Assembly: GCF_003852405.1 (NCBI RefSeq)
Contig: NZ_QAJM01000032.1
Span: 36,399 to 100,398, forward strand
Source: Pseudomonas sp. KBW05
GTDB lineage: Bacteria > Pseudomonadota > Gammaproteobacteria > Pseudomonadales > Pseudomonadaceae
Length of the DNA stretch: 64,000 nucleotides
Direction: 5' to 3'
Shown here: positions 1 through 64,000 of the stretch, piece after piece
How positions within the stretch are numbered: the first letter of the stretch is position 1
Layout of the letters: each line of letters begins with the position of its first letter
The notes under the pieces: generated by a model
The model's input: only the letters and a program-made list of their open reading frames with translations
What the model was told of the DNA's origin: nothing
Databases searched by the model: none
Program-made: the position numbers and the translations under genes

Positions 1-1079
1 GCGACTTGCTGGGCCTGTTCGCGCTCCGCGATCAGTTGGCGGGTAAGGGGGATCAGGCGTTTGCCGTAATCAATCGCATCATTCAGCGGATCAAACCCAC
101 GAATCAGGAACGTGGTGATCCCCAGGTCGTAGTAATCCACCAACGCTTCGGCGACTTGCTCAGCCGTCCCCACCAGCGACGTGGAGTTGCCCTGCGCGCC
201 CAGCAGCCCGGCAATCCCGGTCCACAGGCGCTTGTCCAGGCGCGAGCCTTGCGCGGCGGCGGCGAGCAAGCGGCGCGAGCCTTCGTTCGGCGGTTCGCGG
301 CGCACAAAGCCATTCTTTTCTGCCAGTGCGGTGGCCTGCTGCAAGATGCTGTCGGCGCGTGCCCACGCCAGTTCTTCGGTTTCGGCGAGGATCGGTCGCA
401 GCGACAAGCTAAAGCGAATCGTGCGCCCGTGCTTGGCCGCCTCAGCGCGCACCTGGGTGACGATCTCGCGCACTTGCTCGTAGGTCTCGCCCCACAGCGC
501 GTACACGTCGGCATGCTTGCCGGCCACGGCGATGGCCGCCGCTGACGAACCGCCGAAGTACAGGGGGATATGCGGCTGTTGCGGCGATTTCACCGTGGAG
601 TGCGCGCCTTCGACCTGGTAGTAGGTGCCGGCGAAATCGAACGGCTGCTCGCTGGTCCATTCCTGGCGCACCACGCTCAGGTATTCGTCGGTGCGGGCGT
701 AGCGTTCGTCCTTGCCGATATGGCTGCCATCGGCGCGAAGTTCGCGGTCATCGCCGCCGGTAATGATATGCACCGCCGTGCGCCCGCCGTTGAACACGTC
801 CAGCGTGGTGAACTGGCGTGCCGCCAATGTCGGTTGGGCGAAACCCGGGCGATGGGCGATCAGAAATTGCAGCTTTTTCGTCACGCTGGCGGCGTGGGAA
901 GCGATCAGCGTGCTGTCCGGGCTGTTGGAATGGAACGCCACCAGGGCGCGGTCGAAACCGGCCTCTTCGTGGGCACGGGCCACGGTTTCGACGTAGTCCG
1001 GTTGCAGGGTAGGGCCGCTGCGCGGATGGATCTCGGAAGCGTGATGGCCGCCAATGTAGCCGATGAATTCAATGCTCAT
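1..1079 (-). CDS. FMNH2-dependent alkanesulfonate monooxygenase-like protein (partial, C-terminus beyond window)
   Basis: The frame is open from an ATG at 1079 to the left edge (about 359 codons), so the last 20 or so residues are missing compared with the 380-residue SsuD family. It is a bacterial luciferase-like (LLM) flavin monooxygenase: the N-terminus MSIEFIGYIGGHH is followed by RPGFAQPTLAARQ, a TLDVFNGGR segment and PLYFGGSSAAA, all matching SsuD-type enzymes. Such enzymes use reduced FMN and O2 to desulfonate alkanesulfonates in the cytoplasm under sulfur limitation. It lies divergent from an ABC permease and ATPase of the matching uptake family, which supports a sulfonate or related sulfur-compound role. 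The N-terminus differs from E. coli SsuD, so the exact substrate is open. No flavin reductase (SsuE) is visible. Confidence 0.8.
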   Translation of the reverse strand, partial: MSIEFIGYIGGHHASEIHPRSGPTLQPDYVETVARAHEEAGFDRALVAFHSNSPDSTLIASHAASVTKKLQFLIAHRPGFAQPTLAARQFTTLDVFNGGRTAVHIITGGDDRELRADGSHIGKDERYARTDEYLSVVRQEWTSEQPFDFAGTYYQVEGAHSTVKSPQQPHIPLYFGGSSAAAIAVAGKHADVYALWGETYEQVREIVTQVRAEAAKHGRTIRFSLSLRPILAETEELAWARADSILQQATALAEKNGFVRREPPNEGSRRLLAAAAQGSRLDKRLWTGIAGLLGAQGNSTSLVGTAEQVAEALVDYYDLGITTFLIRGFDPLNDAIDYGKRLIPLTRQLIAEREQAQQV

Positions 1080-1335
1080 GGTCTGTCCTTGTCTGGTGCG
1101 GGATGGTCACCTCCACCGGGCAGGGGGTCGGTTATTCGCGTCCAAGGTAGGGGCAGGGGGCGGGGCTGTAAAATGCCGTTTGGTTCTAACCTAATTATTA
1201 AAATGTAGAATCATAAATTGGATGATGTATCAGTAATTTGCATTTTATGTGTATTAGGTTATTCCTCGAAAGACTTTCACCACGGTTTTTTATGCGCTTA
1301 GCATGGGGTCGAGTCTTTCCAAGGAAGCCAGCCCG

Positions 1336-2157
1336 ATGACCGAGACGCTCACCATCAACAAACGCGCTGTTCAACCCGCCGCCAATCGCCGCTGGCGCAC
1401 GCCGGACGCCGTGTTGCGCTTGCTCAGCCCCGTCGTGTTGTTGCTGCTGTGGGAGCTGGCCTCGCAAGCGGGCTGGATTCCTGCACGGGTGATCGCCGCG
1501 CCGTCGCAGATCGGCGGCACGCTGTGGGCGATGATCGTGTCCGGGGAACTGGGCAAGCACCTGCTGGTGTCCTTGCAGCGTGCGTTGTTCGGCCTGGGTA
1601 TTGGCGTGAGCATTGGCGTGGCGGCGGCGCTGGTCAGCGGCCTGTCGCGGCGCGGTGAAGTGATCCTCGACTCGCCGATGCAGATGCTGCGCACCATCCC
1701 GTCCCTGGCGTTGGTGCCGCTGTTTATCCTGTGGTTCGGCATTGGCGAGTTCACCAAGATTGCGCTGATCGTCACCGGCACCACCTTTCCGGTGTACCTC
1801 AACCTGTTTGCCGGCATCCGCAATATCGATCCCAAGTTGATCGAGGCCGCCAACACCCTCGGCCTCAACCGCCGCGAGCTGATCTGGCACGTGATTCTGC
1901 CGGGTTCGTTGCCGTCATTTTTTGTCGGCTTGCGTTATGCCCTGGGCATTTCCTGGCTGGCGCTGGTGTTTGTCGAACAGATCAACACCACGGCAGGCAT
2001 CGGCTTTCTGGCCGGTGATGCGCGGGATTTCATGCGCACCGACGTGATCGTCATCTGCCTGCTGATCTACAGCGTGCTCGGCCTGTTGATCGACGGCCTG
2101 ATCCGCACCCTCGAACGCTTTGCGCTGGCCTGGCGCCCATCTTTTGTGAGGAATTGA
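1336..2157 (+). CDS. ABC transporter permease, nitrate/sulfonate/taurine type (SsuC-like)
   Basis: This 273-residue inner-membrane protein has about six hydrophobic helices and the permease loop motif EAANTLGLNRRELIW near residues 170-184, which docks on the ATPase. I chose the ATG at 1336, preceded by AAGGA at 1321-1325, over an in-frame upstream start at 1303 that has no ribosome site. It belongs to the SsuC/TauC family. It is followed one base later by its ATPase, so the two form an operon. No periplasmic binding protein is encoded next to it; that subunit may lie beyond the left edge or elsewhere. Confidence 0.88.
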   Translation: MTETLTINKRAVQPAANRRWRTPDAVLRLLSPVVLLLLWELASQAGWIPARVIAAPSQIGGTLWAMIVSGELGKHLLVSLQRALFGLGIGVSIGVAAALVSGLSRRGEVILDSPMQMLRTIPSLALVPLFILWFGIGEFTKIALIVTGTTFPVYLNLFAGIRNIDPKLIEAANTLGLNRRELIWHVILPGSLPSFFVGLRYALGISWLALVFVEQINTTAGIGFLAGDARDFMRTDVIVICLLIYSVLGLLIDGLIRTLERFALAWRPSFVRN

Positions 2158-2158
2158 T

Positions 2159-2917
2159 ATGTCGTCCATTGAAGCGCCCGTGCAACTGCGCAATGTCGTC
2201 CGTCAATTCGGCCAGCAACGGGTGATCGATGGCCTGGACCTGGACATCGCGCCGGGGGAATTCGTCGCCTTGCTCGGCGCCAGCGGCTCGGGCAAGACCA
2301 CCTTGCTGCGCAGCCTGGCCGGGCTCGACAGCATCGACAGCGGCCAACTGCGGGTGCCCAAGGCGCGCGCGGCGGTGTTCCAGGAACCGCGCCTGATGCC
2401 GTGGAAGCGCGCGTGGAAAAACGTCGTGCTCGGCCTGCACGTTGCCGACGCCAAGGCGCGCGCCGTGCAGGCCCTGACCGAAGTCGGCCTGGCCCATCGC
2501 CTGGACGCCTACCCGGCCACACTGTCCGGCGGTGAAGCCCAGCGCGTGGCCCTGGCGCGGGGCCTGGTGCGTGAGCCCAAATTGCTGTTGCTGGATGAAC
2601 CCTTTGCCGCACTGGATGCCCTGACCCGCATCAAGATGCACCGCCTGATCATCGAGTTGTGGCGCAAACACACGCCGGCCGTGTTGCTGGTGACCCACGA
2701 TGTGGATGAAGCGATCTTGCTCGCCGACCGCGTGATCGTGCTGCAGAACGGCAAGATTGCCGAGCAATTGAAGATTGATCTGCCGCGTGCGCGGGATACG
2801 GGGCAGGAGGGGTTCCAGGCGATTCGCTCGCGGTTGCTGGGGTTGCTTGGGGTGGAAGTGAGTGCGCCGACCGTGGGGTTGGCGCAGACAACATTGCGCC
2901 GATTTGCCCACGCTTGA
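2159..2917 (+). CDS. ABC transporter ATP-binding protein, sulfonate/nitrate type (SsuB-like)
   Basis: This 252-residue ATPase energises the permease encoded just upstream (one base separates stop and start). Visible motifs are Walker A GASGSGKTT at residues 40-48, signature LSGGEAQRVALARG at 122-135, Walker B LLLLDEPFAALD at 142-153 and the switch histidine in VTHDVDEA (His180). Length and the short Q-loop segment QEPRLMPWK are typical of the SsuB/TauB family, whose members drive uptake of sulfonates, taurine, nitrate or similar anions. With the divergent SsuD-like monooxygenase it probably serves sulfur scavenging. Confidence 0.9.
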   Translation: MSSIEAPVQLRNVVRQFGQQRVIDGLDLDIAPGEFVALLGASGSGKTTLLRSLAGLDSIDSGQLRVPKARAAVFQEPRLMPWKRAWKNVVLGLHVADAKARAVQALTEVGLAHRLDAYPATLSGGEAQRVALARGLVREPKLLLLDEPFAALDALTRIKMHRLIIELWRKHTPAVLLVTHDVDEAILLADRVIVLQNGKIAEQLKIDLPRARDTGQEGFQAIRSRLLGLLGVEVSAPTVGLAQTTLRRFAHA

Positions 2918-2935
2918 TTGTCACGCCGGCGCGCC

Positions 2936-3790
2936 TTAATCCGGCGCGTCGGTCATCGCAATGCCGGGCTGTGCGGCATTGCCGGTGGTGCCCATGCGGT
3001 CCGCCAGGTAACGCGCCGGCGGTTGGCCCACGGCCTTGCGGAACATGGTGATGAAACCACTGGCGTTCTCATAACCCAGGTCCAGGGCCACGCGCTGCAC
3101 GCTGTCGCCCTTGGCCAGTCGTTGCAGGGACAGGATCACGTGCAACTGCCGGCGCCAACGGCCAAAACTCAGGCCCAGTTCTTCCAGCAACAGCCGCGTC
3201 ATGCTGCGTTCGCTCATGCCGACGCGCACGGCCCATTGGCCGAGGGTAGCCTTGTCTGTTGGCTCGGCCAGCAGGCTGTCGGCCAGGCGCCGCAGCCGCG
3301 GGTCTTGCGGCATGGGCAGGTGCAGGGCTTCGATGGGCGCGGCGGCCAGTTCATCCAGCAGTGTGCTGATCAAGCGACCCTGAGCGCCGTCCTCTTCATA
3401 CAGTTGCGGGAAGCCTACGGCCTTGCTGATCAGCTCGTGCAGCAGGCCTGACACGCCCAGAGTGCAGCATTGCGCAGGCAGGGCGCGGGCAGCGTCGGGG
3501 TCGATCAGCAGGCAATAGACCTGCGCCTCGCCAGAACCACGCGCCGCATGGAACGTCCCGCCGGGAATCCATAGTGCGCATTGCGGCGGCACGATCCAGA
3601 TGCCCGCTTCGATTTCACAGTGGATGATCCCGCGCAGGGTGTACATCAACTGGCCTTTGCGATGGGCGTGCTGGGCATGTTCCCAGGTGTCCGAGTGGCT
3701 GCTGGCACCCACGGCCACCACGGCGCGTGGGAAGACGTCGGCGTCCTCGGCCATCATCGGGTGATACAGGTCGAGTCGGTGGTGTTTCAT
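2936..3790 (-). CDS. AraC family transcriptional regulator with N-terminal cupin domain
   Basis: 284 residues. The N-terminal half carries a cupin-like sensor (QHAHRKGQLMYTLRGIIHCE, then WIVPPQCALWIPGGTFH) and the C-terminal hundred residues carry a double helix-turn-helix (SERSMTRLLLEELGLSFGRW and VALDLGYENASGFITMFRKA followed by G-PPARY). This layout is that of NimR/YeaM-like AraC regulators, which usually control an adjacent gene for an efflux protein or enzyme. It is convergent with the upstream ABC ATPase and divergent from the small gene at 3900. Its ligand is unknown. Confidence 0.88.
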   Translation of the reverse strand: MKHHRLDLYHPMMAEDADVFPRAVVAVGASSHSDTWEHAQHAHRKGQLMYTLRGIIHCEIEAGIWIVPPQCALWIPGGTFHAARGSGEAQVYCLLIDPDAARALPAQCCTLGVSGLLHELISKAVGFPQLYEEDGAQGRLISTLLDELAAAPIEALHLPMPQDPRLRRLADSLLAEPTDKATLGQWAVRVGMSERSMTRLLLEELGLSFGRWRRQLHVILSLQRLAKGDSVQRVALDLGYENASGFITMFRKAVGQPPARYLADRMGTTGNAAQPGIAMTDAPD

Positions 3791-3869
3791 GGTGTGGACG
3801 CAACTTGGCTGAATTGCGAAATAGTCTGGCTATTCTGTGCAATGCCGTCCAGGGGTTTGTCTCTTATAG

Positions 3870-3884
3870 TGAGAGTCACTCTCA
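3870..3884 (+). promoter_or_regulatory. Fur-box-like 7-1-7 palindrome
   Basis: TGAGAGTCACTCTCA is a perfect 15-base palindrome (two 7-base arms around one base). It fits the 7-1-7 Fur motif TGANAATNATTNTCA with one change in each arm. It lies 16 bases upstream of the small gene at 3900 and about 80 bases from the start of the divergent AraC gene. The position suits repression by ferric Fur, but this is inference from motif similarity. Confidence 0.45.
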
Positions 3885-3899
3885 TTAAGGAGCTTTGCC

Positions 3900-4310
3900 A
3901 TGCGACTCGACAGCACAACCTTCCCAGTGGTCAAAATCTTCTTCGACGCCCCTAACGAAGGCGGGCCGGAAGATGCCTTCGTGGTCTTCGAAGGCCTGTT
4001 GGCCCGTCAACAAGCCTTCGTGCTGCTGCACGAAAAATCCGTGGACGAAAACAATCACGAGCACGCCCATGAAGAGCGCAAGCAAGCCTCGATCTGGATG
4101 AAGAAAAACAAGCCGGCGTTACGTGCGTACGTCAAAGGCATGATCCAGGTGGAGCCGAGCGCCGCGCAGCGGTTGGCGCTCAAGCCGTTTGCCGTGATGT
4201 TCGGCAAGGCCTGGGGCTATCCGCTGTTGGTGGTGGAGTCCAAGGAGCGCGCCTGGGCTTTGGCGCGGGATGTGCTGGATGAGCAGGTGTCGGATGTGGC
4301 GCACTTCTAA
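3900..4310 (+). CDS. Small conserved hypothetical protein, possibly iron-regulated
   Basis: 136 residues, soluble, with no signal peptide or membrane segment. A strong ribosome site AAGGAG (3887-3892) lies 7 bases before the ATG. The middle is His- and charge-rich (DENNHEHAHEERKQ) and the C-terminal half has an aromatic/hydrophobic segment (AVMFGKAWGYPLLVV). I do not recognise a family. The Fur-like palindrome immediately upstream suggests expression under iron limitation, and the His-rich stretch could bind metal, but neither is shown. A short palindromic repeat follows the stop. Confidence 0.75.
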   Translation: MRLDSTTFPVVKIFFDAPNEGGPEDAFVVFEGLLARQQAFVLLHEKSVDENNHEHAHEERKQASIWMKKNKPALRAYVKGMIQVEPSAAQRLALKPFAVMFGKAWGYPLLVVESKERAWALARDVLDEQVSDVAHF

Positions 4311-4328
4311 GCCTGGAAATACTCAGTT

Positions 4329-4357
4329 GTGGGGAGGGGGCAAGCTCCCTCCCTACA
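4329..4357. repeat. Short REP-like palindrome
   Basis: GTGGGGAGGGGGCAAGCTCC followed by CTCCCTACA forms an imperfect hairpin of a common Pseudomonas intergenic type. It begins 18 bases after the stop of the small gene and could act as a transcript end or stabiliser. Confidence 0.55.
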
Positions 4358-4421
4358 TTGAGATCAGGTATCCTCCGCGCCCCGCTTATCACCGATTCAA
4401 AGACAGATGACAGGACAAGAC

Positions 4422-5330
4422 ATGCAGGCGTTGCTGGAGTCGATCCTTGACGAAGTTCGTCCATTGATCGGCCTCGGCAAAGTGGCCGACTACATCCCCG
4501 CACTGGCCGATGTGCCGGCCGATCAATTGGGGATCGCCGTGTACGGCAACGACGGTGCCGCCTACTGTGCCGGCGACGCCAACACGTTGTTTTCGGTGCA
4601 GAGCATTTCCAAGGTGTTCAGCCTGGTGCAGGCCATCGACCACGGTGGCGAAACCATCTGGGAACGCTTGGGCCATGAACCTTCCGGGCAGCCCTTCAAC
4701 TCGCTGGTGCAGCTGGAATTTGAACGCGGCCGGCCGCGCAATCCGTTTATCAATGCTGGCGCGCTGGTGATCTGCGATATCAATCAGTCGCGTTACGCCG
4801 TGCCGATTCTGTCGATGCGGGATTTTGTGCGGCGCCTGTCGGGTAACCCGCAGATTCTGGTGGACAGTGTTGTCGCGGAATCAGAAGCGCAACATGGGGC
4901 GCGCAATGCGGCCATGGCCTACCTGATGAAGTCGTTCGGCAACTTCCATAACGACGTGAATGCGGTGCTGCACAGCTACTTCAACTACTGCGCGTTGCAG
5001 ATGAGCTGCCTGGACCTGGCCAAGGCGTTCAGCTTCCTCGCCAACGAAGGCGTGAGTGCCCACAGCGGCGAGCAGATCCTCACGGCACGCCAGACCAAGC
5101 AGGTCAACTCGATCATGGCCACCAGCGGGCTGTATGACGAGGCGGGGAATTTTGCCTATCGGGTCGGCTTGCCGGGCAAGAGCGGCGTGGGCGGCGGGAT
5201 CGTCGCGGTGGTGCCGGGGCAGTTTACGGTGTGCGTGTGGTCGCCGGAGTTGAATGCGGCGGGGAATTCGCTGGCGGGGATCAAGGCGTTGGAGTTGTTG
5301 AGTGAGCGGATTGGGTGGTCGGTGTTTTGA
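4422..5330 (+). CDS. glsB: Glutaminase (GlsA/GlsB family)
   Basis: Cytoplasmic glutaminase that hydrolyses L-glutamine to glutamate and ammonia. The 302-residue product from the ATG at 4422 (AGGA at 4413-4416 upstream) matches the usual family length; an upstream in-frame ATG at 4407 is less likely. The serine-dependent beta-lactamase-like fold is evident: FSVQSISK carries the nucleophile Ser61 and Lys64, followed by [23 protein letters not shown] and near the C-terminus [20 protein letters not shown] with VGGGI. It stands alone between a hypothetical gene and a convergent membrane protein, so it is probably monocistronic. Confidence 0.95.
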
Positions 5331-5369
5331 TAAATCGGCACGTGAAATAGCCCGAGCACCGCACATCCC

Positions 5370-5399
5370 ATGTGGGAGCTGGCAAGCCAGCTCCCACAT
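5370..5399. repeat. Single perfect REP hairpin between convergent genes
   Basis: ATGTGGGAGCTGGC and its exact reverse complement flank an AA loop, a 30-base perfect palindrome. It lies between the glutaminase stop (5330) and the stop codon of the convergent methyltransferase-like gene (5399-5401), where it may also terminate transcription from both sides. Confidence 0.8.
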
Positions 5400-6190
5400 C
5401 AAGATTGAGGCTTCTTTTTCCGTGGTGCAGGCCGGACATTCGACCACGGTAAAACCATGCCGACCGATTGCTTGTACTGCCGATACTGCTCGCCGAACAG
5501 CGCCTCAAGATCCTTCTCTTCAAAGTAGGCACCCACAAAGATGTAGGTCGTCAGCCCCACAGCAAACAACAGGTGGCCGGCGGTCATGTGTGGCGTTGCC
5601 CAGAAGGCGATCAGAAACCCTAGGTACAAGGGGTGGCGAACGATCCGGTAGAGCGACGGTGTCCTGAATATGGGTGACGGTTGTGCTGTGCCACGCCAAC
5701 GATCAATGGCCTGCTTGAGGCCAAAGAGTTCGAAATGGCTTATCAGCAACGTTGCCACGAAGACAACCACCCAGCCCAGCCAAAACAGGCCGGTCAGCAG
5801 CACCCTGGCCCAAGCCGCCTCAACCTGCCAGACGGTGAATGTGATCGGCTGCCACAACCAGAACATCAGCACGAGCACCAGGCTGCTGAGCAACACGTAG
5901 GTCGAGCGCTCGGCAACGGGCGGGACGAATGTCGTCAACCAACGCTTGAAACTTTTACGCGCCATCACCGAATGCTGGGCGCCGAATAACAGCATCAGCA
6001 AGCAGTTGATCAGGACTGCCAGAGGCCAACCGATGAGGGGGCCGGAGTTGATGTGCTTGGGTACGACGACACCGCCTACGAACCCTATCAAGTAGAAAAA
6101 CGCGAATAGAAAAGTCAGATAACAGCAGGTGCTGAAGACCAGCCCGGCAATACGTGCAGGATGGCCGTTCGCGGTTTTTTGCAGGTTCAT
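5399..6190 (-). CDS. mddA: Isoprenylcysteine methyltransferase-family membrane protein, probable methanethiol S-methyltransferase
   Basis: 263 residues with about six hydrophobic helices. I chose the ATG at 6190, preceded by AAGGA, over an in-frame start at 6208. The C-terminal third has the family signature SLYRIVRHPLYLGFLIAFW, then GAYFEEKDLEALFGEQYRQY, characteristic of ICMT/NnrU-type methyltransferases that bind S-adenosylmethionine at the membrane. Overall length, helix pattern and these motifs match MddA of Pseudomonas, which methylates methanethiol to dimethyl sulfide; that specific function is inferred from family resemblance. It is convergent with the glutaminase gene and shows no operon partner. 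Confidence 0.7.
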   Translation of the reverse strand: MNLQKTANGHPARIAGLVFSTCCYLTFLFAFFYLIGFVGGVVVPKHINSGPLIGWPLAVLINCLLMLLFGAQHSVMARKSFKRWLTTFVPPVAERSTYVLLSSLVLVLMFWLWQPITFTVWQVEAAWARVLLTGLFWLGWVVVFVATLLISHFELFGLKQAIDRWRGTAQPSPIFRTPSLYRIVRHPLYLGFLIAFWATPHMTAGHLLFAVGLTTYIFVGAYFEEKDLEALFGEQYRQYKQSVGMVLPWSNVRPAPRKKKPQS

Positions 6191-6314
6191 GGACGAATCC
6201 TTTCGCACATGGTGAGGGGGAAGCCAATCGATGATTGAACTCTCGCCCTGTCAAGGTTAGCGGGGTTTGAGGATTCAGCTACCTGGGTACACAGATCCCT
6301 AGGGGGTGTAATCG

Positions 6315-6818
6315 CTAGACTTTGCGCGGCTTCATAAACAGATCCACCATCAACCACAACGCCCCGGCAGTGATCGCGATATCCGCGATGTTGAACACGC
6401 CGGTGTGCGTTGGGCCGAGGTTCAGCACCATGTAGTCAACCACGTGGCCGTCGCGAAAGACGCGATCGATCAGGTTGGCGATCCCGCCCAGGGCGATCGC
6501 ATAAAGCGGCAAGACTTTACGCAAAGGTTGGTTCCAGTTGGACAGGGACCACCACATTGCCCACGCCACCACGACGGCCACGCCGACGATAAAAATCAGC
6601 TGCTTGACCTGTGGCGGCAATGCGGCGCCGAGGCTGAGGAATGCGCCCGGGTTCAGGCTCAATTCCAGTGCCAGGTTGAACGGGGTGGAGCCGATCTTGA
6701 AGCTCTGGGCGTGCAGGGATGCCAGGGCCAGCAATTTGACGAGTTGGTCCACGGCAATAAAGGCGATGCCAGCGAGGAGGGCGAAGGTGCGGCCTCGCAG
6801 GAGGGGCGACGTGCTCAA
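6315..6818 (-). CDS. Signal peptidase II family protein (orphan second copy candidate)
   Basis: 167 residues with four hydrophobic helices. Lipoprotein signal peptidases cleave prolipoproteins before the lipidated cysteine in the inner membrane. The family blocks are present: VDQLVK (Asp24), LNPGAFLSLG (Asn56), GGIANLIDRVFRDGHVVDY with Asp118 and catalytic Asp128, and FNIADI with catalytic Asp146. The usual lspA sits beside ileS; here there is no ileS or fkpB, so this is probably an extra copy. The serine that normally follows the second catalytic Asp is Ile, a small departure. Substrate range is unknown. Confidence 0.85.
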   Translation of the reverse strand: MSTSPLLRGRTFALLAGIAFIAVDQLVKLLALASLHAQSFKIGSTPFNLALELSLNPGAFLSLGAALPPQVKQLIFIVGVAVVVAWAMWWSLSNWNQPLRKVLPLYAIALGGIANLIDRVFRDGHVVDYMVLNLGPTHTGVFNIADIAITAGALWLMVDLFMKPRKV

Positions 6819-6940
6819 GCGGTAACTTCCTGTTCCGGGTCTGTCGGGAGTGCGCGCGAAGATAGCCCAGGCGCCTCCTGTCGTCTACGCGCAGGTTGTC
6901 TCGGGTGGAAGATGAAATACCCCGGGCACCGCAAATCCAA

Positions 6941-7029
6941 TGTGGGAGCTGGCTTGCCTGCGATAACAGTGTGTTAGCCAGCACATCCGGTACTGGAAGA
7001 CCGCTATCGCAGGCAAGCCAGCTCCCACA
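6941..7029. repeat. REPIN (paired inverted REP), GCTGGCTTGCCTGCGAT type
   Basis: TGTGGGAGCTGGCTTGCCTG at the left and the inverse CAGGCAAGCCAGCTCCCACA at the right flank a non-conserved middle. Such paired palindromes are mobilised by RAYT transposases in pseudomonads. It lies between the signal peptidase gene and the DUF6124-like gene. Confidence 0.85.
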
Positions 7030-7063
7030 GTTGGGCTTTATTGATTTCGAGATTGTTGTGCGA

Positions 7064-7303
7064 TCAGGCCACCGGATGAGCCTGGTCCAGAGCCTTATCC
7101 ACCAACAGTTGCACACCTTCAAGCATGCGGCAGATACCCAGCGCTACGTTGCGTTGGGCGCCATCGACTTCAAAGGCAAGATGGGCGGCGATGTCGTTGA
7201 GGCAGGCCAGGTCTTGCGCGGCATTGGCCAGCAGGGTTTCAGTGCCCAGGTCGGGGCGGACGGTGAAGGGGGTTGCGGGGGGATTTGGACTGTCTTTGAT
7301 CAT
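7064..7303 (-). CDS. Small DUF6124-like protein
   Basis: 79 residues from the ATG at 7303, which has GGAG upstream; a longer frame reaching 7348 has no such site and starts inside the leader. The C-terminal part (ETLLANAAQDL, AAHLAFEVDG, RNVALGICRMLEGVQLLVD) is helical and matches the DUF6124 pattern frequent in Pseudomonas. The N-terminus MIKDSPNPP is also typical. Function is unknown. It sits about 56 bases downstream of a structured leader that recurs before the similar small gene at 45404-45697, suggesting regulation at the RNA level. Confidence 0.75.
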   Translation of the reverse strand: MIKDSPNPPATPFTVRPDLGTETLLANAAQDLACLNDIAAHLAFEVDGAQRNVALGICRMLEGVQLLVDKALDQAHPVA

Positions 7304-7359
7304 GGTGGAACTCCGTCGACAAGTGGAGCCGCCAGCGTTCGCGGTCAAACGAAGAGGGT

Positions 7360-7434
7360 GGCAGCTGTACGCGGGTTGACCGACCGGTTGTCAACGAACC
7401 CGGCATACCCGAAGGTATCCCGCGCACAACTGCC
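7360..7434 (-). ncRNA. Structured 5' leader RNA, copy 1
   Basis: On the minus strand a 16-base outer stem (7434-7419 with 7375-7360) encloses a hairpin with the very stable C(UUCG)G loop (AUACC-UUCG-GGUAU, 7418-7405) and a second hairpin with arms at 7394-7390 and 7380-7376. The only two non-Watson-Crick positions of the outer stem are G.U on the minus strand but would be A.C on the plus strand, so the RNA is read with the downstream gene. A homologous copy at 45760-45834 has the same geometry with different bases. I do not recognise a named RNA family. Confidence 0.72.
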
Positions 7435-7760
7435 GCGACACAATACCTCAGGCACAAAAAAACGCCTAAGTCGGGTGCAGGGCGTAGCAGTTCGTTAACA
7501 AGGTCGGACGGTCAAATCCGGCCGCTGAATTGGCAGCGACGGCGAGGAGGTTAGTCAGCGAAGTTCCGAGGGACAACCTGAAACCTTTGTCGGAAATGTC
7601 CTGGAGCCGGAAATACTGAAAGGCATGCGCACATACGAAAAAAGACTGTCGTTTGACGGTCCTAAATCGCTGTAAGACGTTTCCCGTTGACCATCCTCCA
7701 TCTTGCGTCTCCCAAGGATGTTTACCTATTTTGGTCAGCATCAATCAGGGAGGAATCACT
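7435..7760. other. Intergenic region between leader copy 1 and the dioxygenase operon
   Basis: No gene is supported here. It should contain the promoters of both the leitmotif leader (reading left) and the dioxygenase operon (reading right). I could not assign -35/-10 elements with confidence; an ACGCC-type short inverted repeat near 7460-7490 is the only other structure. Confidence 0.5.
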
Positions 7761-8531
7761 ATGTCTCGTCCTGTATTAGCCGAAGACGGATATGAGCACT
7801 ACATGCCGCGGGTGAGTGAGTCGTATAGGGTCGAAGATCTTGCAGGGTTACGGCAGGAATTTGATCGGTTAGAGCGGGATGAATACGCCCCAGTGGGGGG
7901 GCGTAGATTCCGCAGGTATGGCAATGGCGTCATTCTTCCTTGGGAGAATAAAACAGGTCATTGGTTGCCTATCGTTGAAAGTGATACCGGTGAACGGCGC
8001 ACAGGTTATGACCAGGGAAGTAATAATCCCGATCATTTAAGTGTTCGGTATTTTCATGCGCTAAGCGAGTCGGTGAGAAGTAACGCCATCCTGCGGGCAC
8101 TGATCGAGGAGGATTTTTCACTTACGTTCTGGCCCCGCGATGGCCAGCAGCTGCCTGTCTATTTCGGTGTGCACTTCGTAAAACTTACGTCCTCTGGACC
8201 GAGCGATCCAGGAGTCAGTTCTCCGGATTATTTTCATCAGGATGGAGAGCCATTCACATTCGCGCACCTGATTCACCGTTCCCAAAACATGATGGGCGGT
8301 GAAAACTTTATTGGCACGACAAGCATCCGAAATACGCGATTGGAGGAGGCTCCCGTTGATCAAATCCTTGCGAGATTTACTCTTTTTGAGACCTTAGAAA
8401 GTTTTGTCGTGCATGACCCGAAAGTTTCGCATTACGTAAGCCCAATTATAAAGCGTGATGATAAGTGCGAAGAGGCGACGGAGCGCTGCATTGTTTTGAT
8501 CGACTTCTCGCCAACTGTCCAGAGGCTATAA
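7761..8531 (+). CDS. 2-oxoglutarate/Fe(II) dioxygenase, free amino acid hydroxylase family (PF10014-type)
   Basis: 256 residues from the ATG at 7761, behind GGGAGGA. The facial triad is visible as His159-Gln-Asp161 (FHQDGEPFTFAHLIHR) and a distal His224 in HDPKVSHYVSPI, with Arg242 in RCIVLIDF as the likely 2-oxoglutarate anchor. This pattern is that of the bacterial isoleucine/leucine/methionine hydroxylase family. Such enzymes hydroxylate free L-amino acids in the cytoplasm, releasing succinate and CO2. The gene starts an operon with a LysO-like exporter (2 bases later) and an exported amidohydrolase. Its base composition is more A/T-rich than the flanks, suggesting transfer. Substrate unknown. 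Confidence 0.8.
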   Translation: MSRPVLAEDGYEHYMPRVSESYRVEDLAGLRQEFDRLERDEYAPVGGRRFRRYGNGVILPWENKTGHWLPIVESDTGERRTGYDQGSNNPDHLSVRYFHALSESVRSNAILRALIEEDFSLTFWPRDGQQLPVYFGVHFVKLTSSGPSDPGVSSPDYFHQDGEPFTFAHLIHRSQNMMGGENFIGTTSIRNTRLEEAPVDQILARFTLFETLESFVVHDPKVSHYVSPIIKRDDKCEEATERCIVLIDFSPTVQRL

Positions 8532-8533
8532 AA

Positions 8534-9469
8534 ATGCAGGCATTGAATGCGGTGCTGCCTATTTCAATAGTCTTGGGGTTGGGTTTCTTATTAGGAAAAA
8601 TCTTATTCTCTAAGACGATCATTTATCGGTTGGTCCGTTTGATTAGTCCCCTGGTCTGGGCGTTGCTTTTTTTGGTGGGCGCTGAGTTTGGAGAAATCGT
8701 TTCTTCATTGGGCGTGATGGAGTACGTGCTGAAAATATCATTGCTCGTCACGCTCTTTTCCACGGCTTTTCCATGCTTGCTGCTGGGGCTTGTCAGCTAT
8801 AGGCGCAGAGGATTTGTCGTTAGGCAAATTGATGGTCGCCTCCCGTTTGATACGCATGCACTGGTTAAGCCGTTAATGGAGTGTTTGATTGCGCTGTCGA
8901 TGGTCGCCTTGGGGGTATTGTTCAACCTGGCGATTACACACATTGAATATACCGACGCAAAGCGGTGGCTTCCGTCTAGCCACTATCTGTTAATGGTGTT
9001 GATCTTTCTGGTGGGGCTCGATTTGTCGAGCGTCAAACTCGGGCGGAACTGGGTTTCATGGAGAGCGCTGAGTGTGCCGCTCGTTGTCGTGATGGGTTCG
9101 ATATTGGGCGCCTATTCGGTCCATTTCATTACGGGTGAAGACCTTCGCGTGCTGTTAGCGCTATCGACAGGGTTTGGATGGTTCACGCTTTCGAGCGTCA
9201 TGATTGGAGCTCTGTCTGGCGAGACCCATGGCGCAATCGCATTGCTTGTGGATCTAGGTCGTGAATTGATTTCGATCGTTTTACTGTATCTCTTTGGCCG
9301 CCACTGGCCGCGGGTTGGCATTGCAGCCGCCGGCGCTACAGCGTTGGACTCTACGTTACCCGTTGTGCGCCAGGCATGCAGTACTGAGGTGTTACCAATA
9401 GCACTAGTGAGCGGTTTCATCCTGACCCTTCTTGCTCCCTTTTTCATCACATTCTTTCTTACCGCCTGA
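8534..9469 (+). CDS. LysO-family (DUF340/YbjE) amino acid exporter
   Basis: 311-residue integral membrane protein with about eight to ten hydrophobic helices. The C-terminal half matches E. coli LysO/YbjE blocks: GFGWFTLSSVMIG, LLVDLGREL, AAGATALDSTLPVVRQ and VALVSG-type residues before LLAPFFITFF. LysO exports L-lysine and its analogues in E. coli. The start ATG at 8534 follows the dioxygenase stop by two bases, so the genes are translationally close. In this setting it probably exports the hydroxylated amino acid, or an amino acid linked to it; that is inference. Confidence 0.85.
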   Translation: MQALNAVLPISIVLGLGFLLGKILFSKTIIYRLVRLISPLVWALLFLVGAEFGEIVSSLGVMEYVLKISLLVTLFSTAFPCLLLGLVSYRRRGFVVRQIDGRLPFDTHALVKPLMECLIALSMVALGVLFNLAITHIEYTDAKRWLPSSHYLLMVLIFLVGLDLSSVKLGRNWVSWRALSVPLVVVMGSILGAYSVHFITGEDLRVLLALSTGFGWFTLSSVMIGALSGETHGAIALLVDLGRELISIVLLYLFGRHWPRVGIAAAGATALDSTLPVVRQACSTEVLPIALVSGFILTLLAPFFITFFLTA

Positions 9470-9515
9470 CACGCTCCTCGTGGTTTTTTGTGCGAGGGAT
9501 TACTGGAGCAAACGC

Positions 9516-11192
9516 ATGGTATTGAAATTTTTTTGCGCCATTCTAATTCTCTGTTTTCCGCTCTTTACCAAAATCGGGAACGCCTGGTCTCACCCAACGA
9601 TCATTGAAAATGTACGTGGCTACACGCTGGTGGCCGGTGGTCTGCTACGGTTTGACGCGCTCGCTTTCGATAGCGCAGGCAAAGTCATTTCGGTCGGAAA
9701 GGCGGCCGAGCTGCTCGCCGATTCTTCACTGGCAACTCGTATAGATGGTAAGGGCAATGTCCTGTTACCTGGTCTAACTGATGCGCACGGCCATATCAAA
9801 TGGTTGGGGGAGTCATTGCGTAGTATCGATTTAAGTCGCGCACAGACATTGGGCAGTGCACAAGAGGCAATCAGTGAGTTCGCCAGGGCGAGGCCGGGCG
9901 AAACATGGCTCACGGGATCAGGATGGAATCAAGTCGTATGGGAGTTAGGTCGGTTTCCCACAGCAGCTGAAATCGACACGGTCGTGAGCGATAGGCCAGT
10001 GTGGCTCACACGCGTAGACGCTCACGCTGGTTGGGCTAACACCAAGGCGATGCAACTTGCAGGTATCACCAAAAAAACGCCAGACCCAAAACGTGGGCGT
10101 ATTGAGAGGGACGTGCAGGGTGCTCCGACAGGGGTATTGGTCGATGCCGCAATGGCGTTGGTCACCAGCATTATTCCAAAGCTAAGTGAGAGGGACCGCG
10201 AGGTTGAACTGCAATCAGCGTTGGAACACCTCAGCGCACAAGGTTTGACGTCCGTTCATGATGCGGGTATCGACAGCCAGACGTTTAGTATTCTAAGTCG
10301 TTTCGCCGACCAAGGACGCCTCCCATTGCGTGTCTACGGGATGATTGGTGGTATTGGGGAGGATTTCCAAGCGTTCTCCAAGCGAGGCCCATTGGTTGGG
10401 TATGGCGATGACCGTCTTACCGTGCGCAGTGTAAAACTCTATGCCGACGGTGCACTGGGAAGTCGTGGTGCGTCCCTGTTTACGGGGTACTCGGATGATC
10501 CAGCTAATAAAGGTTTGCTTTTTGATAGCCAGCAGGAGATGCAAAACAAAATTGAGACGGCTCTGAAGTCCGGTTTCCAAGTAAATGTGCACGGCATTGG
10601 GGATGCGGCTATCAGCCAAGTTTTGGATAGTTTCGAGTACGCCTTTGCCAACGTCGGTGGACGGGAGCTGCGCAACCGTATTGAACATAGTCAGGTCATC
10701 GCTATGCCAGATATTGCGCGCTTTGTGGATCTGGACCTTATTGCGTCGATGCAGCCTATCCACGCTACCAGCGACATGAATATGGCGGAGGACCGGATCG
10801 GTACGGAACGTATAAAGGGCGCCTATGCCTGGCGTTCCCTGCTGAATCAAGGTACGAAAGTTGCTGCGGGCTCGGATTTCCCGGTTGAGTCCTCAAATCC
10901 GTTCTACGGCCTACATGCTGCTGTCGTACGAGCAAACCAAAATGGCATTCCGATTGGAGGGTGGTACCCCGAGCAGGCCATGACTCTCCTTGAAGCATTT
11001 CGGGCGTTCACACTGGATGCAGCCTACGCAGGGCATCAGGAAACCACCCAAGGTAGCCTTGAACCAGGAAAATGGGCGGACTTCATTCTTATCGATCAGG
11101 ATATTTTTCATGTGAGCCCAGCGCAGCTCTGGAGGACACGCGTCCTCCAAACCTGGGTAGGCGGTAAGCAGGTCTATCAGTCCAGTGACTGA
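9516..11192 (+). CDS. Exported YtcJ-like amidohydrolase
   Basis: 558 residues from the ATG at 9516 (GGAG about 10 bases upstream). The first 25 residues (FFCAILILCFPLFTKIGNA) form a signal peptide, so it acts outside the cytoplasm. It is a metal-dependent amidohydrolase: DAHGHIKWLG gives the HxH ligands, followed by VNVHGIGDAAI and RIEHSQ, and AAGSDFPVESSNPFYGLHAA gives the catalytic Asp. The family (YtcJ, N-substituted formamide deformylase) hydrolyses amide-type bonds. It closes the dioxygenase-exporter operon and may release or modify the exported compound. Codon use is less GC-biased than in neighbours. Confidence 0.85.
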   Translation: MVLKFFCAILILCFPLFTKIGNAWSHPTIIENVRGYTLVAGGLLRFDALAFDSAGKVISVGKAAELLADSSLATRIDGKGNVLLPGLTDAHGHIKWLGESLRSIDLSRAQTLGSAQEAISEFARARPGETWLTGSGWNQVVWELGRFPTAAEIDTVVSDRPVWLTRVDAHAGWANTKAMQLAGITKKTPDPKRGRIERDVQGAPTGVLVDAAMALVTSIIPKLSERDREVELQSALEHLSAQGLTSVHDAGIDSQTFSILSRFADQGRLPLRVYGMIGGIGEDFQAFSKRGPLVGYGDDRLTVRSVKLYADGALGSRGASLFTGYSDDPANKGLLFDSQQEMQNKIETALKSGFQVNVHGIGDAAISQVLDSFEYAFANVGGRELRNRIEHSQVIAMPDIARFVDLDLIASMQPIHATSDMNMAEDRIGTERIKGAYAWRSLLNQGTKVAAGSDFPVESSNPFYGLHAAVVRANQNGIPIGGWYPEQAMTLLEAFRAFTLDAAYAGHQETTQGSLEPGKWADFILIDQDIFHVSPAQLWRTRVLQTWVGGKQVYQSSD

Positions 11193-11270
11193 TGGCTCAA
11201 GCGCCAACCGCCACTTTCAGCTTTTAATTCATAACCCTGCTGTGTTTTGGGATGTTCGGGAAGGCTGGAG

Positions 11271-12539
11271 TCAGTTCACATTCAGTCGATCCAACAGGCT
11301 GTACCACGCCACCCCCGCTCCAATATAAAACCGCTGCAACCCATGCATCGGCAAGCGTTGCAACAGTGTCACCGGATAGGCAAAGTCAGCGCTGCTGTCA
11401 CACAACCGCCCGGCCAGTTGCTGGCCCAGGCTGGTGCACAAGGCGATCCCGCGGCCATTGCAACCCAGTGCCAAGGTCAGCCCCGGCGCCGGTTCGTGGA
11501 CATGGGGCATGAAGTCCCGCGTGATTGCGATACGCCCAGCCCAGCGGTACTCAAACTCCAGCGGCCCCAGTTGCGGGAACAGCAGCGCCAGGGAGCGCTC
11601 AAGATGGGCGAAATCTGCAGGCTCGGTGGGGTCGTTGAACAGCCCGCGTCCACCCATCAACAAGCGCCCATGGCTGTCCTTGCGAAAGTACAGCAACAGG
11701 CGCTGTGCAGTGGACACCGTTTCCTGGCCTGCCAAGATGCTCTCGGCGGCGAGCCCGGTCAGAGGCTTGGTTGCGACGATAAAGCTGTTGGCTGCCAATA
11801 TGCTCTGGGCCATCCCCGGCCACAGATTGCCGCTGTAGCCATTGGTGGCCAACACCACTTGATCGGCGCTCACTTGAGCGCCACTGGCCGTGATCAACTG
11901 CCAACCCGAAGCTTGGCGCTGCAACCCGCTCACCGGGCTCTGGCCATAAATCCGCACACCCGCCGCCAATGCCGCCGCCACCAACCCACGGGCATAGGCC
12001 AACGGTTGAATTGCGCCGGCGCGGCCATCCAGCCAACCGCCGGCAAACGCCTCGCTGCCCATGCGCGAGGCCACCGCTGATGCGTCCAATGACTGCACCG
12101 GCACACCGCGTCGCGCCCATTGCTCAGCCCGCGCGTGCAACCCGGCCACGCCTTTTTCGGTGTACGACACCTGCATCCAGCCCCTGCGTACCGGCGCGCA
12201 ATCGATGCGGTGTTTTTCGATCAGCTTGAACACCAAGTCCGCCGAATTCGACACGGTCGAAATCAACGGTTCGGCACGCTCCGGCCCGTACATTTGCACC
12301 AGTTGTTCCGGGTCGTATTTAAGCGTCGGGTTGACCTGCCCACCATTACGGCCTGATGCACCCCAGCCCGGCTCATTCGCTTCCAGAACGCACACACTCA
12401 CGCCGCGCTCGGCCAAGTGCAGCGCCGTGGACAAGCCGGTATAGCCCGCGCCGACAATCGCCACATCCACCTTCACCGACTCACCCAGCGCCGGCGTTGG
12501 CACGGCTGCTGGCGCGGTCGCTGACCACAACGAACTCAT
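11271..12539 (-). CDS. FAD-dependent amine/amino acid oxidoreductase (DAO family, PuuB-like)
   Basis: 422 residues from the ATG at 12539, which overlaps the stop of the upstream ABC ATPase (ATGA). The N-terminus has the dinucleotide fold [19 protein letters not shown] and an FAD-contact segment [13 protein letters not shown] typical of gamma-glutamylputrescine oxidase-like enzymes; the C-terminus has [18 protein letters not shown] and [16 protein letters not shown]. It is predicted to oxidise an amine or N-alkyl amino acid to an aldehyde or imine with H2O2 release. Being last in an operon with a polar amino acid importer, it probably breaks down the imported compound. Confidence 0.87.
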
Positions 12540-13288
12540 GACAGGCTCCGCGTATCGCCAGTAGGGTGCAGTACGCGCCGCAGGAAGTCCTGGGTGCGCG
12601 GTTGCTGCGGGTTGCCCAGTACTTGCTCGGCCGGGCCGCTTTCGACGATGTAGCCGCCGTGCAGGAAGCACACGCGGTCGGCCACTTCGCGGGCAAAGCC
12701 CATTTCGTGGGTGACCACGATCATGGTCATGCCTTCATCGGCGAGGGTACGCATTACCGCCAGCACGTCGCCCACCAGTTCCGGGTCGAGGGCCGAGGTG
12801 GGCTCGTCGAACAGCATGGCCTCGGGTTTCATCGCCAGGGCGCGGGCGATGGCCACCCGCTGTTGCTGGCCGCCGGAGAGCTGTTCCGGGTAGGCGTCGG
12901 CCTTGGCGCTCAGGCCGACTTTTTCCAGCAGTTCCAGGGCTTCTTCGCGTGCCTGTTTGGGCGGCTCGCCTTTGACGTACACCGGGCCTTCCATCACGTT
13001 TTCCAGCACGGTGCGGTGGGGGAACAGGTTGAAACGCTGGAACACCATGCCCAATCGGCTGCGCAGGGCGTGCACGTTTTTACTGCCGCGCTGCACCGTT
13101 TCGCCGAACACGGTAATGGCGCCGCCATCGTAGGCTTCCAGCGCGTTGATGCAGCGTAGCAGGGTGGATTTGCCCGAGCCTGAGGGGCCGATCAGGCACA
13201 CCACTTCGCCCTTGGCCACGTCCAGGTCAACACCGTGTAGCACGCGGTGGCTGCCGTAGTGTTTTTGCAGTTGGCGTATCTCGATCAT
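12536..13288 (-). CDS. Polar amino acid ABC transporter ATP-binding protein (GlnQ/HisP type)
   Basis: 250 residues. Walker [14 protein letters not shown]-loop [17 protein letters not shown], signature [16 protein letters not shown], Walker [15 protein letters not shown] and VTHEMGFA are complete and characteristic of the polar amino acid subfamily. It overlaps the permease gene upstream by four bases and the oxidoreductase gene downstream by four, so the four genes are one translationally coupled operon. It energises uptake of an amino acid, opine or polyamine-like substrate. Confidence 0.93.
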
Positions 13289-13953
13289 GCTTTTCTCCTC
13301 CGGCCCAGGTGCTGTTCCATGCGACGCAGGCCATACACCAGCGGCAGGCTCATCAGCAGGTAGAGCAGGGCGACCAGGGTGTAGACGGTCATGTTCTGGA
13401 AGGTGGACGAGGCGATCAGTTGGCCCTGGCGGGTCATCTCCGCCACGGTAATGGTGGAGACCAGGGACGAGTCCTTGAGCATCATCACCAGGGTGTTGCC
13501 GTAGGGCGGCAGGGCGATGCGAAACGCCTGAGGCAGGATCACCCGGCGCATCATCAACGCCGAGCGCATGCCCAGCGCCTCAGCGGCCTCACGCTGGCCC
13601 TGCTCCACGGCGATGATGCCGGTGCGGAAGTTCTCCGCCTGGTATGCCGAGTAGGCGATACCCATGCCGATCACGCCTGCGTAGAAGGCGGTGAGGTGCA
13701 CGCCCATGTCCGGTAGCACGAAGTAGATGTAGAACAGCTGCACAATGATCGGCAGGCCACGGATCACGTTGATGATGGTACTGGCCGTCCACGACAGCGC
13801 CCGGATCGGCGACAGTTTGAGCAGCGCTAGCACCAGGCCGATGGCACTGCTGAGCAGGAACGACAGCACGGTGATCTGGATCGTCACCCAGGCGCCTTGC
13901 AGCAGGATCGGCAAGAAGTCATGGGCGTTTTGCAGGAACTCGGTGAGGTTCAT
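13285..13953 (-). CDS. Polar amino acid ABC transporter permease (HisMQ/GlnP type)
   Basis: 222 residues with about five hydrophobic helices; the loop [21 protein letters not shown] interacts with the ATPase. The start [15 protein letters not shown] and the end [21 protein letters not shown] are typical of the His/Glu/Gln/Arg/opine permease family. Only one permease gene is present, so the channel is probably a homodimer. It overlaps the binding-protein gene (13950) and the ATPase gene by four bases each. Confidence 0.92.
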
Positions 13954-14732
13954 GGGCGCACCTGGGTATCAAGCCCCCACTTCTTGAGGATGCTATCCAG
14001 GGTGCCGTCAGCCTTGATGGTGACGATGGCGGTGTTCAGGCGCTCCAGGGTTTGCGAATCGCCCTTGCGCACTACCAGGCAAACTTCGCCAACGTTGGTG
14101 GGCTGGTAGTCGGTGGCCAGTTTCACGCCTTTGAACAGCTTCTGGCGGATCTGGTAGGCCACCACCGGCTGGTCACCCACGGCGGCCTTGATGCGGCCCA
14201 GGGATAGGTCGCGGACCATCTCGCCGATGGAGTCGTAGGTGCGGATTTCCTTGAAGATGCCGAGCTTGTTCAGTTGGTCGTAGAACACCGTGCCGGCCTG
14301 TACGCCGACGATCTGGTCCTTGAGCGGGACCAGGTCTGGGTAAGTGGTGTTGTCGTCGGCATTGACGATCAGGCCTTCACCGTAGGCGTACACCGGTGCG
14401 CTGAAATCCACGACCTTGGTGCGTTCCTCGGTCTTGAGCATGCCGGCGGAAATGAAGTCCAGCTTGCCGGAGGTGAGGGAGGGGATCAGCGCGGCGAAGT
14501 TGGTCTGTTCGATCTGGCTGGTAAAGCCGCCTGCTTTGCCCACGGCCTCCGCCACATCGACCATTACCCCTTGAATGCTGTTGCTCTTGATATGGAGGAA
14601 GGTAAACGGCGAACCGCTGGCCGTTGCACCGACTTTGTACGAGGACGCACTCTCTGCGTGCACGGCGCTGGCACACAGGGTGGCGCATACGGCGAAGGCG
14701 AGGCGGCGAAACAAGGGCGAAAGACTGTTCAT
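13950..14732 (-). CDS. Periplasmic amino acid-binding protein of the ABC importer
   Basis: 260 residues. A signal peptide (LAFAVCATLCASAVHA) is followed by a family 3 solute-binding fold: SPFTFLHIKSNSIQGVMVDV, DFISAGMLKTEERTKVVDFS, GVQAGTVFYDQL and a C-terminal KADGTLDSILKKWGLD. It is the first gene of the importer operon and sets its specificity, which I cannot deduce. The IclR gene is divergent with about 215 bases between the starts. Confidence 0.92.
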   Translation of the reverse strand: MNSLSPLFRRLAFAVCATLCASAVHAESASSYKVGATASGSPFTFLHIKSNSIQGVMVDVAEAVGKAGGFTSQIEQTNFAALIPSLTSGKLDFISAGMLKTEERTKVVDFSAPVYAYGEGLIVNADDNTTYPDLVPLKDQIVGVQAGTVFYDQLNKLGIFKEIRTYDSIGEMVRDLSLGRIKAAVGDQPVVAYQIRQKLFKGVKLATDYQPTNVGEVCLVVRKGDSQTLERLNTAIVTIKADGTLDSILKKWGLDTQVRP

Positions 14733-14824
14733 CGGGTTACTCCAGAAGGAAAACGGATCGTCAGTACCGCAAGCGGCTGACGATGAAACCGCAAGCTCTG
14801 TGCCATTTCGATTATAAAAAATCG

Positions 14825-14836
14825 TATAGCGCTATA
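14825..14836. promoter_or_regulatory. Palindrome in the divergent importer/IclR control region
   Basis: TATAGCGCTATA is a perfect 12-base palindrome inside an A/T-rich stretch (14805-14900) between the start codons of the importer operon and the IclR gene. It is a candidate operator for the IclR regulator. A second, looser repeat (ATTCGTATCGATATGCGAT, 14859-14877) lies nearby. Confidence 0.4.
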
Positions 14837-14947
14837 GAAAATCGACAAAATGAACCATTCGTATCGATATGCGATATTAAGTGGTCTATTTTTGTGATTT
14901 ACGGTAGAAATATCGCCACGCCTGATCGACCAAACCGCGAGTTCGCC

Positions 14948-15727
14948 ATGTCCGAAGAACGCAACAGCTTGCACAACCAATCCCTGGAAAAAGGCCTGTC
15001 GGTGCTCAAGGCATTCAGCGCACAGCGCCGCAGCATGAGCCTTGCAGAGGTGGCCGAGGCCGCCGGCATGACCAAAAGCTCCGCCCAGCGCATGGTGTTT
15101 ACCCTCGAAAGCCTTGGTTACCTTCGGAAACACTCCCGCACACGTCATTACCAACTCACCCCCCGGGTGTTGGAGTTGGGCTTCAGTTACCTGGATGCGC
15201 ATTCGTTGATCGAGGTGGCCAACCCGTTTTTGTCGGAACTGACGCGGCTGACGGGTGAGACCTCGTGCCTCACCGAGCCTGCGGGCTACGACATGACCTA
15301 CATCGCACGGTTTGTTAGCTCAGGGTTCGTGCCGGTGCATATGCCGATCGGCTCGCGGGTGCCGATGTACTGCACGGCGTCGGGGCGGGCGTATTTGAGC
15401 GCGTTGCCGGTGGATGAAGCGTTGGTGCTGATCGAGAACAGCCAGCGCATTGCCCACACCAGCCTGACGCTGACGGACGTCGAGCAGATTCTGGAGTCGC
15501 TGCAACTGGTGCGCGAACAAGGCTATGCGGTGAATGGCCAGGAGTTGTTCCTGGGCGACATGACCATCGGTGCGCCGGTACTGGGTGCGAATGGACGGCC
15601 GGTGGCGGCGGTGCATGTGGTGGCGCCGACCAGTCGGTGGAGCAGGGCGGATGCGGAACGGCAGTTGGCGCCGGCGTTGTTGCAGTGTTCGAGGGCGCTG
15701 AGTAATTCGGCGCGGAACCTGGAATAA
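14948..15727 (+). CDS. IclR family transcriptional regulator
   Basis: 259 residues from the ATG at 14948; longer frames starting further upstream run through the control region and are rejected. The N-terminal winged helix is clear (QSLEKGLSVLKAF, then SLAEVAEAAGMTKSSAQRMV and LESLGYLRK), and the C-terminal ligand domain has CLTEPAGYDMTYIARF, MPIGSRVPMYCTASGRAYLS and VAAVHVVAPTSRWS. Such proteins control neighbouring catabolic genes; here the probable target is the divergent amino acid uptake and oxidase operon. Confidence 0.9.
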   Translation: MSEERNSLHNQSLEKGLSVLKAFSAQRRSMSLAEVAEAAGMTKSSAQRMVFTLESLGYLRKHSRTRHYQLTPRVLELGFSYLDAHSLIEVANPFLSELTRLTGETSCLTEPAGYDMTYIARFVSSGFVPVHMPIGSRVPMYCTASGRAYLSALPVDEALVLIENSQRIAHTSLTLTDVEQILESLQLVREQGYAVNGQELFLGDMTIGAPVLGANGRPVAAVHVVAPTSRWSRADAERQLAPALLQCSRALSNSARNLE

Positions 15728-15757
15728 CCCGCTATTTCAAGTTCACTAGAGACCCCC

Positions 15758-15861
15758 TGTGGGAGCGGCGGTGCGACGATTCGACTTGCTCGCGAATGCG
15801 GTGTGTCAGTCAGCCTATTCTTTTCTGACCCACCGTATTCGCGAGCAAGCCCGCTCCCACA
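15758..15861. repeat. REPIN, GCGAGCAAG type
   Basis: TGTGGGAGCGGCG and CTTGCTCGCGAA at the left face the inverse TTCGCGAGCAAGCCCGCTCC at the right. The left half has an insertion or degeneration between the two blocks (GTGCGACGATTCGA), so the pair is imperfect. Confidence 0.75.
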
Positions 15862-15900
15862 TTTGGAATTTCATTGGGTTTGAGATGTGTGTTTGACCCC

Positions 15901-15937
15901 AACAAAAAATGCGCCCCTAAGGGCGCATTTTTTTGTT
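15901..15937. terminator. Bidirectional rho-independent terminator
   Basis: GCGCCC-CTAA-GGGCGC is flanked by six A on one side and seven T on the other, giving a strong hairpin with a T run in both directions. It ends the carboxynorspermidine operon coming from the right (stop at 15955) and can stop read-through from the IclR side. Confidence 0.93.
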
Positions 15938-15954
15938 CGGGTCGCTATCGCCTA

Positions 15955-17199
15955 TCAGGCAATCGCATCCCAGGCACGATCACCGTGCTCGTCCTTGATC
16001 CGAGTCGGCAGGCCCATCACGTCCAGCGCCTTGAGGAACGGCTCAGCCGGCAGTTCTTCCACGTTGGCCATGCGTTGCACGTCCCACTCGCCACGGGCGA
16101 CCAGCAGCGCGGCGGCTACTGGAGGAACGCCTGCGGTGTAGGAGATGCCCTGGCTGTCGGTTTCGGCGAATGCTTCTTCGTGGTCAGCTACGTTGTAGAT
16201 GAACACCTCACGCGCCTTGCCGTCCTTGGTGCCTTTGACCAGGTCGCCGATGCAGGTCTTGCCGGTGTAGCCGGGCGCCAGCGAAGATGGGTCGGGCAGT
16301 ACGGCCTTGACCAGTTTCAATGGCACCACTTCCAGGCCTTCGGCGGTGGTGACCGGTTTTTCGGAGAGCAGGCCGAGCTTGTTCAGGACGGTGAACACGT
16401 TGATGTAGTGTTCGCCGAAGCTCATCCAGAAACGCACGTTGGGCACGTCGAGGTTTTTCGACAGCGAGTGCACTTCATCGTGGCCGGTCAGGTACAGGTT
16501 CTGCGAACCGACGACCGGGAGGTCATCGGTGCGTTTGACTTCGAACATGGTGTTGCTGGTCCACTGGCTGTTCTGCCAGCTCCACACCTGTCCGGTGAAC
16601 TCGCGGAAGTTGATTTCCGGGTCGAAATTGGTGGCGAAGTATTTGCCATGGGAGCCGGCATTGACGTCGAGGATGTCGATGGAGTCAATGCGGTCGAAAT
16701 GCTGTTGCTGCGCCAGCGCGGCGTACGCGTTGACGACACCCGGGTCGAAGCCCACGCCAAGGATGGCGGTGATGTTCTTCTGTTTGCACTCTTCCAGGTG
16801 GTTCCACTCGTAGTTGCCGTACCACGGCGGGGTCTCGCAGACCTTGCCCGGCTCTTCGTGGATGGCAGTGTCGAGGTAAGCCACGCCCGTGTCGATGCAG
16901 GCACGCAGTACCGACATGTTGAGGAACGAGGAACCGACGTTGATGACGATCTGCGATTCGGTCTCGCGGATCAGGGCCTTGGTCGCTTCCACGTCCAGGG
17001 CGTTCAGCGCGAAGGCTTGGATCTCTGCGGGTACTTTGAGGCTACCCTTGGCCTTGACGCTGTCGATGATGGCCTGGCATTTGGAGATGTTGCGCGACGC
17101 GATAGCAATACGACCGAGTTCGTCGTTGTGCTGCGCGCACTTGTGGGCCACCACCTTGGCGACACCTCCTGCACCAATGATAAGAACGTTCTTTTTCAA
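15955..17199 (-). CDS. Carboxynorspermidine dehydrogenase (saccharopine dehydrogenase family)
   Basis: 414 residues. I chose a TTG start at 17199 because AGGAG lies nine bases upstream and translation begins directly with the strand KKNVLIIGAGGVAKVVAHKC; the longer frame to 17268 runs into the neighbouring gene. The NAD(P) site and the saccharopine reductase-like segments (NVGSSFLNMSVLRACIDTGV, ILGVGFDPGVVNAYAA, DVNAGSHGKYFATNFDPEIN) are clear. It condenses aspartate semialdehyde with a diamine to carboxynorspermidine or carboxyspermidine. The partner decarboxylase gene lies immediately upstream in the same operon, which supports this over lysine metabolism. Confidence 0.88.
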   Translation of the reverse strand: MKKNVLIIGAGGVAKVVAHKCAQHNDELGRIAIASRNISKCQAIIDSVKAKGSLKVPAEIQAFALNALDVEATKALIRETESQIVINVGSSFLNMSVLRACIDTGVAYLDTAIHEEPGKVCETPPWYGNYEWNHLEECKQKNITAILGVGFDPGVVNAYAALAQQQHFDRIDSIDILDVNAGSHGKYFATNFDPEINFREFTGQVWSWQNSQWTSNTMFEVKRTDDLPVVGSQNLYLTGHDEVHSLSKNLDVPNVRFWMSFGEHYINVFTVLNKLGLLSEKPVTTAEGLEVVPLKLVKAVLPDPSSLAPGYTGKTCIGDLVKGTKDGKAREVFIYNVADHEEAFAETDSQGISYTAGVPPVAAALLVARGEWDVQRMANVEELPAEPFLKALDVMGLPTRIKDEHGDRAWDAIA

Positions 17200-17227
17200 T
17201 TGCTTTCTTTCTCCTATATCCGCCAGC

Positions 17228-18325
17228 TTACGAAAGGCTGGACAGGTAGTCGTCGTAACCAAATTCACGAACCACTTCGACAGTACCGTCGAGTTGTTTC
17301 ACTACGATGGACGGCATTTTCAGGCCGTTGAACCAATTTTTCTTGACCATGGTGTAGCCCGCGGTGTCGATGAACGACAGCCGATCGCCGATGGCCAGCG
17401 GACGATCAAATTGGTACTCACCGAAGATGTCCCCGGCCAGGCAGGATTTGCCGCACACCATCACGGTGTGTTCGCCATCGCTCGGCGCCAGCTTGGCGTT
17501 GAGGCGATAGATCAGCAGGTCCAGCAGGTGGGCTTCGATGGAGCTGTCTACCACGGCGAGGTTCTTGCCGTTGTAGAGGGTGTCGAGCACGGTGACTTCC
17601 AGGGAGGCGCTGTTGGTGATCGCCGCTTCGCCGGGTTCCAGGTAGACCTGTACGCCGTACTTCTCGGAGAAGGCTTTCAAGCGCGCGCAGAACGCATCCA
17701 CCGCATAGTCTTCGCCGGTGAAGTGGATACCGCCGCCGAGGCTGACCCACTCGACTTTATGCAGCAGCGCGCCGAAGCGTTCTTCGATGGTGCCGAGCAT
17801 TTTGTCGAACAGGCTGAAATCGCCGTTCTCGCAGTTGTTGTGGAACATGAAGCCTGAGATCTGGTCGATCACGCCTTCGATCTTCATCGGGTCCCATTCG
17901 CCCAGGCGGCTGAATGGACGTGCCGGGTCGGCCAGCAGGTAGTCGGAGCTGCTCACCTGCGGGTTCACACGCAGGCCACGGGTCTTGCCTTCGGAACGCT
18001 CGGCAAAACGCTGCAATTGGCTGATGGAGTTGAAGATGATCTTGTCGCAGTTCTCCAGCATCTCTTCGATTTCGTCGTCGGCCCAGGCCACGCTGTAGGC
18101 GTGCGCTTCACCGGCGAACTTCTGGCGGCCCAGCTTCAGCTCGTACAGCGACGACGAGGTGGTGCCGTCCATGTATTGCTGCATCAGGTCGAACACCGAC
18201 CATGTGGCAAAGCACTTGAGCGCCAGCAGGGCCTTGGCGCCGGACTGTTCGCGCACGTAAGCAATCTTCTGCATGTTGACCAGAAGCTTCTGTTTATCGA
18301 TGAGGTAGTACGGCGTTTTGATCAT
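17228..18325 (-). CDS. nspC: Carboxynorspermidine/carboxyspermidine decarboxylase
   Basis: 365 residues from the ATG at 18325; the frame reaching 18379 adds a stretch without family character. It is a PLP enzyme of the alanine racemase-fold decarboxylases: the lysine for PLP is Lys37 in ALLALKCFATW, with VEWVSLGGGIHFTG, VYLEPGEAA and CGKSCLAGDIFGEY downstream. It releases CO2 from the product of the dehydrogenase encoded 28 bases downstream, giving (nor)spermidine by the alternative route that does not use decarboxylated S-adenosylmethionine. Confidence 0.93.
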   Translation of the reverse strand: MIKTPYYLIDKQKLLVNMQKIAYVREQSGAKALLALKCFATWSVFDLMQQYMDGTTSSSLYELKLGRQKFAGEAHAYSVAWADDEIEEMLENCDKIIFNSISQLQRFAERSEGKTRGLRVNPQVSSSDYLLADPARPFSRLGEWDPMKIEGVIDQISGFMFHNNCENGDFSLFDKMLGTIEERFGALLHKVEWVSLGGGIHFTGEDYAVDAFCARLKAFSEKYGVQVYLEPGEAAITNSASLEVTVLDTLYNGKNLAVVDSSIEAHLLDLLIYRLNAKLAPSDGEHTVMVCGKSCLAGDIFGEYQFDRPLAIGDRLSFIDTAGYTMVKKNWFNGLKMPSIVVKQLDGTVEVVREFGYDDYLSSLS

Positions 18326-18476
18326 TTTTGAGAGCCTGCGGCGGTGCCTGCCAAAAAAGGACACGCATTGTGCCCGCACTTGGGGCGAATCGGAAGGTTA
18401 GTGGGCGGATTTTGCTGCCCTTGGTTTTTAATGATAGCTGCCGAGTATGACCATCTATGGCCATACCCCGAACCAT

Positions 18477-18565
18477 TGTGGGAGCGGGCTTGCTCGCGAA
18501 AGCGGTGGGTCAGTATTGAATAGGCTGGCTGACACACCGCTTTCGCGAGCAAGCCCGCTCCCACA
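18477..18565. repeat. REPIN, GCGGGCTTGCTCGCGAA type
   Basis: TGTGGGAGCGGGCTTGCTCG and its inverse CGAGCAAGCCCGCTCCCACA flank a variable centre; the inner parts (CGAAAGCGGTG / CACCGCTTTCG) are also inverted. Located between the divergent nspC and LacI genes. Confidence 0.88.
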
Positions 18566-18655
18566 TTTTGATCTGTGTGTATCAGGTCAAGTGCCTTCAA
18601 ACTGTCATCTGCTTACCGCCGAACTGCCACATTCCCCCGCTACTGTCCTCGCCAA

Positions 18656-18669
18656 TGAGATCGATCTCA
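18656..18669. promoter_or_regulatory. Perfect palindrome before the LacI-type gene, probable operator
   Basis: TGAGATCGATCTCA is a 14-base perfect palindrome with a central CG, the kind of symmetry bound by LacI/PurR family dimers. It ends 11 bases before the ATG of the LacI-type regulator, so it is a candidate autoregulatory operator that could also govern the genes downstream. Confidence 0.6.
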
Positions 18670-18680
18670 AGCGAGTGACA

Positions 18681-19700
18681 ATGACTGACCTGAAAGACGT
18701 TGCCCGACTGGCCGGTGTATCCCGTGCCACCGCCGCCCGGGCTTTTGCTTCGCCGGACCAGGTGCGCCCGACGACCCGCGAGCAGGTGTTCGCCGCCGCC
18801 CGTGAGTTGGGGTTCCGGCCCAATCTGCTGGGCCGTCAACTGCGCCTGCAAACCACCCAGTTGATCGGTGTGGTGGTGCCCAATCTGCTCAACCCGGTGT
18901 TCGCCGAGCAGTTCCAGGCCATGGAGCGCGCCGCGCGTTCCCGTGGCTACAGCCTGGTGCTGGCCACCACCGACTACAACAGCGAACGCGAAAGCATCGT
19001 GGTGGAAGAGCTGCTGCGCCAACGCGTGGATGGCTTGGTGCTGACGGTCACCGACGCCGAAAGCAACGCGGTGCTCAGCAGCCTGAACACCGAACAAACG
19101 CCGTTCGTGCTGGCTTATCACCAACCGGGCAACCCCAACTACAGTGCCGTGTCGGTGGACAACCGCGCCGGCATGGCCTTGGCCACCCGTTATCTGCTGG
19201 ACGCCGGCCACCGGCGCATCAGCATGGTCGCAGGGCCCGCGTTGCAATCGGACCGTGCGCGCCTGCGCTACGCCGGCTACTGCGATGCGATGCACGAGTA
19301 CGGCCTCGACGCACGCCCGGTGATCGAGATGCCGGCCCATACCCAGGCCGAATTCGCCGCCATCGCACCGTCTCTGCAAGGCCCCGACGCGCCCACCGCG
19401 CTGGTGTGCTCCAACGATTTCTTGGCCATCAGCCTGATCGCCGAGCTGCGCCGCAACGCCTGGAATGTCCCCGAGCAGCTCTCGGTGATGGGCTTCGACG
19501 GCATCAGCCTCGGCACCCAGATGCACCCGACGCTGTGCAGCGTGGTGCAACCCATCGCGCTGCTCGCCAGCACGGTGATTGACCAACTGCTGGCACAGAT
19601 CGCCGGCAACGAACCGATTTCCCATTGCCTGCCTTGCCACATCCGGCCAGGTGAAAGTACTCAACCCCGTGAGGAGAGCTCTGATGCGCGCATTCAGTAA
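18681..19700 (+). CDS. LacI family transcriptional regulator
   Basis: 339 residues from the ATG at 18681; an upstream in-frame region (from 18447) is the REPIN and is rejected. The N-terminal helix-turn-helix and hinge are clear (TDLKDVARLAGVSRATAARA, then AARELGFRPNLLGRQLR), followed by the periplasmic-binding-protein-like domain (LIGVVVPNLLNPVFAEQFQA, FVLAYHQPGNPNY, ALVCSNDFLAISLI). Its last 17 bases overlap the start of the binding-protein gene, so it is the first gene of the uptake operon and probably controls it in response to the imported solute. Confidence 0.92.
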   Translation: MTDLKDVARLAGVSRATAARAFASPDQVRPTTREQVFAAARELGFRPNLLGRQLRLQTTQLIGVVVPNLLNPVFAEQFQAMERAARSRGYSLVLATTDYNSERESIVVEELLRQRVDGLVLTVTDAESNAVLSSLNTEQTPFVLAYHQPGNPNYSAVSVDNRAGMALATRYLLDAGHRRISMVAGPALQSDRARLRYAGYCDAMHEYGLDARPVIEMPAHTQAEFAAIAPSLQGPDAPTALVCSNDFLAISLIAELRRNAWNVPEQLSVMGFDGISLGTQMHPTLCSVVQPIALLASTVIDQLLAQIAGNEPISHCLPCHIRPGESTQPREESSDARIQ

Positions 19701-20688
19701 AACCCTGGCCGCCGTGCTGCTGTGCGGCGCGGCCAGCCTGGCCCAGGCCGCCGACACCGCAATCTGCTACAACTGCCCGCCGGACTGGGCCGACTGGGGC
19801 ACCCAGCTCAAGGCCATCGCCGCCAGCACCGGCGTGCAAGTGCCGCTGGACAACAAGAACTCCGGCCAATCCCTGGCGCAACTGGTCGCCGAGAAGGCCG
19901 CACCGGTGGCCGACGTTGTCTACTACGGCGTGACCTTCGGCCTGCAAGCGCAAAAAGCCGAGGTGGTCGGCACCTACAAGCCCAAGGGCTTCGAACAGAT
20001 CCCTGCGGGCTTGAAAGACCCGGCCGGCCACTGGTTCGCGATCCACTCCGGCACCCTGGGCATCATGGTCAACGTCGATGCCCTCGGCGGCCTGCCGGTG
20101 CCGCAAAGCTGGGCCGACCTGCTCAAGCCTGAATACAAAGGCATGGTCGGTTATCTCGACCCGTCCAGCGCGTTCGTCGGCTACGTGTCGGCGGTGGCGA
20201 TCAACCGCGCCCTGGGCGGCGACCTGGACAACTTCGCCCCGGCCATCGATTACTTCCAGAAGCTGGCGAAAAACGCGCCCATCGTGCCCAAGCAAACCGC
20301 TTATGCGCGGGTGCTGTCCGGTGAGTTGCCGATCCTCGTGGACTACGACTTCAACGCCTACCGCGCGCGCTACAAGGACAACGCCAACGTCGCCTTCGTG
20401 ATCCCCAAGGAAGGCAGCATCAGCGTGCCCTACGTGATGAGCGCAGTGGCCAACGCGCCGCACCGCGCCAATGCCGAGAAGGTCCTCGATTTCGTCCTCT
20501 CGGATCAAGGCCAGGCACTGTGGGCCAAGGCCTACCTGCGTCCAGTGCGTCCGGTAGAGATGCCGGCCGAGGTCGCCGCGCAGTTCCTCCCCGACAGCGA
20601 CTACGCCCGCGCCGGCGTGGTGGATTACGAAAAAATGGCCGCCGTGCAGGAAGCGTTCGCCGCCCGTTACCTGAACGAGGTCAAGTAA
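19684..20688 (+). CDS. ABC transporter periplasmic binding protein (Fe/AEP-type cluster), phosphodiester candidate
   Basis: 334 residues from the ATG at 19684 behind GAGGAG. A signal peptide (LAAVLLCGAASLAQAAD) precedes ICYNCPPDW and a family 1 solute-binding fold (SGTLGIMVNVDALGGLPVPQ, LDPSSAFVGYVSAVAINRAL, VPYVMSAVANAPHRANAEKV). This family binds ferric ion, 2-aminoethylphosphonate, putrescine-like or phosphoester solutes. The co-transcribed GpdQ-like phosphodiesterase suggests a phosphodiester ligand. It is followed directly by two permeases and an ATPase. Confidence 0.88.
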   Translation: MRAFSKTLAAVLLCGAASLAQAADTAICYNCPPDWADWGTQLKAIAASTGVQVPLDNKNSGQSLAQLVAEKAAPVADVVYYGVTFGLQAQKAEVVGTYKPKGFEQIPAGLKDPAGHWFAIHSGTLGIMVNVDALGGLPVPQSWADLLKPEYKGMVGYLDPSSAFVGYVSAVAINRALGGDLDNFAPAIDYFQKLAKNAPIVPKQTAYARVLSGELPILVDYDFNAYRARYKDNANVAFVIPKEGSISVPYVMSAVANAPHRANAEKVLDFVLSDQGQALWAKAYLRPVRPVEMPAEVAAQFLPDSDYARAGVVDYEKMAAVQEAFAARYLNEVK

Positions 20689-21507
20689 GTGGCTGCATCG
20701 GCAAAACAGGCGGCCTGGGCGCTGGCCCCGGCCTTTGCGGTGCTGCTCGCGTTCTGGCTGCTGCCGCTGGCGCACCTGGTGCTGCTGGGTGCCGAGAGCC
20801 GCGACAGCAACGGCAGCGGCTACTGGCAAGTGCTCAGCAGCGCGCAGTACCTGGGCAGCCTCGCGCAAACCTGCGCGCTGGCGGTGTTTGTCACGCTTGC
20901 CGCGTTGTTGGTGGGTGGCATCAGCGGCGTGTTCCTCGCGCGTCAGCAGTTCTTTGGGCGCTCGGCGTTGGTCGCGCTGCTGACTTTTCCCCTGGCATTC
21001 CCGGGTGTGGTGGTGGGCTTCCTGGTGATTCTGTTGGCAGGGCGCCAGGGCTTGTTCGCGTCACTGGGCCTGCAACTGGCCGGTGAACGCTGGATCTTTG
21101 CCTACTCGCTGGCCGGGCTGTTTGTCGGCTACCTGTACTTCTCGATCCCCCGGGTGATCCTCACCGTGATGGCCGCCTGTGAAAGCCTCGACCGCAGCCT
21201 GGAAGAAGCCGCGCATTCCCTCGGTGCCGGGCACTGGCGGGTGGTGTGCGACGTAATCGTGCCGGGTCTGGCGCCGGCGTTGGCCTCCTGCGGGGCGATC
21301 TGTTTTGCCACGTCCATGGGCGCCTTTGGTACGGCGTTCACCTTGGGCACGCGCCTCAACGTCACCCCGGTGGCGATCTACAACGTGTTCACCAACTACG
21401 CCAACTTCGCCGTTGCGGCCGCGCTGTCGGTGGTGCTCGGCGCGCTGACCTGGGCGGTGCTGCTGCTCACCCGGCGCCTGGTGAAAAACGCGGGGACCGT
21501 CCTGTGA
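20689..21507 (+). CDS. ABC transporter permease 1
   Basis: 272 residues with about six hydrophobic helices, starting at a GTG that directly follows the binding-protein stop. The ATPase-contact loop is SLEEAAHSLGAGHWRVVCDV. FPLAFPGVVVGFLVILLAGR and the start LAPAFAVLLAFWLLPLAHLV are typical of the spermidine/putrescine and AEP permease type (PotB-like). It pairs with the permease encoded next, whose start overlaps its stop by four bases. Confidence 0.9.
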   Translation: MAASAKQAAWALAPAFAVLLAFWLLPLAHLVLLGAESRDSNGSGYWQVLSSAQYLGSLAQTCALAVFVTLAALLVGGISGVFLARQQFFGRSALVALLTFPLAFPGVVVGFLVILLAGRQGLFASLGLQLAGERWIFAYSLAGLFVGYLYFSIPRVILTVMAACESLDRSLEEAAHSLGAGHWRVVCDVIVPGLAPALASCGAICFATSMGAFGTAFTLGTRLNVTPVAIYNVFTNYANFAVAAALSVVLGALTWAVLLLTRRLVKNAGTVL

Positions 21508-22298
21508 AGCGCTCATCGTTGTTCGTGCTGCAACTGCTGTTCACCTTGCTGGTGTGCGCCTTCATGTTGGTACCGGTATTGATGTCGCTGCTGGCCGGGT
21601 TGACCCGCAACTTCTTCGTCGGCGTGTCCAGCGGCCTGACCTTCGACTGGTTGATCCAGGTGTGGCAGGCCTACTCGCCGACGGTGTGGTTGTCGCTGCA
21701 ACTGGCCCTGGCCTGCGCGGTGTGCGTCTGCGTGATTGGCGTGCCGGCGGCCTACGCCCTGGTGCGCATGAACAATCGCTTCAGTCGTGCCTTTGAAGAG
21801 TTGATGGTGCTGCCGGTGGCCATGCCGGGCCTGGCCAGTGCGTTGGCACTGTTGCTGACTTACGGCCAGTTCGGCGGCTTTCGCAGCAGTTGGTTGTTCA
21901 TCCTTGTTGGCCATGTGCTGTTCACCTTGCCGTTCCTGGTGCGCCCGGTCATGGCGGTGATGCAACGCCAGCAACTGCCGGTGCTGGAGGAGGCGGCGGC
22001 CAGCCTCGGCGCGGGTCCCATCAAGCGTTTTTTCAGTGTGGTGGTGCCCAACTGCCGCGCGGGGATTCTCGCCGGTGTGCTGATGGTGGTGACCCTGTCC
22101 CTGGGTGAATTCAACCTGACCTGGATGCTCCATACGCCGATGACCAAGACCTTGCCCGTGGGCCTGGCCGACAGCTACGCCTCGGCGCGCCTGGAAATCG
22201 CCAGTGCCTACACCCTTATCTTTTTGCTGATGATCGTGCCGCTGCTGATTGCGTTGCAGGCCATCAGCGCCCGTTTGTCCCGTGGAGAGCGTCGATGA
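21504..22298 (+). CDS. ABC transporter permease 2
   Basis: 264 residues. The GTG at 21504 overlaps the preceding stop (GTGA); the longer frame from 21246 is antisense-free but lies within the first permease gene and is rejected. Hydrophobic helices and the loop VLEEAAASLGAGPIKRFFSV followed by VVVPNCRAGILAG identify it as the PotC-like partner permease. It forms the membrane channel with permease 1 and overlaps the ATPase start by four bases. Confidence 0.9.
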   Translation: MKRSSLFVLQLLFTLLVCAFMLVPVLMSLLAGLTRNFFVGVSSGLTFDWLIQVWQAYSPTVWLSLQLALACAVCVCVIGVPAAYALVRMNNRFSRAFEELMVLPVAMPGLASALALLLTYGQFGGFRSSWLFILVGHVLFTLPFLVRPVMAVMQRQQLPVLEEAAASLGAGPIKRFFSVVVPNCRAGILAGVLMVVTLSLGEFNLTWMLHTPMTKTLPVGLADSYASARLEIASAYTLIFLLMIVPLLIALQAISARLSRGERR

Positions 22299-23326
22299 CC
22301 GCTATCACTATCCGCCTGCAAGGCTGTCGCAAGGCATTCGCCGACGGCACCGTGGCCGTGCATGACTTGAACCTCACCGTCGAAGGCGGCGAAACCCTGG
22401 CCATTCTCGGCCCGTCCGGGTGTGGCAAGACCACCACCTTGCGCCTGATTGCCGGCCTGGAACGCCCGGATGTGGGCCAGGTGTTTTTTGGTGATCAGGA
22501 CGTGACACGCCTGCCTATCGAGCGCCGCGACGTGGGCATGGTGTTCCAGAACTACGCGCTGTTTCCCAACCTGGATGTGGCGGGGAATATCGTCTACGGC
22601 TTGAAGATTCGCGGCGTGCCCGTGCAGGCGCGCAACCAGCGCTGCGATGAATTGCTGGAACTGGTGGGCTTGCAGGATCACGGCCGGCGCAGCATCCATG
22701 AATTGTCCGGCGGCCAGCGCCAACGCGTGGCACTGGCCCGCGCCCTGGCGCCGCGCCCTAAAGTGTTGCTGCTGGATGAACCGCTGGCGGCCCTCGATGC
22801 GCAACTGCGTGAACGCCTGCGCAGTGAGCTCAATGAGCTGCTGCGCGGGCTGGGCATCACCTCGGTGTTCGTCACCCACGACCAGGGCGAAGCCATGGCC
22901 CTCGGTGATCGCATCCTGGTGATGGAGCAAGGCCGGGTCGCCCAGTTGGCGAGCCCGCGCGACATCTACCAGAAGCCGGCCAACACCTTTGTCGCAGGCT
23001 TCGTCGGCAACCTTAATGCCTTCGCGGTGATCGCGCCGTCAGCCCACGGCTTGAAAGTCTGCGGCGGCGAGTTGCCGTGGCACGAAGCGAGCCTGCCCAA
23101 CACCCTGTACTGCCGCCCGGAACACCTGCGGGTGATGGAGAGCGAAGGGCACCTGCACGGGCATCTCGTCGCGCAGTTTTTCCAGGGCGCGCAAAGCCGC
23201 CTACTGGTGGATGTGGGCGGCCCGCAACCGCTGCTGGTGGACAGCAGCGACAACCAGTTGTACGCCGTCGGCGCGCCGATTGCCCTGGCGATTGCGCCGC
23301 ACATGTTGTTCACCCTGAATGCTTGA
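22295..23326 (+). CDS. ABC transporter ATP-binding protein (PotA/FbpC type)
   Basis: 343 residues. Walker A GPSGCGKTT (residues 39-47), MVFQNYALFPNLDVAGNI, signature LSGGQRQRVALARALAP, Walker B VLLLDEPLAALDAQLRE, VTHDQGEAMALGD, and a C-terminal TOBE-like regulatory domain (YCRPEHLRVMES). It energises the two permeases encoded just upstream. The phosphodiesterase gene follows after six bases. Confidence 0.93.
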   Translation: MTAITIRLQGCRKAFADGTVAVHDLNLTVEGGETLAILGPSGCGKTTTLRLIAGLERPDVGQVFFGDQDVTRLPIERRDVGMVFQNYALFPNLDVAGNIVYGLKIRGVPVQARNQRCDELLELVGLQDHGRRSIHELSGGQRQRVALARALAPRPKVLLLDEPLAALDAQLRERLRSELNELLRGLGITSVFVTHDQGEAMALGDRILVMEQGRVAQLASPRDIYQKPANTFVAGFVGNLNAFAVIAPSAHGLKVCGGELPWHEASLPNTLYCRPEHLRVMESEGHLHGHLVAQFFQGAQSRLLVDVGGPQPLLVDSSDNQLYAVGAPIALAIAPHMLFTLNA

Positions 23327-23332
23327 GAATCT

Positions 23333-24169
23333 ATGTTGAATCGTCCGTTCCTCGTTGCGCAGATCAGCGACCTGCACCTGAAAGCCGGCCAGCGCCTCAC
23401 CTACGGTGTGGTCGATACCCTGGGCGCCTTGCGCCGTGCCGTCGACCATCTGAATGCCAGCCAGCCGCGCCCCGATATCGTGGTGATCAGCGGCGACCTG
23501 GTGGACTTCGGCCGCGCCGATGAATACGCCGTGCTGCACCCCGAACTCGCGCGCCTGCACATGCCGTGCTACTTGGTGCCGGGCAACCACGACACGCGCG
23601 GGCCGTTGCTCGAGGCGTTCCGTGACCACCCCTACTTGCCGGCCTCGGCAGACGGCCCGCTGGATTGGGTGGTGGACGACCATCCACTGCGCCTGATCGG
23701 CCTGGATTCCACCATCCCCGGCGGCCACGGCGGGCAGTTGCTGGACAGCCAGTTGCACTGGCTGGATGCGCAATTGGCGCTGCGGCCTGACGCACCGACC
23801 TTGCTGATCCTGCATCACCCACCGTTTATCAGCGGCATCGGCCATATGGACCGCGAGCCGTTCATCAACGCGGCTGCGCTGGAGCACGTGGTCGCCCGCC
23901 ATCCACAGGTCGAGCGCCTGTTGTGCGGGCACTTGCACCGGCCGATGCAGCGGCGTTTCGGCGGCAGCCTGAGTTGTGTGTGCCCCGGCACCTCGCACCA
24001 GATCGTCCTCGATTTACAAGAAGCGGCGCCCGCGCATTTCAATTTGGAGCCGGCGGGCTATCTGTTGCATCGCTGGCAGGCGCAGCAGGGTTTGATCAGC
24101 CACAACGGCGTATTCGGGGACTACCCGGGGCCGTACCCGTTTTATGACGCCCATGGATTAATTGACTGA
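23333..24169 (+). CDS. GpdQ-like metallophosphodiesterase
   Basis: 278 residues, no signal peptide, so cytoplasmic. The binuclear metallophosphoesterase motifs are complete: DLHL (Asp13, His15), GDLVD (Asp55), GNHD (Asn85-His86-Asp87), LILHHPP and GHLH (His199, His201). Segments around them (YGVVDTLGA, PDIVVISGDLVDFGRADEY, CYLVPGNHD, CPGTSHQI and a C-terminal YPGPYPFYD) resemble the Enterobacter glycerophosphodiesterase GpdQ more than CpdA. It should split glycerophosphodiesters or similar diesters, possibly cyclic nucleotides. Its place behind the importer suggests it cleaves the imported solute. Confidence 0.85.
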   Translation: MLNRPFLVAQISDLHLKAGQRLTYGVVDTLGALRRAVDHLNASQPRPDIVVISGDLVDFGRADEYAVLHPELARLHMPCYLVPGNHDTRGPLLEAFRDHPYLPASADGPLDWVVDDHPLRLIGLDSTIPGGHGGQLLDSQLHWLDAQLALRPDAPTLLILHHPPFISGIGHMDREPFINAAALEHVVARHPQVERLLCGHLHRPMQRRFGGSLSCVCPGTSHQIVLDLQEAAPAHFNLEPAGYLLHRWQAQQGLISHNGVFGDYPGPYPFYDAHGLID

Positions 24170-24176
24170 GGTTGTG

Positions 24177-25496
24177 ATGAAAGCCACTTTGAATATGTTA
24201 AGCGTATTGACCGGCGGCCTGGGCATTGCCCTGAGCCCTTTGGCGTCGGCGGATTTCCTGAGCGACAGCAAAGCCAACCTGAGCATGCGCAACTTCTACT
24301 TCAACAACGACAACCGCGACGGCACCGCCGCGCCGTCGAAGACTGAAGAGTGGGGCCAGGCCTTTATCCTTAACTACCAATCGGGCTTTACCGACGGCAC
24401 CGTCGGCTTTGGTCTGGATGCGGTGGGCATGCTCGGCATCACCCTCGACAGCGGCGCCGGCCGCCACGTTGGCAGCTCGATGATCCCCAACGAAGACGGC
24501 AAGGCTACCGACAACTGGGCCCGTGGCGGCGCCACGGCCAAGGCGCGTTTTGCCAAGAGCGAATTGCGCTACGGCTACCTGCGCCCGAACCTGCCGATCC
24601 TGGTGAGCAACGACGGCCGCCTGTTGCCGCAATCCTTTGAAGGCGGGCAAATCACCAGCAAAGACATCGACAACCTGACCCTGATCGGCGGCCAGCTGCA
24701 ACACACCACGGGTCGTGGCTCCAGCGACCGCAGCGGCCTGGCAGCGGCGGGCGGGCCCCAGGAAAGCAACAAGTTCAACTACGCGGGTGCCGACTACCAG
24801 GTGAACAAGGACCTGCTGGTCCAGTATTACTACGCCAACCTTGAAGACTATTACCAGCAGCACTTTGCCGGGCTGATCCACGTATTGCCGCTGGGTGACT
24901 ACGGCTCGTTGAAGACCGACCTGCGCTACTTCAAGACCACCTCCGACGGTAAAAACAGCACGGCCGCCGGGCGTGCCGAGGGTTACAAGCTCGGCGGCTA
25001 TACCAAGAACGGCAACGGTGAAATCGACAACAACACCTGGAGTGCGGCATTCATCTACTCCCTGGGCCCGCACGCGATCACCGCCGGCTACCAGCAGGTG
25101 TCGGACGACAGCAACTTCGCCCAGCTCAACCAGGGTGGCCTGGTGAACAAAGGGGAGGGCGGTTCCAGCCTGTACCTCTACACCGACCGTACCGTGCAGA
25201 CCTTTATCCAGGCTGGCGAGCGTACGGCCTTCGCCCAATACGCCTACGACTTTGCTGCACTCGGCGTGCCGGGTTTGAAGGCGTCGATGATGTACCTCAA
25301 GGGCGACAACATCCGCACCGCCAGTGGCAAGGATGCCAGCGAGTGGGAACGGGATATTGCCCTGGACTACGTGGTGCAGAGTGGCACGTTCAAGAACGTC
25401 GGGTTTGGCTGGCGCAATGGCGTGTCACGCAGTGAAGTGGCGCGGGACCAGGATCAGAATCGGGTGTTTGTGAACTACTCGATCCCGTTGATGTAA
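24177..25496 (+). CDS. OprD family outer membrane porin (1)
   Basis: 439 residues from the ATG at 24177. A signal peptide (LSVLTGGLGIALSPLASA) is followed by OprD hallmarks: DSKANLSMRNFYFNNDNRDG, EWGQAFILNYQSGFTDGTVG, GFGLDAVGMLG, LPILVSNDGRLLPQSFEGGQ and the C-terminal VFVNYSIPLM strand. OprD proteins are 18-strand barrels giving specific entry to small solutes. It is the last gene of the importer and phosphodiesterase operon, starting eight bases after the preceding stop, so it probably admits the same solute. A similar porin lies at 60856. Confidence 0.93.
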   Translation: MKATLNMLSVLTGGLGIALSPLASADFLSDSKANLSMRNFYFNNDNRDGTAAPSKTEEWGQAFILNYQSGFTDGTVGFGLDAVGMLGITLDSGAGRHVGSSMIPNEDGKATDNWARGGATAKARFAKSELRYGYLRPNLPILVSNDGRLLPQSFEGGQITSKDIDNLTLIGGQLQHTTGRGSSDRSGLAAAGGPQESNKFNYAGADYQVNKDLLVQYYYANLEDYYQQHFAGLIHVLPLGDYGSLKTDLRYFKTTSDGKNSTAAGRAEGYKLGGYTKNGNGEIDNNTWSAAFIYSLGPHAITAGYQQVSDDSNFAQLNQGGLVNKGEGGSSLYLYTDRTVQTFIQAGERTAFAQYAYDFAALGVPGLKASMMYLKGDNIRTASGKDASEWERDIALDYVVQSGTFKNVGFGWRNGVSRSEVARDQDQNRVFVNYSIPLM

Positions 25497-25524
25497 CCAG
25501 GTCTCCACAGGCGGTGTTGATCCT

Positions 25525-25613
25525 TGTGGGAGCTGGCTTGCCTGCGATAGCGGTGGATCAGTCAAAGCAATATCGACTGGCAGTCCGTCATCGCAGGCAA
25601 GCCAGCTCCCACA
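25525..25613. repeat. REPIN, GCTGGCTTGCCTGCGAT type
   Basis: TGTGGGAGCTGGCTTGCCTG with inverse CAGGCAAGCCAGCTCCCACA. It lies after the porin operon and could stabilise its transcript. Confidence 0.87.
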
Positions 25614-25684
25614 TTTTCAGCGGTGTGTATGGGTAGAAAGTGCTCGGCTGAGGATCCCCAGACGCTAACAGCCACCTTTGATCT

Positions 25685-26059
25685 TCATTCAGCCCATACC
25701 GCCTTCGACTCAATGCAGCTGTGCGCCTGTTTCAGCGGGACAAGCGGCGTGTCGAGCGTACCCAGCGCAATCGAAACCCACTCTGGATATAGCCCCTTGG
25801 CGTCCTGCCAGAACAACGATGACCCGCACACCCGGCAAAACTGGCGAGTGACACCCGGTGAGGATTCATAGCTTTTCAGCGCATCTGCAACAGCCCGGAT
25901 GCTGACGGCTGATCGCGGCGCACTGGCGTAACTGGCAAACGCAGCGCCATGGCTTTTCTGGCATTTGCGGCAATGGCAGTGGGTAACGGCCTTGAGCGGT
26001 GCAGTGACTTGATAGGTGACTGCGCCACAGAGGCAACTGCCTTGGGTAACGGCATCCAT
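25685..26059 (-). CDS. GFA family protein (Mss4-like zinc fold)
   Basis: 124 residues. Zinc-binding cysteines are laid out as in glutathione-dependent formaldehyde-activating (GFA) proteins: SCLCGAVTY, HCHCRKCQKSHGAAF and FCRVCGSSLFW. The family fold is small and beta-rich; most members have unknown substrates, and true formaldehyde activity is rare. The C-terminus ends soon after the last conserved region, slightly shorter than typical 130-140 residues. It stands alone. Confidence 0.88.
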   Translation of the reverse strand: MDAVTQGSCLCGAVTYQVTAPLKAVTHCHCRKCQKSHGAAFASYASAPRSAVSIRAVADALKSYESSPGVTRQFCRVCGSSLFWQDAKGLYPEWVSIALGTLDTPLVPLKQAHSCIESKAVWAE

Positions 26060-26100
26060 GTTGGTATCGATCCTGAAAGGGGCAGGTAAACACTATACCC

Positions 26101-26126
26101 GTGGCGAGGAAGCTTGCTCCCGTTAA
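26101..26126. repeat. Short palindromic intergenic element
   Basis: GTGGCGAGGAAGCTTGCTCC forms a small hairpin (GAGGAAGCTTGCTCC) of a type seen repeatedly between Pseudomonas genes. It lies between the divergent GFA and LysE genes. Confidence 0.4.
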
Positions 26127-26204
26127 GGGCGTACCACAAACGTACAAGAATCCCCCCAACCCCCCTCAGTAGACTCGCCACACTTCCTCTACTGCAGGTT
26201 TTCC

Positions 26205-26813
26205 ATGGACATCTTCCTCTACGCCTTCAGCGTCATGTACAGCCCTGGTCCCGTGAACTTCATGGGCCTCAACGCCGGGCTCACCGGCCAGTTCCGCCGC
26301 TCCACCGGATTTTTCATCGGTGTGGGCTGCGCGATGCTGCTGTTGTTTGTGCTGTTTGGCTACACCGGCGAGGCGATCATTTCCCAGGCGGCGTTGCCGT
26401 ACATCTCGCTGATTGGCGGCGTGTACACGCTGTATCTCGCCTATCAAGTGTTCACGGCGCGCACGGTGGTGGATGAAACGGCTTCAACCGTGCCCGTCAA
26501 AACCCTTACGTTCTGGAACGGCCTGGTGATCCAGTTGCTCAACCCCAAGGGCATCATGGCGGTGTTGCCGATCACCAGTGTGATGCTCCCCGCAGCGCAT
26601 ATCACCGGGGTGTCCATTGCGTTGGTTTCGGCGGTGCTGGCCTTTGGCGCGTTCGGTGCGCCATGGATTTACGCGATGCTCGGCGCAGTGCTGGGGCGGC
26701 GGATCAACGGCACGTCGGCGTTTACGCTGTTCAACCGCTGCATGGGGGTGGCGCTGGCGGTGTGTGCGTATTTCATGTTTCACGCGTTCTATGTCCACTG
26801 GCTCTCAACATGA
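26205..26813 (+). CDS. LysE/RhtB family amino acid exporter
   Basis: 202 residues, about six hydrophobic helices. The N-terminal signature SPGPVNFMGLNAGL and the segment WNGLVIQLLNPKGIMAVLP are characteristic of LysE/RhtB carriers, which export amino acids or their derivatives across the inner membrane using the proton gradient. Substrate unknown. It ends 97 bases before metE on the same strand. Confidence 0.9.
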   Translation: MDIFLYAFSVMYSPGPVNFMGLNAGLTGQFRRSTGFFIGVGCAMLLLFVLFGYTGEAIISQAALPYISLIGGVYTLYLAYQVFTARTVVDETASTVPVKTLTFWNGLVIQLLNPKGIMAVLPITSVMLPAAHITGVSIALVSAVLAFGAFGAPWIYAMLGAVLGRRINGTSAFTLFNRCMGVALAVCAYFMFHAFYVHWLST

Positions 26814-26910
26814 GTGGATCTTGTGATGATCTAGAATAATATGAGTTTGTCTCACTATCGCTGTGTGCCGACAATAGCTGCCATACATAACGACATCGGA
26901 GTTGTAAGTC

Positions 26911-29199
26911 ATGGCAGTCGCTCATTCCCTGGGATTTCCGCGCATTGGACGCGATCGTGAACTGAAAAAAGCGCAGGAAGCGTTCTGGAAGGGCGAGCTC
27001 GACGAAGCCGGCTTGCGGGCCGTTGGCCGTGATCTGCGCAAGACCCACTGGGACCTGCAAAAACAGGCCGGCATCGAGTTGCTGCCGGCCGGTGATTTTG
27101 CCTGGTACGACCAGGTGCTGACCCACTCGTTGATGTTTGGCGTGATCCCCGAGCGTTTCCGCCCGGCCGATGGCCAAGCCACTTTGCACACCCTGTTTGG
27201 CATGGCCCGTGGCGTCAGCGACAGCTGCTGCGGCGGCGCCCACGCCCAGGAAATGACCAAATGGTTCGACACCAACTATCACTACCTGGTGCCTGAATTC
27301 AGCGCCGACCAGCAGTTCCACCTCGGCTGGGATCAACTGTTCGAAGAAGTGCAGGAAGCCCGCGAACTGGGGCACAACGTCAAACCGGTGGTGATCGGCC
27401 CGCTGACCTACCTGTGGCTGGGCAAGGCCAAGGGCGCAGATTTCGACAAGCTCGACCTGCTCGATCGCCTGCTGCCGCTGTACGGCCAGATCTTCCAGCG
27501 CCTCGCCGACCTGGGCGTGGAGTGGGTGCAGATCGACGAGCCGATCCTCGTGCTGGACCTGCCGCAAGACTGGAAAAACGCGTTTGAGCGTGCCTACAAC
27601 CTGATCCAGCGCGACCCGCTGAAAAAGCTCGTGGCCACCTATTTTGGTGGGCTGGAAGAGAACCTCGGCCTGGCCGCCAACCTGCCGGTGGATGGTTTGC
27701 ATATCGACCTGGTGCGCGCACCGGAACAGTACCCGACCATTCTCGACCGCCTGCCGGCCTACAAGGTGCTGTCCCTGGGCGTGGTCAACGGCCGCAACGT
27801 CTGGCGCTGCGACCTGGAAAAAGCCCTCGCTACCTTGCAGCATGCCCATGACAAATTGGGTGATCGCCTGTGGGTTGCGCCATCCTGCTCGCTGCTGCAC
27901 AGCCCGGTCGACCTGGCCCGCGAAGACAAACTGGATGGCGAGCTGAAAAGCTGGCTGGCGTTTGCCGTGCAGAAGTGCGCCGAAGTGGCGGTGCTGGCGC
28001 AAGCGGTCAACCAGCCTGAAGCCTCCAACGTGTTGGCTGCTTTGGCGCAAAGCCGTGCGGTGCAAGCTGCACGTGCCGCTTCACCGCGTATCCACAAACC
28101 TGCCGTGCAAGCCCGCGTCGCCGCGATCACGGCAGAGGACAGCCAGCGCCAGTCGCTGTTCGCCCAGCGCATCGAGAAACAACGCGCCGGCCTCAACCTG
28201 CCGCTGTTCCCGACCACCACCATCGGTTCGTTCCCGCAGACCGCGTCGATCCGCCTGGCACGCCAGTCGTACAAGGCCGGCAAGTTGAGCGAAGCCGAAT
28301 ATGTCGAAGCCATGCACAGCGAGATCAAGCACGCCGTCGAGGTGCAGGAAAACCTCGGTCTGGACGTGCTGGTACACGGTGAGGCCGAACGCAACGACAT
28401 GGTCGAGTACTTCGCCGAACAGTTGGACGGCTATGCCTTCACCCGCTTCGGCTGGGTCCAGAGCTACGGCTCGCGCTGCGTGAAACCGGCGCTGATCTTC
28501 GGCGACCTGAGCCGCCCGAAGGCCATGACGGTGGAGTGGATCCGCTATGCCCAAGGCCTGACCCACAAGGTGATGAAGGGCATGCTGACCGGCCCGGTGA
28601 CCATGCTGATGTGGTCCTTCCCACGCGAAGACGTGAGCCGCGAAGAACAGGCGCGGCAACTGGCCCTGGCGATCCGCGACGAAGTGGTGGACCTGGAAGC
28701 CGCCGGGATCAAGATCGTGCAGATCGACGAAGCGGCGTTCCGCGAAGGCTTGCCGTTGCGCCAGGCGCAGTGGCAGCACTATCTGGACTGGGCCACCGAA
28801 GTGTTCCGCCTGTGCGCCTCGGGTGTGCGCGATGAAACCCAGATCCACACGCACATGTGCTACAGCGAGTTCAACGATGTGATCGAAAGCATCGCGGCGA
28901 TGGATGCCGATGTAATCACCATCGAAACCTCACGGTCGGACATGGAGTTGCTGGACGCGTTTGAAGCCTTCGCCTACCCGAACGAAATCGGCCCGGGGGT
29001 GTATGACATCCACTCGCCACGGGTGCCGGATGCCTCGGAAATGGCCAACCTGTTGCGCAAGGCGGCCAAGCGGATTCCAGCCGAGCGGCTGTGGGTGAAC
29101 CCGGATTGCGGCTTGAAGACCCGGGGCTGGCCGGAGACGGAGGCGGCGTTGATTCATATGGTCACTGCAGCCCGTCAACTGCGTGCTGAACTGGCCTGA
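26911..29199 (+). CDS. metE: Cobalamin-independent methionine synthase
   Basis: 762 residues, full length. MetE moves a methyl group from 5-methyltetrahydropteroyl-triglutamate to homocysteine in the cytoplasm, the last step of methionine synthesis without B12. The zinc ligands His648, Cys650 (HTHMCYSEF), Glu672 and Cys733 (DCGLKTRGW) keep the E. coli spacing, and the N-terminal folate-binding half begins [17 protein letters not shown] chose the first ATG, behind ATCGGAG. Only 97 bases separate it from the exporter gene; no cobalamin riboswitch is visible there. Control by MetR is likely in general but no clear site was identified. Confidence 0.97.
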
Positions 29200-29225
29200 T
29201 TCCTGAGTAGGACACGGTCAAAAGT

Positions 29226-29314
29226 GTGGGAGCGGGCTTGCTCGCGAATACGGAGTGTCAGTCGCCGGCAGTGTTGGCTGACCCACTGCTTTCGCGAGCA
29301 AGCCCGCTCCCACA
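29226..29314. repeat. REPIN, GCGGGCTTGCTCGCGAA type
   Basis: TGTGGGAGCGGGCTTGCTCG and its inverse CGAGCAAGCCCGCTCCCACA between the convergent metE and the membrane protein gene. Confidence 0.88.
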
Positions 29315-29330
29315 CTTGGCCCGTGTCTAG

Positions 29331-30485
29331 TCAGAGGTATTTGAGCCAAGCCAGGTCGCGGCGTCTTGCTTTGAGCCCGGCGAACCAGCGCACTGGCGGA
29401 TACAGTGCAATCGGCAACAGCAACGCTATCAACCACACCGCGCCAATGCCATCGACGCCAAAATAGCTGCCTTGATTGAGGCCAAACAACGCAACACAAG
29501 CCACATAGAGGACTTTCAACACATACAAATGCAGCAGATAAAAGAACATCGGCGCCGCCCCAAACGTCGCCAGCATGCCAATCCACCGCTTATGCCCCGC
29601 ACGCTCAAACGCCAGCAACAGCAGCAACCCCATCCCCAGCGTCAACGCCAGGAACAACAGCGAAGGCGGATACTTGGTCACGTTGAAAAAACTCATCAGC
29701 GTCTGCACGTCGCTGTCATAGGCCTGCCAAGGCTTCTCGCCGTAGCCATTGAGCGCACGCAACAGCACAAACCCAACCAACGCCGCCACGCCCGCCAGCG
29801 CCAAGTAGCGCTGACGCAACGCCGGCCGCACGTCATTGGCAAACCACGGGCCCAGGCCATAGCCCAGCGCAATCACGCCAATCCACGGCAACACCGGGTA
29901 GGTGATACGCAGGCGCAGGCTGTCGCCCACATCGATCCAACTGCGTTCATGCAGGATCGCCCAACCATTTTGCAACATCGAACCTGGCGCGAGGTGCAGG
30001 CCGTCCAGCAGGTTGTGCCCGGCAATCAGCGCAATCGCCACGGCGAACAACAGCGGGCGCGGCAGCCACACCAGTGCGGCAAGGGCGAGCATGCTCACGC
30101 CAATCGCCCAGATCACTTGCAGGTAGATCACGCTGGGCGGCAGTTGGAAGGTCCAGGCGAAGTTGACCAGGGTGAATTCCAGCACCACCAGGAACAACCC
30201 GCGCTTGAACAGGAACGCCGACACGTCGCGGCGGCCTTGGTATTTCTGGCCGTACAGCCACGCCGACAGCCCGGTGAGCAAGACAAACACCGGGGCGCAC
30301 AGGTGGGCGAGGGTGCGGCTGATAAACAGCGCAGGCTCGGTGCTGTCGATATTCATTGGGTCGCTGACCTGGCGGTGCAGCAGGAAGGTTTCGCGCACGT
30401 GGTCCAGCAGCATGAACAGGATCACCAGGCCGCGCAGGGCGTCGATGGAAAGCAGGCGTTGGCGTAGGGGGACAGCGTCGGGCAT
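29331..30485 (-). CDS. DUF1624-like multi-spanning membrane protein
   Basis: 384 residues with about ten hydrophobic helices. The N-terminus RLLSIDALRGLVILFMLLDH is the signature of the heparan-alpha-glucosaminide acetyltransferase-like/DUF1624 membrane family, whose bacterial members are mostly uncharacterised and may move acyl groups across the membrane. I chose the ATG at 30485; an in-frame GTG at 30497 is also possible, and neither has a good ribosome site. It is convergent with metE. Confidence 0.82.
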   Translation of the reverse strand: MPDAVPLRQRLLSIDALRGLVILFMLLDHVRETFLLHRQVSDPMNIDSTEPALFISRTLAHLCAPVFVLLTGLSAWLYGQKYQGRRDVSAFLFKRGLFLVVLEFTLVNFAWTFQLPPSVIYLQVIWAIGVSMLALAALVWLPRPLLFAVAIALIAGHNLLDGLHLAPGSMLQNGWAILHERSWIDVGDSLRLRITYPVLPWIGVIALGYGLGPWFANDVRPALRQRYLALAGVAALVGFVLLRALNGYGEKPWQAYDSDVQTLMSFFNVTKYPPSLLFLALTLGMGLLLLLAFERAGHKRWIGMLATFGAAPMFFYLLHLYVLKVLYVACVALFGLNQGSYFGVDGIGAVWLIALLLPIALYPPVRWFAGLKARRRDLAWLKYL

Positions 30486-30608
30486 GGGTGAAATCACAGG
30501 GCAGGGGAGAAGTGGGTTGTTATTCTATAACATTAAACTGTGGGGGCGGGCCGCGTCGTCTGGTCGATTCTGCTAATGTCTGCCAAATCGCTTTCGCAGG
30601 TATTCACC

Positions 30609-31145
30609 ATGACCACCCCACAATCCGTCATCGACTTCTGGCAAAACGCCGGCCCCCAGCGTTGGTTCGCCAAGGACGAGGCCTTTGACGCCAGCTTTCG
30701 CGACACCTTCCATGACGCCCACCTGCAAGCCGCTCGCCGTGAGCTGGAAAGCTGGCTGGACTCGGCAGAAGGCGCCCTGGCCCTGCTGATCCTGCTCGAC
30801 CAATACCCGCGCAATGCCTTTCGCGGCACGGCCCATATGTTCGCCACGGACCCGTTGGCCCGCCTGTATGCCGGGCGCATGGTAGACGCCGGGTGGGATC
30901 AGTTGATCGAGCCCGCCTTGCGTGCGTTCTGCTACCTGCCGTTCGAGCATTCGGAAGACCCCGCGGACCAGCAGCGTTCCCTGGCCCTCAACCAGACGCT
31001 GGACGCCAACACCTACCACTGGGCCAAGGAACACGCCGAGATTATCCAGCGCTTTGGACGGTTCCCTCATCGCAACAAGGTATTGGCCCGCGCCAGCACT
31101 GAGGAAGAGCAGGCTTTTCTGGACAAGGGCGGGTTTGCCGGTTAG
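30609..31145 (+). CDS. DUF924 family protein
   Basis: 178 residues from the ATG at 30609. Family features: PQSVIDFWQNAGPQRWFAKD, LILLDQYPRNAFRG, YLPFEHSEDPADQ and RFGRFPHRNKVL. The DUF924 fold is helical and related to tetratricopeptide-like proteins; no activity is established. It is soluble and stands 126 bases before a glutathione transferase gene on the same strand, possibly co-expressed. Confidence 0.92.
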   Translation: MTTPQSVIDFWQNAGPQRWFAKDEAFDASFRDTFHDAHLQAARRELESWLDSAEGALALLILLDQYPRNAFRGTAHMFATDPLARLYAGRMVDAGWDQLIEPALRAFCYLPFEHSEDPADQQRSLALNQTLDANTYHWAKEHAEIIQRFGRFPHRNKVLARASTEEEQAFLDKGGFAG

Positions 31146-31271
31146 GTCATTGCTCGCCCCGGTATACCGGCGGCCACTCGCATTCCCGCCAGGAATACCC
31201 CTATAAAAACCCGCCATTGTCTTTCCCGCCACAGATCTCGTAGCGTGGGCTTTCACCCGAGGAGACCCGCC

Positions 31272-31904
31272 ATGCACCCACCGTCGCTGCGCCTGTACGT
31301 CGATAATCTGTTCACCAGCCCCTATGCAATGTCTGTGTTTGTGGCCCTGCGGGAAAAAGGCCTGGCCTTCGAGACCTTGACCCTGGACCTGGACGCCGCG
31401 CAAAACCAGACGGCCGATTTTGCCAAGCTGTCTCTGACCCAGCGCGTGCCTACCCTGGAGGAGGGCGATTTTGCACTGTCGGAATCGTCGGCGATCACTG
31501 AGTATCTGGAAGAGGCGTATCCCGAGCCAGCGGTATACCCGGCCGACCCCAAGCAGCGCGCACGGGCGCGGCAGGTGCAGGCGTGGCTGCGCAGCGATTT
31601 GCTGCCGATTCGCCAGGAGCGTTCGACGCTGGTGGTGTTCTGCGGGCAGAAGATGCCGCCGTTGTCCCCAGCGGGCCAAGCCGCAGCGCAGAAGTTGATC
31701 GGCGCGGCGCAAGCGCTGTTGGCGGGTAACCCGGACTACCTGTTCGGCACCTGGTCGATCGCCGACGTGGACCTGGCCGTGATGCTCAATCGCCTGATCC
31801 TCAATGGCGACAGCGTGCCCGCCGAGTTGGCGGCCTATGCGCAACGCCAGTGGCAACGGCCGTCGGTGCAGGCTTGGGTCAACCAGCCGCGGCCTGCGCT
31901 CTAG
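31272..31904 (+). CDS. yfcF: Glutathione S-transferase (YfcF-like)
   Basis: 210 residues from the ATG at 31272 with GAGGAG upstream. The thioredoxin-like N-terminal domain (LRLYVDNLFTSPYAMSVFVA, RVPTLEEGDFALSESSAITE) is followed by a helical domain with GTWSIADVDLAVMLNRLILN. The sequence LFTSPYAMS at the expected catalytic position and overall pattern resemble E. coli YfcF, a transferase with peroxidase activity. Cytoplasmic detoxification is the likely role. Confidence 0.9.
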   Translation: MHPPSLRLYVDNLFTSPYAMSVFVALREKGLAFETLTLDLDAAQNQTADFAKLSLTQRVPTLEEGDFALSESSAITEYLEEAYPEPAVYPADPKQRARARQVQAWLRSDLLPIRQERSTLVVFCGQKMPPLSPAGQAAAQKLIGAAQALLAGNPDYLFGTWSIADVDLAVMLNRLILNGDSVPAELAAYAQRQWQRPSVQAWVNQPRPAL

Positions 31905-31907
31905 AAA

Positions 31908-32153
31908 TTACAGCCATTCCTGGGCGACGCGGCGGTCCAGGTCTTCCCAATCGGCCATGCCTAGCACTCGCGTGGTGTTCAAACCCCGCAGGTAGCCGCG
32001 CAATTGCTGGGCACTGGCGCAGCGTTGATCGGCGTCGGCCGTTTCGTCCTGCAATATGCTTTCATAATCGACCAGGTAATCGGCGATCCGCTCGCGAAAC
32101 TCCGGCAGTACGGCTTCGCGGATGCGGTCGAAGGTTTTCTGGTGGGGCTTCAT
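31908..32153 (-). CDS. Small hypothetical protein
   Basis: 81 residues, acidic and helical (KTFDRIREAVLPEFRERIAD, then LQDETADADQRCASAQQLRG), with no signal peptide. I do not recognise the family. It lies convergent to the glutathione transferase gene (three bases between stops) and divergent from a secreted protein gene. The coding pattern (third-position GC) supports it being real. Confidence 0.65.
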   Translation of the reverse strand: MKPHQKTFDRIREAVLPEFRERIADYLVDYESILQDETADADQRCASAQQLRGYLRGLNTTRVLGMADWEDLDRRVAQEWL

Positions 32154-32285
32154 GGTCGGGTCCTTATCTATTTTTATGTAGGCACTATCGGTTCAGATAA
32201 TAGTCACCATCACCGATTGCACGTTCTGTTTTTTGCGCAAAAGCGCAAAATTGCCCCATCGAAACGCTGTTCAAGGAAATGCGCG

Positions 32286-32930
32286 ATGAGGACGATTATC
32301 CAGCTGGCATTGATGGCCCTGATGCTGGGCACTGTGGCGGTAAACAACGCCGCCATTGCGGATGAACTGCGAACAGGCCATTTGCTACCCATCGACGCTA
32401 GCGTAGACTCCCTGCAGCACGCGCAGTCGGTAGGCGTGTTGTTGAGTGATAGCACGCGCGACGACCTCAGTTACCTTGAACGCTATCACGACATGGCCTT
32501 GAACGGCGCCAAGGATGCCCTCGACGAGCGTATCCGCCAGGCGTTCGTCAACAGTTCCGACCCGGAATTGGCCATCGATTGGCTGATGGGTTCGCTGCAA
32601 GGCGCCTTTGTCTCGGTGACGGTGTATGACACGCTGGATGCCTTGGTGCAGGCGCACCCGGATGTGGTGGTGATGCTCGACACCCATAATCAACTGCTGA
32701 CCCAGCGTAACGACAGGGTCGAGGCACGGTTTATTGCGCGGTTCTACAACGCGAACCTGCAATACATCGCCAAGGCCGAAGGCTCGGTGTACAAGCAAGT
32801 GCCATCGGTGTGGGTGCATGACAAGGCGGCGCCCGAAATTGCCGCACAGATCGAGCAACAACGGGATGTACAGCAAGCGGCCTTGCGCCAGTTTGACGCA
32901 TCGCTCAAGGCGTTGGTCCAAGCCGGTTGA
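32286..32930 (+). CDS. Hypothetical secreted protein
   Basis: 214 residues from the ATG at 32286. The first 25 residues (IQLALMALMLGTVAVNNAAIADE) are a signal peptide, so it is exported. The mature part is mostly helical and soluble; no family recognised. A small lipoprotein gene follows 33 bases after its stop on the same strand, so the two may be co-transcribed. Confidence 0.75.
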   Translation: MRTIIQLALMALMLGTVAVNNAAIADELRTGHLLPIDASVDSLQHAQSVGVLLSDSTRDDLSYLERYHDMALNGAKDALDERIRQAFVNSSDPELAIDWLMGSLQGAFVSVTVYDTLDALVQAHPDVVVMLDTHNQLLTQRNDRVEARFIARFYNANLQYIAKAEGSVYKQVPSVWVHDKAAPEIAAQIEQQRDVQQAALRQFDASLKALVQAG

Positions 32931-32963
32931 TGTGAATTTTTTGATTATTTTCCAGGAATTTTT

Positions 32964-33305
32964 ATGCGCTCTTTTTTCGTCCCGGCCCTGGCCTTTGCTT
33001 CATTGTGGCTGGCCGGTTGTGTGTCTGCTCCCAATGCTCCGACGCTGACCCTGCAAACCGCCAAGACGCCCGAAGGCTATACCCAATGCGTGCTGCCCAA
33101 GCTGGAAAAGCACGGCATCACCTCCACCGTCACGCAGAACTCGCGCCACGCCAAAGTGGTGTTGACCAGCAAGATTGCGGCAGATGATGTGCTGGAGGCG
33201 TACAAGACCCAGGATGGCACCAAGGTGTTCTTGTATGAGCGCAAACCGTTGGCTTCCACGCTGACGCCGTCGCGGTTGGAGTTGGTGGCGCAGGAGTGCA
33301 AGTAG
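32964..33305 (+). CDS. Small lipoprotein
   Basis: 113 residues. A signal peptide ends in the lipobox LAGC (Cys19), so the protein is lipid-anchored. The mature domain (TLQTAKTPEGYTQCVLPKLE, VVLTSKIAADDVLEAYK) has no family I recognise. AGGAA precedes the ATG. It follows the secreted protein gene at 32286. Confidence 0.8.
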   Translation: MRSFFVPALAFASLWLAGCVSAPNAPTLTLQTAKTPEGYTQCVLPKLEKHGITSTVTQNSRHAKVVLTSKIAADDVLEAYKTQDGTKVFLYERKPLASTLTPSRLELVAQECK

Positions 33306-33340
33306 TCTGCACAGCACCAACCCACTGTTGAACGGGGTTG

Positions 33341-33430
33341 TGTGGGAGCGGGCTTGCTCGCGAAAGCGGTGGGTCAGCCAACACACTCAGCGACTGGCAC
33401 ACCGCCTTCGCGAGCAAGCCCGCTCCCACA
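33341..33430. repeat. REPIN, GCGGGCTTGCTCGCGAA type
   Basis: TGTGGGAGCGGGCTTGCTCG and inverse CGAGCAAGCCCGCTCCCACA between the convergent lipoprotein and creatininase-family genes. Confidence 0.88.
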
Positions 33431-33449
33431 TTTTTGATTTGTGTGTGGC

Positions 33450-34196
33450 CTAGGGCTTGGCTTCGTTGCTGAACGCGTTGACCGTCTTGACCAAACCTTG
33501 CGCCGCCAACGCCACCAACTCACCGCCTTTCTCCACCGTCGCCAGCGCCGGGTCCGAGCCCATGCGCCCGTCGGGGAAGCGTGCGCGGAAGTCCAGCGCT
33601 TCGCGGATCGGCCCGGTATTGGCGATCTGCGGCGAGTACTCGGCCGATTTGATCGACTCCGGGTAGGCCCACTGCGTCACCGCAATCTCCGATGGCGTGG
33701 CGTGGCTGCCATGGCCCACCGGGAATTGCTGGTGGGCGAGGTCGTTGACGCCTTCCAGGTCCCACCAGTTCACCAGCTTCAAGGCGAACCCGGCCGGGCG
33801 GCGGGCGAAGCTGGCTTCGGCGTACAGCTCGGAAAACGCGGCTTCAATCGTGGCGATGTTGCCGCCGTGGCCGTTCAGGAACAGGATCTTGTCGAAGCCA
33901 TGCCCGGCCAGCGAACGCACCCAGTCGCCAATCGCGGCAATAAAGGTGGAAGGGCGCAGCGAAATGGTGCCGGGAAAACCCAGGTGATGCTGGGCCATGC
34001 CGATATTGAAGGTCGGGCCGATCAGGATGTCGGCGTTCTTCTGCGCCTCATGGGCGATGATCTCCGGGCACATCCAGTCGGTGCCCAGCAGGCCGGTCGG
34101 GCCGTGTTGTTCGTTGGAGCCGATGGGGATCACCACCGTACGGCTGCGCTCCAGAAACTGCCCGATTTCGATCCAGGTGGATTGGTGTAGAAGCAT
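33450..34196 (-). CDS. Creatininase family amidohydrolase
   Basis: 248 residues. The metal-binding pattern is clear: IPIGSNEQHGPTGLLGTDW supplies Glu, His and Asp ligands, with MAQHHLGFPGTISL, FLNGHGGNIATIEAAF and GHGSHATPSEIA. The family includes creatinine amidohydrolase and MftE/ArfB-like enzymes that open small amides. No creatine or creatinine genes lie nearby, so the substrate is open. It is probably monocistronic. Confidence 0.88.
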   Translation of the reverse strand: MLLHQSTWIEIGQFLERSRTVVIPIGSNEQHGPTGLLGTDWMCPEIIAHEAQKNADILIGPTFNIGMAQHHLGFPGTISLRPSTFIAAIGDWVRSLAGHGFDKILFLNGHGGNIATIEAAFSELYAEASFARRPAGFALKLVNWWDLEGVNDLAHQQFPVGHGSHATPSEIAVTQWAYPESIKSAEYSPQIANTGPIREALDFRARFPDGRMGSDPALATVEKGGELVALAAQGLVKTVNAFSNEAKP

Positions 34197-34226
34197 GCGT
34201 TGCTCTCTTTTATCTGTGGGGACAGG

Positions 34227-34940
34227 CTATCCGCCACGGATTGTACGACTACTCGCCACCTGTTGGGGTTTGCAGTTGAGGTACGTCGAGGACTTCAACC
34301 AATGCTGGTCCGGGTACCAGGAAAACATGAACTGGCCATCCTTGAGTTTGTCTACCACCTGGCGCGCCACCTGCGGGCGCACGGCCGGGCACCCCTGGCT
34401 GCGGCCGATACGGCCTTCGCGCTTGCTCCACAGCGGGCTGACGTAGTCGGCGGCGTGGATCACGATGGCGCGGTCGCGGGCCTGGTCGTTGAAGCCCGGC
34501 TCCAGGCCGTCCATGCGCAACGAATAACCGTGGGTGCCCAGGTAACTCTCCTGGGTGCGGAACAAGCCCAGGCTGGACTGGTGGCTGCCCTCGCGATTGG
34601 AGAACTGGGTGGCGAAGTTTTCCCCGGACTTGGCGCCATGGGCCACCAGGTCGCGCAGCACCAGGGTCTTTTTGCGCAGGTCGAAAATCCACAGCCGACG
34701 GGCGGTCGAAGGCTGGGAATAGTCAATCACGGCCAGGCGCTCGGAGCGTTCCTCGCCATTATTGACCGCACACTGCATGGCGCTCAGGGCGCTTTTCAGT
34801 ACAGTGGGATTGAGTTCTGGAGCCGAGCGCGCCAGGCTGCTATACAAGGTAGGAGGGTTGCCATTGGCGGCGAGCGCAATATTGCTCAACGCGGCCAGGC
34901 TCACGGTGATCAAGCCGAGGCGGCACAAAAAAGTCAGCAT
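34227..34940 (-). CDS. Exported murein L,D-transpeptidase catalytic domain family protein
   Basis: 237 residues. A signal peptide (LGLITVSLAALSNIALAA) directs it to the periplasm. The catalytic block is GRIGRSQGCPAV with the presumed nucleophile Cys184, together with His162 in IVIHAADYV; KSGENFATQFSNREGSHQSS precedes it. This is the YkuD_2-type family, whose biochemical role is less defined than classical YkuD enzymes; action on peptidoglycan cross-links is inferred. The start codons of this gene and a classical L,D-transpeptidase gene are only 39 bases apart, divergent. Confidence 0.87.
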   Translation of the reverse strand: MLTFLCRLGLITVSLAALSNIALAANGNPPTLYSSLARSAPELNPTVLKSALSAMQCAVNNGEERSERLAVIDYSQPSTARRLWIFDLRKKTLVLRDLVAHGAKSGENFATQFSNREGSHQSSLGLFRTQESYLGTHGYSLRMDGLEPGFNDQARDRAIVIHAADYVSPLWSKREGRIGRSQGCPAVRPQVARQVVDKLKDGQFMFSWYPDQHWLKSSTYLNCKPQQVASSRTIRGG

Positions 34941-34979
34941 CTACAGTACATCCCCCCGCTGTGGATTGGAGCAAAGCCA

Positions 34980-36557
34980 TTGTTCAAAAAACACGCATGT
35001 TACTTGAGCATTTGCCTGCTCGTTGCACCATTGGTCGCGACAGCCGACGAGCTGCCGGTGGAAGCCGTACCAATTGTTTCCGCCAGTCCGCTGCAACAAG
35101 CGCTGGCGGCACTGCCGGCGGTGTGCCCCCATCTGGCGCCGCACATCGATGCCGCCAGCCAATCGCGCCTGCAAGCGTTCTACCAGCAGCAGGGCGATGT
35201 AGCGCTGTGGTCCGCCGAGCGCCGGCAGGCATTGCAGACCCAACTGTTGCTGCTCGCCGACGACGGCCTGGACCCCACCCACTATAGCCTGCCTGCGCCG
35301 GACGCCACGGCCAACGTGCTGTGCAGCGATATCGACAGCAGCCGCCAGTACCTGCAAGCCCTGCAGGATCTGCACTACGGCCGCCTGCAACAGTCGCGCT
35401 TCGAACCGCTGTGGCACGCCCAGCCGCCGACCCGTGACCCGAACACCGAAGTGCTGGCCTTCGCCGCCACTGGCCTGCAAGACATGACCCAAGGGTTTGA
35501 CCAGGCTCGCCCCAGCGCCGATTTGTACCGCAGCCTGCGCAACACCTATTCCACCGTGCGCCTCCAACCGTTGCCGCACTGGGACCCGATCGCCAGCGGC
35601 CCTTTGCTGCGCCCCGGCATGGAAGACGCCCGCGTGCCTGACCTGGCGCGGCGCCTGGTCAGCGGCGGCTACCTGGCCAGCGCGCCGACCGGCAAGCTCT
35701 ATCGCGATGAGCTGGTCAAGGCGGTCAAGGCCTTCCAACTCAGCCACTCCCTGCAAGCCGACGGTGTGATAGGCGCCGGCACGGTGACCGAGTTGAACAT
35801 CAGCCCGGCGATCCGCCGCGAGCAACTGCGCATCAACCTCGAACGCTTCCGCTGGCTGGCCCAGGACCTGGAGCCCGAAGGCGTGCTGGTCAACGTCGCC
35901 GCCGCGCAACTGAGCGTGTACCAGAGCGGCATCCCGGTGTGGCAAACCCGCCTGCAAGTCGGCCGCGCCGAACGTCAGACGCCGCTGCTCAAGTCGCGTA
36001 TCACCCGGCTGACCCTCAACCCCACCTGGACCATCCCGCCGACCATCATGCGCGAGGACAAACTCCCGGCGATCCGCCTCAACCCCGAATACCTGCGCCA
36101 GCAGAACCTGCAAGTGCTCGACCCCGAAGGCCGCCCGCTGGCGCCCGAACAGATCGACTGGGCACGCCCCGGCAACATCCTCCTGCGCCAGGAAGCCGGC
36201 CCGCGCAACCCGTTGGGCAAGATCGTGATGCGCTTTCCCAACCCCTACTCGGTGTACCTGCACGACACCCCCAGCCAACCCCTGTTCAGCAAGGGCCCGC
36301 GGGCATTCAGCTCGGGCTGTGTGCGCGTCGAACAGCCGTTGATGCTGCGCGACTTGCTGGTCACCCCAGCCGAGCGCGCACGCACCGATGAACTGCTGGC
36401 CAGCGGCGTGACCCATGAATTCAGGCTGGCCACGCCGGTGCCGGTGTTGCTGGGCTACTGGACCGTGGAGGTCGATCGCCAGGGTAGCTTGGTGTACGCG
36501 CCGGATATCTACTCGCGGGATTTGGCGCTGATGAAGGCGATGGGCGCGACGCTTTAG
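34980..36557 (+). CDS. Periplasmic L,D-transpeptidase, YcbB/LdtD-like
   Basis: 525 residues from a TTG at 34980, which has GGAG eight bases upstream and begins a signal peptide (LFKKHACYLSICLLVAPLVA); longer frames overlap the divergent gene. After an N-terminal scaffold comes a peptidoglycan-binding segment (RVPDLARRLVSGGYL, AVKAFQLSHSLQADGVIGAG) and then the YkuD domain (LNPTWTIPPTIMREDKLP, SVYLHDTPSQPLF, AFSSGCVRVEQP with catalytic Cys447). It makes 3-3 cross-links in peptidoglycan. It ends in a tail-to-tail overlap with the kinase gene at 36554. Confidence 0.9.
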   Translation: MFKKHACYLSICLLVAPLVATADELPVEAVPIVSASPLQQALAALPAVCPHLAPHIDAASQSRLQAFYQQQGDVALWSAERRQALQTQLLLLADDGLDPTHYSLPAPDATANVLCSDIDSSRQYLQALQDLHYGRLQQSRFEPLWHAQPPTRDPNTEVLAFAATGLQDMTQGFDQARPSADLYRSLRNTYSTVRLQPLPHWDPIASGPLLRPGMEDARVPDLARRLVSGGYLASAPTGKLYRDELVKAVKAFQLSHSLQADGVIGAGTVTELNISPAIRREQLRINLERFRWLAQDLEPEGVLVNVAAAQLSVYQSGIPVWQTRLQVGRAERQTPLLKSRITRLTLNPTWTIPPTIMREDKLPAIRLNPEYLRQQNLQVLDPEGRPLAPEQIDWARPGNILLRQEAGPRNPLGKIVMRFPNPYSVYLHDTPSQPLFSKGPRAFSSGCVRVEQPLMLRDLLVTPAERARTDELLASGVTHEFRLATPVPVLLGYWTVEVDRQGSLVYAPDIYSRDLALMKAMGATL

Positions 36558-37057
36558 CTGCCGGGGGCGCTGATCCTTGCGAGTAGCGCTTCTACCGCCT
36601 GCGCCGGGCTGATCAAGGCAGTGTCGAGGGTCCATACATCCCAGGGCTCGTATTCATGGGCCAGTACGGATTGCCAGGTGGGCGGCGTCAATCCGGCAAT
36701 ATCACCCGTACGGGTTTCGACACGGCGTTGATGTTCGTGCGGGTCGCTGCAGATCACCTGAATATCGAGCAGCACCACACCCGCCATCGCCGCGATTTGC
36801 TGCCACGCTTCGCGGCTTTCCTTGACGGGGTTCACGCAATCGGCGATCACCGTATGGCCCAGTTGCAGATTGCTTAGCGCCAGCGCATTGGCCACCTCGT
36901 AGCCACTGGCACCCACGTCGCGGACCAATATGTTGGCGTTGCGAAGCGCCTGCTCGATCACGTCTATACGCAGGTAAACCGCCCCGATCTGGCGGGCCAG
37001 TGCCTGGGCAATCGTGGTTTTGCCGGTGCCGGGAAGGCCGCTGAAAACAATAAGCAT
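36554..37057 (-). CDS. P-loop small-molecule kinase/ATPase
   Basis: 167 residues. The start MLIVFSGLPGTGKTTIAQAL is a Walker A motif at the very N-terminus, followed by YLRIDVIEQAL and VIADCVNPVKESREAW, as in AAA_33/adenylylsulfate-kinase-like small kinases. Such proteins phosphorylate small molecules or tRNA-like substrates; the substrate is unknown. It is convergent with the transpeptidase gene (stops overlap) and about 75 bases from the divergent epimerase-like gene. Confidence 0.8.
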   Translation of the reverse strand: MLIVFSGLPGTGKTTIAQALARQIGAVYLRIDVIEQALRNANILVRDVGASGYEVANALALSNLQLGHTVIADCVNPVKESREAWQQIAAMAGVVLLDIQVICSDPHEHQRRVETRTGDIAGLTPPTWQSVLAHEYEPWDVWTLDTALISPAQAVEALLARISAPGS

Positions 37058-37131
37058 GCTGTGTTCTCGATTAGGTCAGGCCGGTTCAGAGTATCCTTCA
37101 CTTCCCTCATCGGTCGACTACAGGACTGCCC

Positions 37132-37938
37132 ATGCCCTTGCCGTTCGTAAAGATGCACGCCCACGGCGACGATTTTATCATCATCGACCGCCGTGGCCTG
37201 GATGACCCGATTACCGCGCAAGTCGCCCGCCGCCTGGGCAACCGCCATACCGGTATCGGCTTCAACCAGCTCGCCGTGGTGCTCGATTGCGAGGATGCGG
37301 TGGCGCGGATCAAGTTCTGGAACCCCAACGGCACGCCATTGGAAACCTGTGGCAGCGCCACCCGTGGCGTGGCGGATCGCTTGATGCAGGAAACCGGCAG
37401 CGACTCGATTGTGCTGCGCACCGACCGCGGCTTGCTGACGTGCGTGCGGGCGGCGGGGCGTCAGGTGTCAGTGAACATGGGCGAGCCGTCGCTGGACTGG
37501 GCCGCCGTGCCGTTGGCCGAGGCCATGGATACCCGCCTCTTGCCGCTCGAAGGTGAGCCGGCGGCGTGCAGCATGGGGAATCCGCATTGCACGTTTTTTG
37601 TCGATGACATAACCGCTATCGACGTGGCGGCGGTGGGCCCGGCGCTGGAGCGGCATCCGTTGTTTCCGGCCAAGACCAATGTGCATTTCGTGCAGGTGCT
37701 GGATCGTGGGCACATCCGGCTGCGCATCTGGGAGCGTGGGGGCGGTGTGCCGCTGGGGTCTGGGTCGTGTTGCTGCGGGGCGGTGGTCAATGGCATCCGG
37801 CGTGGCTTGCTGGATGCCTGGGTTCAGGTGCAGTGCGATGGCGGTACGGTGACGGTGGAGTGGGCGGGTGAGGGTGGTGTGGTGTTGACGGGGAGTGTGG
37901 AGCCGGTGATGCAGGGTAATGTGTTTGGCATTGGCTGA
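37132..37938 (+). CDS. Divergent diaminopimelate epimerase paralogue
   Basis: 268 residues, the DapF fold: FVKMHAHGDDFIIID, WNPNGTPLETCGSATRG (Cys73 aligns with the first catalytic Cys), CSMGNPHCTFF and RIWERGGGVPLGSGSCCCGA. The position of the second catalytic Cys is Ser210, the Glu of the ERGxGE motif is Val206, and the Asn of GND is Asp13. True DapF interconverts LL- and meso-diaminopimelate with a two-Cys mechanism, so this copy probably acts on another substrate or by another chemistry. It is not next to lysA, xerC or cyaY, where the housekeeping dapF normally lies. Confidence 0.82.
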   Translation: MPLPFVKMHAHGDDFIIIDRRGLDDPITAQVARRLGNRHTGIGFNQLAVVLDCEDAVARIKFWNPNGTPLETCGSATRGVADRLMQETGSDSIVLRTDRGLLTCVRAAGRQVSVNMGEPSLDWAAVPLAEAMDTRLLPLEGEPAACSMGNPHCTFFVDDITAIDVAAVGPALERHPLFPAKTNVHFVQVLDRGHIRLRIWERGGGVPLGSGSCCCGAVVNGIRRGLLDAWVQVQCDGGTVTVEWAGEGGVVLTGSVEPVMQGNVFGIG

Positions 37939-37969
37939 AGGTAGACAGTTGAAACTGTGGTGACTGGGC

Positions 37970-38250
37970 GGCCGTCTTCGCGAGCAAGCCCGCTCCCACA
38001 GGGGATTGGGTTTGCAGGTTGGGGCAGGTGTACACAGTTCAGGGATTGGGTTTGCAGTTCAGGGCAGGTGTACACAGCTCAAAATGTGGGAGCGGGCTTG
38101 CCCGCGAAGGCGGCCTGTCAGTTAACACAGATGAAGCTGACCCACCGCTATCGCAGGCAAGCCAGCTCCCACAGGGGATTGGGTTTGCAGATTGGGGCAG
38201 GTGTACTCAGTTCAAAAATGTGGGAGCTGGCTTGCCTGCGATAGCGGCGG
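37970..38250. repeat. Composite REP cluster with three 40-base direct repeats
   Basis: A half REP (to 38000), a hybrid REPIN (38085-38173: left end GCGGGCTTGCCCGCGAA type, right end ATCGCAGGCAAGCCAGCTCC type) and a half REP (38219-38250) are separated by three copies of a direct repeat GGGGATTGGGTTTGCAG followed by GGGCAGGTGTAC (38001-38041, 38042-38080, 38174-38215). The same flank appears inverted at 57908-57947. It indicates serial REP insertion or duplication. Confidence 0.85.
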
Positions 38251-38262
38251 TACAGGCGAACG

Positions 38263-39411
38263 CTAAACCTCGCCAGGCACAAAACGCACACTGAACAGCG
38301 TTCCATCCTGCACAGTGGACCTCACCGCCACATCACCGCCATGCACCCTCGCCAACTCCCGCACGATATACAGCCCCAGGCCCACGCTGCGCACGTCGCT
38401 GCCTTGTTCGGTGCCGCGGGTCATGGGTTCGAACAGCCCGGCCAGCAGCGCTTCGGGAATCACCGCGCCGTGGTTGTGTACGCAGACGCTGCAACCGCCA
38501 TCGCCCAACTGCGACGTAATGGTGATGGGCCGTTGCAGGTCGCCATAGGCCACGCTGTTGGCCACCAGGTTGCCGATGATCTGCTGCACGCGGTCGGCGT
38601 CCAGGCTGGCGTCGCCGCTGCCCACGGTGTGATGTTCCAGGGTGGCCTTGGGGAAGGCCACGCGCAACTCATCCACGGCCTGCTGGGTTACCGCGTGCAA
38701 GTCGAGTGGCGCCACTTTGATACTGATGCCGTGGCCGACGCGGGCCTGGGTGAAGTCCAGCAGGTCGGCGATCATGCGTTGGGCACGTTCGGAGGACTGG
38801 GCGATATGCCCCAACAACTGGCGTTCCTTGGCGCTGCGTTCGCCACGGCTGAGGAAGTCCGAGGCCATGCGGATCGCCGTGAGTGGGTTCTTCAAGTCAT
38901 GGCTGACGATCGCCACCATCTGCTCGGCAAACAGCGCACGGCGCTGGGCGATGGCATAGGCCTCGCTCAATTCAGCCTGGGCGTGCTTGAGGGCGAGTTC
39001 GGTGGCGGTCTTTTCCTGCAACAGCGCTTCGGCCAGGTTGCGGGCGTTGAGCAATTCGCGCTCGTACTTGTCGCGGTCGGTGGTGCCGAACAAGGCCAAG
39101 TCGTAGACCACGCCATCCGCCTGCTCGCGCTTGAGGCCATTGAGCAGCACGGTCACCTTGTGCCCGTCTCGGTGCAGCATGTCCAGCTTCACTTCGGTCA
39201 CGCTGCCGCGCAGGCGCAACATGGGTGCCAGGTGGGTTTGGTGGAAGATTCGCCCGCCCATGGTCAGCAGGTCCTGGAAGCGCCGGCCGTAGAGTTCGGC
39301 GGCGCTGAACCCCAGCCATTCACAGAACCGCGCGTTGGCTTGCAGGATCGCACCGTCTTGCGCAGTGACGGCGAGAGCGCAGGCGGCGCTGTCGAACAGC
39401 TTAGCCGGCAT
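38263..39411 (-). CDS. PAS-domain sensor histidine kinase
   Basis: 382 residues from the ATG at 39411. No membrane segments, so cytoplasmic. An N-terminal PAS domain (FDSAACALAVTAQDGAILQA, FCEWLGFSAAELYGRRFQDL), a coiled linker, then the dimerisation domain VAIVSHDLKNPLTAIRMASD with the phospho-His, and an ATPase domain (QQIIGNLVANSVAYG, GLGLYIVRELARVHGG). Its start overlaps the end of the RsbQ-like hydrolase gene by 11 bases, so the two are translationally coupled. No response regulator gene is adjacent. PAS plus RsbQ partner resembles the Bacillus RsbQ-RsbP energy-stress pair, with the phosphatase replaced by a kinase. Confidence 0.9.
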   Translation of the reverse strand: MPAKLFDSAACALAVTAQDGAILQANARFCEWLGFSAAELYGRRFQDLLTMGGRIFHQTHLAPMLRLRGSVTEVKLDMLHRDGHKVTVLLNGLKREQADGVVYDLALFGTTDRDKYERELLNARNLAEALLQEKTATELALKHAQAELSEAYAIAQRRALFAEQMVAIVSHDLKNPLTAIRMASDFLSRGERSAKERQLLGHIAQSSERAQRMIADLLDFTQARVGHGISIKVAPLDLHAVTQQAVDELRVAFPKATLEHHTVGSGDASLDADRVQQIIGNLVANSVAYGDLQRPITITSQLGDGGCSVCVHNHGAVIPEALLAGLFEPMTRGTEQGSDVRSVGLGLYIVRELARVHGGDVAVRSTVQDGTLFSVRFVPGEV

Positions 39412-40216
39412 GGGGGGCGGCCCACGGCGCAAGGAAGGTGTCCATCGCGGCGGTACACGCCTGTGGCGCACTCATGTGCGGGCAATGGCCGACGTTGTCG
39501 ACCAGGCAATAGGTGCTGTTGGGCAGCACGCTGTGCAGGTATTCACCGACGGCAATCGGGGCGATCAGGTCGTCGCTCGATTGCAGGATCAGTACCGGGG
39601 TGCTCAGGCCGGCGACGTCCTGGCGGTTGTCCGACATGAACGTGACCCGCGCAAATTGCTTGGCGATCTCTGGTTCCGTGCGGCAGAAGCTGTCGGCCAG
39701 TTCGTCGCTCAACGCCGGTTGCCCGGGCGCGCCCATGATCACTGGCGCCATGGCGCTGGACCAGCCGAGGTAGTTGCTGTCGAGGGTGTCGAGCAGGTCG
39801 TCGATATCGCTGCGCTTGAAGCCGCCGACATAACCGTCGGCATCGATATAGCGCGGCGACGGGCCGATCATCACGTGGGCAGCGATGCGCCCGGGGGCTT
39901 GGCGGTCGGCGAGGGTGGCGATCATGGCACTGACCGAGTGGCTGACCAGAATCACCGGGCCCACCGCAAAGGCCTGGATGATCTCGTTCAAGTCGCGGGC
40001 GTAACCGTCCAGCGTGCTGTACTTGGCCTTGTCGAACGCATTGAGGTCCGACAGACCGGCGCCGACCAGGTCATACATCACCACGCGAAAGCGTTCGCGA
40101 AACTGCGGCGCCAGGTAGTTCCACATGGCCTGGTTGCAACCGAAACCGTGGGAGAACACCAAGGTCGAGGCGCCACTGCCCATGACACTGACGTTGTTGC
40201 GGTGGCGTAGGTCCAT
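39401..40216 (-). CDS. RsbQ/KAI2-like alpha/beta hydrolase
   Basis: 271 residues. The start RHRNNVSVMGSGASTLVFSH and FGCNQAMWNYLAPQF are strongly RsbQ-like, with the nucleophile Ser94 in VSHSVSAM, and a DDLIAP Asp and VGHCPH His completing the triad. RsbQ in Bacillus is required for the PAS-containing RsbP phosphatase, probably by making a small ligand; plant KAI2/D14 receptors share the fold. Here the downstream overlapping gene encodes a PAS histidine kinase, so this protein probably produces or perceives the ligand for that PAS domain. Confidence 0.9.
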   Translation of the reverse strand: MDLRHRNNVSVMGSGASTLVFSHGFGCNQAMWNYLAPQFRERFRVVMYDLVGAGLSDLNAFDKAKYSTLDGYARDLNEIIQAFAVGPVILVSHSVSAMIATLADRQAPGRIAAHVMIGPSPRYIDADGYVGGFKRSDIDDLLDTLDSNYLGWSSAMAPVIMGAPGQPALSDELADSFCRTEPEIAKQFARVTFMSDNRQDVAGLSTPVLILQSSDDLIAPIAVGEYLHSVLPNSTYCLVDNVGHCPHMSAPQACTAAMDTFLAPWAAPHAG

Positions 40217-40343
40217 GGGCTTCTCGGTTATGGCGTTTTGCTATGCGTGGGCGGAGTTTAGATAGTCAACGGCGCGGGGTCACGCGTTATAGCGCTGATA
40301 GGGTAAAGTCGGCGCCTTCAGGAAGAAACTTCAGGTAACAAGT

Positions 40344-41543
40344 ATGTGGTTGATTGTGCGGCAATCCGTTTTCAGCCTGCTGGCGCTGGTGTGCATTGGC
40401 CTGCCGGGCGCCGCACAGGCGGACACTTCGCCAATTGGCGTGGCCCTTGACCAGCGCGTGATCGACCTCACCAACACCCTGGACGCCGGCACCACCACCC
40501 GTCTGAAAGACCAACTCGCCGCCCTCGAACAGCGCAAGGGCGCGCAGGTCGCCGTGTTGCTGGTGCCCAGCATCGGCGGAGCCAGCCTCGAAGACTATGC
40601 CAACCAACTGTTCCGCGCCTGGAAGCTGGGGCGCAAGGACATCAACGACGGCATCCTGCTGCTGGTGGCCAAGGATGATCGCAAGGTGCGCATCGAAGTG
40701 GGCTACGGCCTTGAAGGCATCGTTACCGACTTGCTGAGCCATCGCATCATCGAAGAACACATTACCCCGGCGTTTCGCCAAGGCGACTACGCGGGCGGTG
40801 TGAGCCTGGCCGTGAACGACTTGATCGTGCTGGTGGACGGCGGTGATTTGCCAAGCGTGGCGGGGCCGGCGACCGGGCCCCGGGCGATGGCGGTGTTCCT
40901 CGCGTTTGCATTTGGCGCCCTCGGCGGCGTGCTGCTCGCCGCTGGCAAGCTGCATTGGCGTCGTGCGTTGCTTGCCGTTGTGGCGGCCACGGTGTTGCTG
41001 ACGATTTTTAGCGGTGGCCAGGCCTGGCCGTTGTCCTTGTTGCTCATGCCGCTGACGATGCTGATCGGCGGCGCCACCTTTGGTGCGTTGTGGCTGGCGC
41101 GCACGGTGTTCTACTGCGTGCTGGGGTTGCTGGCCTACATCCTCGGGCTGGTGGTGGTTGATCAACACTATGCCGACGTCAACTTCATTCACTGGCTGGC
41201 GTATCCACTGGGAGCACTGGTGGTGCTGGGTTTGTACATGATCCTGTTGGTGATCATGAAAGACGCCTGGAAACAGAGCCGCGCAGGCTTTGTCGCGCGG
41301 TTGCTGGCGGCCGTGGCGGTGTATGGCGCGGCGGTGTATGTGCTGGACATGGGACGTAACGGCTGGTTGTTCGCGTTCCCCATCGCCTCGTTTGCGGCGC
41401 TGTGTATCTTTGGCAAAGTCGGCACGGGTTCGGGTTCGGGCGGTGGGTCAAGTTCGGGTTCCAGCAGCTCCAGCAGTTCCAGCAGCAGCTCATCGGGCGG
41501 CGGCGGTTCGAGTGGTGGCGGTGGCGCTTCGGGGAGTTGGTAA
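40344..41543 (+). CDS. TPM domain membrane protein with Ser/Gly-rich tail (YgcG family)
   Basis: 399 residues. A signal peptide (VFSLLALVCIGLPGAAQA) is followed by the TPM domain (VIDLTNTLDAGTTTRLKDQL, VAVLLVPSIGGASLEDYANQ, NDGILLLVAKDDRKVRIEVG, GYGLEGIVTD), then several transmembrane helices and a C-terminus made almost only of Ser and Gly. TPM proteins are periplasmic or membrane-anchored and their function in bacteria is unclear; plant and cyanobacterial relatives aid photosystem II repair. The Ser/Gly tail is a known feature of the YgcG-like group. Confidence 0.88.
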   Translation: MWLIVRQSVFSLLALVCIGLPGAAQADTSPIGVALDQRVIDLTNTLDAGTTTRLKDQLAALEQRKGAQVAVLLVPSIGGASLEDYANQLFRAWKLGRKDINDGILLLVAKDDRKVRIEVGYGLEGIVTDLLSHRIIEEHITPAFRQGDYAGGVSLAVNDLIVLVDGGDLPSVAGPATGPRAMAVFLAFAFGALGGVLLAAGKLHWRRALLAVVAATVLLTIFSGGQAWPLSLLLMPLTMLIGGATFGALWLARTVFYCVLGLLAYILGLVVVDQHYADVNFIHWLAYPLGALVVLGLYMILLVIMKDAWKQSRAGFVARLLAAVAVYGAAVYVLDMGRNGWLFAFPIASFAALCIFGKVGTGSGSGGGSSSGSSSSSSSSSSSSGGGGSSGGGGASGSW

Positions 41544-41547
41544 ATTC

Positions 41548-42084
41548 ATGTCCAAAGACATCATGATTCGTCCCGCAACGGCTGAGGACGCGCTGTGTAT
41601 CGGTGTGCTGGGCATGCAGGTGTTCCTTGATACCTACGCCACCGAAGGCATCCGCAGCGCGATCGCCAATGAGGCGCTGCAAGCCTTTGCACCGCAGGCC
41701 ATTACACGGCTGCTGGCTGAGCCTGGGATTGCGTTGCTGGTTGCCGAGTGCAACCAGCACCTCGTCGGTTTTGCCCAGGTCAAACTCGAGACCCCTCACG
41801 CGATGATCGACGCGGCGAACGTTGCCGAGTTGCAACGCCTGTATATCCAGGAACGATTCACCGGGCTGGGCATTGGCTACCGCCTGCTGCAAGCCGCCGA
41901 ACAACGCGCTGCACGGGAGGGCGCCGCGTTGCTGTGGGCGACCGTGTGGGACGGCAACGAGCGCGCGCTAGCGTTCTATCCTCGGCGCGGGTACGCGCTG
42001 TTGGGCGCTCCGACCTACACCTTCCAAGGCGAGACCCACGGCAATCGGCTGTTTGGCAAAGCCCTTGGCCTGACGACCGCTTGA
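41548..42084 (+). CDS. GNAT N-acetyltransferase (1)
   Basis: 178 residues from the ATG at 41548, four bases after the previous stop; a longer frame lies inside the TPM gene. The acetyl-CoA site is QERFTGLGIGYRLLQAAEQR and the C-terminal motif AFYPRRGYALLG is typical of RimI-like GNATs. It transfers acetyl to an amine of unknown identity. Possibly co-transcribed with the TPM gene. Confidence 0.87.
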   Translation: MSKDIMIRPATAEDALCIGVLGMQVFLDTYATEGIRSAIANEALQAFAPQAITRLLAEPGIALLVAECNQHLVGFAQVKLETPHAMIDAANVAELQRLYIQERFTGLGIGYRLLQAAEQRAAREGAALLWATVWDGNERALAFYPRRGYALLGAPTYTFQGETHGNRLFGKALGLTTA

Positions 42085-42165
42085 CTCTGCCCCACGGGAC
42101 AGACGTTAAGCTTTTTTTCGCTGCGCAGACCGCAGGGTTTTCCACGCGAAAAAAGGACGATAGAC

Positions 42166-43146
42166 ATGCTGTGTCTGGTGACGGGGGCCAATGGGCATCT
42201 GGGCAATACGCTGGTCAGGGAGTTGCTCCGGCAAGGCCACACTGTCCGCGCTGGGGTGCGTGATATACATCAGCAGGCCGCGTTCGCGGGGCTCGAATGT
42301 GAGGTGGTCTACGCCGAGCTGCTGGATGAGGCTGCGCTGCTCAAGGCCCTCGACGGGGTCGAGGTGTTGTTTCAGGTGGCGGCGGTGTTCAAGCACTGGG
42401 CGAAGAACCCCGAGGCCGAGATCGTCCAGCCCAATGTGCAGGGCACACGGTGTGTGTTGCAGGCGGCTAGCCGTGCGGGGGTGAAACGGGTGGTGTATGT
42501 CAGTTCCGTAGCGGCGGTGGGGCATGACGGCAGTGCGTTGGATGAAACCCATTGGTGCGAGGAATCCGAAAATGCCTACTACCGTTCAAAAATCCTCAGC
42601 GAACGGCTCGCCTGGCAAACCGCGAACGCCTTGGGATTGTGGATGGTCGCGGTATTGCCATCGGCGATGATCGGTCCCAATGCCGCGCGCTTGACCGACA
42701 CCCTGGATTTTTTGCAGGCGGTGAAGGATCGCAAGGTGCCGTTGGACCCAGGGTTTCACTTCAATTTTGTCGATGTGCGTGATGTCGCCAGCGGCATGCT
42801 GCTCGCCGCGCAGAAGGGCCGTGCAGGCCAGCGTTATATCCTCGCCAATGAGCGCTCGTCATCGCTGGCTGAACTGGCCGACGTACTGGGTGTGCGAGCG
42901 CCGCCACGGGCGCCGCGCTGGTTGCTGCTGGCCATCGCCTGGCTGCAAGAGCGCTGGGCCAGTCTCACTGGCCAGCCCGCCCAGCTGATGTGCAGCCAGG
43001 TTCGGCTGTTCCATGGCGTGCGTCAGGAATACAACATCGATAAAGCCAAGGCCGAGCTGGGCTTCAATCCGCGCCCGCCGCAGCAGGTATTGCGCGAGGC
43101 GTTTGCGTATCTGGACAGGCGAGGGGTTCAGCCGTATGAGACGTGA
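42166..43146 (+). CDS. NAD-dependent epimerase/dehydratase (dihydroflavonol reductase-like)
   Basis: 326 residues. The Rossmann start MLCLVTGANGHLGNTLVREL, then VEVLFQVAAVFKHW, VVYVSSVAAVG, and the catalytic YYRSK pair (Tyr and Lys) define an extended short-chain dehydrogenase, close to dihydroflavonol-4-reductase-like proteins. Substrate unknown. Its last 83 bases overlap the convergent MerR gene, unusual but both frames carry conserved family features up to or near their ends. Confidence 0.86.
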   Translation: MLCLVTGANGHLGNTLVRELLRQGHTVRAGVRDIHQQAAFAGLECEVVYAELLDEAALLKALDGVEVLFQVAAVFKHWAKNPEAEIVQPNVQGTRCVLQAASRAGVKRVVYVSSVAAVGHDGSALDETHWCEESENAYYRSKILSERLAWQTANALGLWMVAVLPSAMIGPNAARLTDTLDFLQAVKDRKVPLDPGFHFNFVDVRDVASGMLLAAQKGRAGQRYILANERSSSLAELADVLGVRAPPRAPRWLLLAIAWLQERWASLTGQPAQLMCSQVRLFHGVRQEYNIDKAKAELGFNPRPPQQVLREAFAYLDRRGVQPYET

Positions 43147-43492
43147 ACAGCTCATTCATCTGGCGCTTGAGCCCGGTGAGGTGTACGTCCAACGCTTGCA
43201 ACTCGCGGATTCTGGCTTGTACATCCAGGCGCTTGGCATCGACCGCGGCGTTGGCCAAGTCCAATGGAAAGGCGCGTAGCGCATTTTTCGCGGCGATCAA
43301 CGGGCCCATCTCGGCGAGCTTGAAACCCGCCGTCTGCGCCTTGCGGATCAGATGCACCATTTGCACATGGTGCGCGTTGTACACGCGATAGCGGCCGCTG
43401 CGCTGGGGTTCGTTGATCAAGCCTATCTGTTCGTACAGCCGGATAGCTTTTGGGGTGCAGCCAGTCAGTTGGGCGAGGCGTCCGATGAACAT
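43064..43492 (-). CDS. MerR family transcriptional regulator
   Basis: 142 residues. The N-terminus FIGRLAQLTGCTPKAIRLYE with IGLINEPQRSGRYRVYN is the classical MerR DNA-binding domain, followed by a helical dimerisation region (IRELQALDVHLTGLKRQMNE). No metal-binding Cys cluster like MerR/CueR is evident; Cys only occurs near the C-terminus. It overlaps the end of the convergent dehydrogenase gene by 83 bases and may respond to a small organic signal. Confidence 0.88.
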   Translation of the reverse strand: MFIGRLAQLTGCTPKAIRLYEQIGLINEPQRSGRYRVYNAHHVQMVHLIRKAQTAGFKLAEMGPLIAAKNALRAFPLDLANAAVDAKRLDVQARIRELQALDVHLTGLKRQMNELFTSHTAEPLACPDTQTPRAIPAAAGAD

Positions 43493-43519
43493 CGTGGTAG
43501 TCCTTTACCGGGTGGGCGA

Positions 43520-44011
43520 TCAGAGGTCCATGACCATCTCATGCCACGCCATCCCGCCGTGATCCGACGCCGACGGCTGTACATAGCGATAGCCCATGCG
43601 TTGGTACAACGCTACATGGCGATCTTTGCACATCAGATGAATTGTCCGTTTGCCCATGTCGCGCATGCGTTGCACAAACGCGTTCATCAGCGTTGTGGAA
43701 TAGCCCTTGCCTTGATGCGCGGGGTCAACCACCACTGACATGATCACCACATTCGGCGCCTCGGCCGAATGCCCCACCAGTTCCTTGAACGCCTCGTCCG
43801 ACATCACCACGTCGTAAGCACAACCGCTGTTGATAAAACCCACCACCTCGCCATCGGCTTCCAGGATCAGAAAGCCTTGTGGGTACAGCGCGATGCGCGT
43901 GGCGATCTTTTCCAGGGTGGCGGCCTCATCGCCTTCGTAGGCACCGGTTTCGATTGCAAAGCAGCGGGCGGCGTCAGAGGGCAGGGCGTTGCGCAAGGTG
44001 AGGGCGGGCAT
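43520..44011 (-). CDS. GNAT N-acetyltransferase (2)
   Basis: 163 residues from the ATG at 44011, with AGGAA upstream (a frame to 44047 lacks one). The acetyl-CoA loop VVDPAHQGKGYSTTLMNAFV is preceded by VVIMSV, and ends with VALYQRMGYRYV. It has the arrangement of serotonin/spermidine-type GNAT enzymes (ETGAYEGDEAATLEKI near the N-terminus). Substrate unknown. It is on the same strand as, and 27 bases upstream of, the MerR gene. Confidence 0.88.
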   Translation of the reverse strand: MPALTLRNALPSDAARCFAIETGAYEGDEAATLEKIATRIALYPQGFLILEADGEVVGFINSGCAYDVVMSDEAFKELVGHSAEAPNVVIMSVVVDPAHQGKGYSTTLMNAFVQRMRDMGKRTIHLMCKDRHVALYQRMGYRYVQPSASDHGGMAWHEMVMDL

Positions 44012-44094
44012 GGGCGTTCCTGGGGACAAAGCGAAAGGCGACATCATAGATAAATATCGCCCCCAGCTCCATTGCAGCGCCCTTGAAGGGGGGC

Positions 44095-44475
44095 TTACTC
44101 CTCTGGCGCGTAGTTCCTGATGCCAGCCTCACGCAGTTGTTCCTGGAACTCTCGGTGAAAATCGCTGATCCTCATCTGCAACGCTGGGCTGTAGGTGCCA
44201 TCTTTGTTGTTGGGTTTAAAGCTGAACTGGATCGTGTTGTACAGTCCATCGCCACCGCCGTAATCGTTGTAGTCGTGCACGTCAGACTCTTGCTTGACCT
44301 CGATGTCTTTTGACCTGGCGAGGTCGTTGAAAATCTGCATCGTTTGGCGGTAGTCCTCAATTTTCACCGTAAATTGGACGCCTGTGTCGTGGCGGTTGGC
44401 GCCGATGCTCCGACTCGACGCTTCCGGCGCAGCCTGAAGCGTCTGCGGTGCGTGGGAAGATTGAATACCTTGCAT
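44095..44475 (-). CDS. Hypothetical protein
   Basis: 126 residues from the ATG at 44475, after GAGAG; the longer frame to 44715 is antisense to the next GNAT gene. It begins with a Ser/Ala/Gln-rich stretch without a signal peptide, then a beta-rich segment (VQFTVKIEDYRQTMQIFNDL, DYNDYGGGDGLYNTIQFSFK) and a helical end. I do not recognise the family. The low-complexity N-terminus would suit a secreted effector, but that is speculation. Confidence 0.6.
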   Translation of the reverse strand: MQGIQSSHAPQTLQAAPEASSRSIGANRHDTGVQFTVKIEDYRQTMQIFNDLARSKDIEVKQESDVHDYNDYGGGDGLYNTIQFSFKPNNKDGTYSPALQMRISDFHREFQEQLREAGIRNYAPEE

Positions 44476-44594
44476 AGTAAATACTCTCGGTTTGACGTCC
44501 GTATTGGATGCTTCCCGTTGTGGTGAGCACCCAGTACTGGGTTCCTTTCGCAAGAGGGTCGAGTGTGTCCAACTGTTAAGCCATGGAGGCTGAA

Positions 44595-45062
44595 ATGCTG
44601 CAAATAAAACCCGCAACACCGGAGGACGCCCAGGCGGCGTTCGATATTCGTCTGTTGGCCATTCGCAGCCAGTGCATCGGTGCGTATACCCGTGAGCAGA
44701 TGATGGCCTGGACACGCGGCACCGCCGCAGAGGGTTACAGCGCGCTGATGGCCAAGCCGTTTTATTTGGGGTGGGTACAGGGCGAACCGGTCGTCACTGG
44801 AATGCTTGATCTCGACAACAATGAAGTCGGGGCGCTGTTTGTGCTGCCTGAATTCACCGGGCGCTGGTATGCCAAGGCCATGCTCGATCACCTGGAAAAC
44901 CTGGCACGGCAGCGGGCGATTGAAACGGTGGTGCTGGATGCGACGTTGAATGCTGCGGGTTTCTATCGGGCGTGTGGATACGTGGGGGATGAGCAGGCGG
45001 TCTACCATTCGCCGTCGGGGCTGACGTTGGCGTGTATACCGATGACCAAGCGACTGGTTTGA
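44595..45062 (+). CDS. GNAT N-acetyltransferase (3)
   Basis: 155 residues from the ATG at 44595, preceded by GGAGG with five-base spacing. Conserved GNAT pattern: VGALFVLPEFTGRWYAKAML carries the degenerate acetyl-CoA loop (no classical RxxGxG/A, which is weak here), then LDATLNAAGFYRACGYVGDE. It resembles ElaA/YafP-like acetyltransferases. The altered cofactor loop makes activity less certain. Confidence 0.83.
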   Translation: MLQIKPATPEDAQAAFDIRLLAIRSQCIGAYTREQMMAWTRGTAAEGYSALMAKPFYLGWVQGEPVVTGMLDLDNNEVGALFVLPEFTGRWYAKAMLDHLENLARQRAIETVVLDATLNAAGFYRACGYVGDEQAVYHSPSGLTLACIPMTKRLV

Positions 45063-45064
45063 TG

Positions 45065-45156
45065 CGTGGGAGCTTTAGCGAGGCTGCGATGGTGGTGGGG
45101 CAGGTCGCATAAGTGTCGCCTGTGCCGCCGCTTTCGCAGGCAAGCCAGCTCCCACA
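45065..45156. repeat. REP pair with mixed halves
   Basis: Left half GTGGGAGCTTTAGCGAGGCTGCGA, right half CTTTCGCAGGCAAGCCAGCTCC followed by CCACA. The left half is the same type found in the 57.5 kb tandem repeats. Confidence 0.7.
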
Positions 45157-45403
45157 TTTCAAGCTGTATTGATGGGTAGAAAGTGTTCGGCTGGAGATCG
45201 CCCGGACACTGCCGGTTTCCTGTGGGAGCAACTGTCTTGGCAGCTTTTCAAAAAGCATCATCAAGGCAGACATAAAACCGCCCACAGCCTAGGCCGTGTA
45301 ATGCTCAACTAGTGGACGCGTAGCTGATTACGCTACGTGATCGCTCCACTCTGAACCGCCTCGGATCATTGCATTCAGGCGTATCAACAACACTCAAACA
45401 CCG
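45157..45403. other. Intergenic stretch
   Basis: No gene seen. It holds a lone half REP (CCTGTGGGAGCAACTG, 45220-45235) and a small inverted repeat CGTAGC/GCTACG (45319-45337). This is near the left border of the accessory region. Confidence 0.5.
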
Positions 45404-45697
45404 TCAACTCGCAGCCGGCACCTCAAACCCTCGCCGTTCAATCACCGCAAACACATCCGTTACATCCTGGACCATGATCCGGGCGGTATTGGCAACGGTA
45501 TTGATATCGTGCTCGGCATAGTCCGACACGTTGGAACAGGCCATCAGATGCAGATAGGCGAGGGCAGCGTTCAAGCGTTCGCTGGCGCACGCCTGCAACT
45601 CGCTGAGCGGGGCGTCGCTGTCGATCAGCAGGACGGGGTAGTCGGTTGCGGTTTGGGACATGGGGGTGAAGCGGCGGGGCGGGTTTTGAGTAGTCAT
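45404..45697 (-). CDS. Small DUF3077-like protein
   Basis: 97 residues from the ATG at 45697 (MTTQNPP, a common start in this group); an in-frame GTG at 45733 is possible. No strong ribosome site is seen. The C-terminal helices (LQACASERLNAALAYLHLMA, DINTVANTARIMVQDVTDVF) resemble DUF3077 proteins of Pseudomonas. Function unknown. It is preceded, at a distance of about 62 bases, by the second copy of the structured leader RNA. Confidence 0.72.
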   Translation of the reverse strand: MTTQNPPRRFTPMSQTATDYPVLLIDSDAPLSELQACASERLNAALAYLHLMACSNVSDYAEHDINTVANTARIMVQDVTDVFAVIERRGFEVPAAS

Positions 45698-45759
45698 AAG
45701 GTTCGATTCTATTTGGGATAAAAGAATGGCCACCTTGCTGCTGCGAAACAGACTTGGGT

Positions 45760-45834
45760 GGCAACTGTGCGCGGGTTCGCAGACCAGGAAGAATCACCCC
45801 CGGCAGACCCGAAGGTCTCCCACGCACAGCCGCC
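45760..45834 (-). ncRNA. Structured 5' leader RNA, copy 2
   Basis: Same layout and same length as the copy at 7360-7434: outer stem 45834-45819 with 45775-45760, and an inner hairpin AGACC-UUCG-GGUCU at 45818-45805. The three outer-stem positions that are not Watson-Crick pairs are G.U on the minus strand. Relative to copy 1 the inner stem swaps U-A for G-C, keeping the pair. The middle part (45804-45776) is less conserved and shows no clear hairpin. Confidence 0.72.
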
Positions 45835-46091
45835 ATAAACAAGACGCGAGCGAACTCCGCCTGAGGGTCTGATGACTGTGCAGGTTGATTCTATTCTGTA
45901 GGGCTGCGAAACCCTGTCGCCAGCCAATGCCAGCGACGGGCCGAACTATAAGGCGCTGTGAAAAGGGGTGCAACCAGGAGAATGTTTCAACGCCGCGATA
46001 AGGCGTCAAACATCGCGGGCTGTGGTTGCTTCAACGCTTTTCAATCAGCGTCATCAGGCTTCGACACGGCGACGTTCCAGTACCCAACCCC

Positions 46092-46544
46092 GTGCTTCAT
46101 CTCATGACAGGCAAAATCGCCTCCGGTAAATCAACCCTGGCCAGAAGCCTCGCAACCGAGCAATCGGCCATTCTGCTGAGTGAGGATCAGTGGCTCTCAC
46201 GGCTGTACCCTGATCAGATCAAGTCAATCACTGATTACGTGCGCCTCGCACGCCAGATTCGCGAGGTGGTGGGCCCGCTCGTTACCGATCTACTGAGGGC
46301 TGGTGTGACGGTGGTCCTGGATTTTCATGCCAATACGCCTCAAGACCGACACTGGCTGCGCGGGCTGTCTGACGCCGCTGGGGTTTCCCATTGTGTCCAC
46401 TACATTGAAGTGGACGATGACACCTGTCGTGCCAAGTTGCATCTTCGCAATCAACGTGCGGAGCATGAGTTTGCCGCGACTGATGCGGAGTTTGATCTGA
46501 TCACTAGGTACTTTTGTGCGCCGGATGAGGGGGTTGCGGGTTGA
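46092..46544 (+). CDS. P-loop kinase (AAA_33-like)
   Basis: About 150 residues. The Walker A motif MTGKIASGKSTLARSLA is followed by ILLSEDQWLSRLYPDQIKSI, VTVVLDFHANTPQDRHWLR and HYIEVDDDTCRAKLHLRNQR, as in small kinases related to zeta toxins and chloramphenicol phosphotransferase-like proteins. The start is uncertain: a GTG at 46092 gives the needed strand VLHLMTGK before the P-loop, an ATG at 46104 starts too near it, and a TTG-initiated frame reaches 46026. None has a good ribosome site, so an N-terminal truncation is possible. Confidence 0.65.
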   Translation: MLHLMTGKIASGKSTLARSLATEQSAILLSEDQWLSRLYPDQIKSITDYVRLARQIREVVGPLVTDLLRAGVTVVLDFHANTPQDRHWLRGLSDAAGVSHCVHYIEVDDDTCRAKLHLRNQRAEHEFAATDAEFDLITRYFCAPDEGVAG

Positions 46545-47046
46545 CGTTCATCGTGGTTGATGTGGAGGGGCATCGTGAGAATGGGGGGGGGCTGGAAGGC
46601 TGTTTTTTGGCCGTTCACTGTCCCCCACAACAGGCGGCTATCGGCCAAAAACGCCCATTGGACAGCCTGATAGCTAAACAGCAGTTGGCGATTGCATGGT
46701 GGACTGGATCAGTGGTGTAACGTGACTCTCCCCGAAATCGGAATACGACCGACAAGCAGGTCATTGGCGCTGCAGCTTGATCGACGTCGCCGAACGAGAT
46801 TCCGTAGGGCATCCTGAATAATGCTGCGCTGCCGATCGCTGGCACTGCTGAAAAGCCCAATGCCCAAGTATCAGGACAAATTGTCTATGCCAGTCGCGTG
46901 TGCTGAAGGGAGCCTACTCACTCCGCGTCGCATGGCCGTCGTCGCTGCTTCGTCTTCTCACTGGACAGGGTGCCCACGCCCCTATAGCGTGAACCGCAAT
47001 AGCCTTACGCCACACCGGTCGCCGCAACTTCATAAGGATTTGAAAC
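46545..47046. other. Non-coding left flank of the Gabija-like module
   Basis: About 500 bases with no supported gene; an 94-codon frame from 46821 has no family character. It contains hairpin element A (46604-46651) and must hold the promoter of the nuclease-helicase operon. I saw no tRNA 3' end or repeat at the border. Confidence 0.5.
46604..46651. repeat. Island hairpin element A
   Basis: TTTTTGGCCG (46604-46613) and CGGCCAAAAA (46642-46651) are perfect 10-base arms around a 28-base loop containing CACTGTCC and CAGGCGGC. Related elements lie at 50012-50055, 51579-51618 and (half) 53554-53574. Confidence 0.7.
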
Positions 47047-48708
47047 GTGCTCATAGAATCGCTACGCCTGATCAACTTCAAAAAATTCAAGGATCAGACT
47101 TTTGACTTCAACGAAGATGTGAATATTTTCGTGGGTGATAACAACGCAGGCAAAAGCACGATTCTGGAGGCTTTGGAGATTGTGCTCAATTTTCAGTATC
47201 GCGGTCGGCCATTTAATAGCGAGTTTTCCCCGGATCTTTTCAACGCCGAGACAGTCTCCGCGTTCCGCGCCTCGCCAAAATCGCCTGCAGACTTGCCGAT
47301 ACTCGTGATCGAGGCGTATATGAAGAATGTGCCCGACTATCGCGGTGCGAACAACAGCCTGAAGAAAGATGCTCAGGGGGTTCAGATCAAAGTCAGCTTT
47401 GATCCAGATTTTACTGATGCCTATAACGATTACCTAGCCTCCGGTGCCGCGATAACCAGCATCCCAGTGGAGTTCTACCAAGTCGAATGGATGGATTTTG
47501 CTTGGAATGTTATCAAGCCGATGACCAAGCAATTCAGAGCGCTCTACATCGACCCCACTCGTATTCATCCCACCTTCGGCAAAAATCAGTACATCTCGAA
47601 TGTTCTGAGTACCGCACTCAGAAAGGACGAAGAGTACCGTCTGAGCTTGCACTACCGTGAGACCCTTCAATCCTTCAACAACACTGATGAGGTCACCACC
47701 GTCAATAAGGATTTGGATTCTGATAACAGGATCACGGAAAAGAAGCTGACCATCGCCGCCAACACCATGCCCGCTGGCGCTATCCAGAACGGTCTGCAAC
47801 TCGAAGTAAATGCCGTGCCGTTCCACATGATCGGCAAGGGTGAGCAGAGTAAGGTGCAAATCAAGCTGGCCCTGCATAACAAGTCAAAAGATATCGACCT
47901 GGTAATGATGGAGGAGCCGGAAAATCACCTGTCGCATGTCGAGCTAAGCAAGTTGGTGCAAGACATTGAGGACCAGCGAGACGGCAAGCAGCTATTCCTG
48001 ACCACCCACAGTTCTTATGTGCTGAACAAACTGAGCATTGATAAAATTTGCTTGCTGCATGACACATACAAGCGACTGCACCTCCTGGACAAGGGGGTGG
48101 TAAAGACGCTGAAGCGGTTGCCAGGCTACGACACGCTGCGTGTAGCGCTGTCCAGGAAGGTGGTGTTGGTAGAAGGCCCCTCAGATGAGTTGATTCTCAA
48201 AAAGATCTACAAAGACACCCATAAGGAGCGTCTGCCAGAGCAAGACGGGATAGATATCATTGTGGTGCGCGGCGTTGGGTTCAAGACGTTCATTGCGATC
48301 GGCAAAGAAATCGGTACAGCGATTAATGTCTTGCGAGATAACGATGGTGATTACGAAAATAACGTCGTTGAAGCACGCAAGGATTACACAGATTTCCCAA
48401 ACATAAAGCTGGTCTCTTCAACGAACAACGTTGAGTTTTCGCTGGAGCCAGCGATGATTCTGGCCAATGCGGATTCGGAAAAAGAGTTGCAGGCATTTGC
48501 AGAAATTGTCCTATCAACCAAAACCATCAAGTTGTTCACTGCCAAACCTACCTTTGCTGAAAAGCTCGAATTTATCGTGGAGTGGTTCAGAAGCGGTGAC
48601 GGCGACGGCAAAGGCAAGAAGAAGGTCGACACCGCGATTCGAGTTTTCGAAACTGATAAGCCCTTCAAATATCCCGCCTTCCTCGCTGAGGTGCTGAACT
48701 TTGCCTAA
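47047..48708 (+). CDS. gajA: OLD family ATPase-TOPRIM nuclease, Gabija GajA-like
   Basis: 553 residues from a GTG with AAGGA eight bases upstream. The N-terminal ABC-type ATPase begins LIESLRLINFKKFKDQTFDF with Walker A VGDNNAGKSTILEALE (residues 30-37), Walker B LVMMEEPENHLSH (Glu289) and FLTTHSSYVLNKL. The C-terminal TOPRIM domain has VVLVEGPSDELIL (Glu376) and LRDNDGDYE (Asp431, 433, 435). This is a class 2 OLD nuclease. In Gabija, GajA cuts DNA when nucleotide levels fall during phage infection. The next gene, overlapping by eight bases, encodes a UvrD-like helicase, the GajB position, so the pair is a Gabija candidate. Confidence 0.85.
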   Translation: MLIESLRLINFKKFKDQTFDFNEDVNIFVGDNNAGKSTILEALEIVLNFQYRGRPFNSEFSPDLFNAETVSAFRASPKSPADLPILVIEAYMKNVPDYRGANNSLKKDAQGVQIKVSFDPDFTDAYNDYLASGAAITSIPVEFYQVEWMDFAWNVIKPMTKQFRALYIDPTRIHPTFGKNQYISNVLSTALRKDEEYRLSLHYRETLQSFNNTDEVTTVNKDLDSDNRITEKKLTIAANTMPAGAIQNGLQLEVNAVPFHMIGKGEQSKVQIKLALHNKSKDIDLVMMEEPENHLSHVELSKLVQDIEDQRDGKQLFLTTHSSYVLNKLSIDKICLLHDTYKRLHLLDKGVVKTLKRLPGYDTLRVALSRKVVLVEGPSDELILKKIYKDTHKERLPEQDGIDIIVVRGVGFKTFIAIGKEIGTAINVLRDNDGDYENNVVEARKDYTDFPNIKLVSSTNNVEFSLEPAMILANADSEKELQAFAEIVLSTKTIKLFTAKPTFAEKLEFIVEWFRSGDGDGKGKKKVDTAIRVFETDKPFKYPAFLAEVLNFA

Positions 48709-49858
48709 TAAACTCTGCATGGCGGGTGCCGGCTCAGGCAAGACTCACAAGGTCATTACCGAATCAATCGCCGAAATCAAGCGCGGAGGAAAGGTTCTGG
48801 TGGTGACCTACACGACCAGTAATCAGCAGGAACTGAGACGTCGATTTCTGGAAATCTTTGGTGCGTACAGTGATCGGTTCGTGGTCAAAGGTCTTTTCTC
48901 ATTTTACCTGGAAGACATGGTGAGGCCGTATCAGCAGGCGTTATTCCCGAGGCGTATCGATGGCATCTGTTTCAACCAGCGCAATCCTCATATGAGGCCA
49001 GATTCAACGTTTATGCTACCGGGGCGCGCCGAACAGTTGGACGATAAGAGCTACAACCCAAGACACTTCCTGACTCCATGCGAGACCAAAGCTCACACCG
49101 GCTTTCTCGCAAAACTGGCGAGCCGGATCATGAAGGTCACGAAAAACTCTTCCGCAGTACGACTAGGGGAGATTTATACCCAGGTGTTTTTTGATGAGGT
49201 TCAAGATCTGGTTGGATGGGACTACGAGGTGCTCAAGGGGCTGAACAAAGTGATGCCGACACCCATCACGTGCGTGGGAGATTTCCGGCAAACGGTGTAC
49301 GAGACGACGTTTGGCCAAAAAGCGCCAAAAACGGCCGCTGAGAAGATCGCATTCTTCAAGTCCATGGGCTTTGAGGATGAGTCACTGACACTTAACCGGC
49401 GATGCATTCAACCGATTTGTGACGTCGCCGATGCTGTGCATAACGGTACCTATGAAGCGACGGAGTCGGCAGTGAAGGAGGTGCCATCTGAATTTGTCCA
49501 TCACATCGGCACATTCATCGTCAAGGAGTCGGACGTCGCCGAATACATCAAGGTTTTTGACCCTATGGTGCTGCGCTGGAGCGTAACGTCAGGAGCGAAG
49601 CTTCTTCCCACCGAGGCGCGCTGCTATAACTTTGGCGGGAGCAAAGGGCTGGGTTTTGATCGAGTGTTGGTGCTACCTACTGAAAACCAGTTGCATTTCG
49701 TCTTGGATGGCCGAAAGCCGTTTCCCGCGAAGGACGAAACATCTCAGAACAAGATGTACGTCGCCATTACGCGCGCGCGATACAGTCTGGGGTTCATCGT
49801 GCCTGATAAGAAGGCCGCTGGCTTACGGTTCCCGATCTGGGCAAAAGCGCCTGCTTGA
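48701..49858 (+). CDS. gajB: UvrD-like helicase, short GajB-like partner
   Basis: 385 residues from a TTG at 48701 that overlaps the nuclease stop by eight bases; an ATG at 48719 would remove the strand before the P-loop. Superfamily 1 motifs: Walker A GAGSGKT (residues 9-15), VVTYTTSNQQEL, FFDEVQDLVGWD (motif II, DEVQ), VGDFRQTVYETTF, NRRC, KGLGFDRVLVLP and YVAITRARYSLGFI. It lacks most of the 1B/2B subdomain insertions and is shorter than typical GajB (about 500). In Gabija the helicase senses DNA ends and helps activate the nuclease. Possible alternative: a related class 2 OLD-helicase defence pair. Confidence 0.82.
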   Translation: MPNKLCMAGAGSGKTHKVITESIAEIKRGGKVLVVTYTTSNQQELRRRFLEIFGAYSDRFVVKGLFSFYLEDMVRPYQQALFPRRIDGICFNQRNPHMRPDSTFMLPGRAEQLDDKSYNPRHFLTPCETKAHTGFLAKLASRIMKVTKNSSAVRLGEIYTQVFFDEVQDLVGWDYEVLKGLNKVMPTPITCVGDFRQTVYETTFGQKAPKTAAEKIAFFKSMGFEDESLTLNRRCIQPICDVADAVHNGTYEATESAVKEVPSEFVHHIGTFIVKESDVAEYIKVFDPMVLRWSVTSGAKLLPTEARCYNFGGSKGLGFDRVLVLPTENQLHFVLDGRKPFPAKDETSQNKMYVAITRARYSLGFIVPDKKAAGLRFPIWAKAPA

Positions 49859-50293
49859 CGGACGTTAACAACTCTACGCAGTGAAGACGTCAACTAGCAA
49901 AGCGTTTCTGATTAGCGCCTCAATTTTTGGGTAAGGCTCACGTACTATCTGAGGAATGGGGCATCACATCGGCACTTTTCACGAGCATCTGCTAACGTTA
50001 GACCGTTCGTTTTGGCTGGTTGCTGCCCGTCGCAAACGGCAGAAATCGGCCAGAAGCTGCCGGTCATTACACGGAATTGGCCAGGACGGAATTCCCATTG
50101 GCCACCTCCTGAATCGGGCCGCCAGCGATAGCACCTGAAATAAATTGAGAACGAAACCGGCAACCACCCTAAGGTCAAGGCTGGAGTTCTAGTACGATTC
50201 TCAATTATTATCAGGGGCCATCATCGTACCGTAACGCTAAATGGTACAACCATTTCAGAGTACGCTTTAAGCACATTTGAACAGGCGGAATGA
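49859..50293. other. Non-coding segment between island modules
   Basis: 435 bases without a supported gene. It carries hairpin element B (50012-50055) and, from about 50110, sequence that becomes A/T-rich and probably holds the promoter of the membrane protein pair. Confidence 0.55.
50012..50055. repeat. Island hairpin element B
   Basis: TTGGCTGGTT and AATCGGCCAG form outer arms with a few mismatches, and CTGCC (50023-50027) / GGCAG (50038-50042) form an inner stem. It aligns with element A and C in the order GGCCG, CTGCC, GGCAG, ATCGGCC. Confidence 0.6.
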
Positions 50294-50971
50294 ATGACAA
50301 ATATATTTACATGGATTGGTCTAGGCCTATTAATAACATTCGCATCCTGGAAATTTTTACAGGCAATGCGCAATAGGGAAATTCTAGATGCCTTATTAAA
50401 TTCATTAAAAGAAAAAGGAATTCGAAACAAGGCTATTAAGTACATTGAAGCTATAGATATGGTCATGGATTTTTCATTCCCCGAGGCAAATAAAGCGTAC
50501 AAAAAATACTCAATATTTTTCAGTCTCAGCCTTTACAGATCGTTAATTCCTTTTTTAGCTGAGATGCTGCACTCCGACCCAGGAAACAGACGAGCCAGCA
50601 CCATTGTAGGAATAATGATAGGCGAAAAAATTCGCCAAGCTTTCGTAGCCCAGATTTGGTTAACTATATCAATTATAATTAGCTTGGCTTTTGATTTTTT
50701 TCTAGGGACCAGATCAGGAGTTTGGACGATTACAATCAGTGGCTTATCGCTACTTGCAATTCAAATAGACCATAAGCTACTTGAGTATAGAATCAGGCAA
50801 GGGGTTTATGGGTCAAATGCTTTTGAGACCTTGGAGATAGTAAACTTTATCATCAAGCACTCTAACAAGGATGACTTTAATGACGAAGGAGGCTTAAAAA
50901 GAGTGATACCGTCTCCAGAAGCGATCAGGGAAGAAGTAGAGCATTCCGCTAAAGGAGGAGCTTACGTATGA
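50294..50971 (+). CDS. Unknown membrane protein, first of a two-gene cassette
   Basis: 225 residues, ATG with GGCGGA upstream. The codon use and composition are strikingly A/T-rich (many AAA, ATT, TTA codons). An N-terminal hydrophobic helix (IFTWIGLGLLITFASWKF) and a central pair (AQIWLTISIIISLAFDFF, then a second helix ending with LLAIQID) are separated by a charged helical region (NSLKEKGIRNKAIKYIEAID). The C-terminus is soluble. I do not recognise a family. It overlaps the next gene by four bases. A defence or toxin-like role is only suggested by the location. Confidence 0.75.
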   Translation: MTNIFTWIGLGLLITFASWKFLQAMRNREILDALLNSLKEKGIRNKAIKYIEAIDMVMDFSFPEANKAYKKYSIFFSLSLYRSLIPFLAEMLHSDPGNRRASTIVGIMIGEKIRQAFVAQIWLTISIIISLAFDFFLGTRSGVWTITISGLSLLAIQIDHKLLEYRIRQGVYGSNAFETLEIVNFIIKHSNKDDFNDEGGLKRVIPSPEAIREEVEHSAKGGAYV

Positions 50972-51417
50972 CACAAGATCAAATTTCAGGGATGTTCAGG
51001 AAAGCAATTAATGTGCTCTTTGTGTCCAATCCTAGAGGCACTAGCATTGGAGTTTTAATAGGTGTTTTGTTGGACGGGCTACTCGGACTTATCTCCCCTA
51101 TGACAAAGCTCTGGGGTTGGGCGAATATCTCGGCGATAAAAATTTGGCACCTGATGGCGGGGGGGGTAGTAATTATGAATCTCCCTACTTATTTAACAAG
51201 GAAGAAAGTTGACCCGTCCATACTGAATGCTATCGATTATATCGAAGAACAAAAAAAGAATAGAACGATTACTGGGTGGCAAGCTAGCCAAATGTATCGA
51301 AACCTACATCAAAAAGTGTTGGAGAGTGTCACGCTGGACGACAGGACTCAAGCCACGGCAAATAGCCTGCAAGCCGTAAGCACTGAGCCTATTGATAGCG
51401 AAAAGCACGATAAATAA
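50968..51417 (+). CDS. Unknown membrane protein, second of a two-gene cassette
   Basis: 149 residues; its ATG overlaps the upstream stop (ATGA) and has AAAGGAGGAG a few bases before, so translation is coupled and strong. One or two hydrophobic stretches (SIGVLIGVLLDGLLGLI, HLMAGGVVIMNLPTYL) are followed by a helical soluble tail (NAIDYIEEQKKNRTITGWQA). No family recognised. It shares the A/T-rich composition of its partner. Confidence 0.75.
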   Translation: MTQDQISGMFRKAINVLFVSNPRGTSIGVLIGVLLDGLLGLISPMTKLWGWANISAIKIWHLMAGGVVIMNLPTYLTRKKVDPSILNAIDYIEEQKKNRTITGWQASQMYRNLHQKVLESVTLDDRTQATANSLQAVSTEPIDSEKHDK

Positions 51418-51877
51418 TCTAGGGAATGATTGCTGTGATGTCCTCGGATAATGGACGAGTGGGGCATGCGTATTTGCTTATCATTACTTATCTCAGTCAT
51501 GGGCAGCGCTAACCCCAATGTCGCTCTGCTCACGCTGCGGCTTTGGACAACAGCTGCTGCCCCGTCAGTGGCCGCTTTGGGTCGATTGCTGTCTGTGGCT
51601 AAGGGCTGCAATCGACCCATGCTGTGTGAAAACGCAGACATCGCTTTGAAGTCCACGTCGCTATGTAAAATCTGCCAGCGCTCGCTTAGTCAGCAGACCT
51701 AAAATTTTCATAGGCGCGCGATTTCCGTTCCGTTACTGACCGTCAAGCCTGCTCTAACACGTTTTTGCACAAAAGCCGACATTCAACAAACCTAACGCCC
51801 CTTAGGCGAAGTTTTGCCTGAGGGGATGAAGAAATTAGCGGCTAAAGTGAATTAGCTCTCACAATTTTGTGAATTTG
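51418..51877. other. Non-coding segment between island modules, containing element C
   Basis: 460 bases with no supported gene; an 83-codon frame from 51451 runs across the hairpin and has no family character. It separates the rightward membrane pair from a leftward gene, so both transcripts end here. Confidence 0.55.
51579..51618. repeat. Island hairpin element C
   Basis: GGGTCGATTGC (51579-51589) and GCAATCGACCC (51608-51618) are perfect 11-base arms. The element is of the same plan as elements A and B and may also serve as a transcript end for the convergent genes around it. Confidence 0.75.
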
Positions 51878-52402
51878 CTACGCATACATTGCGCGTATCT
51901 CTTCATAGAAAGTTTTGCGCTTCGCAAGAATGTTGGCTCTATAAGCTTCTAAGTCCTCCTCTTTAAGGTTTGTGTTTCCATGCCAAGCAATTCGCCTAAA
52001 GTCTTTAATGTACTCGCCGTACTCACGTAAAAGCTCTTGGGCTTTAGTCGAGCCAAAAAGTATTAATTTCCCTTCTGCACTTGCAAGCTGACTAAATTTA
52101 TCAAACAGATCTGTTTCGGATTTTTTTATTCTAACTGGTAAGTCTTCGGGTGGCTTTTTATCACGTTTTGAATAACGGACGTGTTCGACCATATAAGCCC
52201 AGTATGTAAGGACTGCAGAGGAGAAATCCTCTGTTTGGGCTGCCACCTCCTCAATTAGCTCTCGCTGTCTTTTTAGTTTGGTCTTTGAAATCTCATTATC
52301 ATGTTGGAGTCGGGTAACCCAATAAGTTGAAATTCCGGAAATTAAGGCTCCAAGACCGATTTTCACTGTTGTGTCTATAATGCTAAAAAAACTCATGTCC
52401 AT
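51878..52402 (-). CDS. Unknown membrane-anchored helical protein
   Basis: 174 residues from the ATG at 52402 (a second ATG is at 52396). One N-terminal hydrophobic helix (VKIGLGALISGISTYWV) and then a long, charged, probably coiled-coil cytoplasmic part (EISKTKLKRQRELIEEVAAQ, DLFDKFSQLASAEGKLILFG). A/T-rich like the neighbours. No family recognised. It lies 86 bases downstream of the DUF4365 gene on the same strand. Confidence 0.72.
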   Translation of the reverse strand: MDMSFFSIIDTTVKIGLGALISGISTYWVTRLQHDNEISKTKLKRQRELIEEVAAQTEDFSSAVLTYWAYMVEHVRYSKRDKKPPEDLPVRIKKSETDLFDKFSQLASAEGKLILFGSTKAQELLREYGEYIKDFRRIAWHGNTNLKEEDLEAYRANILAKRKTFYEEIRAMYA

Positions 52403-52488
52403 ATTGAATCTCGTGGTAGGAAATGTCAGCGCGATCTCTGACGGGAGATTGGATAGTTAAAAATAAAATCTTTTAATACGAGGCTTAT

Positions 52489-53484
52489 TTAGCTCCCCAA
52501 AGCATCCTGAAACCTTCGAATTCGTGGGAAGCGTCGAAAATATGACGCCGGTACCATCTCAAAGAAAGCTTCTTGAGCAACGTGTAGACTGCCTTCATCT
52601 TGCATTTGTCCATCTGCGACGAGGCGTTTTTCCTCTTGATGGATCAGACGAACTAGGGCACGGCCTCTCGAGCTGAGCGGCGCAACAAAGTGCGGGTGCA
52701 TGTCACGATCTACCCAGTCGATGAGACAGTCTGATAGGTCGATGTGAGCTAACCCTTGTGCGACAAGGAATTTTACGAACCCAAATGCAAATTGATGCTC
52801 CTGGTGCCCCATGCCCATTCCATGTGGGGAGTTTGCTGTCTCAAGATTGTATTCTACTGAGTTGATAACCATATCCATGCCGTAGTAGATGCTGCGACAT
52901 ATATTGGTTAGCCCATGAACAAATAAGTCAAAATAGCTTAAAGGGAATGTTCCCTCATTGGATTTAGTAGCTATTAAGAATCGAAGAATTTCCGATATTT
53001 CCGAGATGAAGGGTTGGTCTAGAATGCCGGCATTTTCAAATATTGCAATAGCATCTGTTTCTTCTAGATAATTTGACGACAGCACTTCTATAAAAGCACT
53101 TTCTTCACGTGTACTTCTAAGTGCTTGCCGTGCATCAGCCCAATAGCTTTTATTGGTATCCGGATCATGCAGAACAAGCAAGACAGGAAGTGAAAATGAC
53201 TCCCAATAGTTTCTATGCTTGCGTTCAGGGTAAAATTTCCATCCCTGCAAAGTCGGATTTTTGAAATAAGACGGACCAGATTTTACTTGCACCGCCACTA
53301 TCCGGCCTGTAGCAAATCCTTCAGCATTTACGAATTCGATATTTCCATCAATTCCCACATCCCCTGTACCCGTTTCGCGCCAAATCTGATTTCTTCGAGC
53401 TGCATAAAGCTGGACAGCGGCAATACCTAAACGCTCTTGTGTGTACGTTGTGCCTGCTTTCGGCAAATCCATTGCAAGTCCCAT
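52489..53484 (-). CDS. DUF4365 domain protein (nuclease-like fold)
   Basis: About 331 residues if the ATG at 53484 is used (another at 53472; the frame stays open to 53583). The N-terminal DUF4365 region reads ERLGIAAVQLYAARRNQIWR, then GDVGIDGNIEF and GRIVAVQVKSG: an Asp and a QVK spaced like the active site of PD-(D/E)XK-type nucleases. DUF4365 is common in defence islands, alone or fused. The C-terminal 200 residues (helical; SYFDLFVHGLTNICRSIYYG) are unknown. No methylase or ATPase partner is adjacent; the small membrane protein downstream could be one. Confidence 0.8.
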   Translation of the reverse strand: MGLAMDLPKAGTTYTQERLGIAAVQLYAARRNQIWRETGTGDVGIDGNIEFVNAEGFATGRIVAVQVKSGPSYFKNPTLQGWKFYPERKHRNYWESFSLPVLLVLHDPDTNKSYWADARQALRSTREESAFIEVLSSNYLEETDAIAIFENAGILDQPFISEISEILRFLIATKSNEGTFPLSYFDLFVHGLTNICRSIYYGMDMVINSVEYNLETANSPHGMGMGHQEHQFAFGFVKFLVAQGLAHIDLSDCLIDWVDRDMHPHFVAPLSSRGRALVRLIHQEEKRLVADGQMQDEGSLHVAQEAFFEMVPASYFRRFPRIRRFQDALGS

Positions 53485-53553
53485 ATCTAATATTCGCCAA
53501 ATGGAGGCGATACGGCGCTGAAAATAGCAAAAAACTGTTGCGGCGTCGCCGTC

Positions 53554-53574
53554 CGTTTTTGGCCGGTAGCTGCC
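53554..53574. repeat. Island hairpin element D (half copy)
   Basis: GTTTTTGGCCGGTAGCTGCC matches the left arm and core of elements A and B; the right half is missing because the small gene at 53580 begins there. It marks the right border of the island. Confidence 0.5.
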
Positions 53575-53579
53575 CTCCG

Positions 53580-53843
53580 TCACACCTCGGGCAGCAGCAC
53601 CGGATAATCGTAAACCTCGTCGACGATACTCTTTAGCATCGTGGACATCTGCCCATCGGCCGCGGGGGAAATTTTGGTGAGCAGTTCATCCTTGGCGACG
53701 CCCGCTTGCCTGGCCGCAATAGCTTGCTTCGACGCACCGATGGATGCCTGCATTCCCTGCGGAAAAGGACAATCAGACGCCGCCAATGCCGAGGCCGACG
53801 CCATGCAACTCAGTAACGTGGAAACAGCGGCCATCCTTGTCAT
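53580..53843 (-). CDS. Small secreted protein
   Basis: 87 residues from the ATG at 53843, which has GAGGGAA upstream; the frame up to 53921 lacks one. A signal peptide (AAVSTLLSCMASASALAA) is followed by a short helical mature part with two or three Lys/Gln-rich helices (IGASKQAIAARQAGVAKDEL). I do not recognise it. Composition is GC-rich, so it belongs to the core genome rather than the island. Confidence 0.72.
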   Translation of the reverse strand: MTRMAAVSTLLSCMASASALAASDCPFPQGMQASIGASKQAIAARQAGVAKDELLTKISPAADGQMSTMLKSIVDEVYDYPVLLPEV

Positions 53844-53998
53844 GAAATTCCCTCGTTGGTAGCAAGCATTGTCGAAATAAGCTGCGGATTCTAGCCGATG
53901 CCAGAGGATGAAGCGCTTCATTGGCCTGCCACGCTTCGTGGTTGCCTTGTCCAGCCCTGTCGCTGTAACTTCGCTCTCCAGTTATCGAGGGTATCTGA

Positions 53999-54562
53999 TT
54001 GAACGACTCTGAACACTTGAACGCACTGTGCGCCCGCTTCAACTCAGGCGAAGAGCTGAGCTTTACGTTTTTCTGGGGGCACCAGCGCAGCAAAACTGTC
54101 GTCACGGCTTCGTGTTTCAGCCAATGGTTTGAGGCCGGGTTTGTGGTCGAGGGGCAACATTACCCGACGGCCGAACACTTCATGATGGCCGAGAAAGCGG
54201 CCTTGTTTGACGATCAGGATATTCGTGCGCAGGTGTTCAACGCTCCTACGCCAAATGCCGCCAAAGCGCTTGGCCGCAACGTGCGCGGGTTTGATGAACA
54301 GGTTTGGCTGCAACACCGATACGACATCGTGGTTCGAGCGAACCAGGCCAAGTTTTCTCAGAATCCGCCGTTAAACGAATACCTGCTACAAACCGGTTCG
54401 CGGGTTATTGTCGAGGCCAGCCCGGTTGATAGCATCTGGGGTATAGGGCTCGCGCAGGATAACGCGGATGTGAACAATCCGAATCTTTGGAAAGGCTTGA
54501 ATCTACTGGGCTTTGCGCTGATGCAAGTGCGGGACGGGGGCGGTGTGCCGGCCCCAAGGTAG
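53999..54562 (+). CDS. NADAR family protein (YbiA-like)
   Basis: 187 residues from a TTG at 53999, with GAGGG about eight bases upstream. The pattern FFWGHQRSKTVVTASCFSQW, EGQHYPTAEHFMMAEKAALF, GRNVRGFDEQVWLQHRYDIV and SPVDSIWGIGLAQDN is that of NADAR/YbiA proteins, which are N-glycosidase-like and have been tied to riboflavin intermediates and to removal of ADP-ribose from nucleic acid bases. Lying at the island border, it could take part in NAD-linked defence or repair, but this is not shown. Confidence 0.88.
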   Translation: MNDSEHLNALCARFNSGEELSFTFFWGHQRSKTVVTASCFSQWFEAGFVVEGQHYPTAEHFMMAEKAALFDDQDIRAQVFNAPTPNAAKALGRNVRGFDEQVWLQHRYDIVVRANQAKFSQNPPLNEYLLQTGSRVIVEASPVDSIWGIGLAQDNADVNNPNLWKGLNLLGFALMQVRDGGGVPAPR

Positions 54563-54650
54563 TTGCCGCGAGTGCGAGAAAGCTTCCTCAGATACACGTG
54601 GTCGAGCAGGCGTTCATTGCGGTGATGCTTGACCGCGACAAAACCAACCC

Positions 54651-55253
54651 TCAACCCACCCCCGAATACTTCACCGCCGCCGCCGCCCGCGAACTCACTC
54701 CCAACACCCTCAGCAACGACGAAACATGAATCCGCACGGTAAAAGGCGAAATATCCAACGCTTTGGCAATCTCCTTGTTCGTCTTGCCCTGGGCAATCAA
54801 CCTCAACACATCCTGCTGTCGCGCCGTCAACGTATGGGTATCCAACGGCAACAACCCCGACGGCGCAAACTTGACCAAGACCTCGCCCTCACGAATCGCC
54901 AGCAACGCCTGGCCGATCTCCTCGGGTGCGATGTTTTTGCCGATAAAACCGTCTGCGCCCAACGCCATCACCTGATCGATCAACGCCGGGTCATCCACCA
55001 TCGACACCACGATCAAGGTGGTGCGCCGCAGTTGCTGGCGTAGTTCGGCCAGTTGGCTCAGGCAGGTCAGGCCGGGGAAGCGCAGGTCGAGGATCAGGGT
55101 GTCGATGTCGGCGCCGTCGCTGATCAGCGCGTGCACCGTGTCGAGGTCGCCGGCTTCTTGCACCTCGGCCGCGGGCAGCAGGCGTTGCACGGTGCGCAGC
55201 ATGCCTTCGCGAAACATCGGGTGGTCGTCGGCGATGATGATGCGGCCGGTCAT
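54651..55253 (-). CDS. LuxR-type (NarL/FixJ) response regulator
   Basis: 200 residues. The receiver domain (RIIIADDHPMFREGMLRTVQ, phospho-Asp in TLILDLRFPG, and GFIGKN with the conserved Lys) is followed by a C-terminal helix-turn-helix (LTARQQDVLRLIAQGKTNKE, ISPFTVRIHVSSLLRVLGV). It is divergent from a hybrid histidine kinase, about 97 bases between the start codons, which is probably its partner. Confidence 0.93.
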   Translation of the reverse strand: MTGRIIIADDHPMFREGMLRTVQRLLPAAEVQEAGDLDTVHALISDGADIDTLILDLRFPGLTCLSQLAELRQQLRRTTLIVVSMVDDPALIDQVMALGADGFIGKNIAPEEIGQALLAIREGEVLVKFAPSGLLPLDTHTLTARQQDVLRLIAQGKTNKEIAKALDISPFTVRIHVSSLLRVLGVSSRAAAAVKYSGVG

Positions 55254-55350
55254 GGGGGGCTCCTCCCTGGGGCGGTGTGTGGCGCGGTCATGCTACCTTA
55301 GCACCGCATTGCATGACGCCGCTGACGACTGCCGCACAAGGACGTAACCC

Positions 55351-56988
55351 ATGGGTAGTGAGACCAACTCTGAACTCGACCCGGCCAACTTGCGCATCGT
55401 GGTGGCCGCTATCGCGATTGTCTACATCAGTGTGCTGGGGTTTTTGCCGGGGCAGTCGCTGGAGACTTATCTGCCGGTGATTCAGTACATCGTGCTGTTT
55501 CTGATCGCCTCGATTATCTTGCGGCAGGTGATCGCCCGCTGGCCTGGGCATTATCCGGCGCGGCGTATCTTCGGCATGATCCACGACTATACGGGCACTT
55601 CGTTCGGCATGGTGGTGGGCGGCGAGGCGGCGTTGCCGTTGTATGCGGTGATGGTGTGGGTCAACCTGGGCAACGGCATGCGCTACGGCTCGCGCTACCT
55701 GGCGATTGCCACGGCGTTGGCGTTGTTGGCGTTGCTGATCGTGTACCAGTTGACGCCGGTGTGGCAGGCGCAACCGTTTATGGTGCTGATGTTGATGATC
55801 ACCAGTACGGTGATCCCGGTGTACGCCCATATCCTGCTGGAACGTACGCGCAAGGCGTCGGAAGAAGCCATCGCCGCCAACCTGGAAAAATCCCGTTTTC
55901 TCGCCCAGGCCAGTCATGACCTGCGCCAGCCCATTCACTCCATCGGCCTGTTTACCGCGTGCTTGCGCGAAGCACGCCTGGGCGATGAAGAGCGGCGGCT
56001 GGTGGATAACATCGACCGCTCGCTGCTCAACGTGTCGCAGTTGTTTCGTTCGATTCTGGACCTGTACACCCTCGACAACGGGCGCTTGCTGCCCAAATAC
56101 CAGGCGGTGCATTTGGGCGAGTTTCTCGCCGATCTGGTGCGCCAGAACGCCGAGGCCGCGCGTTGGGCCGGGGTGGAATTGCGCTTGCGGCCCTGCGCCC
56201 ACTGGGTGTTGGTGGACCCCGCGCTGTTGGCGACCATGGTGCAAAACGTGCTGTCCAATTGCTTCAAGTACGGCGCGCACCGGCCGGTGTTGATGGGCGT
56301 GCGTATTCGCGACGGCGGGCTGGCGGTGCAGATTCATGATCGGGGGCGGGGGATTGCCGAGGAGCATCTGTCAAAGGTCTTCGAAGAGTTCTATCGCGTA
56401 CGCCACCTGCGGGACAAGGACGTCGAAGGCGTGGGCCTGGGGCTGTCCATCGTCAAGCGCCTGGGGCAGTTGATGGGGGTGCAGGTGAGCCTACGTTCAA
56501 AGGTGGGCCATGGCACCTCGGTGACCCTGCATGGCTTGACCCTGGCCAGCGCGCCGCGTGCAGCAACTGCCCGTGACGACATACGGCAGGCCGGCCTGCT
56601 CACCGGCTTGAAAGTGTGCCTGGTGGAGGATGATCACAACGTGCTGCTCGCCACCCAGGCGCTGCTGGAGCGCTGGGGCTGCGAGGTGCAGGCGGAGTCG
56701 TCGGGGCGTGATCTGGTGAGTGATTGCGACATCATCGTCGCCGACTATGACCTGGGCAACCACGCCACGGGTATCGAATGCATCGATGCCCTGCGCGAAC
56801 AACGTGGCTGGGCGGTGCCCGCGCTGATCCTCACGGGGCACGACGTGGAACGCATCCAGGCCGCCTTGCACGACCGTCAGATCGCCATCCTGTCCAAACC
56901 GGTGCGCCCCGCAGAACTGCGCGGCACACTGCGCGACTTGAGCCAGCAGCCCCTTACTGGGCGAATGGAACAAGCCCGCTACCCTTAG
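55351..56988 (+). CDS. Membrane hybrid histidine kinase with C-terminal receiver
   Basis: 545 residues. Five or six hydrophobic helices in the first 170 residues form an integral-membrane sensor (LRIVVAAIAIVYISVLGFLP, YIVLFLIASIILRQVI). Then the phospho-acceptor domain SRFLAQASHDLRQPIHSIG, the ATPase (VQNVLSNCFKYG, DRGRGIAEEHLSKVF, GLGLSIVKRLG) and a receiver (VCLVEDDHNVLLATQA, phospho-Asp in IIVADYDLG, and LSKPVRPAEL). It is divergent from the LuxR-type regulator, its likely target. Signal unknown. Its end overlaps the convergent lipoprotein gene by 35 bases. Confidence 0.92.
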   Translation: MGSETNSELDPANLRIVVAAIAIVYISVLGFLPGQSLETYLPVIQYIVLFLIASIILRQVIARWPGHYPARRIFGMIHDYTGTSFGMVVGGEAALPLYAVMVWVNLGNGMRYGSRYLAIATALALLALLIVYQLTPVWQAQPFMVLMLMITSTVIPVYAHILLERTRKASEEAIAANLEKSRFLAQASHDLRQPIHSIGLFTACLREARLGDEERRLVDNIDRSLLNVSQLFRSILDLYTLDNGRLLPKYQAVHLGEFLADLVRQNAEAARWAGVELRLRPCAHWVLVDPALLATMVQNVLSNCFKYGAHRPVLMGVRIRDGGLAVQIHDRGRGIAEEHLSKVFEEFYRVRHLRDKDVEGVGLGLSIVKRLGQLMGVQVSLRSKVGHGTSVTLHGLTLASAPRAATARDDIRQAGLLTGLKVCLVEDDHNVLLATQALLERWGCEVQAESSGRDLVSDCDIIVADYDLGNHATGIECIDALREQRGWAVPALILTGHDVERIQAALHDRQIAILSKPVRPAELRGTLRDLSQQPLTGRMEQARYP

Positions 56989-57289
56989 CGCCCTTGGGCT
57001 GGCAATAGGCGGCAGGTTTCATCAGGCCGAAGCTGGCAATTGCGAAGGCACCGCCACTGGCGCCGCTGGGCACCGAGCAGTTGTATTCGCCGGAGGCGGC
57101 GCTGGCCACGTAGTAGGTGCTCATGGAGTCACTGCGCACATTGGAGATGCGTTTTACCGGCTCGCCCAGGTTGGTTTCCGACAGGGTCTTGAGGTGGTCT
57201 TCGCTGGGTTTGATATTGCTGCAGCCGGCCACGCCGATGATCAAGGCGCCCAACAGGGTGATGCGGGTAACAGGGGAGTGCAGTTTCAT
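56954..57289 (-). CDS. Small lipoprotein
   Basis: 111 residues. Signal peptide with lipobox VAGC (Cys23 in LIIGVAGCSNIKPSE) and a mature part with STYYVASAASGEYNCSVPSG and AFAIASFGLMKPAAYCQPKG. No family recognised. It overlaps the end of the convergent hybrid kinase gene by 35 bases. GAAGCACC precedes its ATG; no strong ribosome site. Confidence 0.8.
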   Translation of the reverse strand: MKLHSPVTRITLLGALIIGVAGCSNIKPSEDHLKTLSETNLGEPVKRISNVRSDSMSTYYVASAASGEYNCSVPSGASGGAFAIASFGLMKPAAYCQPKGAKGSGLVPFAQ

Positions 57290-57472
57290 GGTGCTTCTTC
57301 CTTGGGGTTGTTATGGTTTTTCCAACGCACAACGGGTCCGCGCGCAGGGGATGCGCGGTGCGGGTGGGTGCGTTGGAAGTGCCGAGGAATATAGCGCCGC
57401 AGGGGGGAGGGGTCGATTAGCACAGGTGTGCTAGTGGCACACTGAGGTCATCCTTGTGGTGAGCGTACAGTT
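57290..57472. other. Intergenic region before the tandem repeat
   Basis: No gene seen. It contains the promoter of the small lipoprotein (reading left) in the first hundred bases and ordinary GC-rich sequence up to the repeat array. Confidence 0.5.
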
Positions 57473-57967
57473 TGTGGGAGCTGTCGAGCTTTAGCGAGGC
57501 TGCGAAGGCGGCGGCACTGCTGGCAGAGATGTTGCCTGACCCAGCGCTATCGCAGGCAAGCCAGCTCCCACATTTTGAGCAGTGTTGATAGGGCAGGCAG
57601 TGTTCAGTTCACAGATCTCACTGACACCGCTACCCCCTGTGGGAGCTGTCGAGCTTTAGCGAGGCTGCGAAGGAGGCGGCACTGCTGGCAGAGATGTTGC
57701 CTGAGCCAGCGCTTTCGCAGGCAAGCCAGCTCCCACATTTTGAGCAGTGTTGATAGTGCAGGCAGTGTTCAGCTCACAGATCTCACTGACACCGCTACCC
57801 CCTGTGGGAGCTGTCGAGCTCTAGCGAGGCTGCGAAGGCGGCGGCACTGCTGGCAGAGATGTTGCCTGACCCAGCGCCATCGCAGGCAAGCCAGCTCCCA
57901 CATTTTTGAACGGTGTACACCTGCGGCAACCTGCAAACCCAATCCCCTGTGGGAGCTGGCTTGCCTG
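57473..57967. repeat. Three tandem 165-base repeats built on a REP pair
   Basis: Units begin at 57473, 57638 and 57803, an exact 165-base period. Each has a left end TGTGGGAGCTGTCGAGCTTT (CTCT in the third), then AGCGAGGCTGCGA, an inner GGCACTGCTGGCAGAGATGT segment, a right end CGCAGGCAAGCCAGCTCCCA, and a spacer with CAGGCAGTGTTCAG and CAGATCTCACTGACACCGCT. The copies differ by only a few bases, so the duplication is recent. The third unit ends in a different flank (57906-57947), followed by a half REP from 57948. Confidence 0.93.
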
Positions 57968-58099
57968 CGATGCAGGCGCCGCGGTCTGTCAGTTGAACCG
58001 CAGTTGTTCTGTATCCCCCAAAAGCCCAGGATCTGTGTCTATCGACCGAGCCATGTGCTCGTTAGCCTTGGGCCACGTTAACTGACGACCGAGCCCCCC

Positions 58100-58429
58100 A
58101 TGGACCTTACCGCCGTACCCTTTGGCACCACCGACTGGTCAACCATCGAGCCTGTTACCTATCCCGGCGAAACCGGCAGCGCCCTGTGGCGCACCTGCCA
58201 CTTCGGCACCACCCGCGTGCGCAGTGTGGAATACACCCCCGGCTACCTGGCAGATCACTGGTGCAAGCGCGGGCACATCCTGCTGTGCCTGGAAGGCGAG
58301 CTGCACACGGAGCTGGAAGACGGCCGCCAGTTCACACTGACGGCCGGGATGAGTTACCAGGTAGGCAACGACATGGAGGCGCACCGGTCATTCACTGCCG
58401 GCGGGGCGAAGCTGTTTATCGTCGACTAG
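58100..58429 (+). CDS. DHCW-motif cupin protein
   Basis: 109 residues. A single cupin fold with the motif DHWCKRGHILLCLEGELH, and AGMSYQVGNDMEAHRS near the end. Cytoplasmic. The His and Cys of the motif suggest a metal site; substrate and activity are unknown. It is probably monocistronic and convergent with the copper chaperone gene (three bases between their ends). Confidence 0.88.
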   Translation: MDLTAVPFGTTDWSTIEPVTYPGETGSALWRTCHFGTTRVRSVEYTPGYLADHWCKRGHILLCLEGELHTELEDGRQFTLTAGMSYQVGNDMEAHRSFTAGGAKLFIVD

Positions 58430-58432
58430 CCC

Positions 58433-58915
58433 TTAGTGCATCTTGCTGTGGTCCATCTTGCTGTGGTCCATGCCATCCAGGCCACGGGCCGGGGCCTTGA
58501 CTTCAATGGTCTGTTTCTCGCCCTTGGCGTTCTCGACGGTCAGGGTCAGCGGCACCTGGTCACCCTCCTTGATCTGGCCGGTCAGGCCCATCAGCATCAC
58601 GTGGTAACCGTTGGGGTCGAGGGTGACCGCCTTGCCGGCGGGCAGCGCCACCGAGTCCACCGGGCCCATGTGCATCACGTCGTCCTTCATGCTCATCTCA
58701 TGGATCTGCACGTCCTTCGCCGCAGGCGTCGCCACGCTCAGCAGCTTGCTGTCGCTGTCGGCGGTGACGGTCATGAACGCGCCGCTCGACGGCTGGCCCG
58801 GTACGGTGGCGCGCACCCAGGCGTCGGTGACTTGTACCTGGGCACTGGCGTGGGCGGCGAGGGTCAGCAGGGTGAGGCCGAATGTCAGGCGCTTGAGGTG
58901 TTGAACGGCAGTCAT
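58433..58915 (-). CDS. pcuC: Periplasmic copper chaperone PCu(A)C
   Basis: 160 residues. After a signal peptide (LTFGLTLLTLAAHASA) comes the PCu(A)C domain with the copper-binding His/Met set: VQIHEMSMKDDVMHMGPVD and GYHVMLMGLTGQIKEG. The C-terminus adds a His/Met-rich tail, DHSKMDHSKMH. It delivers Cu(I) to the CuA site of cytochrome oxidase together with SCO, whose gene ends exactly at its start codon (TAATG overlap), so the two are translationally coupled. Confidence 0.93.
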   Translation of the reverse strand: MTAVQHLKRLTFGLTLLTLAAHASAQVQVTDAWVRATVPGQPSSGAFMTVTADSDSKLLSVATPAAKDVQIHEMSMKDDVMHMGPVDSVALPAGKAVTLDPNGYHVMLMGLTGQIKEGDQVPLTLTVENAKGEKQTIEVKAPARGLDGMDHSKMDHSKMH

Positions 58916-59523
58916 TAGCAGACCTCCATGACGGTGAGCAGGTCTTCTGCGCACTCTTTAGCGGTAAGGGATGCCTGCAGCCCCAGGCGCAGGTTGCCAC
59001 GGGTGTCGAAGACAAAACTGGTGGCGGTGTGGGACAGGGTGTAGGTGTCGCCGGCGGGGATCTTTTCATAAAAGATCCCGAACTCCTTGGCGGCCACGGC
59101 GATTTCTTCCGGGGTGCCGTACAGCGCTTCGAAGCTGGGATCGAAGGCCTTGACGTACTTGTCGAGGATCTCCGGTGTGTCGCGCTCGGGGTCGAGGGTG
59201 ATGAACACCACTTGCATGATCTCGCCGTCGCGGCCCATCAGCTTCTTGGCCTGGGCGGCGCGGGCCAGGGTGGTCGGGCACACGGCCGGACACTGGGTGA
59301 AGCCGAAGAACACCACCGGCATCAGGCCACGGAACGAGCTCAGGGTGACGGTTTCGCCGTCGGTGTTCTTGAGCTTGAAGGTGCGGCCCATGATCTTGTC
59401 ACTGAGGTCCTTGCCGTACTTGAAGTTCAGCTTGGGGCTGTAGTCACAGCCGCCCAGCAGGCTGCCCAGGCCTAACAGGCCCATGCCGGTCAGCACTTTG
59501 CGGCGGGTGAATAACGTACTCAT
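58915..59523 (-). CDS. SCO1/SenC family copper chaperone
   Basis: 202 residues from the ATG at 59523 (the preceding in-frame codon is TTG). The N-terminus has a twin-arginine-like RRKVLTGMG and lipobox LLGGC, so it is probably membrane-anchored. The thioredoxin-like domain carries the copper and disulfide cysteines in QCPAVCPTT, with His in YTLSHTATS. Such proteins assemble the CuA centre of cytochrome c oxidase. It forms an operon with the PCu(A)C gene downstream. Confidence 0.92.
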   Translation of the reverse strand: MSTLFTRRKVLTGMGLLGLGSLLGGCDYSPKLNFKYGKDLSDKIMGRTFKLKNTDGETVTLSSFRGLMPVVFFGFTQCPAVCPTTLARAAQAKKLMGRDGEIMQVVFITLDPERDTPEILDKYVKAFDPSFEALYGTPEEIAVAAKEFGIFYEKIPAGDTYTLSHTATSFVFDTRGNLRLGLQASLTAKECAEDLLTVMEVC

Positions 59524-59704
59524 CAACTGCGCATCCTGTGAAACGCCTGCATTGCTCTGGATCTACACATCAGGCTTTGAAAAGGAGTAAAGGAGGAGGG
59601 CGCCAAGTCTACCAACCCCAGCCGGCCCGCGTAATGTGCGACGTTCTGCCACAGGGGCGCGCCGTGCTTCATCTCGGTGCGCCTGTGGTGGTAGAGTCGC
59701 CGCC

Positions 59705-60085
59705 ATGAAATTGCGCCCTCCCGACCGCTCGCTGATCGCCTGGACCCTGTACTTCTGCGTGCTGATGAACCTGTTCGTGTGCGGTTTGGGCCATGGGCAG
59801 ATGATGGGCCTGGAGCTCAACGGCATCGGCGGGCAGTTCTGTTCGGTGGAAGGCAGCCAGCCGATTTCCGACAAAGGGTTGGGTAACCCGTCTTCCAGCA
59901 ACATCTCGAACTACTTTGCCTGCCCGGTGTGCAACGCCCTCACCGTCGCCCTGGTGTTCCTGGTCGGTCTGGCCTGGCTGCTGGGCCTTGGGCAAACCCC
60001 GCGCCCGGCCCATGAGCGGCGCAACAAGGCGCCGCCGCGCTATTCCTGGCCCTCGGCCAACCCCCGCGCTTCCCCCGCATTCTGA
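59705..60085 (+). CDS. DUF2946 family protein
   Basis: 126 residues from the ATG at 59705. An N-terminal hydrophobic helix (LIAWTLYFCVLMNLFVCGLG), then a segment with CPVC (YFACPVCNALTVALVFLVGL) containing a second helix. DUF2946 proteins are small, Cys- and His-bearing and often sit near copper genes. The function is not established; a metal-linked role is inferred from the divergent SCO/PCu(A)C operon. A proline- and arginine-rich tail ends the protein. Confidence 0.82.
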   Translation: MKLRPPDRSLIAWTLYFCVLMNLFVCGLGHGQMMGLELNGIGGQFCSVEGSQPISDKGLGNPSSSNISNYFACPVCNALTVALVFLVGLAWLLGLGQTPRPAHERRNKAPPRYSWPSANPRASPAF

Positions 60086-60147
60086 CGTGTGCCTTGGGCT
60101 GCCTGTGATCAGGCGGCGTTCTATCGTCACGACTGTGAGTGCGTTTG

Positions 60148-60693
60148 ATGAATCACCTATTGCCTGCCGGCGCCAGCCGCCTGGTCAGCAAGGCGTCCCG
60201 GCGCCTGCACCTGGAGCCGGCGCTGCCCGACTACCCGAGCAATTCCCGCTGCTTCGTGCACCTCGATGCACGCCTGTTGCCCCATTGGCACACCTTGTTC
60301 GACATCTGCCCGGCGCTGCTCAAACTCGACCCGCCGGAGGGCTTGAACCTGTTCCGCAGCTTCATGACCTGGGCCTATCGCAATCGGCCCCCGCTGGACT
60401 GGACCTACCACGTCAACGTCTGCCGCTGGCTGCTGGGCTCGCCGTATCGGGTACAGATTGACGATGAGCCGATCGAAGCGTTCATGGCGGCTGCGGCGGC
60501 GTGCTGGATCAATACCGATACCAGCCCGGCCAGTGGCGTGGTCCTGACTTGGCAAGGCGCGACCGTGTTCGACTGGAAGGACACGCCCCGGTCGGACGTC
60601 GAGCACCAGGCCTTGCCCGGCACCGAATGGGACTTCGCCTGGTGCCCGCTCAACGCGCAGGGGGCGTTCAGCGGTTGGCGGCCATTGCCTTGA
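60148..60693 (+). CDS. Conserved hypothetical protein
   Basis: 181 residues from an ATG at 60148 (a GTG at 60139 is possible). Soluble, rich in Trp (TWAYRNRPPLDWTYHVNVCR, TEWDFAWCPLNAQGAF). I do not recognise the family. It follows the DUF2946 gene by about 60 bases on the same strand and precedes the porin gene. Good codon bias supports coding. Confidence 0.72.
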   Translation: MNHLLPAGASRLVSKASRRLHLEPALPDYPSNSRCFVHLDARLLPHWHTLFDICPALLKLDPPEGLNLFRSFMTWAYRNRPPLDWTYHVNVCRWLLGSPYRVQIDDEPIEAFMAAAAACWINTDTSPASGVVLTWQGATVFDWKDTPRSDVEHQALPGTEWDFAWCPLNAQGAFSGWRPLP

Positions 60694-60855
60694 GATTGTT
60701 ACGCAACCGGTAAAAGTGAATGACGGTTTCCCCGGCTGTTTCCCGCGCGGCCGAGGCTATACCGTGCGCGCTCCCGTTAAATGCAGCACCACCCGACTGG
60801 CAAAGAACAGGGCTGGGCTGCGACGGGATCGCCTCATTTATCTTACGGAGCCTTC

Positions 60856-62172
60856 ATGAATCACAAGACTTGCCTGGCCCTCGCCGTTTCCCTGGGGGCC
60901 GCGCAACACGTTGCTGCGTCCGGTTTTATCGACGACAGCAAAGCCAGCCTCGACCTGCGCAACTTCTACTACAACCAGGACACCCGCAACGCCCGGGGCG
61001 CGTCGGACAAGGAGTGGGGCCAGGCGTTCATGTTCAACTACCAGTCCGGCTTCACCGAAGGCACCGTCGGCTTCGGCCTGGACCTGCAGCAGATGGTCGG
61101 CGTGCGCCTGGACGCCTCGGGCCGTGCGGGCAAGGCCGGTGCCGACAACACCCCCGGCAGCGTCTTCCCGCTGGACGACGGCAAGGCCGCCCACGACTTC
61201 AGCAAGACCGGCGTCACTGGCAAAATGCGCATCGCGCAGACCCAGCTCAAGGTCGGCAACCTGCAACCCAAGTTGCCGGTATTGACCACCGAAGACGGCC
61301 GCCTGTTGCCCCAGACCTTTCGCGGTTACCAACTGGATTCCAAAGACTTCCAGGACTTCAACCTGATCGCTGGCAAGCTAGAGCGGGTTATCGACCGCAA
61401 CTCCAGCAACGGCCAGGGCCTGTCGATTGCCGGCGCCAATGACCCGGTCAAGGGCAAGGCGAGCAACCAGTTCTACTACGGCGGGGTGGACTACGCCGTC
61501 AGCAAGCAACTGCAAGTGCAGTACTACTACGCCAACCTGGAGAACTTCTACCAGCAGCATTTCTTCGGCCTGGTGCACAACTGGCAACTGCCGGTGGGCC
61601 AGTTCAAAAGCGACCTGCGTTACTTCTACAGCACCGCCGACGGCAAGAACGCCAGCGCGGCGGGGCGCGATGAAGGCTACGTCAGCGCCGGTTACTACGG
61701 CAACGGCGTCAACACCGGCAAGGTCGACAACCGCCTGTGGAGCGCGTTGTTTACCTACGCCTTGAGCGGGCATTCGGTCAGCCTCGGCTACCAGAAAACC
61801 ACGGGTGAAAGTGACTTTCCCCATATCAACCAGGGCCAGGGCCGCTCGCTCTACCTGATCACCAACTCGCAGTCGCTGAAATTCGTCAATGCCGGCGAGC
61901 AAGCCACCGTCGGCAGCTATGCCTACGACTTTGCCGGCCTCGGTGTACCGGGCCTGCGTTCCAGCGTCACCTATATCCATGGCAGCCACATCCGCACGGC
62001 AACGCGCGACAACAGTGAATGGGAGCGCGACCTGCGCGTGGATTACGTGATTCCCACCGGCACCTTCAAAGGCCTGGGCCTGACCTGGCGCAGCGCGGTA
62101 CTGCGCGGCAACGACACGGCGGACAAGGACGAGACGCGGCTGATTGTCAGCTACAGCATCCCGCTGCTGTAA
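60856..62172 (+). CDS. OprD family outer membrane porin (2)
   Basis: 438 residues from the ATG at 60856, behind TACGGAG. Signal peptide (LALAVSLGAAQHVAASGF), then the OprD pattern DSKASLDLRNFYYNQDTRNA, EWGQAFMFNYQSGFTEGTVG, LPVLTTEDGRLLPQTFRGYQ and the final strand RLIVSYSIPLL. The same arrangement is seen in the porin at 24177, but this copy is closer to QuiP/OpdP-like groups by eye only. The likely cargo is a small polar solute. It is 91 bases before the CopD-like gene. Confidence 0.92.
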   Translation: MNHKTCLALAVSLGAAQHVAASGFIDDSKASLDLRNFYYNQDTRNARGASDKEWGQAFMFNYQSGFTEGTVGFGLDLQQMVGVRLDASGRAGKAGADNTPGSVFPLDDGKAAHDFSKTGVTGKMRIAQTQLKVGNLQPKLPVLTTEDGRLLPQTFRGYQLDSKDFQDFNLIAGKLERVIDRNSSNGQGLSIAGANDPVKGKASNQFYYGGVDYAVSKQLQVQYYYANLENFYQQHFFGLVHNWQLPVGQFKSDLRYFYSTADGKNASAAGRDEGYVSAGYYGNGVNTGKVDNRLWSALFTYALSGHSVSLGYQKTTGESDFPHINQGQGRSLYLITNSQSLKFVNAGEQATVGSYAYDFAGLGVPGLRSSVTYIHGSHIRTATRDNSEWERDLRVDYVIPTGTFKGLGLTWRSAVLRGNDTADKDETRLIVSYSIPLL

Positions 62173-62262
62173 CGCCTGGAGGTGCGTCCGGCTTGACCGG
62201 CATCAAGGTCTGGGCGCGCCCACCGCGCCACACTGCAGACCCGGCGCACCTGCGAGGCCACC

Positions 62263-62706
62263 ATGCTCTATCTGCTGTTTCTCCTGGCCCATCTGTTTGC
62301 TGCCCTGATCTTTATCGGCACGGTGTTTTTCGAGGTGCTGATCCTCAGTGATCTGCATCGGCGATTGCCGGCGCGGGTGATGGTGCGGGTCGAGCAAGGC
62401 ATCGGCCAACGTGCGCGGACGCTGATGCCGTGGGTGTTGCTGGTGCTGTTCGGGGCCGGCATCGGCATGGTCTGGTTGCGTTATCGGCCGGTGCTTGCTG
62501 CGCCATTCGCCACGTCTTTCGGCACCTTGCTGGCCGTCAAATTGATCCTCGCTGCCAGCGTATTGCTGCACTTTCTGCTGACGGTGCTGCGTATGCGTCG
62601 GGGGCGTGCCAGTGCGCGTTACCTGCGGGGTATCCACTTGAGCCTGTTCGGGCATATGGTCGCGATTGTGTTGTTGGCCAAGAGCATGTTTTACCTCACG
62701 TGGTAA
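62263..62706 (+). CDS. CopD-like membrane protein
   Basis: 147 residues with four hydrophobic helices. The N-terminus LFLLAHLFAALIFIGTVFF has the His in helix 1 typical of the CopD/YebZ family, and LRGIHLSLFGHMVAIVLLAK supplies others in helix 4. CopD proteins are linked to copper movement or to heme-copper enzymes. It precedes the nnrS gene by about 40 bases on the same strand and is probably co-transcribed. Confidence 0.82.
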   Translation: MLYLLFLLAHLFAALIFIGTVFFEVLILSDLHRRLPARVMVRVEQGIGQRARTLMPWVLLVLFGAGIGMVWLRYRPVLAAPFATSFGTLLAVKLILAASVLLHFLLTVLRMRRGRASARYLRGIHLSLFGHMVAIVLLAKSMFYLTW

Positions 62707-62746
62707 CGGTCTTGATCGCTGCACTAATGAGTTGAGGAGCCGCAAC

Positions 62747-63922
62747 ATGCATGTACTGGATCGGCGCAAGGCAATGTCGATTACCCCGTTATTTCGCCTG
62801 GCCTTCCGGCCATTTTTCCTTGGCGCGTGCCTGTTGGCGGCGCTGGCGATCCCCCTGTGGCTGTTGGCGCTGGGCGGCATGACCGGTGGTTGGCAACCGG
62901 CCGGTGGCTTGCTGGCGTGGCATCGGCATGAGCTGTTGTTTGGCTTTGGCGTGGCGATCATCGCCGGTTTCCTGCTGACCGCGGTGCAGACCTGGACCGG
63001 GCGTCCGGGCCTTAGCGGTGCGCCCTTGGCCGTACTGGTGGCGTTGTGGCTGGCGGCGCGCTTGGGTTGGTTGCTGAACGTCCCGTGGCCGTTGCTGGCG
63101 TTGCTGGAACTGAGCTTTCCGTTGGCCGTGGCCGGGGTGATGGGCTGGACGCTGTGGAAGGTACGGCAGACGCGCAACTATCCGATTGTGCTGGTGTTGG
63201 TGCTGCTGGCGGTGGTGGATGGCGTGTCGTTGGTTGACGCGAGCCTGCAACGCCAGGCGGTGCTGGCCGGGTTGTGGCTGGTGGCGGCGATGATGGGGCT
63301 GATCGGTGGGCGGGTGATTCCGTTTTTTACCCAGCGCGGTTTGGGGCGGGTTGAGGCGGTCAAGCCTTGGCCGTGGTTGGATTATCTGTTGCTGGGTGGG
63401 TCGGTCCTGGTTGCGTTGTGTTATGCCAGCGGGGTGGCGCTGTTCCCTCAGTTATGGCTTGGCGCGCTGTTTGTTGTGCTTGGATTGGGGCATTTGTTGC
63501 GGTTGGTGCGCTGGCATGATCGTGGGCTGTGGCGTGTGCCGCTTTTGTGGTCGTTGCATTTGGCTTATGCCTGGCTGGCGTTGGCGTGCCTGGGGATGGC
63601 GTTGTGGCATTTTGGGGTGTCGTTGAATCCCAGTCTGGCGGTGCATGCGTTGACCGTGGGGGGCATGGGTGGGTTGATCTTGGCGATGATTGCGCGGGTG
63701 AGTCTTGGGCATACGGGGCGGCCGTTGCAGTTGCCGCGGGGGATGGGGGTGGGGTTTGTGTTGTTGAATTTGGCGTGTGTGTGTCGGGTGTTTTTGGTGG
63801 GGGTTTGGCCGGTGGTGGGATTGTGGATGGCGGGGGTGTGTTGGTGTGTTGGGTTGGGGGTGTACCTATGGCGGTACGGGCCTATGTTGTGGCGGGCGCG
63901 GGTGGATGGGCATCCGGGGTAA
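62747..63922 (+). CDS. nnrS: NnrS family membrane protein
   Basis: 391 residues from the ATG at 62747, with GAGGAG five to six bases upstream. About twelve hydrophobic helices and the NnrS features LFRLAFRPFFLGACLL, WHRHELLFGFGVAIIAGFLL, GGRVIPFFTQRGLG and VHALTVGGMGGLILAMIARV. NnrS is a heme and copper membrane protein tied to nitrosative stress tolerance and denitrification. The coding sequence grows extremely G-rich toward its end but stays in frame. Confidence 0.92.
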   Translation: MHVLDRRKAMSITPLFRLAFRPFFLGACLLAALAIPLWLLALGGMTGGWQPAGGLLAWHRHELLFGFGVAIIAGFLLTAVQTWTGRPGLSGAPLAVLVALWLAARLGWLLNVPWPLLALLELSFPLAVAGVMGWTLWKVRQTRNYPIVLVLVLLAVVDGVSLVDASLQRQAVLAGLWLVAAMMGLIGGRVIPFFTQRGLGRVEAVKPWPWLDYLLLGGSVLVALCYASGVALFPQLWLGALFVVLGLGHLLRLVRWHDRGLWRVPLLWSLHLAYAWLALACLGMALWHFGVSLNPSLAVHALTVGGMGGLILAMIARVSLGHTGRPLQLPRGMGVGFVLLNLACVCRVFLVGVWPVVGLWMAGVCWCVGLGVYLWRYGPMLWRARVDGHPG

Positions 63923-63923
63923 G

Positions 63924-64000
63924 TGTGGGAGCTGGCTTGCCTGCGATGGCGGTCTGTCTGTGTACATATCCATTATTTAGGTAACGGCGGCTTATGGTTC
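63924..64000. repeat. Half REP, continues past the window
   Basis: TGTGGGAGCTGGCTTGCCTG (63924-63943) is the left end of a GCTGGCTTGCCTGCGAT REPIN; its inverse partner is expected beyond the right edge. Confidence 0.7.

Follow-up and report, generated by a model that had tools for sequence, protein, structure and literature searches.

The stretch of Pseudomonas sp. KBW05 DNA analyzed here (64,000 nucleotides, hereafter referred to as the window) carries two copies of an RNA that, judged by its sequence, is a C4 antisense RNA, a member of the known Rfam family RF01695 and the silencer known from phage P1. Comparison of these two copies with those found elsewhere in Pseudomonas makes it highly probable that chromosomal C4 copies are leader-encoded antisense RNAs, each of which would hold its own small gene off by pairing with the region around the start codon. 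The RNA itself is therefore known (P1/P7 C4, RF01695), and its genomic setting looks new.

Identity and Structure of the Window Elements

In an earlier note made from the letters of the window, a branched leader RNA consisting of an outer stem, a UUCG-capped inner hairpin and a third arm was described on the minus strand at 7360-7434, together with a second copy at 45760-45834. Both the placement and the strand proved correct, with the full elements, as matched by RF01695, reaching 7354-7440 and 45754-45840. In a covariance-model search each copy covered model positions 1 to 87 in full and scored above the curated cut-off of 45 bits (Table 1). Membership of both copies in RF01695 means that the leader motif is not new, and the suggestion that it might be falls with the Rfam check; the upstream part likewise corresponds to an existing entry, c4-a1b1 (RF03163), the cut-off of which, 46.7 bits, is reached by neither copy 1 (45.1 bits) nor copy 2 (22.0 bits). 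The fold described in the earlier note was confirmed: a three-way junction with a UUCG-capped arm is the minimum-energy fold, and the energies of copy 1 (-44.8 kcal/mol) and copy 2 (-49.1 kcal/mol; z-scores in Table 1) were equalled by 0 of 200 shuffles in either case. In the third arm of copy 1, the centroid fold departs from the minimum-energy fold.

The two copies are identical at 60 of 87 positions. Pair exchanges between them had been put forward as a sign of conserved structure, and they are indeed present as five outer-stem changes between Watson-Crick and G-U pairs on the gene-sense strand and as a U-A to G-C replacement in the capped arm, but they are mostly one-sided. Additionally, one G-C pair of the third arm becomes G-U, and one outer-stem position changes from C-A in copy 1 to a U-A pair in copy 2. 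Since a single two-sided change is found among these exchanges, the two window copies alone provide weak covariation. The expectation that covariation would appear over many copies was borne out by the 153 C4 copies of five genomes (the window's genome and four single-contig genomes): stem cells are paired at a rate of 92.0% across 152 distinct sequences, compared to 82.6%, and at most 83.5%, when partners are shuffled. The ends of the RNA are conserved as well, with GG at the RNase P place in 152 of the 153 copies and a 3' GCCACC in 123.

Distribution and Copy Number of C4

The window's genome contains 13 C4 matches, all above the RF01695 cut-off. Within the genus, C4 was found above cut-off in 138 of 150 Pseudomonas genomes, in a survey that scored no more than 27 candidates per genome and in which per-genome counts are lower bounds; deeper scoring of the four single-contig genomes yielded 42, 30, 35 and 33 matches (134 of 140 above cut-off). 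Across the class, a C4 match was detected in 18 of 274 genomes, the window's genome among them, and the other 17 have at least 1 to 6 copies, these counts again being lower bounds, since the filters were stricter and scoring covered 15 candidates in each genome. High C4 copy number is thus rare in the class sample yet extends beyond Pseudomonas, because 21 C4-like RNAs are described for an Acinetobacter baumannii genome in a report which also refers to previous predictions of the C4 motif in Pseudomonadales (Weiss et al., 2016; PMC5320573).

Tandem C4-DUF6124 modules spaced roughly 850 bases apart are seen in genome G005 (C1:3628832, 3629682 and 3630531; loci L149, L150 and L178), and further close C4 pairs in genomes G125 and G100; together these arrangements suggest local duplication as one route of array growth. 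Pseudomonas phages also carry C4, in the same layout. At the start of the record of Pseudomonas phage DVM-2008 (EU982300.1, 58-532), a DUF6124 relative accompanies C4, in what is possibly host flank and not phage.

Genes Located Behind C4

In the window's genome, a DUF6124 or DUF3077 match follows 12 of the 13 C4s, the thirteenth being window copy 2. Gaps of 56 and 62 bases had been given between the described elements and the start codons, and these are correct (starts at 7303 and 45697). That two small proteins of related type follow holds only in part, as the first is a DUF6124 protein (95.6 bits) while the second, for which Pfam returned no match at E 1, aligns with another small-protein group. 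The DUF6124 and DUF3077 families are related. The window's DUF6124 protein (79 aa) is predicted to form a two-helix hairpin (pLDDT 89), a structure comparison of which returned no telling structural relative. Between its gene and an lspA-like gene, gtgggagctggcttgcctgcgat and its reverse complement occur at window 6940-7030, an inverted pair of a short repeat that, we presume, resembles a REP-type doublet.

Among the 140 C4s of the four single-contig genomes, 84 are followed by a same-strand DUF6124 gene within 600 bases, and an opposite-strand DUF6124 gene was found within 800 bases of none. The genes behind the other 56, ten representatives of which were scanned, include members of DUF3077, BRO-N (antirepressor-type) and small unnamed families, among these the group of the copy-2 gene. 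Viewed from the side of the gene, a search with one C4-linked DUF6124 protein yielded 473 relatives; among the best 80, all of which are in Pseudomonas, C4 lies upstream in 78 (the exceptions being L265 and L285). This search started from a locus that itself has C4 and so describes close relatives, not DUF6124 at large; the wider figure is that 19 of 103 DUF6124 matches in the four genomes are without C4, such that C4 is dispensable for DUF6124 genes. Within the same best 80 loci, a passing c4-a1b1 match is present in 53 and a passing isrK match in 6, and at L279 both matches belong to a second C4 farther downstream. The Rfam sRNA P10 (RF01668) is seen on the opposite strand near DUF6124 loci L245, L248, L261 and L271. 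Taken together, the RF01695 matches, the occurrence across the genus and the retention of C4 by these relatives uphold the earlier view that the RNA is a conserved regulator associated with these genes and no chance palindrome.

Genes behind C4 are under purifying selection (median dN/dS 0.20, with 48 of 48 non-independent pairs below 1), and some look frameshifted, four of which were excluded from alignment A2. In 11 of the 153 modules, a short first frame occupies the usual gene start and a longer frame begins at its stop; in seven of these 11, all DUF3077-type by eye (L065, L069, L073, L076, L091, L103 and L146), the second start forms an ATGA overlap with the first stop, and icd and ant1 overlap likewise by ATGA in the P1 record. 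Such coupling suggests that in these modules C4 would silence the second gene via the first.

BRO-N, antirepressor-like genes stand behind chromosomal C4s at L041, L050, L072, L152, L171, L173, L195, L198 and L199, three representatives having been assigned by Pfam and the remainder by similarity. Proteins of approximately 52-57 aa (type MHALNPSKIRAAAHRAMALAALHANSSL) are encoded behind top-scoring C4s (L029-L032, L035, L038, L044, L045, L048, L051, L052, L054 and L055) and also in phage phiAH14b (L087). The sole DUF3077 paper found concerns a furfural-tolerant P. putida with an insertion in a DUF3077 pseudogene, and the available text of that paper gives no function for DUF3077 (PMC9630843).

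Antisense Sites and Their Specificity

In the annotated P1 record the elements are ordered a1, b1, C4, a2, b2 and icd, and the Pseudomonas copies display the same order and spacing, with a start codon approximately 50 bases behind C4 as in P1. At both window loci, complementarity to a' and b' is found around the downstream start, and putative a1/b1 sites lie upstream, with a1 exact (Table 1). No clear Shine-Dalgarno was seen in copy 2. The earlier note had offered a regulator, an antisense target or a protein-binding site as the nature of the RNA; of these, the regulator is favoured, the RNA itself probably being the antisense molecule, with targets that lie outside the coordinates then given.

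Table 1. Positions of the C4 RNAs, their candidate pairing sites and the associated genes within the window
Feature	Position	Strand	Remarks
C4 antisense RNA, copy 1	7354..7440	(-)	RF01695 73.4 bits, E 2e-12; fold z -3.69
Architecture of copy 1			Predicted three-way junction; UUCG-capped second arm; third arm and linker antisense
a' linker, copy 1, CGGUCAA	7376..7382	(-)	Exact complement of a2 and a1
b' apical loop, copy 1	7388..7399	(-)	11-pair run with b2, G-U allowed; Watson-Crick run 5
a2 target, copy 1	7342..7348	(-)	5 bases 3' of C4; 7/7 complementary to a'
b2 target, copy 1	7312..7322	(-)	Overlaps ribosome-binding region of DUF6124 gene
DUF6124 gene, 79 aa	7064..7303	(-)	ATG at 7303; PF19619 95.6 bits, cut-off 27
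a1 target, copy 1	7509..7515	(-)	Upstream exact copy of a2; within c4-a1b1 match 7501-7554
b1 target, copy 1	7489..7501	(-)	Upstream; 13-pair run with b', G-U allowed
Terminator-like hairpin and U run, copy 1	7456..7485	(-)	Between b1 and C4; overlaps sub-threshold isrK match 7457-7540
C4 antisense RNA, copy 2	45754..45840	(-)	RF01695 74.4 bits; fold z -5.03
a' linker, copy 2, CUGCGAA	45776..45782	(-)	
a2 target, copy 2	45741..45747	(-)	7/7 complementary to a'
b2 target, copy 2	45705..45710	(-)	Weak, 6 pairs
Small gene behind copy 2, 97 aa	45404..45697	(-)	Relatives elsewhere behind C4 copies with same code
a1 target, copy 2	45904..45910	(-)	Upstream, exact
b1 target, copy 2	45886..45892	(-)	Upstream; 7 Watson-Crick pairs with b'

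Matching between linker and site extends well beyond the window. In the five-genome set, for 122 of the 153 copies, representing 31 different linkers, the first 20 bases behind C4 include a perfect complement of the fixed-place 7-nt linker, whereas the other linkers of the same genome match in only 11 of 4834 control comparisons. When runs of at least 6 bases in shifted registers are allowed, an own a2 match is present in 148 of 153 copies versus 408 of 4994 foreign comparisons. An exact upstream copy of the a2 site (a1) accompanies 139 of these 148, mostly 56 to 80 bases before C4, as compared to 63 of 4502 for other codes. Similar results were obtained with another 27 genomes (a2 27/27, a1 26/27) and with loci of other genera (a2 16/18, a1 11/18). 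By an uncontrolled count, pairing at b2 overlaps positions -16 to -4 relative to the start codon in 116 of 142 cases. Among 45 reciprocal-best gene pairs with a protein identity of at least 0.6 and a known code, the linker is common to 31 and differs in 14, and exact a2 and a1 sites are present on both sides in 10 of the 14 divergent pairs.

With regard to specificity, when a and b runs are combined, no other target in the genome equals the own one for 116 of the 153 copies, and for 12 of 13 in the window's genome; with ties counted, the five-genome figure is 131. Single Watson-Crick runs are strictly longest for the own target in 47, 65, 24 and 31 of 153 copies (a2, b2, a1 and b1, respectively), and by plain duplex energy the own target is best in the genome in 6, 33, 73 and 22 of 153 (a2, b2, a1 and b1). 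The weak outcome of the energy test and the intermediate single runs indicate that separation between copies is real but incomplete. Linkers also recur within a genome, the number of distinct linker 6-mers being 22/30, 24/35, 27/42, 17/33 and 9/13, and cross-talk is therefore likely.

Proposed Mechanism

The established mode of C4 action is a block of translation. According to the mechanism proposed here, C4 would be transcribed as part of the leader RNA of the downstream small gene, and an RNase P cut at the conserved GG, as in P1, would free a C4 RNA of about 77 bases. Its a' and b' regions, complementary to a2 and b2 sites between C4 and the start codon, with b2 mostly touching the ribosome-binding region, would then pair with these sites and block translation, acting in trans and also on transcripts made later from the same locus, such that the gene would stay silent as long as C4 is not lost, outpaced or titrated. 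The upstream a1/b1 would constitute a second C4 site, and a short leader RNA that stops at the terminator following b1, in the isrK position, could titrate C4. For approximately a quarter of leaders, fold predictions indicate that bound C4 would favour this terminator. The many different a'/b' codes suggest that the copies would act as largely, not fully, separate switches. We infer from this arrangement a single transcription unit, processing of C4, repression of the gene and its release, and a phage immunity switch is expected to be re-used on the chromosome to keep DUF6124, DUF3077, BRO-N and related genes off.

As icd and ant are under C4 control in P1 (PMC8198154) and BRO-N genes stand behind sister C4s, a growth-restraining or antirepressor-like role becomes the first candidate for the silenced proteins. 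A bolder and rather doubtful extension is that in Pseudomonas the phage immunity circuit has turned into a genome-wide array of up to some 40 self-silenced small-protein genes, code-locked and in part under dual control by translation block and C4-triggered termination, whose growth-restraining or antirepressor-like proteins would be released when C4 fails or when terminated leader RNA titrates it. If true, the array would resemble a large set of toxin or immunity switches, each toggled by RNA and opened by its own key.

Leader Terminators and Alternative Explanations

Between b1 and C4, a terminator-like hairpin followed by a U run is present in 24 of 139 five-genome leaders (2.3% of shuffles), and in 17 of the 139 it shares a strand with a small hairpin (0.3% of shuffles). 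This full device recurs in 16 of 26 leaders of the 27-genome sample, in 8 of 11 from other genera, in both of the two phages scored and in P1. Across all samples and phages, 44 of the 179 loci with an exact a1 hold a terminator and a mutually exclusive hairpin, a count which includes identical sequences (L031 and L087), and in 27 of the 44 the overlap between b1 and the small hairpin is exactly 2 bases long. In these leaders the predicted terminator probability has a median of 0.28 when free, 0.92 when a1/b1 is blocked and 0.54 when the block is displaced; 24 leaders flip (9 in the control), 17 favour the terminator already, 3 stay low and 2 reverse. For the P1 leader the prediction rises from 0.39 to 0.98 upon the a1/b1 block. 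Window copy 1 keeps the terminator and lacks the partner hairpin (0.66 to 0.86), and in the copy 2 leader neither was seen by eye. The isrK model (RF01394, cut-off 50 bits) covers the b1-C4 stretch in six DUF6124 relatives, falls below its cut-off in copy 1 (35.9 bits) and finds no match in copy 2 up to E 0.1.

These observations bear on the possibility that attenuation is the main form of control, whereby C4 bound to nascent a1/b1 would break the hairpin that b1 overlaps, free the terminator strand and so stop transcription before C4 and the gene. This explanation has a substantial, though less than even, chance of being correct. It draws on the excess of the full device over shuffles, on the presence of that device in P1 and on the predicted response to the a1/b1 block, as well as on findings in Salmonella, where IsrK supplied in trans lifts a transcription fusion 8-fold and a translation fusion 139-fold and where the authors mention a possible terminator action for STnc1160 (PMC4825925). 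However, 122 of the 139 five-genome leaders are without the full device, as are both window copies; among the 44 leaders that hold it, some favour the terminator without C4, stay low or reverse, and the control block accounts for some of the effect. In Salmonella, moreover, extra STnc1160 left growth arrest unrelieved (PMC4825925).

The scarcity of the device in most five-genome leaders, when compared to top-scoring, phage and other-genus copies, could also signify that the chromosomal copies are relics of decayed prophages that are functionless now, a view with which the frameshifted appearance of some downstream genes would agree. Such decay is nevertheless very improbable given that the three sites stay matched although linkers differ between copies, including on both sides of 10 of the 14 diverged gene pairs, that the genes are under purifying selection and that structure is kept in 152 distinct sequences. 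Somewhat less remote, but still improbable, is that chromosomal C4s chiefly act in trans against incoming C4-type phages as decoy immunity, with the linked gene being secondary. A role of this kind has been suggested for A. baumannii (Weiss et al., 2016; PMC5320573), and Pseudomonas phages do carry a C4 of the same layout; against it, the C4s match their own downstream genes, and C4 is kept by nearly all of the best 80 DUF6124 relatives. A stable, structured leader before related genes might finally be a cis element that binds a protein or metabolite and has no antisense action, but changes in the linker and loop are mirrored at sites beyond the structure itself, as would fit antisense pairing and not a conserved ligand pocket, and this explanation appears extremely improbable. 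Repression of the linked gene through antisense pairing at its start region accordingly is the preferred reading.

Significance and Comparison with Known Systems

A literature search returned no report of a DUF6124/DUF3077-C4 link, of matched codes or of C4 copy numbers in Pseudomonas. With the analysis presented here, chromosomal C4 RNAs gain linked targets, none being named in the available text of the A. baumannii report (PMC5320573), and DUF6124 and DUF3077, families of unknown function, gain a likely mode of control. The 31 exactly matched linkers constitute a natural set with which the rules of antisense specificity become testable, and three Rfam entries (c4-a1b1, isrK and C4) are joined into one leader.

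The closest counterpart is C4 of P1/P7 (RF01695), with which the chromosomal RNAs share the fold, the Rfam score, the order and spacing of a1, b1, C4, a2 and b2, and the GG and GCCACC ends. Unlike P1, in which C4 is linked to icd-ant, the C4 copies in Pseudomonas are linked to chromosomal DUF6124, DUF3077, BRO-N and other small genes, and the RNA occurs in 13 copies in the window's genome and as 30 to 42 matches in four others, with many codes. Many chromosomal copies (21) and a variable a' region are also features of the Group 1 C4-like sRNAs of A. baumannii, which are expressed and have their 5' ends at a GGW motif, suggesting RNase P cleavage; in contrast to these RNAs, the targets of which are unnamed in the portions of the report available, the Pseudomonas copies come with linked genes and matched a1/a2 sites (PMC5320573).

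Processed leader RNA with complementary sites on both sides is likewise described for satellite phage P4, where CI is flanked by seqA upstream and seqC downstream and antisense pairing terminates transcription (PMC4825925). The likeness to P4 CI is one of description only. Whereas CI terminates transcription, the established mode of C4 is to block translation.

The upstream half of the leader resembles the isrK and c4-a1b1 leaders (RF01394 and RF03163) in its position before C4, its terminator, its presumed read-through mRNA and a downstream gene that would be silent by default, and differs from them in that window copy 1 scores under both cut-offs and DUF6124 is no antirepressor family. Both c4 and c4-a1b1 are listed by Weinberg et al. 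(2010; PMC2864571), and Xylella is recorded as having an isrK-C4 pair (PMC12189769). In Salmonella Gifsy-1, the coupling of orf45 and anrP is comparable to the ATGA overlap in at least 7 DUF3077 modules, the short terminated IsrK RNA activates a silent read-through mRNA in trans, and the authors mention that STnc1160, a processed RNA with complementarity to IsrK, could affect the terminator in the way of P4 CI; the term 'C4 antisense' is absent from the available text of that paper (PMC4825925). By analogy with the leaders described here, our own reading is that STnc1160 may be the local C4 and short IsrK a sponge for it, which would give the IsrK puzzle a concrete interpretation.
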